64,000 bases of DNA, from contig NC_058342.1 of NCBI RefSeq assembly GCF_905475395.1, forward strand, positions 30,710,140-30,774,139, in the 5' to 3' direction. Positions 1 to 64,000 of this stretch are shown piece by piece. The notes beneath the pieces were generated by a model. The model saw nothing but the letters and a program-made list of their open reading frames with translations, did no database searches and had not been told where the DNA came from. Every line of letters begins with the position of its first letter. Position 1 is the first letter of the stretch. The translations under genes and the position numbers were made by a program. The DNA is from Chrysoperla carnea. Taxonomy: Eukaryota; Arthropoda; Insecta; Neuroptera; Chrysopidae.

Positions 1-187
1 ATAAAATATTGTGTGCAAGTGATGCTTATAAATTTGATAATATAGATATCGCTCTTCAATCATCAATACCTACAGTCGTCTCTGTTCATCAAATGATTGA
101 TCTTCGATGAACTCATATTTAAATTAAAATTTTGTTTTGATATCATCGACAACTTTATATTTTTATGGTATTATTATAAACAACAAG

Positions 188-412
188 ATTGTTTAAATAT
201 TTTAGATAGTTTTTTATCACACTCTCTAGATTTTTTGATATAGAAATATCCAATTGAAAATCATAACCTATATGATTCATTACTTTTTCAGCCAACTTTG
301 AATGATAAAATAATTATAAAAAGCCCGATGATCTATGCATTTTTTGTGATTTTTTGAAACTTTGTTAATCAAAAAATGTATTTATAAAGTTTTATTGATA
401 TCTCTACTATTA
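188..412 (+). repeat. Dispersed repeat, family H copy 1
   Basis: This stretch is closely similar to 13319-13545 in the same orientation. Both contain the same run through 'atcacactctctagatttt', then 'cagccaactttgaa', then 'aaaaagcccgatga'. No long ORF or terminal inverted repeats are visible. It is a dispersed repeat of unknown class. Positions 1-187 hold nothing recognisable. Confidence 0.7.
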
Positions 413-1098
413 TCCAATCCTTACGAGGTGTTTCGAGCTTTTTGAACATTCTGTATACATACATTCGTATACACTCATTCTTACACACACACATACAACC
501 ATGGCTTACACTACTTCACTGTTTACAGTTGTTTTATAAATATTTTTCACAATTTACGCCGTTTTCTGCAGTTCGTAATTAATTATATATGAACGATATT
601 TTATATACCCCATGCAAAAGTATTTGACGAAATGTAAACTATAAATTTTTTCCAATGTCATACCATTTGGTGTAACTTCATTTGGAGGGCATTAACATTT
701 TAAAAGTATTGGCAGCCCCAATTTGCACTTCATAGGTACTCTCTGAACTTATGATACAAAGTTTCAGCGCTCTATCCCAATTTGGAGGGGCTGTGGAGAA
801 GAACAGAACCTAAAAAGGTGAAAGATAGGGATTTTCATTTTAAAATCACGAATCACTTTTGTTTCGTACTAAATGATTTATAACTAATGTAATAAAATGA
901 ATAACAAATATCTTCTATCTTAGTCCAACTTATTGCTGTCAGTACGAAAAAATAAACCCTGCACTTGCGCTTATAACATTATGAAAAGGCCTATAAGCGC
1001 CGCTCTTTTAGCGCGCCTTAGACTAAATTAACTGACCTGTATTTGATTACGTAATACGTTGCACAAAAAAAAAAACCGTTTTTATTAAAACTTAATAT
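413..1098. other. AT-rich spacer, no gene seen
   Basis: No ORF with coding character is seen. There are short CA-rich runs near 476-497. The sequence at 655-700 (a 'cataccatttggtgtaac' type motif) resembles 44903-44925, so part of this may be another decayed repeat. Confidence 0.4.
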
Positions 1099-1170
1099 TG
1101 ACCCCGACGTGATTTGAACACGCAACCTTCTGATCTGGAGTCAGACGCGCTACCGTTGCGCCACGGAATC
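1099..1170 (-). tRNA. tRNA-Trp (anticodon CCA), copy 1
   Basis: The reverse strand folds as a standard 72-nt tRNA. It has acceptor stem GATTCCG/CGGGGTC, D stem GCGC/GCGC, anticodon stem TCTGA/TCAGA around loop CTCCAGA, and a T loop TTCAAAT. The A box (TGGCGCAACGG) and B box (GTTCAAATC) are intact and the discriminator base is A. A run of T residues follows about 10 nt downstream on minus, as expected for a Pol III terminator. No intron is present. It differs from copy 2 at one position (T instead of C at tRNA position 3), which still allows a G-U pair. It is probably functional and inserts tryptophan at UGG codons. Confidence 0.95.
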
Positions 1171-2130
1171 GTTGATATCAGTTTGTTGTTTAAATACAAA
1201 AATTTAGTCACATTATCTAAAATATTGCAATAATTAATATTTGGAGAATTAAAAATGAAATATAATTAATTTCTCCAAAATCAAGAACTATGACAACTGC
1301 ACCTTAAATACTCAGTAAAATGGTTGTGCCCATTATCGATTACCTCGGTGGAATTAGGCCCTCTCACGAGATGAATCCGTTTCAAATTTCGAGGTTTCAT
1401 CTTCGTCGACATAACTCTGCCATGCAGTAAACTGTTATGTTAGACACAGTTGGTACATTGAGATCGCATCAGATCCATTCAGTAAGATCATTTGACGTTT
1501 TTTTTAAACAGAGACAGAGCCTAAACGGCCAGGAAATCGAACAGGCAAACCCTAGACTTGGAGAATAGATTTGGACGTCGCATAGGCTAACGGACGTACC
1601 GACTATAGACTTAGCTGCCTTGTGACGATTTATGTCTCTTACAGAGATGGACGGCTCGCGAATGCAAACTCCTAACTATATAAAGTGTCTTTTCTATTAA
1701 GTTTATAACATGAGCTCGAAGAGTTCAGGTTATAAGGACCACAGATTGATATGAATATTTGAACTTTTTAGATTATTTGAATTTGAATATTTTAGATTCA
1801 GACTGTTGAGATGTTCCTGCTTTTTTAATAAACTTTTAAGGAAAATGATACAGTTATAAATTACACAGGGTATATAAATAATTGACTAAAGTCAATTGTT
1901 ACCCTCAACTTATTTATACTGAGCTATATATTTGAGTCGTATGGATGCATTTTTTATAAACATAACTTAATAGCGCTCGGATAAAGATTCCAAATAGATT
2001 ATTATAATTTGTGATGCATTATATTTATCCATCAAATTAAATCATATAATGTGATTTTTATTTAAAAAAAAAAAGAAAAAAAACTGACGCGAGTCCCCAC
2101 ACTATTTCCATGCGATGAACTTTATATAGT
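1171..2130. other. Intergenic, slightly GC-richer, no gene seen
   Basis: Positions 1320-1680 are less AT-rich than their surroundings and do not match other parts of the window. No open frame with a plausible start or splice sites stands out. The stretch could be an old transposon remnant or a conserved non-coding piece. Confidence 0.4.
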
Positions 2131-2519
2131 AAGTGAAAACAAACAATTGACTGAATTAATTGTTGAAATACCATGTATAAACATTGTTGATTATATTACA
2201 CAAACATACATACCTATCAATCACACATAACTAATATTCGCATGTAATACGCAGTATACATTTTGCGCCTAATTTGCTGTTAACTCGACGCCACTTTTTA
2301 CGTCCTGAGGACGCTGTAAAAATTTCAGCTTTTTTCCTTTTACGTTTTTGAGTTATCGTGTTCACAGACGGACAGACAACCGAAAATGAACTAATTAGGT
2401 GATTTTATGAACATCTTTACCAAAATTATGTTGTTCGCAATCAATATTTTTAAGCGTTACAAACTTGGGGCTAAGCTTGGTATACCTTGAAATATATTGC
2501 ATATATACATGGTATAAAA
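2131..2519 (-). mobile_element. Family A (DINE/Helentron-like) element, internally deleted
   Basis: On minus this begins with TATACCATG... (plus-strand end at about 2517) and ends with ...TTTTCACTT at 2131. It contains the GACGGACAGACAACCG block, the 'cctaattag' block and the terminal hairpin with arms AACAATTGAC/ATTAATTGTT type. It lacks about 150 bp of the middle compared with 52161-52737. Positions 2528-2586 repeat the 3' end again as a truncated second copy. No protein is encoded. Confidence 0.8.
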
Positions 2520-2655
2520 AAGTAATTTAATGCAAAAACAAACAATAGACTGAGTTAATTGTTGAAAAACCATGCATAGACAGAAGAAAGAAGTTTCATT
2601 ACTTAATTTGTTGCAAAAATACAGTTTATAAAACCATGCTCTAAAAAATTTTGAT

Positions 2656-2727
2656 TGACCCCGACGTGATTTGAACACGCAACCTTCTGATCTGGAGTCA
2701 GACGCGCTACCGTTGCGCCACGGAGTC
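2656..2727 (-). tRNA. tRNA-Trp (anticodon CCA), copy 2
   Basis: This is a 72-nt tRNA-Trp on minus with all four stems paired: acceptor GACTCCG/CGGGGTC with one wobble, D stem GCGC/GCGC, anticodon stem TCTGA/TCAGA and a regular T arm. The loop CTCCAGA gives anticodon CCA. A six-T terminator lies within about 10 nt downstream on minus. From memory of insect nuclear tRNA-Trp this is the canonical sequence, and it is the best candidate for the active parent of the cluster. Confidence 0.96.
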
Positions 2728-3760
2728 GTTGTTAAAATTGCCTCTCACTGTGAACTAGCCGTGAGTGATCAACTTTGTGTTATAATTATGTGAAACAGTT
2801 TTTAAACAGATTTTGAGTATTTTCACAATATTGAGTTGATAGAAAGAAATTTTCAACAATCTATTTGTAGGTACAAATGAGGCAAGGTCCTCTTACACCT
2901 CGAAGCGTCGGGTTTTTCCCTTGAAGTATCTCAAAACTAAACAGATTTTCTCGTAACAACCCGTAGAATTTTCTCTTGATTCGACGAAGAGTTACGATGT
3001 CATAGACAGAAACACAGATTCACAGATACACAAATGAATCTTTGTCACACCTCTCGTTCTTGTGTTGGGGGTTAATGTACGCAGTCTCAAACAATTTATA
3101 CATGCATCTTTTTAAAATCAGTCAAAAATAAATTCAACTCTATTAAAAGCATTTAATATATTGTAAACCCAGCGAAGCGAGTGGATATCACTCCAGTTAA
3201 AAATAAAAATAAAATTCAGGATCTTAGCAAAACAATCCGCCTTAGTAAAAAGTCAATTATTGCCGTGTTGACATGTGTTCCATGGCTTGATTTCTGACGG
3301 TAATATATTTATTGATGATGGTATTTATTTTCAACGTAAATAAGAAATTCAAAAATAACATTTTCCATTAAAATCAACAACATATTTTCCTCAACAACAT
3401 ACAAATTATATAATCTGACCTGTTTATTTAAGATAAAACGCAAAAAATTGTAATATTTATTTATCTATAAATGACCTAGAAATTTATAAATAAAATAAAT
3501 TGCATTTTCCAAGAGAAAATAGGAAAATATAAAGGTAATAAACATATTACTAGCATAGATTATTTTAATGTTTGAAACGATTTTTAATTTAGAAATGAGA
3601 ATCATATCTTATAGAAAATATTAAAGAATGAGTTTAATTTAAGGTAACTCGATTTATACGAGCAAAAATATGTATAAAATCCTTCACAACCTTTTTCAAA
3701 TGAGTTGAGGTTAAATTAATTGCCTTTGCTTTGTTTACATTAAGAGGCAAATTATACAAC
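2728..3760. other. Spacer between tRNA genes, no gene seen
   Basis: No coding region is recognised. Positions 3168-3195 carry 'cccagcgaagcgagtgg', the conserved end motif of family F (compare 21553-21575 and 44128-44142), so a stub of that element lies here. The remainder is AT-rich. Confidence 0.45.
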
Positions 3761-3832
3761 GACTTCGTGGCGCAACGGTAGTGCAACTGACTCCAGATCA
3801 GAAGGTTTCGTGTTCAAATCACGTCGGGGTCA
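3761..3832 (+). tRNA. tRNA-Trp (CCA), copy 3, diverged and possibly a pseudogene
   Basis: This is a 72-nt tRNA-Trp on plus with anticodon CCA retained and a long T run directly after it. It differs from copy 2 at five tRNA positions: 5 (C to T), 22 (C to T), 25 (G to A), 26 (T to A) and 48 (G to T). Position 26 breaks the first pair of the anticodon stem (A-A) and position 48 gives a T-T mismatch in the T stem. The other changes leave wobble pairs. The A and B boxes are mostly kept, so it may be transcribed, but its structure is weaker than that of copies 1 and 2. Confidence 0.85.
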
Positions 3833-3904
3833 ATCGGATTTTTTTTAGCACAATTTAGAACACTGTTCTTACAACAAATTATGCAAGCAAGGAAATGTTT
3901 TACC

Positions 3905-4128
3905 ATTATATTGACACCGTGCGTGAGTTTTATAGGAGGCGTTTCCATGGTAACGATACACTACTTTAATTATAGAATTGTATGGATGCATATATAATTG
4001 TATGGATTGCATTTATGACTTACATTGAAAATTTAATATTATTGTCTCACAAATTTAAATAATTAATTATGATAATTTACATTTGCAAAATAATATTTGT
4101 GCAATTTGATTTCTTATTTTCACAATTT
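3905..4128 (+). repeat. Family I repeat, left part (interrupted)
   Basis: This matches the reverse complement of about 13080-13310, sharing 'cgtttccatggtaacg'-like sequence, 'tgtatggatgcatatat' and 'ttatgataatttacattt'. A further copy lies at 55785-55965. Homology to the 13-kb copy resumes at 4681-4795, on the far side of a family A element, so this copy is split by, or was joined to, that element. Confidence 0.75.
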
Positions 4129-4680
4129 TTATACCATGTATATATGAAATATACATAGTATATTAAGTTTAGTCCCAACTTTGTAACGCTTAAAAATAAT
4201 GATGCTAGAAAAAAAATTTTGTCATAGGTGTTCATAAAATCACCTAATTAGTCCATTTCCGGTCGTCCGCCCGTCCGTCCGTCTGTGGACACGATAACTC
4301 AAAAACGAAAAAAGATATCGAGCTGAAATTTTTACAGCGTACTCAGGACGTAAAAAGTGAGGTCAAGTTCGTAAATGAGCATCATTGGTCAATTGGGTCT
4401 TGGTTCCGTAGGACCCACCTTGTAAACCGTTAGAGATAGAACAAAAGTTTAAATGTAAAAAATGTTCCTTATCAAAAATTTTTTTCAAACAACTTTTGTT
4501 TGAAACATTTTTTCGTAAACATCACTGTTTACCCGTGAGGGCGCTATTTAGGCGGAAATTTTATAATATGTACTATACTTGATTATCAGTTATGTATGTA
4601 TCACATGTTTGTATGTGTAATGTAATAAAGAAATCAACACTGACTATGCATGGTATTTCAACAATTAACTCAGTCAATTG
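4129..4680 (+). mobile_element. Family A (DINE/Helentron-like) element, near full length
   Basis: The element runs from TATACCATGTATA at 4130 to the hairpin end at 4680. It has the GTCCGCCCGTCCGTCCG microsatellite near 4264, the conserved 'gttcgtaaatgagca' and 'cgttagagatagaacaaaag' blocks, the 'cactgtttacccgtgagg' block, and the inverted match of its left end (TGGTAT-type, near 4650). It is embedded in family I, whose two halves flank it. No ORF of note is present. Confidence 0.85.
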
Positions 4681-4795
4681 CAAATTAGTCATAACAGCCT
4701 CCTTTATCGCCAAAATTTTTCACTGGCAGCGCTGGCATTGATTTTACTGTCCCTACCATGACTACGCACACAACGAATATATTATAATAATTTGC
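4681..4795 (+). repeat. Family I repeat, right part
   Basis: This matches the reverse complement of 12905-13010, sharing 'cctttatcgccaaaattttt' and the 'cgctggcattg'/'ccaacgc' region. With 3905-4128 it makes up one family I element into which the family A element lies. Confidence 0.75.
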
Positions 4796-5283
4796 CTATA
4801 GTTTTTAAATGTATTATACTTAAAATCAATTTGGTGGATTTTGACAAAACAACATCCAATATGCAATTGTATCAGTGAGCGAATAGCCTTACAAAACTGG
4901 AAAAACATGTATAAAATTAATAGTCATTATTAAAGAAAATAAGTACGAAAAACAAACATTAATATAAACTTTTATCGTATACTATTTTTTACGTGTTTAC
5001 TGAATCATATCATAATTATAAACAGTTTCAAAGGCCACGGCCTTAATTAGTAAGTGTATCTAACTGTATGATAATTAATTGTAATTTATTGTACAGGGAC
5101 TAAATATCTGGCAATTCATTCATAATTAGCTTGCGAAAATTTCGATTTTACACTTTCAATTTCATTAGCTCTGTCTGTCAGTTATTTAGTGTTAATTTCG
5201 TTGAGAATTATGAATCAATCAAACATTTGTAAAAGCTGGACTATTTGTAAAAACTGGACGTGCTTAATTTAAAATAATTCGTA
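4796..5283. other. AT-rich spacer, no gene seen
   Basis: No coding frame, RNA gene or recognised repeat is seen here. Confidence 0.4.
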
Positions 5284-5378
5284 ACGCATCAAGCTTTTAC
5301 CAACAGTCATGCATGAGTAACTCATAAGAAAAATTATTTTCTACTTTTTAATTCGATAAACGCTTGTCCCTAGAAAAG
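5284..5378 (-). repeat. Single-arm remnant of fold-back family M
   Basis: The order 'gcatcaagcttttacc', 'gagtaactcataag', 'attttctactttttaa' and 'ataaacgcttgtccct' reproduces one arm of the fold-back element at 49105-49365. Only one arm is recognisable. Confidence 0.55.
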
Positions 5379-7361
5379 TATGGTTTAGGTAAAGTTGTTA
5401 AGTTATTTATCTGTCTAAGAGGTTATTTTGTGCGCTGATCATGAACTTTTGGGTCATTTTGCTGCTCGAAATGAGGAAAAAAACATATGGTCGTGGAAAA
5501 CTTCGGTTCTTGAGTCTACTTTTGAACAGAGGGTTCAGATGAAAAAAGGTTTTCAGTCGAAAATTGTGGCTAATACATACAATTTTCTGCCAACTAATAG
5601 TCAATTAAAGGCTATGTGCCCCATATATGGTGCTTTTTGCCCATTTTTTTGAAGTCGAGTTTATTTTTTTGATCACTTTCGAAATTCGTAAAATTGAGTT
5701 TTTAGGCCGAAAAATAGGTCTTGTAGATTAACGTCAATATATTTTCGCTATGTTCGTTATATCCTTTTTACGAAACGATTTATACATCGTATCGTATAAA
5801 ATTTCCAAGTTTGAAAGGAGAAAAATTGTTCACAAAGCTTTAAGATCACAACAAAATGTAGGAAAAAAATATACCCTGAAAATTGTCGGGGTAAACATAG
5901 AAACACACCCCGTTATTTTACAAAATTGGTACAGTTTTGTAGAAAAAAAAAAAAAGATTACATAATAGATGTTCTCTTATGTAATAGCAATTAACATCTC
6001 TATGGTGATACGCGAGCTATATAGAAATACAAGCACGTATGTATAAAAAATAACTCTCACTAGTTTTTTTCCCCCGAAAAGATAGACTTATGATTTTATC
6101 GTAGGTTAACGAGTATTGGAGGGTGACGATGGTATATAAATACCACAAAACACAATTTACATTGGTTTTAAAGGTGTCTAATGTATGAATAATATCTATG
6201 TATTTGTTGCTCGCTACTTTTGGGCATACACTACGGTCCCTCTAATATGGGCGTCGCCAGGACGGGGAGCAGTTGGGACCTCTCTAGAGTTTGATAAAAA
6301 TGTTTCAAAGCTCCTAATTGTCTTAAGAATGTAAAATTCTACTCAAAATTTCTAATATATCTGGCTCCAGTGTCTGTGAACCACCGGAATTTGGTATTTG
6401 CCATCGACTAGCGACGCCCTTGCCCTATAACTTCAATGATATAGGGCTAATTACAAAAACTAGGGGATGGGGGTTCTTCACATGGAAAAAACCGCTTTTT
6501 TGAATGTTGGTATGGGCTTGAACTTTATTACAGCCGCCACAAATTCAGTTAACTTCCCAGCCACCTTCCCTTTATATGTCCTAGTATTGTGTTTTTAAAG
6601 GTTTTTATGGCTGTTAACAACTGTAAAGCCTCTTCAAATTAAGCTAAAGAATTGAATGTCGGTATGTTAGTTGGTTAGTTAGTGTCAAAGATGCACCTTT
6701 TTGAGGGGGCAGTATACTACCCTCTTACTGATCTTTTATGTATATTTTTCCAGAAACTAGACATCAATCCTATTTCAATAAAAATTCTGCAAGAAATATG
6801 TAGAGAGTGGGAAATATGACTTCAGTGATTGGCACCGATGCTTACAAGTAGTCTTGTAAAAGAGAACTCTAAGTGTGTTTGGTTTCTCTATATACAAAGA
6901 GTCCTTTCAAAATATTAATACGCCATTTTTTTTGTAGAAAAAATTCTAATGCTTTAAAAATATCGTAAGAGATAAAATCTATTAAGTTAATTTGACCGAA
7001 GTTTTTTTATGTTTTGCTTGTTTCAGAATTTAAGTAATCAATATCTTATTTTCTTGAGTTAATAATTATTATTTGGGGCCAACCGGTATTTTATATACAA
7101 CTTGCACTACACACATTTGTGTGTAGAAAAAACTATTGAATTTGTGCTTATAATTCTCATGTGTTTTTTTACATATCATCAGTGGCGGAACAACAATTAC
7201 TTGAAATTTCATTCAAGCGAGTTTAAAATTTTATGTTGAGTTGAATTATCTTCATAACGGCATATGTTTATAAACGTTATATATAAATTCACTTTTATTT
7301 TTTCAGTGGATAAAATTTTCTGAAAATGAAGGTTATTTAATTCCATGAAAATATCTTCTAC
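5379..7361. other. AT-rich intergenic region, no gene seen
   Basis: Open frames near 5407-5652 and 5750-5965 have no recognisable domain or good start context and are treated as chance. Moderately GC-rich patches lie at 6230-6300 and 6360-6440. They do not match anything else in the window and have no clear open frame. Confidence 0.4.
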
Positions 7362-7871
7362 ATGAATTTTTGAAAAAGTACTTCAAAATGTTGATTTTGC
7401 TAATAAAAAGCCACCAAAAATTTATTTCGGAAAAATACACACGCTTTCTTGCCAAGAACTTAAATTAAATTTTAAACCTTTTTTAAACTGTCAAAAACGC
7501 GGGCATCCAATTTGGTGGCGTAATATCGGTATCATTATACGAAATAACACAAATAAGTTTGACAGATATATTCATAGACATCTGATTATAATAAATATAA
7601 ATACTTATTATCTATGGATATATTATACCCGGCTGTCTACACTGAACTAATTGATGGTCTATGGCTCATACCGATATGACATCACAGCAGGGCTTGCCCG
7701 CGTTTTAGATCACGTGATATACAGTTTAAAAAATACGAATTTTATTTTTAATATTATAAAAGACAAATGTGTTTTTATGACTCAAATTCAGAATATTTAA
7801 GTATATTTTTACATAAATTTTAACTTTTTTCAAATTTCATAATTTAGTTTTGGCTAACGATAATACCCTAT
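7362..7871 (+). mobile_element. Family G MITE-like element, 5' end missing
   Basis: This is about 510 bp closely similar to 19345-19866 and to the reverse complement of 58470-58980. The 3' terminus AATACCCTAT is present at 7862-7871. The matching 5' terminus ATAGGGTATT is replaced by unrelated sequence, so the copy is 5' truncated by roughly 15 bp. No protein is encoded. It contains a GTCAAAAACGCGGGCATCC block and a TCACGTGA E-box palindrome. Confidence 0.8.
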
Positions 7872-8349
7872 TGCTTAAATCATCCCTCCTCCTCACTTTA
7901 AATCATGCGCATGCATAGTATACTACCGTATTTTAGCTCATATGTTTAGCGGGAAAAAATTTGTGTTCAGAGAGTCATGTAATGGATATAAAAGTTCCCA
8001 CTCTTCGCTGTTTATACTCCCAACTCCCTCACCATTGACCTTCAATACATTGCACAATGATAATTACGACTAATAATAAATAATGTTATGTAAGTTTACA
8101 TGTAATTTACAAAACAATATTTGTTGTTGAAACTGAATACATTAATGGATTCGAATCTGATTAAGTAAAATATTTATTATTACATTATTCTCATCATCGG
8201 TAAAACATTAGCCATTTTAAATTAATATTGTAAATGCGAAAGTAACTGCGTTAGCTTTCGATCTGTTGGCTTGGTTTTTAACGCGGTTTGCCATGATGAG
8301 CAACTTAGCAGAATTCATCAAGTAACGGTGTGAGATATGATATGATATA
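7872..8349. other. AT-rich spacer
   Basis: No gene or known repeat is recognised. Confidence 0.4.
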
Positions 8350-9345
8350 CTGGTCCCGGAATTTAGCACAAAAATGATAGCTACCGAAAAACTGTCATTC
8401 TAGATGAAAAGAATGATCCAAAATAAGTGGGTTTCAAAAAACATTCCAATAAGATCGGATCAAATTTGCATGTGTTATGAAAAAAATCGAATTTTTTAAC
8501 TTTATGACGTCATCAGAATTCAAAAAATTTAATTTTGCTCTATCAAATCCAAATATTATCCAATTTTGATAAACCAAGTATGTAATCCTACTAAATTTGG
8601 GTTATACTTTTCAAATTTGTGATCAAAATTAACCTAGAACTGATTGGTTTCAAGAATGTGTAGTCCTGGTCCCGGAATTAAGCACATAAGTGATAGCTAG
8701 CGAAAAATTGACATCACAACTGAAAAGAATGACCAAAAATTAGTGGGTTTCAAAAAAAATTCCAATAAAATCGGATAAAATTTGCCTGTGCTACCAAAAA
8801 AATAGAATTTTTAACTTTATGACGTCATCAGAATCCAAAAAATTTAATTTTGCTCTATCAAATCCAAATATTATCCAATTTTGATAAACCAAGTATGTAA
8901 TCCTACTAAATTTGGGTTATACTTTTCAAATTTGTCATCAAAATTAACCTAGAACTGATGGATTTCAAGAATATACAGTCCTAGGCCTGGAATTAAGCAC
9001 ATAAGTGATAGCCAGCGAAAAATTGACGTCACAACAGAAAAGAATGACCCAAAATTAGTGAGTTTCAAAAAAAATTCCAATAAAATCGGATAAAATTTGC
9101 CTATGTGTTATCAAAAAAATCAAATTTTTTAACTTTATGACGAGTTGGGTTGGGTTGGGTTGGGTTGGGTTGAGTTGGGTTGAGTTGGGTTGGGTTGTCC
9201 TGGTCCCGGAATTTAGCACAAAAGTGATAGCTACTGAAAAACTGACATTATAGATGAAAAGAATGACCCAAAATAAGTGGGTTTCAACAAAAATTCCAAT
9301 ACGATCCGATCAAATTTGCATGTGTTGTGATAAAAACATTTTTTG
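8350..9345 (+). repeat. Satellite family B array (about 316-bp unit) with embedded pentamer run
   Basis: The landmark 'ggtcccggaatt' recurs at about 8352, 8669, 8985 (variant) and 9201, a spacing of about 316 bp for the first three. Each unit carries 'atgacgtcat' (a CRE-like palindrome), a 'tgtaatcctactaaatttgg' block and 'cctagaactgat'. The third unit is cut at 9143 by a pentamer run and a fourth partial unit follows. The same satellite occurs as five units in opposite orientation at 60499-62081. Confidence 0.9.
9143..9197 (+). repeat. (GGGTT)n pentamer run, 11 units
   Basis: About eleven head-to-tail GGGTT units lie here, two or three of them variant GAGTT. The run sits exactly where the satellite B unit is interrupted. 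It resembles a TTGGG-type telomere variant but is far too short and internal to be called a telomere. Confidence 0.9.
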
Positions 9346-9679
9346 TTTGAAATGGTAGGACGTAACAGCTAGTTTCTATATTAAATTTCAAATTAACTGA
9401 CTAATGGGTTTTAACATATATTTATAAATTTTAACCACTCGAGATATATGATCATGTAAAATCTAAATAAGTATATGAACCAAAAAATTTAATTAAATAA
9501 TATTTGTGAAAATGCAGTAGAAACTGGTTATAGTGACGTCGCTCAGAATGACGAACCAACGAATATTACAACGAATTGGAACTGGCCCTAACTGAATCGA
9601 AAACAAAATTTAAGGAGGATTAGACGTCATTTCTAAATCTCAGCCGAAATAATTATAATAATAAACCGAAAAAACCACT
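9346..9679. other. Spacer
   Basis: No gene or known repeat is recognised. Confidence 0.35.
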
Positions 9680-9807
9680 CTACACAGAGAGAATTTTATT
9701 TTTACGGTAACAATCCCTATATTGTAGCTGCTACTATCTCATAGGGTTCCTAACTTCTCAAAAGTTAAAATGGTGAATACAACTATCATGAAATTCTCTC
9801 CGTGTAG
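9680..9807. mobile_element. Small 128-bp MITE candidate
   Basis: The left end CTACACAGAGAGAATTT (9680-9696) and right end AAATTCTCTCCGTGTAG (9791-9807) are inverted repeats with one mismatch over 17 bp. The interior is not coding. The size and TIRs fit a miniature inverted-repeat element. No clear target duplication is visible. Confidence 0.65.
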
Positions 9808-11180
9808 GTAGTATTCATTCATAGTAAATCCTCCCAACATAACCTAAACAACTCCTCTCATCATTAATCCTCTCAAGTAACGAAATCCACATTGAGCCAT
9901 TTGGAGATACTGGATCTCTAGAAATGCAATTGATCGATTTAAAAAGTAAGGCTTTGTTGAGTGGAAAATTTACAGAGTTGAAAAGCAAGAGGGAGGCTTC
10001 TCGGGTATGTCCTCTCTTCGGTATTGAAGAAAGTCCTTGATATCAATGCAATCATATTCGATTTTAGTCAATATCTCAGAAACAATTCTTCCAATCGTCC
10101 AAATAATCCATGTTTGAATCAAAATCACTCTAGAATTCCAGTTTTACTTTGTATACTTAGGGTACTTTTTGGGCGGATTTTTTTACTTTTTTGGGTTATA
10201 ATTTCGCTAAATAATCCAAAGTTTGGTTGATTTAGTGATTGACGACATTTATGTACAGTCTCATTTCTAAATTGTGATTTTGAACCATATATATAAAACT
10301 TTTATATGCCTGTTTTGAACATTTGTTATAATTTCACATTTTATGATTATAATGCAGCAAATATTGCCATCTATACGAAACTTAAGACACTAAAAACAAT
10401 GGGTATAATACATTGAAATAATAACAAACCTCTTTGATATAATGTTATGAATATTATAGAGCCATCTTGTGATGAAGATAAAACTATCGGTTTTTAGTTC
10501 AATACACATATTATTCCATGGTTCAATAGTAAACACGCAAGGTTAGTATACAGGCTAAAGCACTAAAGATTGATTGTTGACGGATAAAATACAATTGTTC
10601 ATGTATTTAGTAAGGAGGGCAAGTCAGCGCAAATGCATTTCCGGCTGGCCTTTGAAACATCGAATTCGTCCTCCTCTAAAACTCAAATCTATTTTTTGCC
10701 TCCTTTTCGCAAAGTCAATCAAATTTTCGGATATTCTTAAGATTTTAACGATATCTCAAAAACTATTCACCCTAGGAATAAGTGATATTTGAACTTATTG
10801 GGGTCAAAATTACCCTACACAACAAGTTTCATCAAATTTTGAAAATTTTAATTTTTCTTAAGACAATTTTAAACAAACGATGGGGTTTCTAGGATCAGTT
10901 GGATCCTTAAATGCAAAATTTGGGTCCTCTTGTCGATTGGACGAATAACTTCGCAGATATTTACTTAAATTGTAAATCAGGGTTGATATCCGGGATCTAT
11001 TTCTTCAATTGATAAGTTCAACAGTTGGTTCAATATGTTTTTATGCTAAATACTGCTGAGATTATGAAAATTGAAGGCCAAAAAAATTTTATTTACTCCT
11101 CTCTAAACTAAAAATTTCGACATTTTCTATTCCAGACTATAAGCTGATATGCTGAATGCTCATTACTGCTATCAAACATT
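9808..11180. repeat. Diverged satellite-like region, no gene
   Basis: Blocks such as 'atatctcagaaacaattctt' (10070), 'gatatctcaaaaactattca' (10750), 'ggggtcaaaattaccctac' (10799) and 'gtttcatcaaattttgaaa' (10825) match, loosely, the motifs of satellite family E at 56-57.6 kb. The open frames at 10024-10230 and 10574-10792 lie inside this low-complexity material and are not considered genes. Confidence 0.5.
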
Positions 11181-11820
11181 TTATCAATGCGAGACCAAAC
11201 GCTAGCGTCCACAATTGCAATGGAAAATTGTGAACAAAAATTAACGTGAATGAACAAACACATTTTTATAATGTATTGATTTTCTTTCTAAGGAACGCAA
11301 TACCTATTCTATGATTCACTCTTTGAAACTAAATTATTTAGTACAGCTATCAACCTTTGGTTTAAAATTATAAAGTTCAATAAAAAATTTACAGATGGCA
11401 TTGTATGTATAAAAATTTAACAATACTTTTTTATGCTGTATTATATTCGTAAATTTCATAACATTACAGCAGTAGATTTTTTTAAGCCACTCAAAATTTC
11501 TATCAATGCGAGGCCAAATGCTAGCGTCCAAACATAGAATGGAGAGTTGTGAAGAAAACTTAACGTGGATGAACAAATTCATTTATTATAATGTATTGAT
11601 TTTCTTTCTAAACGGAATACCTATTCTATGATTCACTCTTGAAACTAAATGAATTAGTGCAGCTACAAACCTTTTGTTTAAAATTATGAAGTTCAATAAA
11701 AATTTTACAGATGGCATTGTATGTATAATAATTTAACAACAATACAACTTATTTTATACTGTATTATATTTGTAAATTTCATAACAGCAGTAGTTTTTTT
11801 TTTTAGTTATTCTTTCAAAT
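11181..11820. repeat. Tandem duplication K, 2 x about 320 bp
   Basis: The unit beginning 'tatcaatgcgagaccaaacg' at 11181 is repeated from 11501 with the same order of blocks: 'tgctagcgtcc', 'aatgtattgattttctttct', 'cctattctatgattcactc', 'cagatggcattgtatgta'. The two copies have small indels. A frame open across 11334-11582 on minus spans the repeat junction and is not evidence of a gene. Confidence 0.85.
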
Positions 11821-12389
11821 ATCATCCATAATGTGACTAAATGTGTGACGTCAGTAAACAATTTAAAGTACCATAACCTTTAACACAACCAAGCAATTCA
11901 ATCAATATGTAATTGATTGCAATAATGTACAATTTTATTTAATGTATGGTTTGGTGAGCTAAGCGAGTACATAGTCCTTAGTTACAAGCATATATACATT
12001 TATTTTACATATCAAAAAATTTAACGTATTATTAATTTAATCAAAACATATAATTCAAGTATATGATTATTTTGAATGTTCAATATACGGTGTACGGTGT
12101 ATCACTAAACGGGTATACTAGAAAAGTTGAAATTTTGTGTCTGTTTGCTTCGCAGGGACACATTTAAGGATCAATTAAGTTGATATCAAGTTGAGAAATA
12201 GTTGATTGAAATAAATACCACGATTCAATAAATAAAATAAGATATTGTATTTATATTATCCTGCAAGGACCCCGAACACAATACATTTATTTTTGGTTTC
12301 TGTAAAAATTAATTTTTATCTATGGATTAAGGTAGATTTAATCCTGCTGATCAAAAGTTCTTATGGACTCAACCCTCAAAAACCCTTCT
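11821..12389. other. AT-rich spacer
   Basis: No gene or named repeat is recognised. A frame open at 12245-12514 runs into the family G fragment and is rejected. Confidence 0.35.
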
Positions 12390-12497
12390 GGTTTTTGGCA
12401 AGAAAGCGTGTGTATTTTTCAGAAATAAATTTTTGGTGGCTTTTTGTTAGCAAAATCAACATTTTGAAGTACTGTTTCAAAAAAAGTAGAATACCCT
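12390..12497 (-). mobile_element. Family G fragment (5' end only)
   Basis: On minus this gives the first about 110 bp of family G: the AGTACTTC...AATGTTGATTTTGC, GCCACCAAAAATTTATTTC and ACACACGCTTTCTTGCC blocks. The terminal GGGTATTC is at the right edge. The rest of the element is absent. Confidence 0.75.
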
Positions 12498-12899
12498 TTT
12501 TTGTAAATAGATGACAGGAGAATTTTACTGCAAGTAATCTAGACGGTTTTCAAAAAAAGTGTCACCAATGAAGGCTAGGTTAAAATTTTTTATGAAATAA
12601 ATGCCACAGTCTAATAAATAATGATACTATTAAATTTTCAACGAGGTATTCGTGTCGTATTAATATTAAATTTAGCACATGTACATACATTATTCAAATA
12701 TTTCAATCAATTTATTAAATTTATAATATGATAAACATATGATTTGTAATCGTAAATTTGAATTTTATTGTTTCAATAAAAAATAATTTTTGCTAGAAAA
12801 AGAAAAAAATTTTGGGCATGTGAGAACAGGCGTATATTCTTAATTGTCATAATTTATTTACTAGATATCACAGGGAAAAACTTGAAGCAATAATTTTAT
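12498..12899. other. AT-rich spacer
   Basis: Nothing recognisable beyond AT-rich DNA. Confidence 0.35.
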
Positions 12900-13310
12900 T
12901 TTATCATATTCGTTGTGTGTGTATTCATGATAGGGACAATGAAAACGATGCCAACGCTTCCAGTGAAAAATTTTGGCGATAAAGGACGCTGTTATGATTA
13001 ATTTGCAATTCTTTAAATGTTAATATTATAGAAAATGTCAAATTAAAATTATTGAAAAACACTAATTAATTAAACTTAATGCATTAAAAATTGTGAAAAT
13101 AAGAAATCAAATTGCACAAATATTATTTTTGAAATGTAAATTATCATAACTATTTATTTAAATTTGTGAGACAATAATATTAAATTTTTAATGTAAGTCA
13201 TAAATTCAATCCATACAATTATATATACATCCATACAATTCCATAATTAACGTAGTGTAATTACCATGGAAACGCCTCCAATAAAACTCACACACGGTGC
13301 GAATTGATTT
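12900..13310 (-). repeat. Family I repeat, uninterrupted copy
   Basis: The reverse complement matches 3905-4128 followed by 4681-4795. Where the 4-kb copy holds the family A element, this copy has about 75 bp of its own AT-rich sequence (about 13015-13090). It therefore serves as the empty-site comparison. The frame 13206-13427 on minus is not a gene. Confidence 0.75.
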
Positions 13311-13318
13311 TTTTACAA

Positions 13319-13545
13319 GATTGTCGAAATATTTTTGATAGGTTTTTATCACACTCTCTAGATTTTTTGATATAGAAATATCCAATTGGAAAGGATATCC
13401 TAAATGATTCATCATTTTTTCAGCCAACTTTGAACGATAAAATAATAATAAAAAGCCCGATGACCTAGGAATTTTTTATGATTTTTGTAAACTTTATTTA
13501 TCAAAAAATGTATTTATAAAGTTTTATTGAAATCCAGCTAGTATT
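13319..13545 (+). repeat. Dispersed repeat, family H copy 2
   Basis: This is closely similar to 188-412 on the same strand. It directly abuts the family I copy, which suggests H and I may be parts of one larger element here. Confidence 0.7.
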
Positions 13546-13885
13546 ATACAAACCTTGCATATCTTTTTAAAAATTTTAGTAAAAAATATTTTTTTAGACA
13601 CGGGCTTTTATTGTAATAAAAAGTATAAAATAATTTTTCTTATGAATCTTATAACATGATTATACTAAAAATTTTTATTTAAATTTTTTTATATGGAGGT
13701 AAAACCACTAAAATAGATTGAATAATAATAACAATAAATTCCAGTTATATTTTTGTATCGGTTTTAATGATTATAGGTAAAGTAAATCTAATAAATCAAT
13801 AAAATGATTATAATACTATTATACCCGCTGATATTAAAATGCATTTATTAAAATATATTATACTTCAGACTACAGACCATTTTTT
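13546..13885. other. AT-rich spacer
   Basis: No gene or named repeat is recognised. Confidence 0.35.
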
Positions 13886-14700
13886 TCTGCATTAAATTAC
13901 AGAAGTGTTTTTTTTTATTTAAATTGGTTCAGTATCACGTACTGACTGTAAATGCGCAAAATCCTTACAAAAATAGGCGCGGGAAGTACCTCCATTTTAA
14001 GGAAAACCGTCTTGGGCTATATCACCATAACCGTGCACTTTAAGCTAAAATTGGTAATAAGGTAATAATAACCTTTTTTGTAGATAATTTTGATAACTTT
14101 TTAGTCAATTTTCTATTTAATCTAAAAAAAATTTCAAGGGGTGGGCGCTGCTTTTGCAGATAAGAAGGAAAATTATTTATTGCTTATTATGTCACTAACA
14201 TTAACATTTTTCATATATTTATTGAATTTTTATAATTACACTACGTATACTTCTTTTTTATTTACCTTGCACCCGGTGGTTGCAACAATAAACGCGTTAT
14301 AACTTCACAAATATTAATTTTAGAAAAAAAAGTTTAAAGTAAATGTTTTAGGAAATTTATGGATTTACACGTTAAGTTATTTTCTCGTTTAAACAAATAT
14401 TAGAAGACATATCGGTCAAATAGTCAATAAGTAAATCGTCATAGTCGTATAAATCATAAACGGTTAGTGATACAAAAACAAATTGTTTTAGAAAAGTTAG
14501 GTAATTTAATTATCTACATTGAGTATTTGCCTTTTTTTGTCAAAAGTGCACGGTTATGGAGAGTTAGCCTAAAACGGTTTTCCTTAAAATGGAGGCACTT
14601 ACCCCGCCTATTTTTGTAAGGATTTTGTGCATTTACATCCAGTACGTGATACTGAATTTAAATAAAAATAATAACTCCTGTAATTTAGTGCATGAAGGAG
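13886..14700. mobile_element. Family J fold-back element with long terminal inverted repeats
   Basis: The left arm (about 13886-14055) and right arm (about 14540-14700) are inverted copies of each other. They share TGCA(T/C)TAAATTACAG ends, 'agtatcacgta', 'ccattttaaggaaaaccg' and 'ccataaccgtg' blocks. The arms are about 160 bp and the interior about 480 bp, with no ORF of note. A second copy with one arm lies at 36735-37080. Class is uncertain: the long arms fit a fold-back or MITE-like DNA element. Confidence 0.8.
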
Positions 14701-15076
14701 AAGAGTAACTAACTTCTATATAACCTGTATTATTAGAATATATTTAACAGTGAGTTATAAGAGTTAAAAGTTACTGACTGAGGTGAGTGAGTAGTTTTAA
14801 TAATATTTTAATAAAAAAATAAAATAAAATACCACAAACCTATTAGAAGTTTGAAATCAGTAACCAAACCATACTAACATATTTTAAAACTACCCACAAC
14901 AATGCTTTCTAACTAAATCATTTCAATTTATAGCGCCTTGTTATATTGCTTACTTGTTGTTATTTTCATAATGGGTGTTCCATTAAGAGTGTTCGAACTT
15001 TAAGCTAGTATATGACTTAGATTATTTCATACCATTTCTTGTGATATTAAATATCTGACAAATAAGGAAGAAAAAC
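14701..15076. other. AT-rich spacer
   Basis: Nothing recognisable. Confidence 0.35.
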
Positions 15077-15675
15077 AGTTCGAAAAATTTGAGTCGGAAA
15101 GTCGGATTTGAATGCGGTTTTTGCCATTCGATTAATTAGAGCGTCAGGAAATTTTGTGATCTAATCTGATTTATAAGAAATTAAAAATATGCAATTAGTA
15201 CAATTAATATGCATTTTATAATTGCATTTTAAATCGATCGTTAATATTAAATTCCCAATTCGGTTAATAGTGATGAAAATGTTTTCAAACTTGTAACATG
15301 GAGGTTTTTGGGGCCGCTGAACACGAACATTGTGACAGAATTGGTCTCAGAGGTACCTGGTTCTCAGGGCAAATAGTCGTCTAGTGGAGTTTTCTTGAAA
15401 TTTGTTATATAATCGGTCCAAACTCATTACACGAGGGTTTTTGGAGTCGCTTAACACGATTATCGTGTCAGAATTTGTTTCAGAGGTACCTGGTTTACCT
15501 GGAGTTTTCGAGAAATTCGTCATATAATCAGTCCAACCTCTTAACTATGAGGTTTTTGAGATCGCTGAACACGAACATTGTGACAGAATTGGTCTCCGAG
15601 GTACCTGGTGCAATTGTATCCCAGTCGCTTCCTGGAGTTTACGAGAAATCCGTCATATAATCAGTCCAAATTCGT
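15077..15675 (+). repeat. Family C element: unique end plus about 3 minisatellite units
   Basis: Positions 15077-15300 form a conserved flank ('aatgcggttttt', 'cattcgatta', 'gcgtcaggaaattttgtga', 'atgcatattt'-like). From 15300 there are about three 125-131-bp units marked by 'gctgaacacgaacattgtga', 'agaggtacctgg' and 'gagaaattcgtcatataatc'. The whole block reappears inverted at 63225-63745. Open frames through the units read LNTNIVTELVSEV in several copies, but units are not in frame with each other and contain stops. Confidence 0.85.
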
Positions 15676-16382
15676 TACTAAGGATTGGAACTATTCATAA
15701 AAAATGACACACAAAATGGCATAAAATACTTTTTTCAATTAAATGAAACAACTAAGATATCTCATATATAACTTCTTTTATTTATATTTAAAGTTTGTAC
15801 TCTCTTAATGGAAAACCCCTTATCTATCTCTGTATGGTGAGTGTATCGGTATGTTTTATTTTTTTAAGACAAATATTATTTTATTATTATATAACATCAG
15901 TAGATTATAAATTAAAACGTATTCAAAAATTATACAGAGGTGTATTTAGATTTAATTATTTATATTTGAGATACTACTGGTATTAGTGCGGTGTTATTGA
16001 GTTAGATACGTGGACAAGAGCATTTTGGTACCTGGTTTAATGAAAAACCTACATAAGCGAAAACAATTACATATTAACCTATTGAATTTTCGCTTATCTT
16101 TGTTTAATTGTAGTTAGAGTCATAACGGGGTTAATTGTATTTTAATCTATAATGGCTAATAGTTCGTTTTGTTAAGTGCGTTAAGTTATTTCCTAATTTT
16201 TCGGGGTTTTTTAATAGCAGGAAATGAAAGAGGAGTGCTTCAAAAATTTAAAAAGTTGTGCATCGATTAAACTCAAATTTGGACAAGATAACAATCAGCT
16301 TCAAGGATTTTTTAAATTTATTTTTGGAGTTAAATCGTTTTATCGATTATAATTCACTCGATTATTTTCAAATATACAAGGG
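15676..16382. other. AT-rich spacer
   Basis: Frames at 15795-15986 and 16258-16443 lack plausible coding character, and the second runs into a SINE. No gene is called. Confidence 0.35.
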
Positions 16383-16680
16383 TAAGGTTAGGTTATATTG
16401 GCTGTCCACGAAGGACACACTTAGGCTAGAGAGCCCATTGTGAAACAATATATGTGTTTTACCACCTTTCCGCTGAAATTTCATTTATCAGCTCCTCAAT
16501 TTCAGAGGCTGAGTGCACCTTCTTCATGAATATACCATGCACTACACCAACCCATCACAACTATTAATTAAATTAATTTTTAACTATTATTTCAACTATT
16601 AATTTTGGCGGGAATCGAACCCGCTACCTTAAGCATACCGCGGACGGAATTGGTTAAGCCTTATCCAACTGAGGGGTTCC
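16383..16680 (-). mobile_element. tRNA-derived SINE with CCTAA-type tail (SINE-T), copy 1
   Basis: On minus the tRNA-like head contains AACCAATTCC and the B box GGGTTCGATTCCCGCC. The body runs through 'gtgatgggttggtgtagtgc', 'ctctgaaattgaggagctga' and 'gtgtccttcgtggacagcc'. The 3' end is CAATATAACCTAACCTTACC. It matches 17382-17657 and 51239-51520. No clear target duplication is visible for this copy. The A-box region is mutated. Confidence 0.85.
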
Positions 16681-17100
16681 GAACCAAAATAAAAAATCGA
16701 AATTGTGACCAAAAGGTTGATAAATGACAGCAAACGAAGTAAAGGTTATAACATAATCATCTTTGTATTTAAAATTGAATTTGCCCAGCCAAAGCGGATT
16801 GTTCACGGCTAGTACTTTCATATATTAAATATTTACTTATGTGGATGTTAAAATAAAAAAATATGCATGAATTATAGTAATTGTCGACAGTAATCATATT
16901 CACTGAATTTGTTGTTGTGCTGCCTAGCTGTTCTAACTGCTAGCCGACTTTGACCCAATTGACTCAATTCGTATACAATTTGTCTACTGCAGATTTTTGT
17001 CATTTGTATCTATTTGTATAAGTTTAGTTGTTCAAAAAGTCTTTATTTCAAATCAATAGAATATAATAGAATTTTTTTATCAACTAATCGTTACTCGTCC
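16681..17100. other. Spacer
   Basis: No gene is recognised. Positions 17036-17043 hold an AATAAA on minus, about 60 nt downstream of the small open frame that follows. Confidence 0.3.
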
Positions 17101-17214
17101 TCATCGTTCGTCAATTCTTTTGACAATGCCATGGTCTTCTTCGATATATTCCAGTTTGTTTCTTAAAGTATCCACGGACCTTTCGCTCGCCAAGCTCGTT
17201 TCGTTCACAGGAGA
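17101..17214 (-). pseudogene. Possible 3'-terminal exon fragment, unidentified
   Basis: On minus, 37 codons are open before a TGA at 17101-17103, reading about ...SERSVDTLRNKLEYIEEDHG... and ending IVKRIDER. The stretch is clearly GC-richer than its surroundings. The residues are mixed and charged, as in a helical coding segment, and an AATAAA lies about 60 nt downstream. There is no in-frame ATG and no convincing splice acceptor at the upstream edge, so it could be an exon whose acceptor I misjudge, a gene remnant, or chance. Confidence 0.2.
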
Positions 17215-17381
17215 TTATTATTTACTTTTTTTTGTATGGCTTTAATGTCGTAATAAATAAATAAAATTACACTTTTGACTAGATTATGTTATCTTGCACA
17301 GTAAATTTATTCCAAAAACAAAAATTGGCAACTGGGTAGTCGCAATTATGTAATTTTCGAGAAACTATATACCCTACGTTA

Positions 17382-17657
17382 GGTTAGGTTAGGTAGGCTC
17401 CTATTAGCGCAGTTGGTTAAAGCGTAACCAATTCCGTCCCCGGTATTGAGGTAGTATGGTAGCGAGTTCGATTCCCGATGTCACAACAAAATTAATTTAA
17501 TTAATAAGTTGTGATGGGCTGGTGTAGTGCATGGTATATACATGAAGGAGGTGTACTCAGCCTCTGAAATTGAGGAGCTGACAAATTTTTATTTATGGTT
17601 TCACAATGGGCTCTATAGTCTAAGTGTGTCCTTCGTGGACAGCCAATATAACCTAAC
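17382..17657 (+). mobile_element. SINE-T copy 2, with TTAGG-type repeats also at its 5' end
   Basis: The A box (TTAGCGCAGTTGG, 17404) and B box (GAGTTCGATTCCC, about 17463) mark the tRNA-like head. The body matches the other two copies. The element is flanked by a 14-bp direct repeat, TATACCCTACGTTA at 17368-17381 and TATACCCTAAGTTA at 17658-17671 (one mismatch), interpreted as the target-site duplication. Between the left duplication and the tRNA head lies GGTTAGGTTAGGTAGG. The 3' end is CAATATAACCTAAC. Copies 1 and 3 lack the 5' pentamers. Confidence 0.9.
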
Positions 17658-17744
17658 TATACCCTAAGTTACTCCTGGTATGAACCCAACTACACCTTAT
17701 TCATCAAAATCAATTCAATATTTCCAAAAATTACCTAGCTACTT

Positions 17745-17810
17745 ACAGAAAAAACAAACAAACAAACTTTATCTCTTTATAATATTAGTGTATATAGATG
17801 GTATTGTATA
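17745..17810 (+). repeat. RTE-type tail fragment
   Basis: 'acaaacaaacaaactttatc' followed by 'tataatattagtgtatatag' is the arrangement seen at the outer end of family F and at 42940-42990. It resembles the common 3' tail of arthropod RTE-like non-LTR elements. Only the tail is present. Confidence 0.55.
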
Positions 17811-19344
17811 TAATAAAAATAATTCTCAAGTCTAATTCGTATTTTTCGATAATGCTTTGAATTTTTATCGTTGATGGATACAATCTATGAATAGAAAAGG
17901 CCAGTCAGACAAATAACAATTTAATTCAAAAAATAACTTTTAGATTTATAAATAAATATGAAAAAATGGAAAAATATTCTTTTACAAAGTAGCTCTTTAA
18001 TTCAGACTATCAATCGCTTCCACTAATGTTGTGATTTTTTCGATACTAAAGTAAATAAAGTTGATTAAAAAGTTTGCTTTGAGTAACAGACATTTGAAAA
18101 CAAAATTAAGCAACTTTAGGTGGTTCATCTGTGTGTTGATAAAATACAAAAACAATTTTTTAAAGAATTCAAAAATTCAAAAGTTACAGTCTGCTAAAGT
18201 GTTGGGGTGTGTAAAAAAGATGCGTCGTGGTTGATTCTAATCCTTCAACTCATCTAAAAAAACAATTCTTAATGAGCAAAAATGTCATAATAGAATTTAT
18301 GTCTAAATGGGTCTGGACCAATTTTTTATTTTGTTTTTTCAAGAGTTTTCATTCAATGTTAAGACTTTTTTAGTATTTGAAAAAACTATCATTGTATGGT
18401 CATCTATGACTAAAGACAAAAATTATCATTATAACTATTTTGCCCTCTGTTTTGGTAATATCATCTATATTTATAAATAAAAACTACTCCCATAATCAGC
18501 AATCTCGGAAACGGTTCCAAAGATTTTCCTGAACATTTGTATGCAGGGGGTTTTTGGAAAAAAATTGATCTAGCGAGGTTTCATTTAAAAAAAATGACGT
18601 TTTATGCGTGTTTTCAGGAAAAGCTGAAACATTGACTGCAAAATATGACTCTTCCTGACATCTATTGGCGACGAAATAAAGTACATTACCGGGACATTAA
18701 AATTTTCGTTTGTGTGGCAACATTTTAACTCAAAAAATACCGAGTAAAGCTCGGTGATCCAAGTACTTTATTTAAAATTTCGAATTAACTTACACAATTT
18801 GTGAAAAAAAATTTTATGATTGAAAGTGTTCAGTAACTTTATAATCACAACATAGTATAACGTATACATAATGTTATAGATTTTTTTTGAATGGTAATAA
18901 TCGTCAATGGTCCATGCAGTAAACTCAGCAATGGCCTCCTAATACATTTAATAAAATTGTCTAAAAATTTTACTAGAAAATTAATTTCGTAAAGTATGTT
19001 TACATTTTTCATTTAGAAAAATGTTTATCAAAAAATTGTTTTTGTATTAAATAAATAATTTAGAAATGCAAGAACGTGAAAACAATTTTTACGTTCAAGG
19101 CTAAAGGTATGAAAATTTGTATGAAAATTTTTAAAGGGAAGAGTTTATTAAATGTAACCTCCATAAATAATAAACTAAAATATTGTTTTAATAAGCATTT
19201 ACCATCTCCATTCAAATCTAGAATACAGTCAAAACCAGCTATGTCGACATCGGTAGTGGAGCAAGGCGCTTGATGTAACAAGGGTAAGTATTAACAGCTT
19301 GATCACTAGGGATTTAAACTTTATTAACTTATTTCTTTGACTCA
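17811..19344. other. AT-rich intergenic region, no gene seen
   Basis: Complementary open frames at 19060-19281 overlap each other and have no recognised domain. Nothing else stands out. Confidence 0.35.
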
Positions 19345-19866
19345 ATAGGGTATTCCACTATTTTTGAAAAAGTACTTCAAAATGTTGATTTTGCTAATAA
19401 AAAGCCACGAAAAATTTATATCGGAAAAATACACACGCTTTCTTGACAAAAACTTAAATTAAATTTTAGATCTTTTTTAAACTGTCAAAAACGCGGGCAT
19501 ACAATTTGATGATGTAATATCGGTATCATTATACGAAATAACACAAATAAGTTTGACAGATATATTCATAGACATCTGATTATAATAAATATAAATACTT
19601 ATCTATCTATGGATATATTATACCCAGCTGTCTACACTGAACTAACTGATGGTCTATGACTCATACCGCTATGACATCACAGCAGGGCTTACCCGCGTTT
19701 TAGGTCACGTGATATGCAGTTTAAAAATTACGATTTTTCATTTTAATATTATAAAAGAAAAAAGTGCTTTTATGGCACGTAATCAGAATATTTAAGTATA
19801 TTTTTACATAAATTTTAACTTTTTTCAAATTTCACGAATAATTTTTGACTAACGATAATACCCTAT
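19345..19866 (+). mobile_element. Family G MITE-like element, full length
   Basis: The termini are ATAGGGTATT (19345-19354) and AATACCCTAT (19857-19866), a perfect 10-bp inverted repeat. The total is 522 bp. The interior matches 7362-7871 and, inverted, 58470-58980. It has no coding capacity. The flanks (CA left, TT right) do not give a clean duplication, while the 58-kb copy is flanked by TA on both sides. Confidence 0.88.
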
Positions 19867-20566
19867 TTTACCGATATACCGCACCAGACGGTGCAGTAAG
19901 TTAATCTGTGCTATCAATTCATTTTTACGGGTAACTTATAATTTTACTTTCGTAAATTTTTGATTGGCTTTACTATTATCGACTAATTAAAGCTTGCTAT
20001 ATTTTATTTGGTGTTTTTCATTTATTTACGATGTTATGTAACCGTTTTCAAGATTATGCAAAAAAGGTATTGTGTCCCCAGCGCGAGTTAAGCTCGCAAC
20101 GCCCCTTCCGTAACGACCATAATTTTTGATCCTTCAATGTCGCTATAACTGATTTGGCCTGTATAACTTTTTATTTAACTATAGTTTTCATGGGAACGAT
20201 AATTACAATATTCTAAACCGTTGATCGAGCAATTTCGAATTTTTTGTTCTAGAACATTAAAATTTAGTAATAAAATATAGTAATAATAGTTGTTATCCTT
20301 CGGCGTTTTGGACTTTAGCGGGTAGAGAAGGGTGAGGGATAATAAACAATTTTAATTTAAAAAATCTGTTTTATATAATCTATTATAATCTCTAATATAT
20401 GGATTATACCTTTTATTACAATAATATTTAATATAAAAAAAAACTGCTATCTTTACTCACATTATCCGTAGTAAAGTATAGAACGCATAGAAATGTAAGG
20501 GAAATTGGGCTAAAATGATCTCTCGTTGTTTTGTACCATACATTATTTTATGGATAAATATCTGCC
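19867..20566. other. AT-rich spacer
   Basis: No gene is recognised. Positions 20505-20545 ('gggctaaaatgatctctcgt') resemble 34326-34350. Confidence 0.35.
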
Positions 20567-20915
20567 ATGTGGTCTCCTCAAATTTTCGAGAAATCGTCAT
20601 ATATTCTGTCTAAATTCGTTACACGGGGGTTTTTGGTATCACCGAACAAGAATATCGTGATAGAAATAGTACCTGACGCCTTCTGGAGTTTTCGAGAAAT
20701 TCGTCATATAATCCTCGGGATACCGTTGCACCAATTACCTCTGAGACCAATTCTGTCACGATATTCGTGTTCAGCGATCTCAATAACCCCCTAGTAACGA
20801 GCTTAAACTGATTATATGACGAATTTCTCGAAAACTCCAGGAGGTGGTGGGGATACTGTTGCACCAGGTACTTCTGAGATCAATTCTGTCATGATATTCG
20901 TGTTCAGCGACCGAA
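20567..20915. repeat. Family C minisatellite, head-to-head inverted units
   Basis: Positions 20575-20712 carry the unit in plus orientation ('gagaaattcgtcatataatc'). From about 20713 the orientation flips ('gataccgttgcaccaatta', then 'tattcgtgttcagcgatc' and 'gacgaatttctcgaaaactc'). The two halves form an inverted pair. Open frames on both strands here (20567-20794, 20619-20864) are products of the repeat. Confidence 0.8.
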
Positions 20916-20984
20916 TTTAATTAGTTATTACAATATACAAAAAGCTGTATTAAATAATTAGTATGCATCGTAATTCATGATATA

Positions 20985-21575
20985 TTGTTTGTGAGAAGTT
21001 TAAAATATTATATTTATATTACAAATATCTATTATATTATAAATACGAAAGTAAGCATGTTTGTCTGTTTGTTTGGTTGTTTGTTTGTTTGTTTATGTGT
21101 TTGTTTGTTACGCTTTCACGAAAAAACTAGCGAATGGTTTTTAATGAAACAGCACAGCAATATAGCTGATATATCATAATACATTTAACACATGAGATAT
21201 AATTTATAAAGATATATTAATAAAAAAATTAAAAAAATTAATTTAATTTGACATTACCATAAATTACAGATTTCTGTAAAAGTAGTCCTTTGACATTACC
21301 ATAAATTACAGATTTCCGTAAAAGTAGTCATTTGACATTACCATAAATTATAGATTTCTGTAAAAATAGTCAATATAAAATATTTCAAGGCCATCTTCTC
21401 TGATATACTCAATGAATAATTACTATTATACATTTAAAAAAATAGAAAACCATACATATATTTTACCTGTGTAAAATAATCCTTACCATTATTTCGAGTG
21501 TCATAGAAAGGGGATAAGCGGGAGCAATCTTTATCAATCATTACTTTTAAACCTAGCGAAGCGGGTGGGTATCAC
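20985..21575 (+). mobile_element. Family F (RTE-tail-like) non-autonomous element
   Basis: The element starts near 21040 with 'ataaatacgaaagtaagcatg' then (GTTT)n at 21060-21108 and 'ttacgctttcacg'. It continues through 'cagcaatatagctgat', a 42-bp triple repeat and 'ccatcttctctgatatactc', and ends with 'acctagcgaagcgggtgggtatcact' at about 21553-21575. It matches 44128-44560 inverted. The start resembles the conserved 3' end of RTE-clade retroposons in insects. No reverse transcriptase is present. Confidence 0.75.
21248..21373 (+). repeat. 42-bp tandem repeat, three units
   Basis: Units begin at 21248, 21290 and 21332, each with TTGACATTACCATAAATTA then CAGATTT.CTGTAAAAGTAGT. Spacing is exactly 42 bp with few substitutions. 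The unit contains the inverted pair CAGAAATC/GATTTCTG found in the other family F copies. There are no spacers, so it is not CRISPR-like. Confidence 0.92.
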
Positions 21576-22735
21576 TATAGTTTAAATATAAATATTCTTT
21601 CAAATAGTTATATACCATGTGATAATTACACATTAGATCTGAAATACACTTTAGATCCACATTTTTTCAAATGTATCTTAAACAGAAAATCTTATACATT
21701 TAAATTTCGGATGTTACGAGAAACCCTATTGCTCCAATTTTTGTATACCCCTCCCCTTTCACAGAAACAGTCAAATATCTATGTTTTGAACCAAGTCAGG
21801 CTATGTTATTGACAGTTTACCGTTTTCGTTATTTGGAAAGCTGAAAACAATTCAAAAAAATTAAATTTTGGAGAGCTTATTCAAAATTCATTAAGTAATT
21901 CTTTTGAGTAATTTCTCAATTATTTGTTAATTTAAAAAATCGAAGTATGAATTAGAACAATTGCGGGTCAATTACCATCCCGCAAAAACTTTCTGCAGAA
22001 TGCGATAAAATTATCTGAATTTTGCGACAGTTGGTAGCCCTAGCTCTATCACTAAGTGATAATCCTGTATAAACTAATATTATAGCCGTATATTCACAGT
22101 GATTTTATAGTATGTGCGATTTATTTGATTAACACTGTATTTATACGCACAGCACGCGTTTAGTTTTTAGCTTTTCAAATGAATACACATAGTACCCGAG
22201 TACACAGTTCACATAGTAAAGCATATACGGCTGTATCCGTTGGGAAAACTTACGAATTCGATTTCTTTACATATGAAAAACGTTCTTCAATAAGAATAAA
22301 AAATTTTTCATTCGAAATTCTAGTCTAATTTTTTTAAGGTAGTTCACTCGTGAAATGGTTATAATAACTATAATAACTGATTGCTATACATGTATAGATT
22401 TTACACAAAAATTTTCCCGATTATTTATATTTTTCTTTTTAAATTTTTCAAAAAAGCATCAGTTATGGAGGACATTTAAAAAATTACTCTAAATATGTAA
22501 AGAAATCGTATAGGCAATGTTTTCCTAACGGATGCACCTGCATGTACTCTACTAACAGTACACAGTCATTAAAGGCATAGTGATAGTCAGTCATAGACTT
22601 AGACACACTCCACATAGCTAGTTGTGCACCGTATATGGCATGATTATAAATATTAATTATCATTTTTTAACCAATGTTTATGTCAGTTTAATTGCATGTG
22701 TATGTGTGTAGTGTGAAATGTTACTTAAAGTATGT
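21576..22735. other. AT-rich spacer
   Basis: No gene or further repeat is recognised. Confidence 0.35.
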
Positions 22736-23230
22736 AAAAACAAGTGAAAACAAACAATTGACTGAGTTAATTGTTGAAATACCATGTAAAGACAGTGTTG
22801 ATTACTCTGTCACATTACACATACACATATCACACATATATAACTGATTATCCCATATTAATACATACCTACTATAAAATTTACATCGAATGTGTGCCCT
22901 CGCCTCGTGAGTAAACAGTGCTGTTTATAAAAAAATGTTTCAAACAAAAGTTGTTTATTTTTTGATCAGGAACATTTTTTACATTTAAACTTTTGTTCCA
23001 TCTCTAACGGTTTAAAAGATGAGTCCTACGGATCCAATGCCCAATTGACGTATGTTGCTCATTTACGAACTCGACCTCAGTTTTTAGGTCCTGAGGACGC
23101 TATAAAAAGTTCATTTTGATATCTTCTTTCGTTTTTAATTGATCGTGTTCACAGACGGGCGGACGGACGGACAACCAGAAATTGACTAATCAGTTGATTT
23201 TATGAACACTTATACCAAAATTTGTTTCTA
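22736..23230 (-). mobile_element. Family A element, left end truncated
   Basis: The hairpin end ('caagtgaaaac' then arms AACAATTGAC/GTTAATTGTT) begins at 22740. The internal GGGCGGACGGACGGAC block is at 23156-23173. Homology stops near 23225, before the TATACCATG terminus. Confidence 0.85.
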
Positions 23231-23231
23231 C

Positions 23232-24125
23232 TATTATCCAAGTAAGTAACTCTTTTAGTTATTCGTAATATTTCTGAAGTTACTTTGGCCCAAATATTCC
23301 AAAAATTGCATCCATTTTTATGATAAACTTAAGTATGCCAAATAACGGGCAATTTTTGTGGATTCGAATTCCACTGCTATGGGGCTATTATGAAAACCAT
23401 AAATCAGATCGCATTTTTAACGACGGCAACGTTTTCGACAGGTCAAGATTAGCTTAAAAACAAGTTATTACCAAAATAGGAGATAAAAACGATTTTCGAA
23501 TTTCTACGATTTTTTTAAGGGGTACCCCTTTGAAAAAATTCGAAAAATCGAAAAACATTATTTGTTTCTGATAGTCATGAAAATCATTTTCTAAAGTCTT
23601 TTTGACCCAAATATTATAAAAATCGCATCCATTTGAATGGCCGACTTATTAATTTCAAAATATCACGACAGCCAATTTTTCTGTGTTCGAGTTTCGTTAC
23701 TATAGGACTGATATCTTACAAACCATAAATCTGAGCGCATTTTATCCAACGACATCGTTTTCGCCGTATCAAAATTAGCTTAAATCCAAGTTTTTGTCAA
23801 AATAGGAGACAAAAAAGATTTTTGAATTTCTTCGATTTTCTTAAGGGGTACCCCTTTGGAAAAATTCGAAAAATCGAAAAAAAATATTTGCTTCGGATAG
23901 TCATGAAAATCATTTTTTAAGGTCATTTTGACCCAAATATTACAAAAATCGCATCCATTTGAATTCCCGACTTATGAATTTCAAAATATCACGACAACCA
24001 ATTTTTCTGGGTTCGAGTTTCGTTACTATAGGACTGATATCTTGAAAACCATAAATTTTAAAACATTTTATCTAACGAATTTTTGTACCTTCACTCATAT
24101 TTTTGTATTTAATTTGACCGAATAA
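23232..24125. repeat. Satellite family E-like array, about 3 diverged units
   Basis: The palindrome AGGGGTACCCCTTT occurs at about 23519 and 23845. 'tttttgacccaaatatta' recurs at about 23604 and 23926, and 'aggactgatatctt' at 23705 and 24030, a period of about 322-326 bp. This matches the organisation of 55981-57612 but with much divergence. The open frame 23928-24125 is within it. Confidence 0.75.
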
Positions 24126-25193
24126 CGAGCTGGATACAGAGGATAACCAAATTTATAGGATTTTGTATTTTGAATTCTTATTCCATCAGGCAGCCCTGCA
24201 TTGCCGAATGAAATTGGGTCACCCTTTACTCTTTTACTATGTACAAGAAATAAAAAGCTATTGAGATGTTATCAACAAAAGTGTAAAAAGTATTACGTTA
24301 TAGTTTTACACTAATGTGTCAAACGTTAAAAGTCTGAGTAGATACATGAATACTATCACTATTAGTAGAATAAGCAGAGGCTAAAAATATGCATTACTAA
24401 CTCGACCCGTACGGAATTCCACAGTGTGCTAATTGTCGCAAAACAGGCAAACGAAATAATATATAAGTAATTATTTCTCTAGCCTGAACAAAAAATCGAT
24501 AGCAATTTTCTTTTTTCATGGAATTTGATAAAATAATAAGGAAGATATTGTGGGCTCAGGAAAAAGAGACTACTTCCACTAGGATAAAACACACCCTTTG
24601 TTTAAGTAATGTTTTATTGGATGAATTTGATTTTGAGGAATGTATTTTTTATTAATTAATTAGAATAAGAGCATAATTATCTCGTAAATTAGGCCTCAGA
24701 TTCAAATTTGGTAAAGAACATTTTATTTTGTTTTTTGGTCTACTTTTTCAGGAGGCAATAGTTTGGTAGTCTATAATAGAACACCCTGTATAAATGGTAT
24801 AAAAAGTCAACATTTAACTTAAACAGAGTACAAACTTTGATAGCCATATCTTTGTAAATGAGCGGTCAAAAAGTTTTGAATTTAGCCATTCTCTAGGAGA
24901 CGTTTATTATTAACATCTAGTAACATTTTTATTTCATCCTGTAATAAGTTGGGTTTACGAACACTCTACCTTAAAAAAGAAGAATGATGTATATTATCAG
25001 TTGGAGTACTTATTCACACCCGTTTGACAAAAGAATGCAAACATCACTAACTAACTATTACTTTACTTTATTATACTCCATGTCTAGGTGGTCTAGAGAG
25101 GTAATACAAAAGAAAACGACACAAGATAATACGACAGTACGATTTGCACTATACAAGTTGAAAAGCATACTTTATGTATACGCAAGTGATAAT
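24126..25193. other. Spacer, no gene seen
   Basis: The frame open at 24984-25334 (116 codons) runs into a family A fragment and has no recognisable domain, so it is not accepted. Confidence 0.35.
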
Positions 25194-25290
25194 TTTTATA
25201 CCATGTATATGAGAAAAATATCAAGGTATATTAAATTTAGTCTAAAATTTGTAACGCTTAAAAATATTGATGCACTACTGAAAAAAAAAT
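25194..25290 (+). mobile_element. Family A left-end fragment
   Basis: 'tttataccatgtatatgaga' through 'gtaacgcttaaaaatattga' matches the first about 90 bp of family A. The matching right-end fragment is at 25812-25880, with unrelated sequence of about 520 bp between them. Confidence 0.8.
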
Positions 25291-25811
25291 TCTTAATACC
25301 AACTGATATGAAGTTGTCTCAACATCATTGCTAGATCATATATGGCGAATGGTGCCACGAATGTGATACAACTACCATATGGGGTTGGTTAAGTTTTGTA
25401 CGCAACCTATCGTACGCATATCACATACCTTAAGCATGTAGTTGACCAAAACGGGCCTTGCACTCACGGACAAACCACCCTATATAAATTGTGTTGTGTT
25501 GATTTTTTTTTTTGGTAGTAATTTCGCATTTAGGTCACTCCTCCACGCTATGATAAAACACATTATTATTATAAGAGTAGGTTAATTATCTTGTAAATTA
25601 GGCCCCCAATTCCAAATTGGTAAAGAAAATCTTTTTGTTCTCAGCTTATTTAGGAAGCGGAAGTTCTGCAGACAATTATGGAGCACGTTTTATGGTATGT
25701 ATATACAAGTACCTATTGTTTATATTTTATATTTATACGTTACATATTTTATGTATCTGTTTGTTTGTTTATGTTTCTTTATAAACATGACGTAAACAAA
25801 CAAACGAATGC
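25291..25811. other. Non-family DNA between two ends of family A
   Basis: Only the outermost parts of family A flank this stretch, in correct order and orientation. The interior is unrelated to the usual family A core. Either the element captured or lost DNA, or an insertion has replaced its centre. Confidence 0.45.
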
Positions 25812-25880
25812 TTAACAACACTGTCTATACATGGTATTTCAACAATTAACTCAGTCAATTGTTTGTTTTCATTTGTTTAA
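25812..25880 (+). mobile_element. Family A right-end fragment
   Basis: 'caacactgtctatacatgg' followed by the terminal hairpin (arms AACAATTAAC/GTCAATTGTT) and 'tgttttcatttg' is the 3' end of family A. Confidence 0.85.
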
Positions 25881-26715
25881 ACAAGGAATTAGCTACATAC
25901 TTTGTCATGATTACTGTGTGATTCGTCATATTTTATTAAAACATTTTGAATTACCATACAAAAGATTACTTATCGAAGCAAGTGTTGAATTTTATTACCT
26001 GAGATCTTTGGTAAGCAGAGATTTAGATATGTTCTTAGGGCTGTTATCTGTCTGGTATCCAGACAAAGGTATAAATTTCTCCAGGTTCAGGCATAAAATA
26101 TAATTTTTGTTATTTCCAAAATAAAAAAGCGTTTATTAATATCCAAAAATCTTCAACATTTCAATCGGTTTTATTTAATGTTTGAAAAAACGCAAAAGCA
26201 GTCGTTTTTAAGACTGAAAAACTGAATCTTTTGTGTCCGCCAAAATTTTTATCCAATCCGGTAAAAGCACATTTTCATCACTTCGTTATTTGGGCAAATA
26301 TAAAAAAAAAATTTCAAGTCTTATTTCAAAAGTTCACTTGCTTGTGAGGTAACGCTACCCAAAAATCTAAGGGCGTACTTCTTAAAATTTACACTAACGT
26401 AACAAATTAGCGGCCAGCTGAAATTATATCTTGAATCATTTTTAAATCAATGAACGTAAAAGGAGTTAAGTTTTTAAAAGAGTAAATTATTTGAAATAAG
26501 ATGATATCGACCTCTTGCTAAGGGTCTGTGCGTTATGTAGACTTTTGTGGATCTGATTAAATATTCATTTGTAAAAACTTTCAAATTCAAGGAAATATTT
26601 ATCAAAAAACATTTCAAAAAACAATTGTTGGTGGTCTATTTCGGATAGACATTACAAGGTTTTGATAAATCAAACCAAAAAATATTTAATTAGACAATCA
26701 ATTTCGAACAAAAAA
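25881..26715. other. Spacer; one possible short exon-like frame
   Basis: The frame at 25888-26009 is open and followed by a good splice-donor-like GGTAAGC at 26009-26015. It reads ...KRLLIEASVEFYYLRSL, resembles nothing I recognise, and begins in a transposon end. I do not call a gene. Confidence 0.3.
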
Positions 26716-27206
26716 CAAGTGAAAACAAACAATTGACTGAGTTAATTGTTGAAATACCATGTATAGACAGTGTTGATTACTCTGTCACATTACACATACA
26801 TACATATCACACATATATAATTTGCGCTCTCACGGATAAAGAGTGATGTTTACGAAAAAATGTTTCAAACAAAAGTTGTTTATTTTTATATAAGGAACAT
26901 TTTTTTACTTTTGTTCTATCTCTAACGGTTTAAAAGATGGACCCAATTGACCTATGTTGCTCATTTACGAACTTGACCTCACTTTTTACGTCCTCAGCAC
27001 GCTATAAAAATTTTAGCTTGATATGTCTTTTCGTTTTTGAGTAATCGCGATGACAGACGATAGACAGACAACCGGAAATGGACTAATTAAGTGATTTTAT
27101 GAACACCTATACCAAAATTTTGTTCATAGCATCAATATTTTTAAGCGTTACAAACTTGGGGCTAAATTTAATATACCTTTGTAAATTTCATATACATGGT
27201 ATAAAA
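26716..27206 (-). mobile_element. Family A element, both ends present
   Basis: Both termini are present: CAAGTGAAAAC plus hairpin at 26716-26750, and TACATGGTATAAAAA at about 27192-27206. The interior holds the 'cctcactttttacgtcctc' and GACAGACAACCGGAAATGG blocks. The microsatellite is reduced. Internal deletions leave about 490 bp. Confidence 0.9.
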
Positions 27207-27742
27207 ATAAAGGGAAAATGGAAAAACCTGCTTCAAATTTCAGACAGACAACATTCAAATTAACACAAAATAGATTGAATTCAGATAATATGCAAATTAG
27301 TAAATCAGATGTTCTCATGGTCACTACTCAGGTGGCAAAATCTGAACAGTAAAAAAAAAAACTTGTCCAACTAAAAGACCACCTATTAAACAAATGTGTC
27401 TCATACGATTATTGCATAATGCCAACATATCGAATAGTCTGTTTAATATATCTTGAGAGATTATTAAAATCTTTTTCGAGAGATTATTAAAATCGTTTTC
27501 ATGGCTAGAGATTGGTTTTATAGACGAATCATTTTAGCATTTCAAAGAGAGTTTCGGGCCAAATTTTTTTAAATGTTCAGGAAGATCCATGTATCAAAAT
27601 CTTCATCTAACTTGGTGCCGTTAGAAAGTTTGGCCATTACTATGGGCCAAATAGGCCATTTATTAAAATCCATTTCTGAAGTGATTTTTGAAAATTTGAA
27701 ACTTTTAAAATATTCGACAAATTGGGCTAGAAACTTATACTC
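27207..27742. other. Spacer
   Basis: No gene is recognised. The frame 27573-27794 runs into the tandem repeat D. Confidence 0.35.
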
Positions 27743-27990
27743 GGGGATTTTCAGGGTCGCTGATCACTATTCCGAAATCAGAATCTCGAGGTAATTTAAC
27801 TCCCGTTGGTCCAGCACAGCAATATTCTGTAAATATTCAATAAAATGAACAAAAAAAGTGTACTTGGTGGATTTTGGGGGTCGCTGATCATGATTCCGTG
27901 GTTAAAATGTGAATATATTCTCTCCCTCCTGAGATAATTCAACCCCCGCTGTTCCAAAACAGCAATATTCTGTAAATATTCAATAAAATG
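27743..27990 (+). repeat. Tandem repeat D, two units of 125-145 bp
   Basis: 'gggtcgctgatca' recurs at 27754 and 27878, and 'cagcaatattctgtaaatat' at about 27817 and 27961. Units differ by an insertion of about 20 bp. The 'gtcgctgatca' core is reminiscent of the 'gcgctgaaca' core of family C. Confidence 0.75.
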
Positions 27991-28239
27991 GGCCAAAAAT
28001 TTGCAAAATATTGCTATTTTGGATCAGCGGGGTGAATTTACATAAACTTGTAATAATTTTGAGTAAAGACCAAAATATGAACAAATAAAAAATGCGAATT
28101 TTGTCATGAAAACCGTCACATGGATATAAAAAAATTACGAATCGGCCCTATTTGTCAATTTGTAGTACGCTGAGTTTAAAGTTCGGATCAAAAAATACAG
28201 GCATCGGTAACCCATCACCCTGTTTGACTGTGCAAAATT
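27991..28239. other. Spacer
   Basis: No gene is recognised. Confidence 0.3.
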
Positions 28240-28670
28240 TTAAACCGATAAAAAGAACCGATAAATTAGAGTAAAAAACCACTTTATAGCCTCCACCTTT
28301 CTTGATGTGCACAGTTTTCAATTTTGCTAAATGCAAAATAGTCATAATTCATTGAGTATATCAGAAAAGTTGGCTATAAATTGTTTTACGTTTACTATTT
28401 TAAATTTTTACAGAATACCTCAATTTATGGATTAAAATGACGATTATAGATCCGCTCCATCTAATTTCTTGATTTTGAACCATAAATTACAGATTTCTAT
28501 AAAAATTTATAAATTATAGCTCATGTGTTATTTTGAAGTATGAGCTATATTGCTGTACAGTTTCAATAAAAACCATTAGCTAGTTTTAGCGTGAAAGCGT
28601 AACAAACAAACAAACAAACAAACAAACATGCTTACTTTCGCATTTATAATGTATATAGAGATATAGATTT
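28240..28670 (-). mobile_element. Family F element, subfamily 2
   Basis: On minus, 'aatgcgaaagtaagcatg', (GTTT)n (28602-28630), 'ttacgctttcacgctaaaac' and 'cagcaatatagctcata' are followed by the paired blocks CAGATTTCTG-type and 'gaattatgactatttt', then 'ggaggctataaagtgg'. It matches 62670-63120 and 45826-46105. No ORF is present. Confidence 0.8.
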
Positions 28671-29456
28671 ATCGACGGTTGCTGTTTATATCAAGACTTA
28701 GGAAACAAACTATAATTTCAAATATAAAGTATATAAAATATCTTTTATAGGTGTCGAATAAATACAATTGAAAGGAATATATTATATTAAATTATTATTT
28801 AAAAATGTGTATACTATAACTATATACTCTACACTACACATGCAATATGTATTAAAATATATAAAGTGTAAAAAAAAATCATTTGAATTGAAATACATTT
28901 ACAATAAATATAATTTTGAACCCCTCTCGATAATATAATAATAATAATATAACAAAATGAATAAATTATTTCAAAAAAGAAAATAGATTGGATAATATTG
29001 GAATGTCGTTTTATATGCCCACGCATAATACTATCAGGCTGCAGGCTGAGCTGAGCTGAGCAAAGCAAAGTATTTATAATAATCAAGTCCATACTAAATA
29101 ATCATAATGGTGAATACTTTTTGAAATGCGATCATAACAAAACAAATAAACACAAACAGTTAACAACAAACACACAAACCAATACAATGCACCAAAATCG
29201 GCGCCTGGCGCTAACGCCTTCATAGTCTACATTAACACAACTATTACACCAGTTTCAAATGTAAAGGATCAAAAAAGTTGCGTCCAAATTTTTTTTTTTT
29301 TTTTTGCTCAAACTGTTGTCTGAGCTTGATTATTATAAATATATTGTTGTGTTTGCGAATGTTAAAAATATTCAAAAGTTTGGGGTCTTTCTAGAGAAAA
29401 TTGTTATGATGCGTAGTGCCGCATTTACCGTTTGATCATCTTAGGGGTTTTTTTTT
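28671..29456. other. AT-rich spacer
   Basis: No gene is recognised. A short run of GAGCT repeats is at 29046-29059. Positions 29289-29305 are a T run. Confidence 0.35.
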
Positions 29457-30110
29457 ACCCGACTGAGCAACGCAAAGGAGTGGTAATATGTTTATCAGTC
29501 TATATATGTATGTTTCTATAGGTATAGAACAATACAGATCAAACGCATGGAACGATTTTGATGTTTCAGACGTCAATCCATTTTTCTTTACCCTGCGGGT
29601 GCTACTGAAGATATGGCAGTAATAAAACTTCTATATCGCGACAAACAAACGTCATATTGTCAAAATGTGTGTTCCTATGTGTCACACTTGGGGGCCAAAT
29701 GCGTCATAGACGCCATATTTTGATAAAGCAAAAAATTGAAATCGACGAACTTTGTCAAGTGGGGTATCGTTGAATAGCTATTAAATACACAAATCGATTA
29801 ACGTAATAATCAATAAAATTGCTTCATGCATTTGGTCTCAAAGGACCAAATACACACCGCAAGGGCGAAACACACATACTAAGTCCTAATTAAGATGGGC
29901 AAAATAAAAAAGATTATTTAAAAAATCAAAAAACTCGACTGAGGTAATAGAACTGAAAGGAAAAAACCAAGTCCAGCAGTTTACATAGCAATAGTTGGGT
30001 TCGATTAGAATCTACACCGGTTTAAATTTTCCCAATAATGGGTCCCGCTATGTAAACTGCTGGACTTGTTTTTTTCTTTTCAGTTCTATTTACTAGTCGG
30101 GTATTTTGAT
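29457..30110. mobile_element. Candidate TIR element L (ACCCGACT...AGTCGGGT)
   Basis: The left end ACCCGACTGAGCAACGCAAAG and right end AGTCGGGT (about 30095-30102) are inverted copies over 8 bp. The left 'cccgactgagcaacgcaaag' is reminiscent of a repeat start common in insect genomes. No coding region is present. The right part contains the large hairpin annotated separately, so the exact limits are uncertain. Confidence 0.4.
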
Positions 30111-30131
30111 TTTTTAAATAATCTTTTTTAT
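29907..30131. mobile_element. Hairpin element with about 85-bp arms
   Basis: The left arm (29907-29990) and right arm (30048-30131) are inverted copies with a few mismatches. They share AAAAAAGATTATTTAAAAAA, 'tagaactgaaa', 'aagtccagcagtttacatag' and their complements. A loop of about 57 bp separates them. A fold-back or MITE origin is likely. Transcripts could form a long hairpin. Confidence 0.88.
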
Positions 30132-31639
30132 TTTATTTTACAAACAAACAAAATTTGAAAGGGCCTCAGGTAGGTAGATAGATTGACGAGGACCAAAAAA
30201 AAGAAAAAGTGGGCCAAATAGAAGGAAAATGGAACGAAATATACAAATCTTTAAAACCGGCCAGTGTAATCGTACAAAGTCCGCCTCTGCGTAAATTGGC
30301 CTCCGACAAAACCGGTTACCTACCCTTTTGAAATCATATTCACCGAAATAAGTTAGTCTCAAGTTTGTGGTATGCTTTTAATTGAACTTAAAACAAAAAG
30401 TTTTTTTATCCCAGAGTCTTGCACACAAAAACTAGAGACACCTTTATAAAAGCTCATGTTCTAAATGTGGAAGAAATTAGAACTATCAACATTTCTGTAT
30501 TGTATTTTTTGTGGTCCTTATAGCCTAAGTGCCTCAATGTTTTTAAAGCCATGTAAGACAATAGGCAGGTCTAATTCTCAGTGCTTTAGAAGTCAGTATT
30601 TTAAAAATTATTTTTTACTTTAGTTTAACACTATTCTAAGCTTGTAAAATATTTTAACTTCTTCACTCATGTCTATATGGATTTACACATGTTCTGCGGT
30701 TTTCAAAGATAATATATATAAACAACTAGCTACCCGGCCACGCCTTGCTAAAATTCAAACTATAATAAAATTGCATGGGATGTTATAAATACATAGGAAA
30801 TAATCTTTCAATAATTACAAATAAAAACAATTACTTATTCTCTAATTAAAATGGAAAGAGTCCACCAGACTACTCGAATTCATTCCGTAGCTTGGTATTT
30901 TTGAGCTGTGAGGGTCTGTAAAAATAAGTCTCCTGAAAATTAAGGTCTTACTTTCATAGTTTTCCCAAGTCTGGAGACAGTATTCACAAAAATTCGATCG
31001 ATTAATAGCATTGAAAGTATAGAAACGTGCTTAAAGGATGCGTTTCCCAGAATAAGAGTTGATTCAACCTAAAAAACAATGCAGAACTTCTAACTAATTT
31101 TTAAATTAATTAAAAAATTAATCAGAGTATCAAAAAAGTTGTAAATATTATTATATCTCATACAAAACACATATTTTTAAATTTGAAATCTAAAGTCAGC
31201 CATATTTATTAAACCACGCCTCTATGTTTGTCGATAGTAACAATGGGAAAAATTCAAATTTTCATTTTTATATTGCTTTAGAGGGCTTACAAGCTGAAAT
31301 CATGTTGAAAAAAAATTTTTAAAAAATTTTAATCAGCAATTAAAGTTGGACGCAACTTTTAAATAACCTAATGATTAGACTACATAATATAAAACACATA
31401 TAAATCAAATCAATTACCTTACAAATAAATTAAAAAAAATAAATTTAAAAAAGAATATAAAAAAATGAATAATTTTTTTTTTAAATATAATATATTCGCA
31501 AAACCACTGAATCCAACTCTGTATAATAAGATGCATCGAAGGCGCCAGTCACATATGTATATATTTAACCACTTAGTACGTGCCTGATTTATCGGCATCA
31601 TTGTGCATTTGTGTCCGAGCGTTTGTCTCGCGACTATCA
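30132..31639. other. Intergenic region upstream of the TGF-beta-like gene
   Basis: No coding region is recognised. Frames at 30138-30362 and 31419-31667 on minus have no identifiable domain. The GC-richer patch at 31560-31680 lies about 0.6 kb upstream of the start codon and may be regulatory. Confidence 0.35.
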
Positions 31640-31999
31640 GAGTAACTCTGGCCTCCAGTAGAACCATGCCGATAGTATATAGCGTAGCAGATTACATATA
31701 TATTTTCTGAATCGAATATATTCAAACATACACATATTTAACGCCCGATATAACGCCGTTAAAACTTTAGTGCCACCGATTTCAAACACACATAACTGCT
31801 TCAAAAAAGCTCTCGTGTAAAGCTCTCTTTAACAAAGTGCTTCAAAAAAAAATTTCATTCAGTGCTCAATTTTTTTTTTCGTGTTATTTATTTATTAAAA
31901 AATTAAATTTTGTAAATAATATAAAAAAATATTTTTCGGAAAATTTAATAAATAGTGAATCCTTCCAAAGTGAATAAACAGCGACGTTTTTTTTCAACA

Positions 32000-32020
32000 A
32001 TGAAGTGTGCAGTTTGCTAA
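32000..32020 (+). CDS. uORF 1 (6 codons)
   Basis: This is ATG AAG TGT GCA GTT TGC TAA, with A at -3 and A at +4. It is the first of three upstream frames in the inferred leader. Whether it is translated depends on the true transcription start. Confidence 0.3.
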   Translation: MKCAVC

Positions 32021-32063
32021 TAAGAGTTAAAAATTATCAACTTGAATTAAAAAATTAATAAAA

Positions 32064-32156
32064 ATGAAGGCAATTGTAATTGTGTATGATCAATTAAACA
32101 AGTGTCCAATTAAGAAAGAAGTGCATCAAACAATTAAATCCATTACTGACCGCTGA
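32064..32156 (+). CDS. uORF 2 (30 codons)
   Basis: It starts ATGAAGGC with A at -3 and ends TGA at 32154-32156. The peptide begins MKAIVIVYDQ and resembles nothing I know. It is in the inferred leader, upstream of the main start. Confidence 0.3.
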   Translation: MKAIVIVYDQLNKCPIKKEVHQTIKSITDR

Positions 32157-32213
32157 CCGTAGACAATTTACTCATCGTTTAAAACACACACAAAAACAAA
32201 AAACAAAATAAAA

Positions 32214-32276
32214 ATGGATTTCAAAAAATTCGATTGTGGATTTTTTCAATCGTATTTGTGTCTCAGTGGTTATTAA
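32214..32276 (+). CDS. uORF 3 (20 codons)
   Basis: The AAAATGG context is strong (A at -3, G at +4). It stops at TAA 32274-32276, 34 nt before the main ATG, which is short for efficient reinitiation. It would be expected to dampen translation of the main frame if it is in the mRNA. Confidence 0.35.
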   Translation: MDFKKFDCGFFQSYLCLSGY

Positions 32277-32310
32277 AAAATTATCCATTGACGACAGAAA
32301 TACCCGAATT

Positions 32311-33331
32311 ATGGCTGTGTACAGAAACACTTATGGTCGCCGTAGGAATGTAGGATTTCGAACGTGGTGTATTGGAATTATGATCTCGTCTTTATATCTA
32401 ATGTCCAGTTGCAGTTGCATGGCAACTGGCTTACATCATAATCGACATAATCATCATGTCACAAGTGATAAAACGGATAGTGTAAAAACGTTATGGTCAC
32501 GACCAAAAGTAGTGCCTATAATTCATAAGTCTGATAAGTTAGGAATTTCTAGAAGAACATTACGAAATATTCGTATACATAGTGAATATTTATTAAAATC
32601 AAAAACTAGTCATGTTAAAGATTATCCGAACGATGATCCATACGGTGGATTTGATTCCCGTGATTATGAATCAGAGGATCCACGTCCGCTGATTGGTTTT
32701 AACGATGATGATTTTACGGAACATCAATTAGAGAAATCATTATTGGATCGGGAGCATACAAGCAATCGACCGGATGTTAAATGTGATGATGATAATAAAC
32801 CAAAAAAATCAAATCCGCCGCAACATTTTAATATGGTCCCGATTAAGAAATTTACACCCCCGCAACAACAGCAAATCCCCTCATTCTCTCATTGTCCCAC
32901 ATGTTACGCGCATTATTTAAATCATGAAAAAACTTTTATTGATCCAAATAACAAAAATAAAATTGATAGCGAGAGTATCCGATTAGAGGCAATTAAACAG
33001 CAAATTTTAAATAAATTAGGTTTAAAACATCGACCAATTATACGAAAAAAATTACCTAGAGAGATTGTGTTACAGAGTTTGTACAGGGCCGAAGAGGACA
33101 ATTTAGAATTTTTTAATGATGAAAAACATAAAAGTATGCCTTCACGTGCGGGTGCAGGCCTTAATTTTAATAAACCAATTAAAACGAATGATTTAAACGA
33201 TAAATATGAGGAGTTTAGTTCGACAACGGGTGAAAATTTACCGACAACTAGTTCGACATCGTATTCGACAAATGAAGTACAAGATGATTTTTATGCACGG
33301 ACATCGGAGATTATTGTTTTTGGTGATGCCG
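32311..33331 (+). CDS. First coding exon of an activin/inhibin-beta-like TGF-beta precursor (partial)
   Basis: This is a 340-codon exon plus one base, ending at the consensus donor G|GTAAGT (intron from 33332, phase 1). The start chosen is the ATG at 32311 (A at -3, G at +4); the open frame extends upstream but has no earlier ATG. Residues 19-37 form a hydrophobic stretch (WCIGIMISSLYLMSSCSC) after a basic segment (GRRR, 9-12), consistent with a signal peptide with a long n-region. There follow a basic/acidic low-complexity prodomain, a CPTC motif at 195-198, the amphipathic helix IRLEAIKQQILNKLGLKHRP at 223-242, LPREIVLQSLY, and DDFYARTSEIIVF at 325-337. The order CxxC, 'IKxxIL.KL.LK.RP' and 'TSEII.F' is that of activin/inhibin-beta and Drosophila Activin-beta/dawdle-type propeptides. 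The rest of the propeptide, the furin site and the cysteine-knot ligand are not here and must be on later exons. The protein would be a secreted growth-factor precursor. The assignment to an activin-type rather than a myostatin-type ligand is inference. Confidence 0.8.
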
Positions 33332-35884
33332 GTAAGTTTTTCACAAAAGTTCTTTTATCGTTTGTATCAAATTTTTAATTAAAGGGAAGTTGCGGTTTCC
33401 TGTACGACAAATTTTGGTGCTTAATTCTTTTGGAATTCTTTGCGTGCCAAAAACATGAGTAAATTTTTCACGCTGTATATAAAAAAAGATTTTCGAGATC
33501 ATTTTCTATTTGCTGATCTTGACCGAATTGGTTTGGATCAGGAAATTTTGACAAGTGTTTTCTTTTCGAAATTATTTAGAGTTTTCCTTTTATTGGATCG
33601 TTATTAAAATGGCATTTCTGATAATGCCATTCATTCCGAAAACCAAGCAAGACGTCGAAAATTTTTGCTCGAAAAGTTTTTTGGGATTTCATTGAATTTC
33701 AAAAGAATTATCACTAAAATTTGCTATAATCTACACTGAAACTTAAAATACTAGCATTTGAAGATTGCAGGGTACTTGAAAGGTGTGTACAATGCTCTAT
33801 TATCATCTCAAAATAAGTAATTTAGCTAAATTACTTTGCCAAGTCTATAAGGTTGCTTCATTTGGGTTCAGTTCAGTTTTAAAATAAATGTTTTATTTCT
33901 CGTGGATCGAGGGGTTTCCAATCAAGATTGCAGATAAGTATAAGAATTTTATAAACTAATTCTTATGGTTCCGAAATTAGCAACTTAAATCATTGGCTTT
34001 GACTTAAAATAAAAAATTAAGTTACAAAAAATTAGGTTAAATTATTCCAAAGTTTCTTTTAATGAAAAGTTGTTTACAGGGTGATTTTAAAAATAGTTCC
34101 CATCCTTATATTTCAAAAATGGATTGGAAATCATAAAGCGCGAAAGCACATTAAGCTATGTCTGTAAGAGCCTGAAGAAGCTATAAATTATTTAGCGAAA
34201 CGTTGCAATTGAAGGTTTTTTTATCTTTTGTTGATCATATTCGAAATCAGCGATCTAAAAACCTTCAGAAAACACTGCGCCTACTCATACCGGTGTTTTC
34301 TTCCTACGAAACCTCCTATCCCGCTCAGGGTAAAATGATCCTTCGTTGTTTAAAGTGAACTATTAAAGCCATCTAGTATATTTATCGATAGATGGCTTCC
34401 ACATGATCAAATTAATCGTTCAGTAAATACTTGGCGATTTTATTTATTTTGTGTATCGTAGCAAAAATATTAATTTTATTGCTTATGATGTAAAATTTCT
34501 TTTTTGTGTTATTTTTCGCCGGTTGATTGTTTTACTCTTGCCTTCTGTTGACTTTTAATAATATCATAACACATTTTGATAGGCGTATAATAAATTTTAA
34601 GGTCAGTTTTTATGACGATATTCAAATATGTCGTTATAGGTAAAATGATCCCCTTTATATACGTTAAAAATGATCCCTATTTGTGTATAAAATAATAATA
34701 ACTAAAATTATCTCCCACCGTGTGAACTTTTTGGTAAAAAATGCGATGGGATCATTTTACCCACAAGGTCAGTATAACGATCCTTTTTGAGAAATGTTGA
34801 ATAGTTCAAAAAATTTGAACCAAAAATTATTTCCACGTTATACATATCTCAAACAGTTTGGCTATAAATTACATTTTTTCTTTGGGGGATCATTATAGGA
34901 CAACTTCCTCTAATCGTGAAAGAGCATTGTAAACATCTTTTATGCACACCTTTTTTATTTTTAAGAAAACATAATTGGTATTTTTATTTAAAAATCGATT
35001 TAAATCACGTTCAACGTGAATCTGATCAATTTAACTTCCAATAGTAGAGAAAGTCTACATGGTACTGTTGGTTTGCATGGTAATATTTCCATAAGAGAAT
35101 TTCGTTGTAGCGATTTCAAACAATATTTCGAATACAAAATTTTCTAGCTTAAACTATTTTTTCGAATTTTAATGCTAGTTCTAACAGGATTTTTATGTTC
35201 TCAAAATTCTATGTTATTAAAAGTTTTACATAATTTTCTTGCTAAATAGTTTTGCACAGCACTTGCATCAAACAAAAATTTTCTTAGAAAGTTAAATTTT
35301 TAATTGTAAAAATTCCAAGGTTCTGTTAAAATGTCATTCTTGAGTATTGATTAACTGTCTGAAATTTTTTCTTAGAACTTATTTTTGAATTGCTTTAAAA
35401 TTTTGAATTATTTATAATAATAAGAATATTCGATATTTCACGAGGTACGTTCACTACCCACACCCTACCTCGACCTCGGCGAAGGTAGAATGTTGACTAG
35501 CTTCGCCTCGGACGAAGTATAATTTTTACTATCGCTAATTATATCGCTCGATAATTATAAAATCGCTACGTTAACCATAAGTTGTAGCAAAAAAATTTTG
35601 CTAAAAATCGAGTTTCTAAGTTTGTTCTTGAAAACGAATTTAGTTTTGTGTAAGGTCTGGGAATATTTAAATTATACACGAGTATTAACAGAGGTTTTAA
35701 TGGATTAAAATGACGGGACCTGGCAATTGCTATCACACGCAAAATTTTCTCTAATCATAGATTTATGATTATTCATAAAATCAATCATCGCTCAGTTAGT
35801 CTGAATTTAGCCACCCGACATAAAGTAATCGTTAAAATTTAATTTTTTGATGTATTAAACAGAATGACAATATATTTCGTTTTT
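33332..35884 (+). other. Start of a long intron; AT-rich, no further exon recognised
   Basis: The intron begins GTAAGTTTTT. No TGF-beta propeptide or ligand exon was recognised on plus from here to 64000, although exons under about 60 codons could be missed. Positions 34325-34895 contain several copies of GGTAAAATGATCC and its complement GGATCATTTTACC (for example 34330, 34637, 34747), so a short unclassified repeat may be present. Confidence 0.5.
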
Positions 35885-36205
35885 GAGAGCTTAAATGGCC
35901 GAGCGGTCTAAGGCGTTTGTTTTCGACTGTTTGTCGATTTAGACTTAGGTTGCGGGTTCGAATTCAGGCAGCGACAGTGTGAACAATTTATAATTAATGG
36001 GAGTGCAGAATTGATCACATTGTCGTCGCTTGAATAAGAACGAAGTAACCGACTCCACCCACATCAAAATGTAATTGTAAATATGTTTGTAATTAAATAA
36101 AATAAAGATTAACAAATATTGATGTGGGTGGCCTCTGTTATAGGCGTATATGTCAGAGAAACGGAGGTTAAACCCCATTATTATTATTATTATTATTATA
36201 TTTAT
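35885..36205 (+). mobile_element. tRNA-Leu-like SINE with (ATT)n tail (SINE-L)
   Basis: The head 'taaatggccgagcggtctaa' (A box, tRNA-Leu/Ser type) is followed by the B box GCGGGTTCGAATTCAGG at 35953-35969. The body carries 'gactccacccacatca'. The 3' end is 'cggaggttaaaccccatta' running into (ATT)n at 36176-36200. A 5'-truncated copy is at 49985-50142. The anticodon arm is degenerate, so it is not a tRNA gene. The frames 35945-36178 and 36119-36319 are incidental. Confidence 0.85.
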
Positions 36206-36734
36206 AATAAATATCGATTAAAATTATTCATTTTTAAATTGAATAATTTTCTAAACAAATTTCAAAAATTAAAAAGAATTGGTAAATTTGTATATCGTCT
36301 CAATATCAGTACACACTAATTATTAAATAGACTTATTTAAGATACATGAATGAATTATGAATTATTATACATACGCTACCAAAAATTAATAATTATTATG
36401 AATTTTATTAATATTTGTGAAATTTTATATTTGACTGTACATTTTTTTTTTGAGTGACGAACTATTTTATACACATAATATATGTATGAAATATGAGATA
36501 TATTTATTAATTTATTGAAGACTGTGGGGACTGGCAAGTAGACAGAAATTTGTAATTAACTTTCAAAAGAAAAAATTATACTATTTAGAACAAACAATAA
36601 AAACGTATAATGTTTAATCGGCATAATCTCATAATGTACCACATATTTCACGAAACATGTCTCATCTTAATCATATTTTGAATCTCAAAACTGATGTAAT
36701 GCAGGTTTTATAGAAGCTAAGTACTCTTGTCCAT
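36206..36734. other. AT-rich spacer
   Basis: Nothing recognisable. Confidence 0.35.
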
Positions 36735-37080
36735 AATGCACTAAATTACAGGAGTTATTATTTTTATTTAAATAAATTCAGTATCACGTATTGAAAGTAC
36801 ATGCACAAAATTCTTACAAATAGAATGGGGAAGTGCTTCCATTTTAAGGAAAACCGTTTTAGGCTATATCTCCATAACCGTGATTTTTAGACCAAAAATG
36901 GTAATCACCTTTATTGTAGATAATTAAATTACCTACCTTTTTTGTGAACTAATTTTTTTTGTATCACTAACCGTTTATGATTTACACGACTATGACGATT
37001 TACTTATTGACTATTTACTTTTTTTCCTAAAATTAACATTTGAACACATGAAGTTATAACGCGTTTTGCATGCAATTCAC
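36735..37080 (+). mobile_element. Family J fold-back element, single-arm copy
   Basis: 'tgcactaaattacaggagtt', 'agtatcacgta', 'ccattttaaggaaaaccg' and 'tccataaccgtg' match the reverse complement of the right arm at 14540-14700. Interior blocks ('gtatcactaaccgtttatga', 'gaagttataacgcg') match 14290-14470 inverted. The opposite arm is missing. Confidence 0.8.
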
Positions 37081-38446
37081 CGAATCATTGCAATATGCCT
37101 ATATTGCATTCTTTTAATTTTATAAATAAATTAAAAAAAGTTATTTCTTGCATAAATATTTTCTTGTTTCCTAGAATTTCTGTAAATCAAAATTAGACAC
37201 TAAATGTCATTTAAACAACTATTATTTACATTTTTCAGAATGCAAAATACGCCAGCAAATTTCCCAATATTATTAGTCACTTAAATTTCGTTGAAATTTC
37301 CACAAATATATTTATAGTCAGGAATGTGAAGTTTTTAAAGAGCAGAGACGGCTTAGGAAAAATAATCAATGCTACCTCTTTTTTTTTTTTAAATCTTAAT
37401 AGCAAGTACTGATTCTGTTGTAAAACAGAACCGAAATATCAGATGGCAAGCTGAACATATTCGACTTACAAAATATTACGTAAGGCTGGGTTTAACCACC
37501 CTCCCCACCATTATAAGAACACGTAGTCTGCGACAGTACATGCGACTAATTCGATTACCACCATCAAACTTCAAATGCCAATAATATGCATATTCAGATT
37601 AAAAATGAAATGCCGTAGAGTTTCCTAATTTCATAAGAAACCGAGATATAAGAGAAACTGTCTAAAAAATGGCCAGGCATGATTGGTAGCGTTATAAACT
37701 ATTTAATTGCCTATAAAAAGTTACTGCACCAGATTTCGAAGAAACGACCAAAAACCATAAGTCGTTTACGCGGACCTCAATCGGGAACAACAACCGGCAC
37801 AGCGGCAGGAGTAATAATTAATAATTGAACTGAAATTAGATCAGCTTTTATTTAGTACAGGTAAAATTACCTCAGAAAATTTGTTATTATCGGCATTGCT
37901 TTTAAGTACAATGTATGCTGACTTTAATATCCTAATAAAATTAATAAGATAATTTAATGCAGCTCCTACGTGACAAATTTTTATAATTATTATATGAAAA
38001 AAGATGATGAATTTAGTACTTTACTTAGAGATTTAATTATATAATCAGTTTTAAATTTTTAAGGTTATAATTTATGATGTAATAATATTCCTAATTTCAG
38101 TACATCACAAATTATGATATTAAAAAATTTTAATTAAAAGTTCATATTAGGACCCCCACCTGCTCGGGCCTCGCCTGCAGTAACGGGCTTAGAAGATTTT
38201 GTCGGACGGTCGGGCTTTTGAAAATTTTGCCAACAACACTTTGTTTTGACATTTCCACATCATGAAGGATTTGATACAAGTAATTACCTCAGATGTTGGC
38301 ACATTTTAAATTCTTTGACACTCAGTCCATGTAATTAATGGTCCTAAAATACTTTCAATTATAATAATTATTTATATAATCATAGAGTAATAATAATCAT
38401 AATAATAGTAATCACTCAATAAAAAATATTTTAAGAACGTTTAAAA
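37081..38446. other. AT-rich region; one short repeat stub
   Basis: No gene is recognised. A stub at about 38155-38200 (GCTCGGGC...) is partly matched inverted at 46380-46405 (GCCCGAGC), probably remnants of one low-copy repeat. Confidence 0.35.
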
Positions 38447-38953
38447 TATGTATATCATGTATATGAAATATACCAAGGTATACTAAGTTTAGTCCCAAGT
38501 TTGTAATTGATGCTATGAACAACATTTTGGTATAGATGTTCATAAAATCACCTAATTAGTCCATTTTCGGTTGTCTGTCTGTCGTCTGTCCGTCTGTTAT
38601 CACGATTACTCAAAAACAAAAAGAGATATCAAGCTAAAATTTTTATAGCGTGCTGAGGACGTAAAAAATGAGATCGAGTTCATAAATGAGCAACATAGGT
38701 CAATTCAGTCTCAGATCCGTAGGACCCATCTTGAAAACCGTTAGAGATAGATAAATAAACAACTTTTGTTCGAAACATTTTTTCTTAAACATCACTGTTT
38801 ACCCTTGAGAGCGCAAATTGTATAGTATGTATTATATGCGAATATCAGTTATATCTGTGTGACATGTATATGTAATGTGATAAAGTAATCAACCTTGTCT
38901 ATATATGGTATTTCAACAATTAACTCAGTCAATTGTTTGTTTTCACTTGTTTT
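38447..38953 (+). mobile_element. Family A element, near full length
   Basis: The left end is slightly mutated (TATATCATGTATATGAAATAT). The GTCTGTCTGTCGTCTGTCCG microsatellite is at 38573-38592. The right inverted motif (ATATGGTATTTC) and terminal hairpin end at TTTTCACTTG (38951), followed by T residues. Confidence 0.9.
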
Positions 38954-39194
38954 AAGTTAAAGATCTGTTTTTAATGATTAGGTAAAAATCATTTAAAGTA
39001 AAAAATGAGAAACATTAGTTCGTTGATTTATGACTTGAAAACTTTTAAAAAAAAAATTACCTTTAATGTTCATTTATTCATTACGGTTTATAAGTCGTAA
39101 ATAATATTTTACGGTTTTATTTTTTATTTTTTATACTTAAAGGCAAATACAATTTATATTGAAAATATATGTTTACCGCCATGTCAATGGCGTT
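38954..39194. other. Spacer
   Basis: Nothing recognisable. Confidence 0.3.
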
Positions 39195-39318
39195 ACAATC
39201 GAGTTCGTAAATGAGCAACATTGGTCAAGGTCTTGGATCCGTAGGATTCGTTTGTAAACCGTAAGATATAGAACAAAAGTTTAAACGTAAAAAATGTTCC
39301 TTATAAAAAAAAACAACT
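39195..39318 (+). mobile_element. Family A internal fragment
   Basis: 'cgagttcgtaaatgagcaac' through 'aaaaatgttccttata' matches only the middle of family A. Neither terminus is present. Confidence 0.8.
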
Positions 39319-39412
39319 TTGTATGAGGACTCAAATAAGCTTAAAAACATTATACAGAATGTTCGATTTACATCTAAACATGACAGAGTACATGCGTTAA
39401 GCAATGCATCTA

Positions 39413-39906
39413 AGTAAGAGGTATTATAGGTGTTATATGAAATTGTAAAAATGACTTGTATCGTGGCTTATATGTTGTAGTTCATCTATTCAACCATGAA
39501 GGTTATAAGAAGGAGAACGATCGCTATAGAAAAAATTGTCCCCGAAATATGGAAAAAATAAGTGAGGCGCTGCGACCGCTAAGTAGTATCAATAAAAGCG
39601 GGCTGTTGTGCGCTAATTTGAAATGATATATCAATTTGTACATTATGCTTCATCTACTTGTACTCATAAACAGCTAACTTCGCAGATACTACTTCTTGAT
39701 GACAGCGCGGCTGGTGGCTGAAAAATGAACTATAAATTCTACAAATTTTCAGGGACAGACGCGCTAATGCTTAAGTACATAGCGATCTTTCTCCTTCTTT
39801 ATAACCTTCATGTATTCAACTAAGAAGCTCCCACTCTCCAAGCGTCTTACAACTATCTCAACGGATATCGAAGCTTCAAGGCATGTATATACATAATACC
39901 TCTTAC
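39413..39906. mobile_element. Fold-back element N
   Basis: The outer inverted pair is GTAAGAGGTATTAT (39414) against ATAATACCTCTTAC (39893). The inner pair is 'catgaaggttataagaagga' (39496) against 'cttctttataaccttcatg' (39795), extending about 45 bp through GATCGCTAT/ATAGCGATC. The total is about 490 bp with no coding frame. Class is uncertain. Confidence 0.7.
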
Positions 39907-41901
39907 AAGATATGCGAAGGCTCGGTATTCATAATTTTTGTAGCCGCAGTGATATTGATATTACATTATTTTATTCATTATTTTATTGATAATACATTAT
40001 TTTATTCAATAATACCAGCTCTATAACTAACATAATCTGTATTTAGACCTCTATTAATGGAACACTCTGTAAATGAGACAAATATAAATTTGTACCTTGA
40101 TATCTGAAACACTGGGTAAGTGGAACATCTCTATAAGTAAGACAAATTAAAAGATTCCGTCATGTCTCACTTAACCAGGTTCCACTGTACTTACAAATTA
40201 TAAAGGTTCCTATAATGTATCTACATTCCCATGATTAAAACTATCACAACCATAGTTAAACTAATCTCACGTGAGGTAATACATACACGTGCTATTTAAA
40301 ATTGACTCGCGTTTCAATTGTTTTATTGGCGTAACGGATTTCAGTAGCACATAAAAATTATATTGCTAAATGCACACGAGCGTAACCAAGACTGATGACT
40401 GGTCATCACTTCTCTCTCGATGTGCTTTATTATTTATTCTTTTACGGTACTATGGTAATGTTATGTTCATAAAAATATGCACATTATTTTATTTTAAAAA
40501 AAATTTTCGTTATCTCTAAAAATTTGTTTTACCCGAAAATTTACGATAATGTCAATTAAGAGGAATAAGGATAAATCCTTTTTATAATCTCTAAACATTT
40601 GTCGATTCAATTTGCAAACGGCTTTCCTGGTAATTTTCTTCGCTCTGCGATAAAAAAGTAATTTTAACTAATGCTGAATTTTTTTTATATGATGTTGAAG
40701 TAAGTCTGTAAATTTTAGGGGGGAGGGGGGCTTCCCGAGGTATCGAAAAATTTTATTCTTATTTTTCGTTTACATTAATGAAGTTCATAGCAAAATTCAT
40801 AATCAAAGTTGAAAAAAAGGTACAAATAATTTCAATCGTAAATCTAAAATGGTCTTGGTGTTCGTACTACCTTAACCCATGGAAAAAGTTCTCCTTCGAC
40901 AACGAATTTCATTTTTAAATGGTAGCCAGAAATTTCTGTTGAAAATTTTATTTCATTCCGTAAAAAAGTGGGATTATGAACATTGTACCTTAAAACAAAC
41001 TGAACACTAAAAACAATGACATATGATTTAACATCCTTAATGTGAATTTAATTTTAACCTCCTTGTAGTGATAATGTGACAGTTAAAATCCATTTTAAAA
41101 ACAAAAGTCAATAAAATTAAATGATAATAATTAAGTATCTATCCAATGTAGTATTTATTTCCTTGTTAAAAATTTGGTGTGAAAGGCACACATTACTTCT
41201 ATATACATGTATAGGTAGTAAAAAATAGAATTATTCGTTTTGAAAAATATGTACGAGATATCTAAGGACGAAAAACAATTAGTTCTCTAAATAATTGCAT
41301 TCAAAACATCAACTACAGTAAATCTGTCAACGCTTCAAAAAATACTATCATATATTGCTCATCCGTGTAAAAAATCAGCAAGCATCTAAGAGTAAATTGA
41401 ACAACGTTGCCGATTGTACAATTCGTTTCATGGATTAGACTAAATACTTGTTAAAAAGTAATCTCTGCTTATTGTTTTCTCTTAAAGTAAAATTTTCTTA
41501 AACTCCCTTAAGTTTGAAATAGTGAAAATAGCGACTATTCACTTTAGTTTTTATACGACTATTTTGTACATTCTTAAATGCGAATCTCCAATATTCGCGA
41601 ATTCAAATGCGGATGTTAACTTTCAAATGAAGCGCTCGCAAATTGTTATCTATTTAATTACTAAACTCGCTCTTGAAACGTATCTAAGAACACTTTTCAT
41701 TAAATTACCTTTTTCCTTATAAAGCCGTCTCCAAACGGACAGGATTTTGATGATCATCGTCTATTTTTTAGTTGTTCAGCTACAGAACCCTAAACTCGCA
41801 CTTAAAAAGATAACTAAGAACACAACCCATTAAATTAACCTTCAAGCGAAACAAAAAAAAATCCAAATCGGTTCATTCGTTTTGGCACTACGATTAATAT
41901 A
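39907..41901. other. AT-rich region, no gene seen
   Basis: The frame 41522-41722 has no recognisable domain. A G-rich tract lies at 40720-40731. There are no named repeats. Confidence 0.35.
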
Positions 41902-42005
41902 GCCACTCTTAGGTAGCCACATATACATATATACATGTCACACACATATATTATCAATTATATGTATGTGACATGCATGTATGTGTGGCTACCTACGAGT
42001 GGATA
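41902..42005. repeat. Near-perfect inverted repeat, about 46-bp arms
   Basis: The left arm is 'cactcttaggtagccacata' onward and the right arm is '...tgtggctacctacgagtgg', separated by about 8 bp. They can pair over about 45 bp with small bulges. The arms contain ATACATGTCACACA-type sequence akin to the right portion of family A, and a family A fragment follows. Confidence 0.85.
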
Positions 42006-42044
42006 TCTTTCTTGACTTACATGACGTAAGAAAAACAAACGCTT

Positions 42045-42118
42045 GCGTAATCAACACTGTCTATACATGGTATATCAACAATTAACTCAGTCAGTTTAAT
42101 ATTTAACACATTTTCACT
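42045..42118 (+). mobile_element. Family A right-end fragment
   Basis: 'aatcaacactgtctatacat' and the hairpin (AACAATTAAC/GTCAGTT, right arm decayed), then 'cattttcacttgc'. Only the last about 75 bp of the element is here. Confidence 0.75.
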
Positions 42119-42824
42119 TGCTTACACTAAAAAGTGAAAAATAATTTTAATTGTAATGTAAAATTCAAAGCCTATATAGGAATTATTGCTAAAATTAAAA
42201 ATATTTTAAAATAGATTTTATATTAACAGAAACAAGAAATAATGAATAGAAAATATATAAGCCAATGTTAAAAAATGGTACTTTTGGCATCCAGAAAACT
42301 CCAAACGAACTAAATGAATTAAAATAATAAATTTGGTAGATACCAACGCCCTCGTAAAATGTTTTTTGACATTACTTCAATAATAATTTAAAAATTAACT
42401 ACCCTAAATGATTTGATGACAATAATTTTCATTGGCAAACCATCAAAAAAATGGTTCCGTTTTAAAGGAAATTTCACATCCGCATTGATTCACGTGCGTG
42501 TGTGTTGTATTTTATGGAACCAATGTACAATCATTAGTCATATTTTCTCCGTAAATATAGACTTATACACACATAGACCACTATTTATGAGTTTTTGAAA
42601 ATGTGTGATAACATCACGATCAAAAATGGTATAGTGACAGATACTACAATAGCAATGTTAGTATAAGTAATATTACAGTATTGAATTGGGCTAACCACCA
42701 GAAGTATTGTGGGTATCGCCGACCAGTATGGACCTGACGCCCATACTGCATTGATTCGTCCGCTATAACTAGTGACAAAACCATTCTGTTATTTTCGAAA
42801 TCGTCCAATGAAGCGAGCAGATAA
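42119..42824. other. AT-rich spacer
   Basis: The frame 42413-42598 is not accepted as a gene. Nothing else is recognised. Confidence 0.35.
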
Positions 42825-42990
42825 CTGCCTATGTTTTATTCTGACGTATGAACTATATTATTGTAAGGTTTCATTAAAATCCAGTAAATAGTTTTCGAAA
42901 TCATTCAAAATGAACAGTAGTTCCCGACTTAAGCACATTCAAACAAACAAACAAATACACTCTTCAGCTTTATAATATTAGTTAAGATAC
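42825..42990 (+). mobile_element. RTE-tail-like fragment
   Basis: 'gtttcattaaaatccagtaa', 'gcacattcaaacaaacaaac' and 'agctttataatattagttaa' follow the order seen at the 3' ends of many insect non-LTR elements. Only about 165 bp remains. Confidence 0.55.
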
Positions 42991-44127
42991 ATAAAATGAG
43001 GGAGAAATATGACTTTGGTGATGGAACATTGTTACTCGCCAGTTTTTTAAGTATAAGATAAATCTTAAAAAAATTATTAATCAATCTGAAACTTGGCACA
43101 AATTATAAAACAAAAATTTTACAATTATTTTATTTAAATATGTTTTTTATAAATTACCAACAATTTAAGTCTCCTATTCTCTAAGTTATGTTTATGTCAA
43201 TTCTTTTCGTAAAAGAGCAATTTTATCTTTATGTAAATTGTTGGCTTTTATGGTTTTATAGTAAATATTAAAATAATCCGCGACTTTATATAATGGTCGA
43301 ATAAATTAAGCCATGCATAAACAATAATAATATTTCTTTCAACATTTTTATTTACTCGTTATATAATACTGTTCGACACTCCAGGACCATGGAAAACTTT
43401 CGAATTTGCGATCTTTAACGCACAAATAGACCTATATGAACGGTTAAAGTGTACTCTTACGAAGTTTAAGTCATAGGCGTCAATCTAACAGTTTTAAAAA
43501 CTGACAACTATGCTCTGTAAACTCTTACTCTACTCTTATAAACTATCTATTAATTTAAGCGGCATTCCATGGTGTTACTTTATGTGAGGGATAGTAAAAC
43601 TTTGATTTAGCCCTTCCAGTACCTACAAATGAGTTAGAATAAGAAGTATTTTACATTTTTCGACTTATTGTGTTTAATTATAACATTTAGTATCAAAAAA
43701 GTTTTCATCTTGAAGAAAATTTTACCTTACTTCGTTTTAAAAAAAGAAAATATAAAAAACTTGAGTTTTTACGATATTTTTAGAGCATTTTATTACATTT
43801 ACGTCATACAAATTGCCTAGTTGACTAGTTGAATAGTCACGTGACGACCGGATTATCTTAGGGTTAAATTTAGAAGATATTTTGACGTATGACATTCTTT
43901 TGTTTTTTGTAATATCAAATTAAAACATCCAATTTGTTTGTTTGTTTGTTTTTGTGCTCAATAGATGGTACAAATACTTTATTTGACTAAAAAATCGAAA
44001 TTTAAGTACTCAAAAAATGTATATAATGTTATAATATCTTCTTAGCTGTGTATCCCCTCTTCAAGTGAAAAATACCCAAAAAAGTATACTGTGAATGAAA
44101 ATATTTTGTACTAGAGTAATACTCATC
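42991..44127. other. AT-rich spacer
   Basis: No gene is recognised. Confidence 0.35.
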
Positions 44128-44560
44128 CGCTTCGCTGGGTTTTAAAGTAAAGATTGATAAAGATTGCACTCGCTTATCCCCTTTCTATAACACGCGAAAT
44201 AATGGTAAGGATTGTTTTACACAGGTAAAATATATGTATGGTTTTCTATTTTTTTAATAGTATAAAAGTCTAATTATTCATTGAGTCTATCAGCTAAGAT
44301 GGCTGTGAAATATTTTATATTGATTATTTTTACAGAAATCTGTAATTTATGACAATGTCAAATTTAATTAATTTTCAAATTTTTTTAAAATTTTTATTAT
44401 TATATTTTTATAAATTATATCTCATGTGTTATTCTGAAGTATGAGCTATATTGCTGTACAGTTTCATTAAAAACCATTCGCTAGTTTTAGCGGGAAAGCG
44501 TAACAAACAAACAAACAAACATGCTTACTTTCGCATTTATAATATATAGAGATAAAAAAA
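44128..44560 (-). mobile_element. Family F element, subfamily 1
   Basis: On minus, 'aatgcgaaagtaagcatg', (GTTT)n, 'ttacgctttc' (about 44500) lead through 'cagcaatatagctcatac' and a single CAGATTTCTG block to 'acccagcgaagcggatgagt' at 44128-44147. It corresponds to 20985-21575 but has one rather than three 42-bp units. Confidence 0.8.
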
Positions 44561-45097
44561 ATCTTTTAATAATTTTGGTCTATCAGCTTTAGGTTTTCTA
44601 TATATTCGACCTAAAAAAATATGTACATAAAAAATATGAATTATGATTCGAGCATTGATTAAATTTACAGATACTGAAACAAAATTCTAAAGGCATTATT
44701 CACACTGTAATAGGTCAATTTTTTTTGTAAAAATAACTTACCCTTATCTAGCATTAATGCCAACAATACTTTAACATTTTTTCTCGCGTTGTGGGGTATA
44801 CTGTTTGACAAAAATAAATGTTCAATAAATAAAAATAAAAAATTTACAAAAATTAAATGAAACCGGTTTTTTTTTGTGTACATACCTTAAAATTTTTCAA
44901 TTGTCATACCATATGATGTTACCTCATGTGGGGAACGCTAACACGTTATTTAACCCTTACGCAACTTATTAAAAAAACGTATCGTGATTATTTTGATATT
45001 TGACTTAGTTTTCGAAACATCAAAGATTGAACTATTCGATTTAATTATTCAGGCCTTCGGTATTTCGAAAATTAAGTCAGATATTGAAAAATGTAAT
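44561..45097. other. AT-rich spacer
   Basis: The frame 44665-44883 is not a gene. Confidence 0.35.
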
Positions 45098-45381
45098 GAC
45101 AGGCGGACAGACAGACAGGCAATCGAAAATGGACCAATTAGTTGATTTTATTTACGTCCTCAGCACGCTATAAAAATTTAAGCTTGACATCTCTTTTCGT
45201 TTTTGAGTAATCGTGATAACAGACGGACAGACGACAGACAGACAACCGGAAATGGACTAATTAGGTGATTTTATGAACAGCTATACCAAAATTTTGTTCA
45301 TAGTATCAATATTTTTAGTTGTTACAAACTTGGGACTAAACTTAGTATACCTTGGTATATTTCATATACATGGTATAAAAA
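45098..45381 (-). mobile_element. Family A left-half element with a duplicated internal stub
   Basis: Positions 45152-45381 (minus) run from TATACCATG to the 'cgtgctgaggacgt' block with GTCTGTC-type microsatellites. Positions 45098-45150 repeat the 'gacagacaggcaatcgaaaa'/'ttagttgattttat' block once more, so a partial second copy is joined to it. Confidence 0.85.
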
Positions 45382-45825
45382 GCAGCAATTCGATTAACTC
45401 AAATACATTTTATATATCGATCATCTAAGAATGTCAAGGATTTAAAAAGTTCAAACTAATCAATAAATAAAAAATTTAAAATAATAATAAAAAAAAAAAA
45501 AATATTGAAAATGATTATTTATTGTTTAAAAAATGCACCGATAACAAATGATTTATGTTTTAAAATTATGTATGCAAATTAGCTTATAAACATTATAGGT
45601 AAACCTTGAAATCAATATATTATTTACACCTTAAAAACTGGCGCCTCATTTTCAATGTTGCCGGAAGCTCCAATTATCAAAAAATTAATTTGAATTGCAT
45701 CAGACGCACAGCAGTCCATCAGCTCTTTAAAATTATTCTAAATATCCAATAATTAAAATGCCCCTCGGAGAGGTAATATTTCTCACTTAAACGTGCAACC
45801 AATATGATTTTTAAATATGACTAGC
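45382..45825. other. AT-rich spacer
   Basis: Nothing recognisable. Confidence 0.3.
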
Positions 45826-46105
45826 CTGATACCCGCCCGTTTCACTGGACTTAAAAGTAAATAACACCGCTTTATATAGCCTCCACCTCTCTTGTTGTGT
45901 ACAGTTTTCAATTTTGTTAAATGTAATTGTCAAAATTCATTTAGTATATCAGAAAAGTTGACCATGAATGGTTTGACATTAACTAATTTAAATTTTTTAC
46001 AGAATACTTTAATTTATGGTTCAAAATGATGATTATAGATGGATCAGATCTATAATTTTTACAGATTTCTGTAAAAATTTAAAATAGTAAATGTCCGATT
46101 ACTTT
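45826..46105 (-). mobile_element. Family F element, subfamily 2, 5' part missing
   Basis: 'gcctgatacccgcccgtttc', 'tatagcctccacct' and 'cagaaaagttgacc' blocks are followed by the CAGATTTCTG-type block, after which homology stops. It matches the end of 62670-63120 inverted. Confidence 0.75.
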
Positions 46106-49104
46106 GTATTTTTAATTTTTTTAAATGAACAAACATGGAAATTCTGCACTAACGTGACTCAAAAAGAACGAATATAAAAGTTTTACAACTGACTTCTTAT
46201 CGTGATACCAACAAAATAAAATGAAAAGTCCTATAGACACTAAAATCATGAACAAAATCAATTCTCACTACTCGAATTGTTGAAGTCAAATCTATCGTGG
46301 TGGCGATTCAGCAATCATAAAGCTAATTTTTGCTTTTTCGACCCTGACCATACGATAAGACCTTCTAAACCCATCACGACCGGGCAAAGCCCGAGCAGGT
46401 GGCAACCCTAGTACGTATAGAACACAAACAAATACCATACATACAAACATTAATTTTTATAGATTAGTGTTTTTTTAAGACGCGGTAAGTATTTATAAGT
46501 ATAAATTTCGATATTTTTGGATAATATTTATTTGGGACCAAAAATAATCGAAATTCTTTTAATAAAAAAAATAGAAGTAACTTAATAAGTCAATTAATCA
46601 AAAAAATCATAAAATAAAATATATGATATTTAAGACATTAATCACTTTCAACGTGACATTTTATCAATGTCATTTATTAATCAGGGACGTAGCTAACGGT
46701 CGTCAATTCCAAAATTCTTCAAAACCGAGATTTTTGGTCTAAAAAATTTAATTCCGAAGATTTGAAACTTTTCTATTAATGATTGGTTATTACAAAATTT
46801 CCGAATGGGGTGTTTTTTGAAAAAAATAAAAGTTAGATTATTTAGAGGATCAAAACCTGTCCAAAATTATTTAGAACAATGTAGCGAAATTATTCTGGAA
46901 TATTTTCTATGTCAGTTGTCAATCAGTTTATGCAATACATATTACATAATTAATATAAAGTTTGTATAGAAACTTATTTGCTTTAAATAATTTCTCTGAA
47001 ATAGGTTTCGAACAGAGGATAGTTTGACTTTAATATCTGAAATTTTGAGGAGATGTAAGCCCATGGGATTTCATCTCCGTCTCCAAAGATTTATCAAAAT
47101 TCATTATCAGCTATGTAAATTAATTTTAATCAAAGATCTTTATAAAAACTGGATATGACTTTCTTCTCACATATTTGATCAGTCAGTCTACACTTTCTCC
47201 CCCTAATTTGAAGTTTTTCAAAACCGAAGTCTATTACGGCTATAAAAAGCTGCGAATCGCAATAGTACATTAAAAAAAATTTGAGTTTTATAAGGAAAGT
47301 ATATTTCTCATTTTCGCTTTATAATGTTTCCTAACTTGTTTTCACAATTTCAAAACGTGGATTTTTGAATAGGAAACTTTAAAATTTGATCCTTGAATTC
47401 ACATTTAAATATAAATAGCTCTATATTCAACTATTAAACTCTTATTTTACGATCTTAAAAGTTTCAATTTAGTTTAAATTTCTTGCGAGACCCCAAAAAA
47501 TTGTCAATTTTGAGGCATACCTATTGTCAATCGATATAGTTGAAAACAGTTTTGGAGATATGCTGAAATGCTAAGAAGATTCTCGTTTTGCTTGCAAAAA
47601 TTAAAATAGTCGAATTTAGACTACTCTATGAACGTCAAAAAGGGGTATAAGTGCTCAAATTACCCCTTAAGCTTGTAATAAACTACTTTTCTCGAACTGT
47701 TACTTTTTTGCTTGTCTATTTTCGATTAAAATGTTAGTATATTAGCCGCGAAAACCCAATAAATCATTTTTCGCCCCCTTTTAACGAATCAAAAGGCATA
47801 GTGCTCAAGGGATAAGTGCTCTAAAGTTTTTGATCATATACTTAGAAATAGCTTACATATAATCTTTTTGTATGCAAAATGGCGATTTGTTTTTTCCTGA
47901 AAACATAAGTATTTCGAACTAAAATGCCATTTGGATAACAAATTAATCGAAAATATGCATATTTTACCATACGAGTAAAAACGCTTGCATTTTAAATCAC
48001 TCTTTAAGTGATAATAATAGCTAACTGTAGAGTATAATTTAAAAATCACACTTGATAAAGTAATGAAATAATTATCCGCGACAATAAGTAGTGGACAAAA
48101 ACATATCAAATTGAAAACCTGACATGAAAACATGTCGACCTGTAAATTTATCTAAATGAAATTGGGAATTAATTCAGCAGAATATAAAAGTAATCTTTTT
48201 TTGCATAAGCAGAATCTGTGAAAAATTTTCTTCATGATGAAACCTTTTTTGAAGTTCAATCACCGATTAATTTTTGTACAATTAACGTTTACGGCCCCAA
48301 AACTGTGTTTATTGTGATCAAGGGACCTTGGACTACCATTTACCGCAAAAAAAGAAAATTAATCGCAGTCCAACAACCGAACCACTTTAATTTAGTTATT
48401 TTAGACATGATATTTTCGCAATAATTTTCTCCTTGAAAAATAATATCTCCCAAATAATAAGTCCTTGATTACGTGCCTGATAATCAGTTTTCCTTTAATT
48501 AAAGAAGAAAAAAATATTTTTGTTTTTCATTTTTTTTTTTTTATATAATAATCAATACCCCTAACTTTTTCATAAATTATTCACACAAAAACTATAAAAG
48601 CTACATACAAATTAAAAACTTAATTGCGATCATATAGGCAATATGTATGACATAAATGTATATAAGGTTACATAAAAAATTAATAAGTATATATATTTTA
48701 CAAAAATGTTTTTGAATGAAGAGAAGGTTTTTAGTACGAAAAAAAAAAAAAAAAAAAAAAAAACTATACACACACATTAAAGTTTTTCTGTGAGTGGGCA
48801 AAAGTACAGAAAATACCATGTGCTATACATGCTTTTACTCTATCATCGAAAAAGTTCGTACGCGATTGAGAAAACTGAGGAAACACATTATTTGATTGGA
48901 ATGAGTGAACCAGACAGATAAATGATGCGTCAGAGGGAGACAGACTATGCGGGGGTTGGTTTATAATGCAGTGGTGAAGTGACTACACTAGTATACTACT
49001 CCGCATTCCGACATTTGAATCACTGTATAACTGTATTACTCAAGTCATTTTAAAAAAAACGTTCATTCAAGCAATTCTCTCGAAGAAAAAAACATTTTTA
49101 AAGA
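46106..49104. other. Long AT-rich region, no gene seen
   Basis: Open frames at 47834-48133 (minus) and 48218-48424 (plus) have no recognisable domain, splice context or codon quality. A 25-A run is at about 48739-48764. Positions 48840-49010 are somewhat GC-richer and unique. Confidence 0.4.
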
Positions 49105-49365
49105 ACAAGCTTTTATTGTACTAAAAAGTAGAAAATAATTTTATCTATGAGTCACTTATACCCGACTATTTGTAAAAGCTTGAGGCGGTGCTCAATTTAA
49201 TATATCAAAAATGAATCGGAACGCCTCATCTACTCCACATGCCTAATTATTTTTCGATTCATTCTTGATATTAAGCGCCTCAAGCTTTTAAAAATAGTCG
49301 GATATGAGTGACTCATAGATAAAATCACTTTCTAATTTTTTAGTACAATAAAAGCTTGTCCTTAA
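49105..49365. mobile_element. Fold-back element M
   Basis: The left arm 'acaagcttttattgtacta', 'tctatgagtcacttat', 'aaaagcttgaggcg' is mirrored by the right arm 'cgcctcaagctttt', 'atgagtgactcataga', 'agtacaataaaagcttgt'. The arms are about 90-110 bp with a loop of about 50 bp. A one-armed relative is at 5284-5378. Confidence 0.88.
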
Positions 49366-49984
49366 AATTTTTAATTTAAGACTAAAAAAAGGTACATATA
49401 TCAAATATGGTGGAAGCGATGAGAAAATCAGGACCCCACAACCTTACCATGCATTGTCATCCAAACTAAATGTGCATGCAAAATTTCAGCTCAATCGGAA
49501 ACCTGGAAGTGGATCAAATTTGAGTTGCAAGATTTGATTACAGACAGACAACAGGACAGGTGAAACTAAATAAAAGCTTGTAAAAAACAAACAAGATGAA
49601 AGTAGTGGCAACTTTCAGTTATTAATGAGAGAAATTCAATAAAGAAAATTTAACGTAAATTTCCCGGACCATGAAAAGTTTGAGTATGCCAATCCAGAAA
49701 AACTTTTCTATCAAATATCTCTGGAAATTATAGATCATTGATTTGAAAACCGTAAAATTCACTAACCTAAAATTTTCGTATTTTCCTAGTATTTTAGTAG
49801 AAGGTGATTAAATATAAGTTTTTGCATCCTTTCCGAGAAAGAAATACAGGCATTTTATTTGAACCTGCCCTTTTGTGCGGAAAATAAAACTTTTCAAATT
49901 CTTTTAAAAGCTTTTTGAGTGCAACCAATCTTTATGAAACTTCTGAAATTCGTGCCATTTTTCATTCGATGTTATTCAATGTTC
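49366..49984. other. Spacer
   Basis: No gene is recognised. 'taaataaaagcttgtaa' at 49568-49584 echoes the terminus of element M. Confidence 0.35.
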
Positions 49985-50142
49985 GGCTACTAACTTCGAG
50001 ATTGGTGATTTGAATCCAGGCAGCGGCAGTGTGACTAAACTCCACCCACATCATAAAATATTTATTTGTATATTGAATGTAGTTTAAGATGTAGTTTTAG
50101 ATGATAAACGGAGGTTAAATCCCATTACTATTATTAGCGTTA
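49985..50142 (+). mobile_element. SINE-L, 5'-truncated copy
   Basis: 'gatttgaatccaggcagcgg', 'ctccacccacatcat' and 'cggaggttaaatcccatta' followed by a short (ATT)n match the B-box-to-tail part of 35885-36205. The A-box half and part of the body are absent. Confidence 0.8.
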
Positions 50143-50296
50143 TTTTCTGAAAAATTCTGATCTGAAAAACCTGAAATTTAATTCAAAATTCAAAGTTTCC
50201 ATAACTTTCAGCTTGTTAATTTTTTTGAGAGGTGAAAAACCAAGATGATTGTAGTATATCTAATGTTTGAAATAGCCCTAGAAAAGTATACTGTAT
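50143..50296. other. Spacer
   Basis: Nothing recognisable. Confidence 0.3.
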
Positions 50297-50297
50297 A

Positions 50298-50389
<92 letters not shown>
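50297..50389. repeat. (AT)n microsatellite, about 45 units
   Basis: An uninterrupted AT dinucleotide tract of about 90 bp. It is likely polymorphic and able to extrude as a hairpin. Confidence 0.98.
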
Positions 50390-50391
<2 letters not shown>

Positions 50392-50510
50392 TAACAGCAA
50401 TATTGTAGACTGGCAGAGCAGACAGATCGATTGGGGTGGCGCCTCAGATGTCAGCCACTAACCAGACAGACGCCAAAGAATCCCCTCTGCCCCACACAGC
50501 CCTATAACGT
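50390..50510 (+). other. GC-rich island directly after the (AT)n tract
   Basis: This is the most GC-rich 120 bp of the right half of the window. One plus frame reads SNIVDWQSRQIDWGGASDVSH before TAA. A TTGTAG before ACTGGCAG could serve as a splice acceptor. It may be a short terminal exon or a conserved non-coding element; no family is recognised. Confidence 0.25.
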
Positions 50511-51227
50511 ATACAACTACTAAAACAACCCCTATCAATTTACAACTATGTACAATGTATCTCATGAATTTTTCTTTAAATTTCGGTCATTATTATATAT
50601 TTTATATTTTTATTATATAATCATAATAATAATAAGGGATACTTTTTTTAATGTATTGAATTGTGAGTAATGATTAAGTTTTATTGATAAGAGCTTTCAT
50701 TGCGGTCTTGCAAAAGCTCTGCTTTTTTATTTTTTATTCGTTTTTTAATTAAAAGTGTGTACGGGAACCTATTAATTTATGTACAAGAGGTTTCAAAAAT
50801 TTTATTTAATGTTTTACACTTTTGAAATTATTGTTTATAATTTTAACATTTAGTATCAAATTTTGATTTTACCTGAAAGATCTATTTAAATAGTAAAATA
50901 CTAAAATTCTTTATACATTATTAAAATATTTAAATGTCCTATTCTTATACATTGCCACTATTTAAGGGTTAAATTAAAATTGTATTTTGACAAGTGACAT
51001 TCTTTTGTTTTTAATCATTCAATATTTCTAATACTGGCATGTGAGCAACTAGTAACTATTAACCATTTACAGTTAGTATTTCAATTTCGAGACATTCTCG
51101 AATTACAGAAATGCTTTTCACATCTGTTTTTGTATAGATAATTTTAAGAAATTTATGCATTCCAGCGCGTTTCATCACGAAAAGAAAAACTTGAATGTGA
51201 AATTTCTCAAAATTTTCTATCTACATT
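50511..51227. other. AT-rich spacer
   Basis: No gene is recognised. Confidence 0.35.
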
Positions 51228-51238
51228 TATCTCATTGT

Positions 51239-51520
51239 CACCCTATTAGCTCAGTTGGTTAAGGCGTAACCAATTCCAGTATGCTTAGGGTATCGAGTTC
51301 GATTCCCGCCATCGTAACAAAATTAATTTAATTGGTAGTTGTGATGGACTGGTGTAGTGCATGGTATATGCATCAAGGAGGTGAACTCAGCCTCTGAAAT
51401 TGAGGAGCTGATAAATGAAATTATCAGCGGAAAGGTGGTAAAACACATATATGGTATCACAATGGGCTCTATAGATCTAAGTGTGTCCTTCGTGGACAGC
51501 CAATATAACCTAACCTAACC
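51239..51520 (+). mobile_element. SINE-T copy 3, intact with target-site duplication
   Basis: The A box TTAGCTCAGTTGG (51246) and B box GAGTTCGATTCCCGCC are the best preserved of the three copies. The body is complete. The tail is CAATATAACCTAACCTAACC. A perfect 11-bp direct repeat TATCTCATTGT flanks it (51228-51238 and 51521-51531), showing insertion as a unit and fixing the element's end inside the CCTAA run. Confidence 0.95.
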
Positions 51521-51531
51521 TATCTCATTGT

Positions 51532-52160
51532 GTTCAGGAGATGATCTACAATATCTACAAGAAAACATATTTCCCATGATGGGAACAGACCATCCTTAAT
51601 ACAGTGATGATCTTCAGACGTAAATATTAAACTTTCTGCGTTGATTTTTTCCCAACACTCTTGTACATCATAATTTACTTGAGTGTTATACAAGTTGCAT
51701 ACTTTTGAAACCATTTTCACTCGTTGTGTTCATCTACAATAACAGTGTTTTCAGAAAGTTTTGTAATTTTCATTCACACACACACACACAAAAAAGAAAA
51801 ATCAAATAATTTTCTTTTATCATAAATACATTGTTGTATGGAAAATCATGTTTTTCAATGAGAAACATTATTTTATGAGATATGTCGTTTTTCACGAATA
51901 TTTCCTTTTGAGATATCACCATCAAACTGTCATCAGTCAAGTATTTTGAGTTCATTTTGATACGGTCCTTCAACTTTCATCAAAACTTTTCATATAATAT
52001 AGTATGTATATATATATATATATGTTTGTCTGTTAGAGATGAATGGTCAATATACTCCACAATGGACATATTTTTATCAGTTTCGAAAAACTTCTCTCGA
52101 ACAATCGAAATTTAACTTATTCATTTAGTGACTTTCACCGCCAACTATAATGTCTGTTTT
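51532..52160. other. Spacer with two protein-like minus-strand frames
   Basis: Minus frames at 51770-51973 and 51520-51720 read as fairly natural protein (for example QECWEKINAESLIFTSEDHH), but are separated by stops and a (TG)n run. The second overlaps the SINE's target duplication. I find no splice pair joining them and no known domain. They may be remnants of a gene. Confidence 0.3.
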
Positions 52161-52738
52161 TATACCATGTATATGAAATATATCAGGGTATACTAAGTTT
52201 ACTCCCAAGTATGTAATGCTTAAAAATATTGATGCTATGAACAACATTTTGGTATAGGTGTTCATAAAATCACCTAATTAGTCCATTCCCGGTTGTCTGT
52301 CTGTCGTCTGTCATCTGTCGTCTGCCCGTCTGTCATCACGATTACTCAAAAACGAAAAGAGATATCAAACTGAAATTTTATAGCTTGCTAAGGATGTAAA
52401 AAGTGAGGTCAAGTTCGTAAATGAGTAACATTGGTCAATTGAGTTTTGGATTCATAGGACCCATCTTGTAAACCGTTAGAGATAGAACAAAAATTTAGGT
52501 GTAAAAAATGTTCCTGATTAAAAAATAAACAACTTTTGTTTGAAACATTTTTTCGTAAACATCACTGTTTATCCGTATCCGTATCCGTTATCATATTATG
52601 CGCAAATTGTAGTATTATATGAGTATATCAGTTATATATGTGTGACATGTATGTATGTGTAATGTGACAGAGTAATCAACACTGTGTATATATGGTATTT
52701 CAACAATTAACTCAGTCAATTGTTTGTTTTCACTTGTT
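52161..52738 (+). mobile_element. Family A element, longest intact copy
   Basis: It runs from TATACCATGTATATG at 52161 to TTTTCACTTG at 52738. Features in order: left TATACCATGTATA; GTCTGTCTGTCGTCTGTC microsatellite (about 52293-52335); conserved core; right inverted partner ATATATGGTATT (about 52686); terminal hairpin with arms AACAATTAAC/GTCAATTGTT; end TTTTCACTTG. T residues lie just outside both ends and there is no obvious target duplication. This layout matches DINE-1/HINE-type non-autonomous Helentrons. No Rep/helicase is present. Confidence 0.92.
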
Positions 52739-53024
52739 ATTCCATTATATTTATTCTGAAAATGGAAAATGATTTTAACATAAATATTTTATTTTAATAT
52801 AAATTGATGCTTTTCAAAAACTCCACCACAATTGCTGTTAACGCCAGAGATGGTTAGAGATAACGAAAAAAATTATTAGCAAAAGTTGCTTAGAATATCT
52901 TTTAGGTCCATATATCGATTTTCATGACAAAATTCGATTTTTTATTTTTCATTATTTTGGTTTTTAATCAAAGTAATTACAAGTTTATTTTTTAATTTTA
53001 TAACTATGTTTTATAACTGATTTC
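52739..53024. other. Spacer between inverted family A copies
   Basis: No gene is recognised. Confidence 0.3.
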
Positions 53025-53494
53025 TTGATCACATTACACATACAAACATGTGACACATACATAACTGATAATCAAGTATAGTACATATTATAAAATTTCC
53101 GCCTAATTGGCGCCCTCACGGGTAAACAGTGATGTTTACGAAAAAATGTTTCAAACAAAAGTTGGAACATTTTTTACATTTAAACTTTTGTTCTATCTCT
53201 AACGGCTTACAAGATGGATCCTACGGACCCAAGACCCAATTGACCTATGATGCTCATTTACGAACTTTTTACGTCCTGAGTACGCTGTAAAAATTTCAGT
53301 TCGAGATCATTTTTCGTTTTTGAGTTATCGTGTCCACATACGGACGGACGGACGGACAACCGGAAATGGACTAATTAGAAGATTTTATGAACACCTATGA
53401 CAAAATTTTTTTCCTAGCATCATTATTTTTAAGCGTTACAAACTTGGGACTAAACTTAATATACTATGTATATTTCATATATACATGGTATAAT
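53025..53494 (-). mobile_element. Family A element, hairpin end missing
   Basis: On minus it runs from TATACCATG (about 53493) through the GTCCGTCCGTCCG microsatellite (53342-53360) to the 'tgtgtaatgtgatc' block near 53025. The terminal hairpin is absent. It lies in opposite orientation to 52161-52738, about 290 bp away. Confidence 0.88.
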
Positions 53495-55222
53495 GAAATA
53501 ATCCTAAATTTTGCCTAAAAAAAGCCCCAAGAAGAGAAAAATGAACATTCACCGTATTTACTCAAAAAACCGAACCACTTTAAATACTTATAACCGAATT
53601 TTCATCGAGTTGCTAAAATTTTTGTGCTCAAAATCTGTATTCCCGGTACTAATTGTAAACACGTCATGAATACATTCAAACAGACAGTATGATAACACGT
53701 AGGAGACAAGCGACAATCATAGCGACATAGTCAGTAGCAGTACATGAATGCATATGTTTAAAACTGAAAGAGAGTGTTGATGAAGAACGCGCGTAAGCAC
53801 TCATTCTAAAGGTATAGGTGAAAGGCTGAATGGATAGTTTTACATAGCACATACACGTGTAGTGGAGCGTTTGAAATCTCACGTAACATCTCTTTCTGTC
53901 TCTGTGCTTTTTATAATAAGCCATCTGCATATAACAATGTATAAAAACACATGTATATACTAATCATGTATTACATAATCAAAGTCCGAAATAGAGAATA
54001 TTCATGTATTTTTTTAATATTTTTAATTCATTGTTTACACCGTTATAACATAGTAACAAATAAATATTGTTTAAAAATGCTGTAATTAAGTGTAAAAAAA
54101 TATTTAAAATAGATAATAATTTTGAGATGTTTAAACGCAGTCCTTTTTGGCGCTCTCTGTTGATGACGTATTAATATGTGATCTGTCAGTTGGTGACAGT
54201 TCAATGTATAATTTACACTTTAAAAAATGAACACAGAATTTACACACGTTATTATTTTAAGTTTTTTAATAAAATGCCGTAGAATAATATAACTCATAAT
54301 TAATACCATACAGTATGTCAACAAATCTGACAAGCCACATACTATGACGTCACGTCCGTTTTAAAATTTGAATTTTCGTTTTAGAAATTTGAATTTCTCT
54401 CACTCAATTTGTACTTTTATTAATTAATATTAAGTAATTAAAAAGATATTCATTACTAAAATGATGGTTTAGTTGAAATGTCCAGCCAATAAAGTTATGG
54501 GAAAAAAATATTAGAATCAAATTTATTCATGAATATTCCCTATTGATCTTTTTAACATGAAGTATTTTAAGATATTGGATCATGCCAATTTTTTGCAAAA
54601 ACAATTTTATATAAATGAATGCCTATTGAAACCATTTAACAAAAATTAGTTTCATCGAATTTTTCCTGAAATAATGGACCTGTTTAATCAAATTAATTAC
54701 CGCTTTTGAAGTAAAAAAAAATCAAATGCATTATTATAAAACCTGATGATCATAAATCTTATTTATATCCACAAAACTGAATAATTAAGTGCGATTTTTT
54801 TCGTATCGAGAAAATGAAAATAGCCTTATTGTTTTACCTTGTTATCTATCAAATAGTCAAACAGTAGCATTCTCGTTTGAACATACTTTATTTCGGACTT
54901 CAAATTATACAAAGCACGTGTACTTACAGAGTATTAAAATATCTATATTGTATAAGCAAAGTCCGAATTTGTAGCAATCATTTGCTTCCTTAATTATATA
55001 AGAAACTCACATTAGTTGAGTGTCACCTAAACTTCGAGCCACGTCTATCGCCCAACATAATTCGATAAATTACTAATGTTAAGTAGGCCGAATTATGTTA
55101 GACCGAATTTTATTAGGCAGAATTAGTTTCGGTGATATGTTGTTGAAATTGAATATCTTATATATTATAACTCTAGCAAGTGTTTTTCTGTCTCACGCTT
55201 ATCTTCCTAATTGTTTTATCAA
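53495..55222. other. AT-rich region, no gene seen
   Basis: Frames at 53676-53930 (minus) and 54789-54974 (plus) have no recognised domain. Positions 53660-53930 are moderately GC-rich and unique in the window. Confidence 0.35.
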
Positions 55223-55487
55223 TTGACCTATGTTGCGCATTTACGAACTCGACCTCACTTTTTTCGCCCTGAGAACGCTATAAAAATTTCAGCCTGATAT
55301 CTTTTTTTGTTTTTGAGTTATCGGGTTCACAGACGGACGGACGGACAACCAGAAATTGACTAATTACGTGATTTTGTGAACGCCTATATCAAAATTTTTG
55401 TCGTCGCATCAATAATTTTAAGCGTTACAAACTTGGGACTAAACTTAGTATACCTTGATATATATTATATATATACATGGTATAAAA
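55223..55487 (-). mobile_element. Family A left-half element
   Basis: On minus it runs from TATACCATG (55485) to the 'gtaaatgcgcaacataggtc' block. The GTCCGTCCGTCTG microsatellite is at about 55332-55345. The right half is absent. Confidence 0.88.
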
Positions 55488-55784
55488 ATTAAATTTAAAA
55501 TATTGGTATCTACTAAGGCTCGTTTAGCTAACAGAAGTTATTTTGAGCTGTTTGAAATAGTCTTCAAAGGTTCTCATAATCTGGATTTAAACTATCGTAA
55601 CGTCTATGGACTACTTTAAAGTATTAATTTAAGTAGCTGTATAAAATTACTTTATATTTCAATCTTTTTTTGATTAATGATGCATAATTTCCAAACAAAT
55701 TGTGTTAATAATTAAGTAATATATAGTCATTGATTTTATTTTGTTTTTCAAATCATGTGTATGATAGACAGTTTTATATATTCG
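55488..55784. other. Spacer
   Basis: Nothing recognisable. Confidence 0.3.
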
Positions 55785-55965
55785 CTCCATGCATGAGTTT
55801 CATTTCAGGGAGTTATCATAGTAACGACACACTATCAAATAATATATCTGTATGGATGGACATATAAGTGTATGGATTCTATATATGGTATACATAGAAA
55901 ATTTAATACTATTTTGTAATAAATTTAGAATATCTTTCCTTTTGTTTACAATTTTATGGATTTTA
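55785..55965 (+). repeat. Family I repeat, third copy (partial)
   Basis: 'gagtttcatttcagggagtt', 'tatggatggacatata' and 'agaaaatttaatactatt' parallel 3922-4050. It is diverged and shorter than the other copies. Confidence 0.65.
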
Positions 55966-55980
55966 ATTTTGAAAATGAAG

Positions 55981-57612
55981 TTTTGCCCATGATACTCGCT
56001 GACATTGTAACTTTCTATAGGTCCAATCATTAAATTAACCTGATTTTTATACTTTTTGGATTAAAATTACCCCATCCACCGAGTTTCATCAAATTCCAAA
56101 AAATTTTTTTTTTTGCGTTTTTCTCGATTTTTTCAAAGGGGTACCCCTTAAGAAAATTCCAAAAAAATCGAAAATTTTTTTCATCTCCGATATCGATGAA
56201 ACTCAGTATATAAGGTAATTTTAACCCAAAAAATCCAAAAATAGGGTTTATTTAATTATTGGATGCGTGGCTTTTGAGATATAATCCAAAATTGGACACA
56301 AAGAGCGATTTTCACAGAAACTATTGATCCAATCGATACAAACACCCGATTTTTGTATTTTTTGGGTCAAAATTACCTTATATACTGAGTTTTATCGAAA
56401 TCCGAAACAATAATTTTTTCCCGATTTTTTCGATTTTTTCAAAGTTTTGCCCATGATACTCGCTGACATTGTAACTTTCTATAGGTCCAATCATTAAATT
56501 AACCTGATTTTTATACTTTTTGGATTAAAATTACCCCATCCACCGAGTTTCATCAAATTCCAAAAAATTTTTTTTTTTGCGTTTTTCTCGATTTTTTCAA
56601 AGGGACCCCTTAAGAAAATTCCAAAAAAATCGAAAATTTTTTTCATCTCCGATATCGATGAAACTCAGTATATAAGGTAATTTTAACCCAAAAAATCCAA
56701 AAATAGGGTTTATTTAATTATTGGATGCGTGGCTTTTGAGATATAATCCAAAATTGGACACAAAGAGCGATTTTCACAGAAACTATTGATCCAATCGATA
56801 CAAACACCCGATTTTTGTATTTTTTGGGTCAAAATTACCTTATATACTGAGTTTTATCGAAATCCGAAACAATAATTTTTTCCCGATTTTTTCGATTTTT
56901 TCAAAGGGGTACCCCTTAAAAAAATTGCAAAAAATCGAAAATTTTTTTTTACCTCCAATTTCGATGAAACTCAGTATATAAGGTAATTTTGACCCAAAAA
57001 ATCCAAAAATAGGGTTTATTTAATTATTGGATGCGTGGCTTTTGAGATATAATCCAAAATTGGACACAAAGAGCGATTTTCACAGGAACTATTGATCCAA
57101 TCGATACAAACACAAGATTTTTGTATTTTTTGGGTCAAAATTACCTTATATACAGAGTTTTATCGAAATCCGAAACAATAATTTTTTCCCGATTTTTCCT
57201 ATTTTTTCTAAGGGATACCCCTTACAAAAATTTAAAAAAATCGAAAAATTTTTTTACCTCCAATTTCGATAAAACTCAGTATATAAGGTAATTTTGACCC
57301 AAAAAGTACAAAAATCGGGTACATTTGTTGACTGGTCGAATAGTTTTTGCGATACGAGCTAAAATCGATCCAAATATTGCGATATCTCAGAAACTCTGTA
57401 TCCAATCATTAAATTAACCGAATTTTTATACTTTTTGGATCAAAATTACCCTATCCACCGAGTTTCATCAAATTCCAAAACAAAATTTTTTTTTCCATTT
57501 TTTCGATTTTTCCGAAGCGGTACCCCTTAAAAAATTGCAAAAAATCTAGAAATTTTTTTCATCTCCAATTTCGATAAAACTTAGTATATAAGGTAATTTT
57601 GACCCAAAAAGT
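55981..57612. repeat. Satellite family E array with a 464-bp recent duplication
   Basis: The palindrome GGGGTACCCC (or variants) recurs at about 56140, 56600, 56906, 57213 and 57519; the last four are spaced about 306 bp. Blocks 'ctcagtatataaggtaattt' and 'ttggatgcgtggcttttgag' recur with it. Positions 55981-56444 are repeated almost exactly at 56445-56906, the only clear difference being GGGGTACCCC against GGGACCCC. A diverged relative is at 23232-24125. Non-coding. Confidence 0.93.
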
Positions 57613-57785
57613 AGTCGACCCCCAAAAACGATTGATTATATAACGAATTTCTCGAAAATTACAAGAGGCGACGGGGATACCGTTCATCCTGCGCACCAAG
57701 TACCTTTGAGACCAATCCTGTCACAATATTCGTGTTCAGCGACTCCAAAAACCCCCGAGTAACAAGTTTAGACTCATAACATGAC
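57613..57785 (-). repeat. Family C minisatellite unit fused to satellite E
   Basis: 'gattatataacgaatttctc', 'accaatcctgtcacaatatt' and 'gtgttcagcgactcc' are one unit of family C. It joins the satellite directly at 57612/57613 ('gacccaaaaagta|gtcgacc'). Confidence 0.8.
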
Positions 57786-58469
57786 GAAGCAGTCTTATTT
57801 GCCTGCTACTACTTATAAAGTGCGAAATATCGTAATCTGCGAGTAATGGCTAGTTTTTGTCATAATATTATTTGGGAAGAATATTTCATTAAAAAAAATG
57901 TCAATACATTAAACACAAAACATGCGAAATTTATTGACCAGATTTAGATAATGATTTTGACGTGCGCACTAAATTTATTATTATAATATTATTTATGATT
58001 TTTACAAGTTATTTCAAGTATTTCAACTTTAGTTTTCAATTGGCATGGCGTTGCTGGTTGCCGCATGTAAAGGGGATATTAAATAGCATGTTCTTATATC
58101 TTCAAAACTTTATAATAGTTTTATACATGCAAGTCCTTTGACCATATTATACATTATTATCTGTCAAAAGGAAAGCATTGGTCGTACGACGTGACGTTAT
58201 ACATGCTAGAATGCTTCAGTACTATTTTATTTGAGTTTAGAAATTGTTTTGCGAATTTACCGTTTTATCGAAGGTACATCGTAAATCGTTCATTGATGAT
58301 TCATTTCTCTTAGTGTTGTTACAAGAGTAGTACTACTACCATGGACGCCGCACAGCGGAGTTTTATACCAAATTTCCGGCCAAAAAATAAGGAGGGATGC
58401 TCAAAATTGATTCAAAAGACTATTTAGATACAAAAGTAATTTTTTTAGTCATATTCTACTTCAAACCTA
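57786..58469. other. AT-rich spacer
   Basis: No gene is recognised. Confidence 0.35.
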
Positions 58470-58980
58470 ATAGGGTATTATCGTTAGTCAAAAATAAATC
58501 ATGAAATTTGAAAAAAGTTAAAATTTATGTAAAAATATACTTAAATATTCTGATTTCGAGTCATAAAAGCACATTTTTCTTTTATAATATTAAAATTAAA
58601 AATCGTAATTTTTAAACTGTATATCACGTGACCTAAAACGCGGGTAAGCCCTGCTGTGATGTCATAGCGGTATGAGTCATAGACCATCAATTAGTTCAGT
58701 GTAGACAGCTGGGTATAATATATACATAGATAAGTATTTATATTTATATGATAATCAGATGTCTATGAATATATCTGTCAAAATTATTTGTGTTATTTTG
58801 TATAATGATACCCATATTACGTCATCAAATTGGATGTCCGCGTTTTTGACAGTTTAAAAAAGGTTTAAAATTTAATTTAAGTTTTTGGCAAGAAAGCGTG
58901 TGTAAATAAATTTTTGGTGGCTTTTTATTAGCAAAAACAACATTTTGAAGTACTTTTTCAAAAATATTGGAATACCCTAT
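58470..58980 (-). mobile_element. Family G MITE-like element with TA flanks
   Basis: The termini ATAGGGTATT (58470-58479) and AATACCCTAT (58971-58980) are a perfect inverted pair. Both flanks are TA (58468-58469 and 58981-58982), as expected for a Tc1/mariner-type target duplication. It is 511 bp and non-coding. Inverted relative to the 7-kb and 19-kb copies. Confidence 0.88.
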
Positions 58981-59029
58981 TATTTCATTTTTTCATAGAC
59001 GAAGAAACGAAGCCCAAAAAATGATCAAA
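58981..59029. other. Short spacer
   Basis: Nothing recognisable. Confidence 0.3.
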
Positions 59030-59195
59030 GTTCGAAATGTGAGCAGTAAGTCGTATTTGAATGCGGTTTTCGACATTCGATTCGTTAGAAGTTTTCGAGA
59101 AATTCGTCATGTTATCAGTCCAAACTCGTTACTAGAGGATTTTTAGGATCAAAGGACACGAACATTGAACTGATTATATGACGAATTTCTATTCA
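59030..59195 (+). repeat. Family C fragment
   Basis: It holds the conserved flank ('tgaatgcggttttcgacatt') joined directly to one partial unit ('gagaaattcgtcatgttatc', 'aggacacgaacatt'). Most of the element seen at 15077-15675 is deleted. Confidence 0.75.
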
Positions 59196-59594
59196 CCTTA
59201 GTGATTCCTTGTCCAATTATTCGCATGTATATACATATAGGCAAAGTTCATGACATTTTAGTTTAAATAGTTGCATATTATATTTTATTTAAATCAACAA
59301 TTGATTTATAGCATACAATACATTGTATATAATGACATTATATTTAGGTGTATGACACGGCTTCACCCGATTCAAATAAATTTAGAAAAAGAAACTTATT
59401 AAAAAAATTATTATTAATTTAAAAAAAATTATATTAATTTTTCTAATTTGAAGACTAGTTAATTCGAAATAATTCTTAGCAAACATTAATGACTGTCTAA
59501 TTTATAAAACCTGAAACACATATGAATACATTTCTTATATCTTCACTCTACCAGCATAGAAATTCGTTAAAATACCTCAGAATTAAATAAATAA
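59196..59594. other. AT-rich spacer
   Basis: Nothing recognisable. Confidence 0.3.
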
Positions 59595-59660
59595 ACAATT
59601 GAAAACAAACAATTGACTGACTTAATTGTTGAAATATCCTGTATAGAAAGTGTTGAATAT
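59595..59660 (-). mobile_element. Family A right-end fragment
   Basis: 'gaaaacaaacaattgactga' with the terminal hairpin and 'agtgttgaat'. Only the last about 65 bp of the element is present. Confidence 0.75.
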
Positions 59661-60091
59661 ATAAAAGTGTGCTTGCATTATTTTTAAGTTTGAAAAGTTA
59701 TGACGGCCGAAAGGCCTCTGCGATTGGATGGATTTATTGATTTTTCAACTAACAATATCTTGGAAAGTACGCGTCGGATCTGAATTTGGTAAGAAGCGTT
59801 TTCGTTTATCTTGTTGAGCTTAATCTCGTCGTTTAGTTTTCCAAGGTCAATGGAAGAACACCCTGTAGATTGTATTTAACATGTATAAACCCAGATGTGG
59901 GATGAAGATGGACATAGATGACGAAATTATTAGAATTTCCATTTTTCTACATAGAACATTAAAAACTCAGCGATAGAAAGAAATATATGTATATATAAAG
60001 TGGGCGAACAAAAATATGTCCATCTAAATGGACTATTTTTGTTGACAAAAACCATGATTTATTTATTCACATATATAAAGACGGATTCTTT
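59661..60091. other. Spacer downstream of the candidate exon
   Basis: No gene is recognised. The minus strand has AATAAA at about 60060-60066, just downstream of the candidate exon's stop codon. Confidence 0.3.
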
Positions 60092-60349
60092 TTATTGTTG
60101 TTCGAAGTAAATATTTTTTGGTTTAAGGATTCCGTATAGGAAATCTTCATAAAAACGATTTTTCTTAATGTTTTCCTTTCCAATCGATCGTTTAATTTTG
60201 AACAAGGATGGTAAAGTGTTCTTCTTTCCTTCTTCCGAAGGAAATGCCGGTAGTTCCTTTGTACTGATAATGGAATTTTGTAAAAATTTCTTCAAATGTT
60301 CATCGATCCTTCCTAATAAATGACCAAAATGACCATCGTTAAAATTCAT
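60092..60349 (-). CDS. Candidate terminal exon or small gene, unidentified (85 codons)
   Basis: On minus, from the ATG at 60349-60347 (CAGTACATGA), 85 codons run to TAA at 60092-60094. The open frame continues upstream without stop to about 60418, so this may instead be the last exon of a gene; a pyrimidine-rich tract ending GCGCCAG lies near 60395. The protein begins MNFNDGHFGHLLGRIDEHLK and is rich in K, E, F, L with a basic C-terminal half (KIKRSIGKENIKKNR). No signal peptide, membrane segment or known domain is seen. Base composition is clearly less AT-rich than the neighbourhood and AATAAA motifs occur at and just after the stop. It does not match any repeat in the window. Function unknown. 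Confidence 0.4.
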   Translation of the reverse strand: MNFNDGHFGHLLGRIDEHLKKFLQNSIISTKELPAFPSEEGKKNTLPSLFKIKRSIGKENIKKNRFYEDFLYGILKPKNIYFEQQ

Positions 60350-60498
60350 GTACTGGTCCGTTACCAGGGCGTGGCAAAAGAGGCACCCCCCACTGGCGCA
60401 TAAGAAATAGAGGCGCAAAACAAAACGTATGTTTTTGTTTAAAATAATACGTAAAAGTTACTAAAGAATAATGTAAAAGGCGCTCATTAATTTACATA
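60350..60498. other. Spacer upstream of the candidate exon
   Basis: Positions 60350-60418 keep the same minus frame open. Beyond this the sequence is AT-rich up to the satellite. Confidence 0.3.
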
Positions 60499-62081
60499 AA
60501 GTTAAAGAATTCGATATTTTTGATGACACAGGCAAATTTTATCCGATTTTATTAGAATTTTTTTTGAAACCCACTTATTTTGGGTCATTCTTTTCAGTTG
60601 TGATGTCAATTTTTCGCTAGCTATCACTAATGTGCTTAATTCCAGGACCAGGACTGCACATTCTTGAAACCCATCAGTTCTAGGTTAATTTTGATGCCAA
60701 ATTTGAAAAGTATAACCCAAATTTAGTAGGATTACATACTTGGTTTATCAAAATTGAATCAAGTTTGAATGTGATAGAGCAAATTAAATTTTTTGGATTT
60801 TGATGACGTCATAAAGTTCAAAAATTCGATTTTTTTGATGACACAGGCAAATTTTATCCGATTTTATTGGAATTTTTTTTGAAATCCACTAATTTTGGGT
60901 CATTCTTTTCAGTTGTGATGTCAATTTTTCGCTAGCTATCACTTATGTGCTTAATTCCGGGACCAGGACTGCACATTCTTGAAACCCATCAGTTCTAGGT
61001 TAATTTTGATGCCAAATTTGAAAATTATGACCCGAATTTAGTAGGATTACATACTTGGTTTATCAAAATTGGATAAAATTTGGATGTGATAGAGCAAAAT
61101 TAAATTTTTGAATTCTGATGACGTCATAAAGTTCAAAAATTCGATTTTTTTGATGACACAGGCAAATTTTATCCGATTTTGTTGGAATTTTTTTTGAAAC
61201 CCTCTAATTTTGGGTCATTCTTTTCAGTTGTGATGTCAATTGTTCGCTAGCTATCACTTATGTGCTTAATTCCGGGACCAGAACTGCACATTCTTGAAAC
61301 CCATCAGTTCTAGGTTAATTTTGATGACAAATTTGAAAAGTATAACCCAAATTTAGTAGGATTACATACTTGGTTTATCAAAATTGGATAATATTTGAAT
61401 GTGATAGAGCAAAATTAAATTTTTTGGATTCTCATGACGTCATAAAGTTAAAAAATTCGATTTTTTTGATAACACAGGCAAATTTGATCCGATCTTATTG
61501 GAATTTTTTTTGAAACCCACTAATTTTGGGACATTCTTTTCAGCTGCGATGTCAGTTTTTCGCTAGCTATCACTTACATGCTTAATTCTGGCACCAAGTC
61601 TCCACATTATTGAAACCTATTAGAGCTAGGTCAATTTTGATGACAAATTTAAAAAGTATGACCCGAATTTAGTAGGATTACATACTTGGTTTATCAAAAT
61701 TGGATAAAATTTGGATGTGATAGAGCAAAATTAAATTTTTTGAATTCTGATGACGTCATAAAGTTCAAAAATTCGATTTTTTTGATGACACAGGCAAACT
61801 TTATCCGATTTCATTGAAATTTTTTTTGAAACCCACTAATTTTGGGTCATTCTTTTAAGCTGTGATGTCAATTTTTCGCTAGCTATCACTTATGTGCTTA
61901 ATTCCGGGACCAGGACTGCACATTCTTGAAACCCATCAGTTCTAGGTTAATTTTGATGCCAAATTTGAAAATTATAACCCAAGTTTAGTAGGATTACATA
62001 CTTGGTTTATCAAAATTGAATAAAATTTGGATTTGATAGAGCAAAATTAATTTTTTTGGATTCTGATGACGTCATAAAGTA
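60499..62081 (-). repeat. Satellite family B array, five units of 315-316 bp
   Basis: The landmark 'gtgcttaattccggg' recurs at about 60636, 60951, 61266, 61582 and 61898, intervals of 315, 315, 316 and 316 bp. Each unit has TGACGTCAT, 'gtaggattacatacttggtt' and 'cccatcagttctaggttaat'. Orientation is opposite to 8350-9345. It starts and ends at the same unit phase ('tcataaagt'), giving five whole units. Unit four (about 61437-61750) is the most diverged. Confidence 0.95.
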
Positions 62082-62669
62082 AAAACTCAGCGAAAATCGA
62101 TATACATATCTATAAATATATATAATTTACAAGGTACTGTGAGATTACGGGTCGCAAGAATCCTTTTAAAAAAGTAATAACCTTAAACTAATAAGTCACA
62201 TTGGCTTTTATTGGATAAACAAAGCACAACAGATTTATCGAATTTTTTTAACTCTAACGAATATTTAATCAATATTCGACCTGCGGGGTATTTACCCTTA
62301 ATAAAACCGTCTCAGGGTGAAAGTTTGGATATTTATTTACCACTTACAAATATAAGTATTCAAATTATATTCAAATCCAAAATTTTCATTTTAAGTAGTT
62401 TTTTTTAGCATTATTACACAAATAATAAAATGTTATTAAAATCAAACTTTCCAGACAAATTATTTTTAACGATACAATACTAACGAATATAAATCGTTTA
62501 AATGGGTAATGTCTAACTATGTTTGAAAAACAATCTCCCCTATTTTTTGATAAAACTAAATATGTAATGAAGGAGAATTATTGCTAAAATAATGATAATT
62601 TTAGTACTTTTAGTTATTTACACTACATACATTTTCGTAAAGGATGTCCCACCAATAGCATCGCATTTA
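62082..62669. other. AT-rich spacer
   Basis: The frame 62211-62408 (plus, 65 codons) has a moderately protein-like stretch (IRPAGYLPLIKPSQGESLDI) but no ATG, donor or acceptor that I can justify. Not called. Confidence 0.35.
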
Positions 62670-63120
62670 TCTCTATAAATTATAAATGCGAAAGTAAGGA
62701 TGTTTGTTTGTTTATTTATTTGTTTGTTACGCTTTCACGCTAAAATGAAACTGTACAGCAATATAGCTCATACTTCAGAATAACACATGAGCTATGATTT
62801 ATAAAGATATATTTAAAAATAAATAAAATTCTGACATTTACTTTTTTTAAATTTTTCCAGAAATCTGTAATTTATGGTTCAAAAAGATGGTTATATATGG
62901 AGCAGATCTATAATCATAATGTTGAACCATAAATTAAAGTATTCTGTAAAATAGTTAATGTCAAACCATTCATGGCCAACTTTTCTGATATACTCAATCA
63001 ATTCTGACTATTTTATATTTAACAAAATTGAAAACTGTGCACATCAATGGAGGTAGAGGCTATAAAGCGGTGTTTTTTACTTTAAAGGCCAATGAAACGG
63101 GCGGGTATCAGGCTAGTTTT
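62670..63120 (+). mobile_element. Family F element, subfamily 2, longest copy
   Basis: 'ataaatgcgaaagtaagga', (GTTT)n at about 62700-62728, 'ttacgctttcacgctaaaat', 'cagcaatatagctcatactt', the inverted CAGAAATCTG block, then 'ttcatggccaacttttctga', 'ggctataaagcgg' and the end 'gaaacgggcgggtatcaggc' (63090-63113). No coding region. Confidence 0.82.
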
Positions 63121-63224
63121 AAAAATACTATTAAACGTTCTCCTATTTTTAAATGGTGGACACGAAAATTTTTTTTAAAAATAAATACTGTTTAAATTTC
63201 GTATTAATTTTATATTTTTAAAGT
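63121..63224. other. Short spacer
   Basis: Nothing recognisable. Confidence 0.3.
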
Positions 63225-63745
63225 ACTTCGGCTGTTTGAACCAAAAACCCACGAGTAACGAGTTTGGACTGATTATATGATGAATTTCTCGAAAAATCCA
63301 GGAGGTGACGGGGATACCGTTGCACCAGGTTCCTCTGAGACCAATTCTGCCACGATATTCGTGTTCAGCGATCCCAAAAACTCGTGTTACGAGTTTGGAC
63401 CGATTATTTTCCCAACAATTCCACCAGACAGCGAGGAACCGTTTACCCTGAGCATCAGGTACCTCTGAGACCAATTCTGTTACAATATTCGTGTTCAGCG
63501 ACCCCAAAAACCTCCATATAACAAGTTTGAAACCTTTTCCATCACTATTTACCGAATTGTGAGTTTAATATTAACGGTAAATTTAAAATCCAATTATAAA
63601 ATGCATATTAATTATGCTAATTGCATATTTGTAATTTCTTATAAATCAGATTAGGTCACAAAATTTCCTGACGCTCTAACGAATCGAATGTCGAAAACCG
63701 CATTTAAATCTGACTTACTGCTCAAATTTTTCGAACTTCGTCTAA
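63225..63745 (-). repeat. Family C element, inverted counterpart of 15077-15675
   Basis: Two 131-bp units (landmark 'gagtttgga' at 63260 and 63391) are followed by the unique flank ('ccatcactatttaccgaatt', 'aaatttcctgacgctctaac', 'cgaaaaccgcattt'). In reverse complement this matches the flank-then-units order of the 15-kb copy. Frames at 63175-63507 and 63277-63468 are repeat artefacts. Confidence 0.85.
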
Positions 63746-64000
63746 TATAACGTAACTCGCTAGCAGTTACCCATCCGTTATGTAGTGGATAAAACTGTAT
63801 GTACGCAGTTTCTCGTTTTGAACTCCCTGTATATACAAATTTAAAAAATTACCATTTACACAACACAAGAATAAAGTAAATTGCTTGACAGAATGATTTT
63901 TCATATTTCCACATAATTTATGAACAGAAAAACATTTGATGTTTTATTGTATATTTTGAACGTAGAACATATTGAACGTAGAACATTACGTAGAAGGTTA
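63746..64000. other. AT-rich end of window
   Basis: Nothing recognisable. A short 'gaacgtagaacat' direct repeat lies at 63958-63970 and 63973-63985. Confidence 0.35.

What the first reader, a model, noticed from the sequence alone, without database searches (positions are those of the whole stretch)
51228..51531. SINE whose 3' tail is CCTAA telomere-type repeat
The copy at 51239-51520 has a perfect 11-bp target duplication, so its true end is known and lies inside TAACCTAACCTAACC. The other two copies (16383-16680, 17382-17657) end in the same CAATATAACCTAAC. Most SINEs end in A-rich or simple tails copied from their partner LINE. A tail equal to the insect telomere pentamer suggests either a partner related to telomere-associated LINEs (SART/TRAS type, established in Bombyx) or priming on telomeric sequence.
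Basis: partly seen in the sequence, partly recalled or inferred. Interest (0 to 1): 0.72.

Follow-up and report, generated by a model that had tools for sequence, protein, structure and literature searches.

The report
SINE family with telomere-like CCTAA tail
A short, abundant jumping-gene family ends in a variable run of the same five letters found in insect telomeres, most likely because it borrows the copying enzyme of a longer element with that ending, not because it targets chromosome ends.

Summary
The copy at 51239-51520 is a SINE with exact 11-bp target duplications and a (TAACC)3 end. It belongs to a large interspersed family: an exact 3'-end 23-mer occurs 1,452 times in the 559-Mb genome, reversed control 0. 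Duplications of 9 bp or more were found in 25 of 60 copies, against 0.9% in mismatched pairs. Degenerate LINE-like 3' ends share 39-51 aligned columns with the SINE and the CCTAA tail in three of four aligned (two independent). The best reading is an ordinary SINE/LINE pair with a slippage-made pentamer tail. A telomere link is not supported: SART1 ends in poly(A) (PMC3747384, passages), target sites are ordinary, the first 100 listed copies do not crowd the start of C1, and 9 readable chromosome ends showed no TTAGG array. The LINE's reverse transcriptase and clade were not found, because genome searches stopped answering.

The parts
51228..51238 (.). 5' target-site duplication TATCTCATTGT
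   Evidence: exact 11-bp match to 51521-51531
51239..51520 (+). SINE copy
   Evidence: 40 places scored at 89-100% identity, one of them this copy itself; 93.6% to the family consensus
51247..51258 (+). A-box-like TAGCTCAGTTGG
   Evidence: read directly; the box consensus is recalled. ARAGORN found no tRNA in the family consensus
51296..51306 (+). B-box-like AGTTCGATTCC
   Evidence: read directly; the box consensus is recalled
51454..51518 (+). 3' region similar to a LINE-like 3' end
   Evidence: blastn 79% over 67 bp to L144, tail included; the tail-free alignments used the family consensus
51485..51499 (+). possible stem-loop GTCC-TTCGT-GGAC followed by AG
   Evidence: exact in all three window copies; GTCC and GGAC kept around another loop in L138, ATCC/GGAC in L144. 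The minimum-energy folds of the SINE and of its last 70 bases do not form it
51506..51520 (+). tail (TAACC)3
   Evidence: tail length varies between copies
51521..51531 (.). 3' target-site duplication TATCTCATTGT
17368..17376 (.). 5' target-site duplication TATACCCTA of the second copy
17379..17393 (+). inverted (TTAGG)3 at the 5' end of the second copy, inside its target duplications
17394..17657 (+). second SINE copy, short tail TAACCTAAC
   Evidence: 82.7% to consensus
17658..17666 (.). 3' target-site duplication TATACCCTA
16383..16680 (-). third SINE copy, tail TAACCTAACCTTACC, no clear target duplication
   Evidence: 89.1% to consensus

Best explanation
This is a SINE family with a tRNA-like (A/B box) head. 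Its last ~50 bp plus its CCTAA tail resemble the 3' end of a LINE-like element in the same genome. A LINE reverse transcriptase probably recognises that shared 3' end in the SINE RNA, nicks ordinary target DNA and starts copying in the (CCUAA)n tail. Slippage on the repeat would give tails of different length. The shared 3' end, the target duplications next to the tail, 5'-truncated copies and tail-length variation are shown here. That the shared end belongs to an RT-encoding LINE, recognition by it, and slippage as the cause are inferred. The match to the insect telomere pentamer is then a property of the LINE's 3' end, not a sign of telomere targeting.
For: The family is large and dispersed: 1,452 exact 23-mer hits, 0 in the reversed control; the 40 scored places lie on C1-C6. 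Exact flanking duplications of 9 bp or more occur in 25 of 60 copies with a recognisable head, against 0.9% of 1,200 mismatched pairs. 5'-truncated copies with repeats at both ends exist: L137 (14 bp) and L142 (10 bp) (no control was run for these). Tail units in 69 copies: 0 x1, 1 x7, 2 x5, 3 x26, 4 x24, 5 x4, 8 x1, 10 x1, one substitution allowed per unit. LINE-like ends L144, L138 and L151 align to the tail-less SINE consensus with scores 37, 35 and 44; none of 500 order-1 Markov resamples each reached them (maxima 25, 30, 28). Upstream of its 3' end L144 keeps an open remnant with HLLCHCPA, which I recognise from memory as LINE-type. Precedent: UnaL2 ends in TGTAA repeats, likely involved in template slippage (PMC3747384, passages).
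Against: No reverse transcriptase was linked to this 3' end. The LINE-like copies are short and degenerate. L138 and L144 are copies of one duplicated locus (94.7%), so only two cases are independent. The fourth aligned end, L166, was not above chance (3 of 500 resamples reached it) and lacks the tail. L146 matches the coding part only and lacks this 3' end. Pfam found no domain in the L144 and L151 remnants. ARAGORN found no tRNA in the consensus. Selection is not neutral: the query includes the tail, and the pattern includes TAAC. Tail length could also have changed after insertion.
Confidence: 0.78

Rival explanations
1. The partner LINE is an R1-clade relative of the telomere-specific SART/TRAS elements, and the tail is a relic of telomere-targeted insertion.
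For: The tail equals the ancestral insect telomere pentamer (motif from PMC8977481, passages). A LINE-like 3' end with the same tail exists.
Against: SART1 ends in poly(A) (PMC3747384, passages). Listed targets are ordinary sequence. No excess toward the start of C1 in the first 100 listed copies. No TTAGG array at 9 readable chromosome ends.
Confidence: 0.1
2. Nicked or broken DNA ends are extended with TTAGG by telomerase, and the SINE RNA is then primed on that telomeric sequence; the tail is telomerase product, not copied from the SINE RNA.
For: In the window's second copy the top strand at the 5' junction also carries (TTAGG)3 inside the target duplications, as if both 3'-OH ends had been extended.
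Against: Among 60 headed copies only the window copy W17k and L147 have TTAGG within 25 bp upstream, and in L147 it overlaps the target duplication TAGGTAAGAAA. The LINE-like elements share the tail and about 50 bp before it, which needs no telomerase.
Confidence: 0.04
3. The pentamer run is a short fixed 3' end that changed length only by replication slippage after insertion.
For: Most copies have 3-4 units (50 of 69).
Against: Copies 96-98% identical to the consensus differ in tail (3, 4 and 10 units in L018, L014, L020), and the duplication follows TAACC directly in only 12 of 25. Neither observation excludes change after insertion.
Confidence: 0.08

Closest known systems
SINE/LINE pairs of the stringent type with repeated tails, e.g. 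eel UnaSINE1/UnaL2 (TGTAA repeats)
   Same: 3' end shared between SINE and LINE, short tandem-repeat tail; slippage is the proposed cause (PMC3747384, passages; the name UnaSINE1 is recalled).
   Different: Different repeat unit (CCTAA, equal to the insect telomere motif). Activity and the LINE's clade are not shown here.
Telomere-specific LINEs SART/TRAS of Bombyx mori
   Same: The TTAGG/CCTAA sequence is involved in both.
   Different: In SART/TRAS it is the target (PMC4700185, passages), and SART1 itself ends in poly(A) (PMC3747384, passages). Here it is the element's own tail, and the listed targets are ordinary DNA.
Aedes aegypti SINE with changing 3' tandem-repeat tails (Tu et al. 2004)
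   Same: Slippage retrotransposition of a tandem-repeat tail, judged by its title only, seen in the reference list of PMC3747384.
   Different: Paper not read; its repeat unit and partner were not compared.

Membership tests
tRNA-derived SINE | internal Pol III A and B boxes | tested here: inconclusive
   Box-like words in the window copy and consensus; ARAGORN found no tRNA in the consensus; transcription not testable
tRNA-derived SINE | short, non-coding, many dispersed copies | tested here: met
   about 274 bp before the tail in the consensus, 1,452 exact 23-mer hits
tRNA-derived SINE | target-site duplications from target-primed reverse transcription | tested here: met
   25 of 60 with 9 bp or more against 0.9% of mismatched pairs
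Stringent-type SINE/LINE pair | 3' end shared with a LINE of the same genome | tested here: met
   3 of 4 LINE-like ends above all 500 resamples; two of the three are copies of one locus, and 'LINE' rests on a recalled motif
Stringent-type SINE/LINE pair | the LINE encodes a reverse transcriptase | tested here: inconclusive
   no Pfam domain in the two remnants scanned; genome searches for RVT_1 and for LINE copies (from then on) not answered
Stringent-type SINE/LINE pair | variable tandem-repeat tail | tested here: met
SART/TRAS telomere-specific LINE machinery | insertion into TTAGG arrays | tested here: not met
   none of the 25 long duplications listed is a telomeric array
SART/TRAS telomere-specific LINE machinery | R1-clade reverse transcriptase | not tested
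   no reverse transcriptase recovered for this 3' end

The most novel reading that the evidence does not exclude
A LINE/SINE system whose reverse transcriptase starts by copying CCUAA repeats and so adds TTAGG repeats to a DNA 3' end, which is chemically what telomerase does. It has scattered short telomeric repeats through the genome and could extend an exposed chromosome end. The second window copy, with TTAGG at one junction and CCTAA at the other inside one target duplication, would be a trace of such end extension.
Probability: 0.08. Interest if true: 0.8.

Novelty: new member of a known kind. Interest (0 to 1): 0.42.

Why it matters
It gives a retrotransposon origin for many short interstitial telomere-like repeats in what looks like an insect genome, which could mislead surveys that detect telomere motifs from reads or by hybridisation (inference). 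It also offers a test of whether LINE-type slippage on a CCUAA template can make telomeric DNA.

Tried and rejected
Telomere enrichment: a hand count over the first 100 listed copies (C1, 0-37.7 Mb) shows no rise toward the start. This covers one arm of one chromosome only.

Fixed internal pentamers without length variation: rejected.

Viral contigs: the 26-base 3' end gave 0 matches. A 15-base core gave 68, probably chance given the short word; these loci were not examined.

Species: not identified. One contig (C7) starts with histone genes, H1, H2A and H2B by my reading, which did not settle it. An aphid was considered from memory and is untested.

Literature: nine searches. In what was listed (titles and abstract starts; one search listed 20 of 22) I saw no paper on a CCTAA-tailed SINE. 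I read passages of four papers only (PMC2887409, PMC4700185, PMC3747384, PMC8977481).

One search lost the three window copies to a filter error, so its n is 69 of 72. One search covered only 25 bp upstream, so the second window copy's 9-bp duplication is not among its 25.

Full report
What was checked. The window lies at C6:30710140-30774139 of a 559-Mb genome in 337 contigs. The flagged copy at 51239-51520 has exact 11-bp duplications and ends in (TAACC)3. CCTAACCTAAC with up to one mismatch occurs 5 times in the window, expected 0.69, at the ends of the three SINE copies.

The family. A DNA search gave 2,235 first-look candidates, of which 40 were scored, at 89-100% identity, on C1 to C6. 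The exact 23-mer CCTTCGTGGACAGCCAATATAAC occurs 703 times forward and 749 reverse, with 0 for the reversed control. I read 72 copies: 3 in the window, the other 39 of the 40, and 30 of the 1,452. A script took 59 of the 72 as full length; their aligned parts are 70-98% identical to the consensus. At least two of the 59 (L138, L144) aligned over only 49 bp and carry an internal deletion.

The tail. Tail units in 69 of the 72: 0 x1, 1 x7, 2 x5, 3 x26, 4 x24, 5 x4, 8 x1, 10 x1. The low counts are partly parser limits: L012, scored 0, reads ATACCTAACCTAACC. The window copies, lost to a script filter there, have 3, about 2 and 3 units. Some tails are degenerate, e.g. L147, ATAACCTAAAATAGCC. Selection is not neutral: one search used the tail in its query and the pattern includes TAAC.

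Insertion mode. Exact duplications of 9 bp or more, one side within 25 bp of the head and the other within 70 bp after the core, were found in 25 of 60 headed copies, against 0.9% of 1,200 mismatched pairs. Their first base is T in 14 of 25 (TA in 9), suggestive of pairing with the tail but weak in an AT-rich genome. Truncated copies carry repeats too (L137 14 bp, L142 10 bp, no control). These are hallmarks of target-primed reverse transcription (established knowledge).

The partner. In 240,543 bases of held sequence, runs of two or more perfect CCTAA units without the SINE core within 60 bp upstream occurred four times: the inverted array in the window's second copy, L138, L144 and L151. The last three are LINE-like 3' ends. 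L144 carries an open remnant with HLLCHCPA, a C-terminal LINE motif by my recollection. Blast also linked L146 and L166 to the family, but L146 lacks this 3' end and L166 lacks the tail. Tail-less alignments to the SINE consensus gave 37 (L144), 44 (L151) and 35 (L138), above all 500 resamples each, over 39-51 columns; L166 gave 28, reached by 3 of 500. L138 and L144 are copies of one locus, so there are two independent cases. Pfam found nothing in the L144 and L151 remnants. A GTCC/GGAC pair of arms is kept around a different loop in L138 (ATCC in L144), as a recognised stem-loop would be. It is lost in L151, and the predicted folds of the SINE do not form it, so this is weak.

Telomere question. 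Four-kilobase ends were taken for six chromosome starts and five chromosome ends. The starts of C2 and C4 read N. The 9 readable ends held 0 to 2 TTAGG and 0 to 6 CCTAA words each, with no period-5 array. The far end of C5 was not obtained. The end of C1 stops inside a long open LINE frame with endonuclease, RT and RNase H domains. The first 100 listed copies fall 22, 26, 23 and 29 per 0-10, 10-20, 20-30 and 30-37.7 Mb of C1 (hand count). SART1 ends in poly(A), and UnaL2 in TGTAA repeats likely involved in slippage (PMC3747384, passages). TRAS and SART use telomeric repeats as target (PMC4700185, passages).

An oddity. The second window copy has an inverted (TTAGG)3 between its 5' duplication and its head (17379-17393). 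Of 60 headed copies only this one and L147 have TTAGG within 25 bp upstream, and in L147 it overlaps the target duplication. Template switching to the cDNA tail, or end extension, could do this; I cannot decide.

Verdict. The ordinary explanation, a SINE/LINE pair with a slippage tail, fits best. The telomeric reading is weakened but not closed, because the partner's reverse transcriptase was not recovered.

Noticed in passing
17379-17393: Inverted (TTAGG)3 at the 5' end of the second SINE copy, inside its 9-bp target duplication.
   Followed up: partly
L037:487-3999 (C1:139976365-139979877): Chromosome C1 ends inside an open 1171-aa LINE frame with endonuclease, RT and RNase H domains. It could be a telomeric retrotransposon or just the end of the assembly.
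   Followed up: partly
8350-9142, 23393-24078, 55978-57610, 60495-62080: Several tandem satellites with periods of about 306-462 bp in one 64-kb window. The 8350 and 60495 arrays look like the same satellite in opposite orientation, by eye.
   Followed up: no
1099-1170, 2656-2727, 3761-3832: Three tRNA-Trp genes (anticodon CCA) within 3 kb, two on the minus and one on the plus strand.
   Followed up: no
32212-33378: 388-aa open frame with a weak TGF-beta propeptide match below the Pfam cut-off.
   Followed up: no
L138 and L144 (C1 about 1.06 and 2.01 Mb): A duplicated locus carrying a SINE with an internal deletion beside a LINE-like 3' end; L144 also holds a zinc-finger-like open frame (by reading).
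   Followed up: partly
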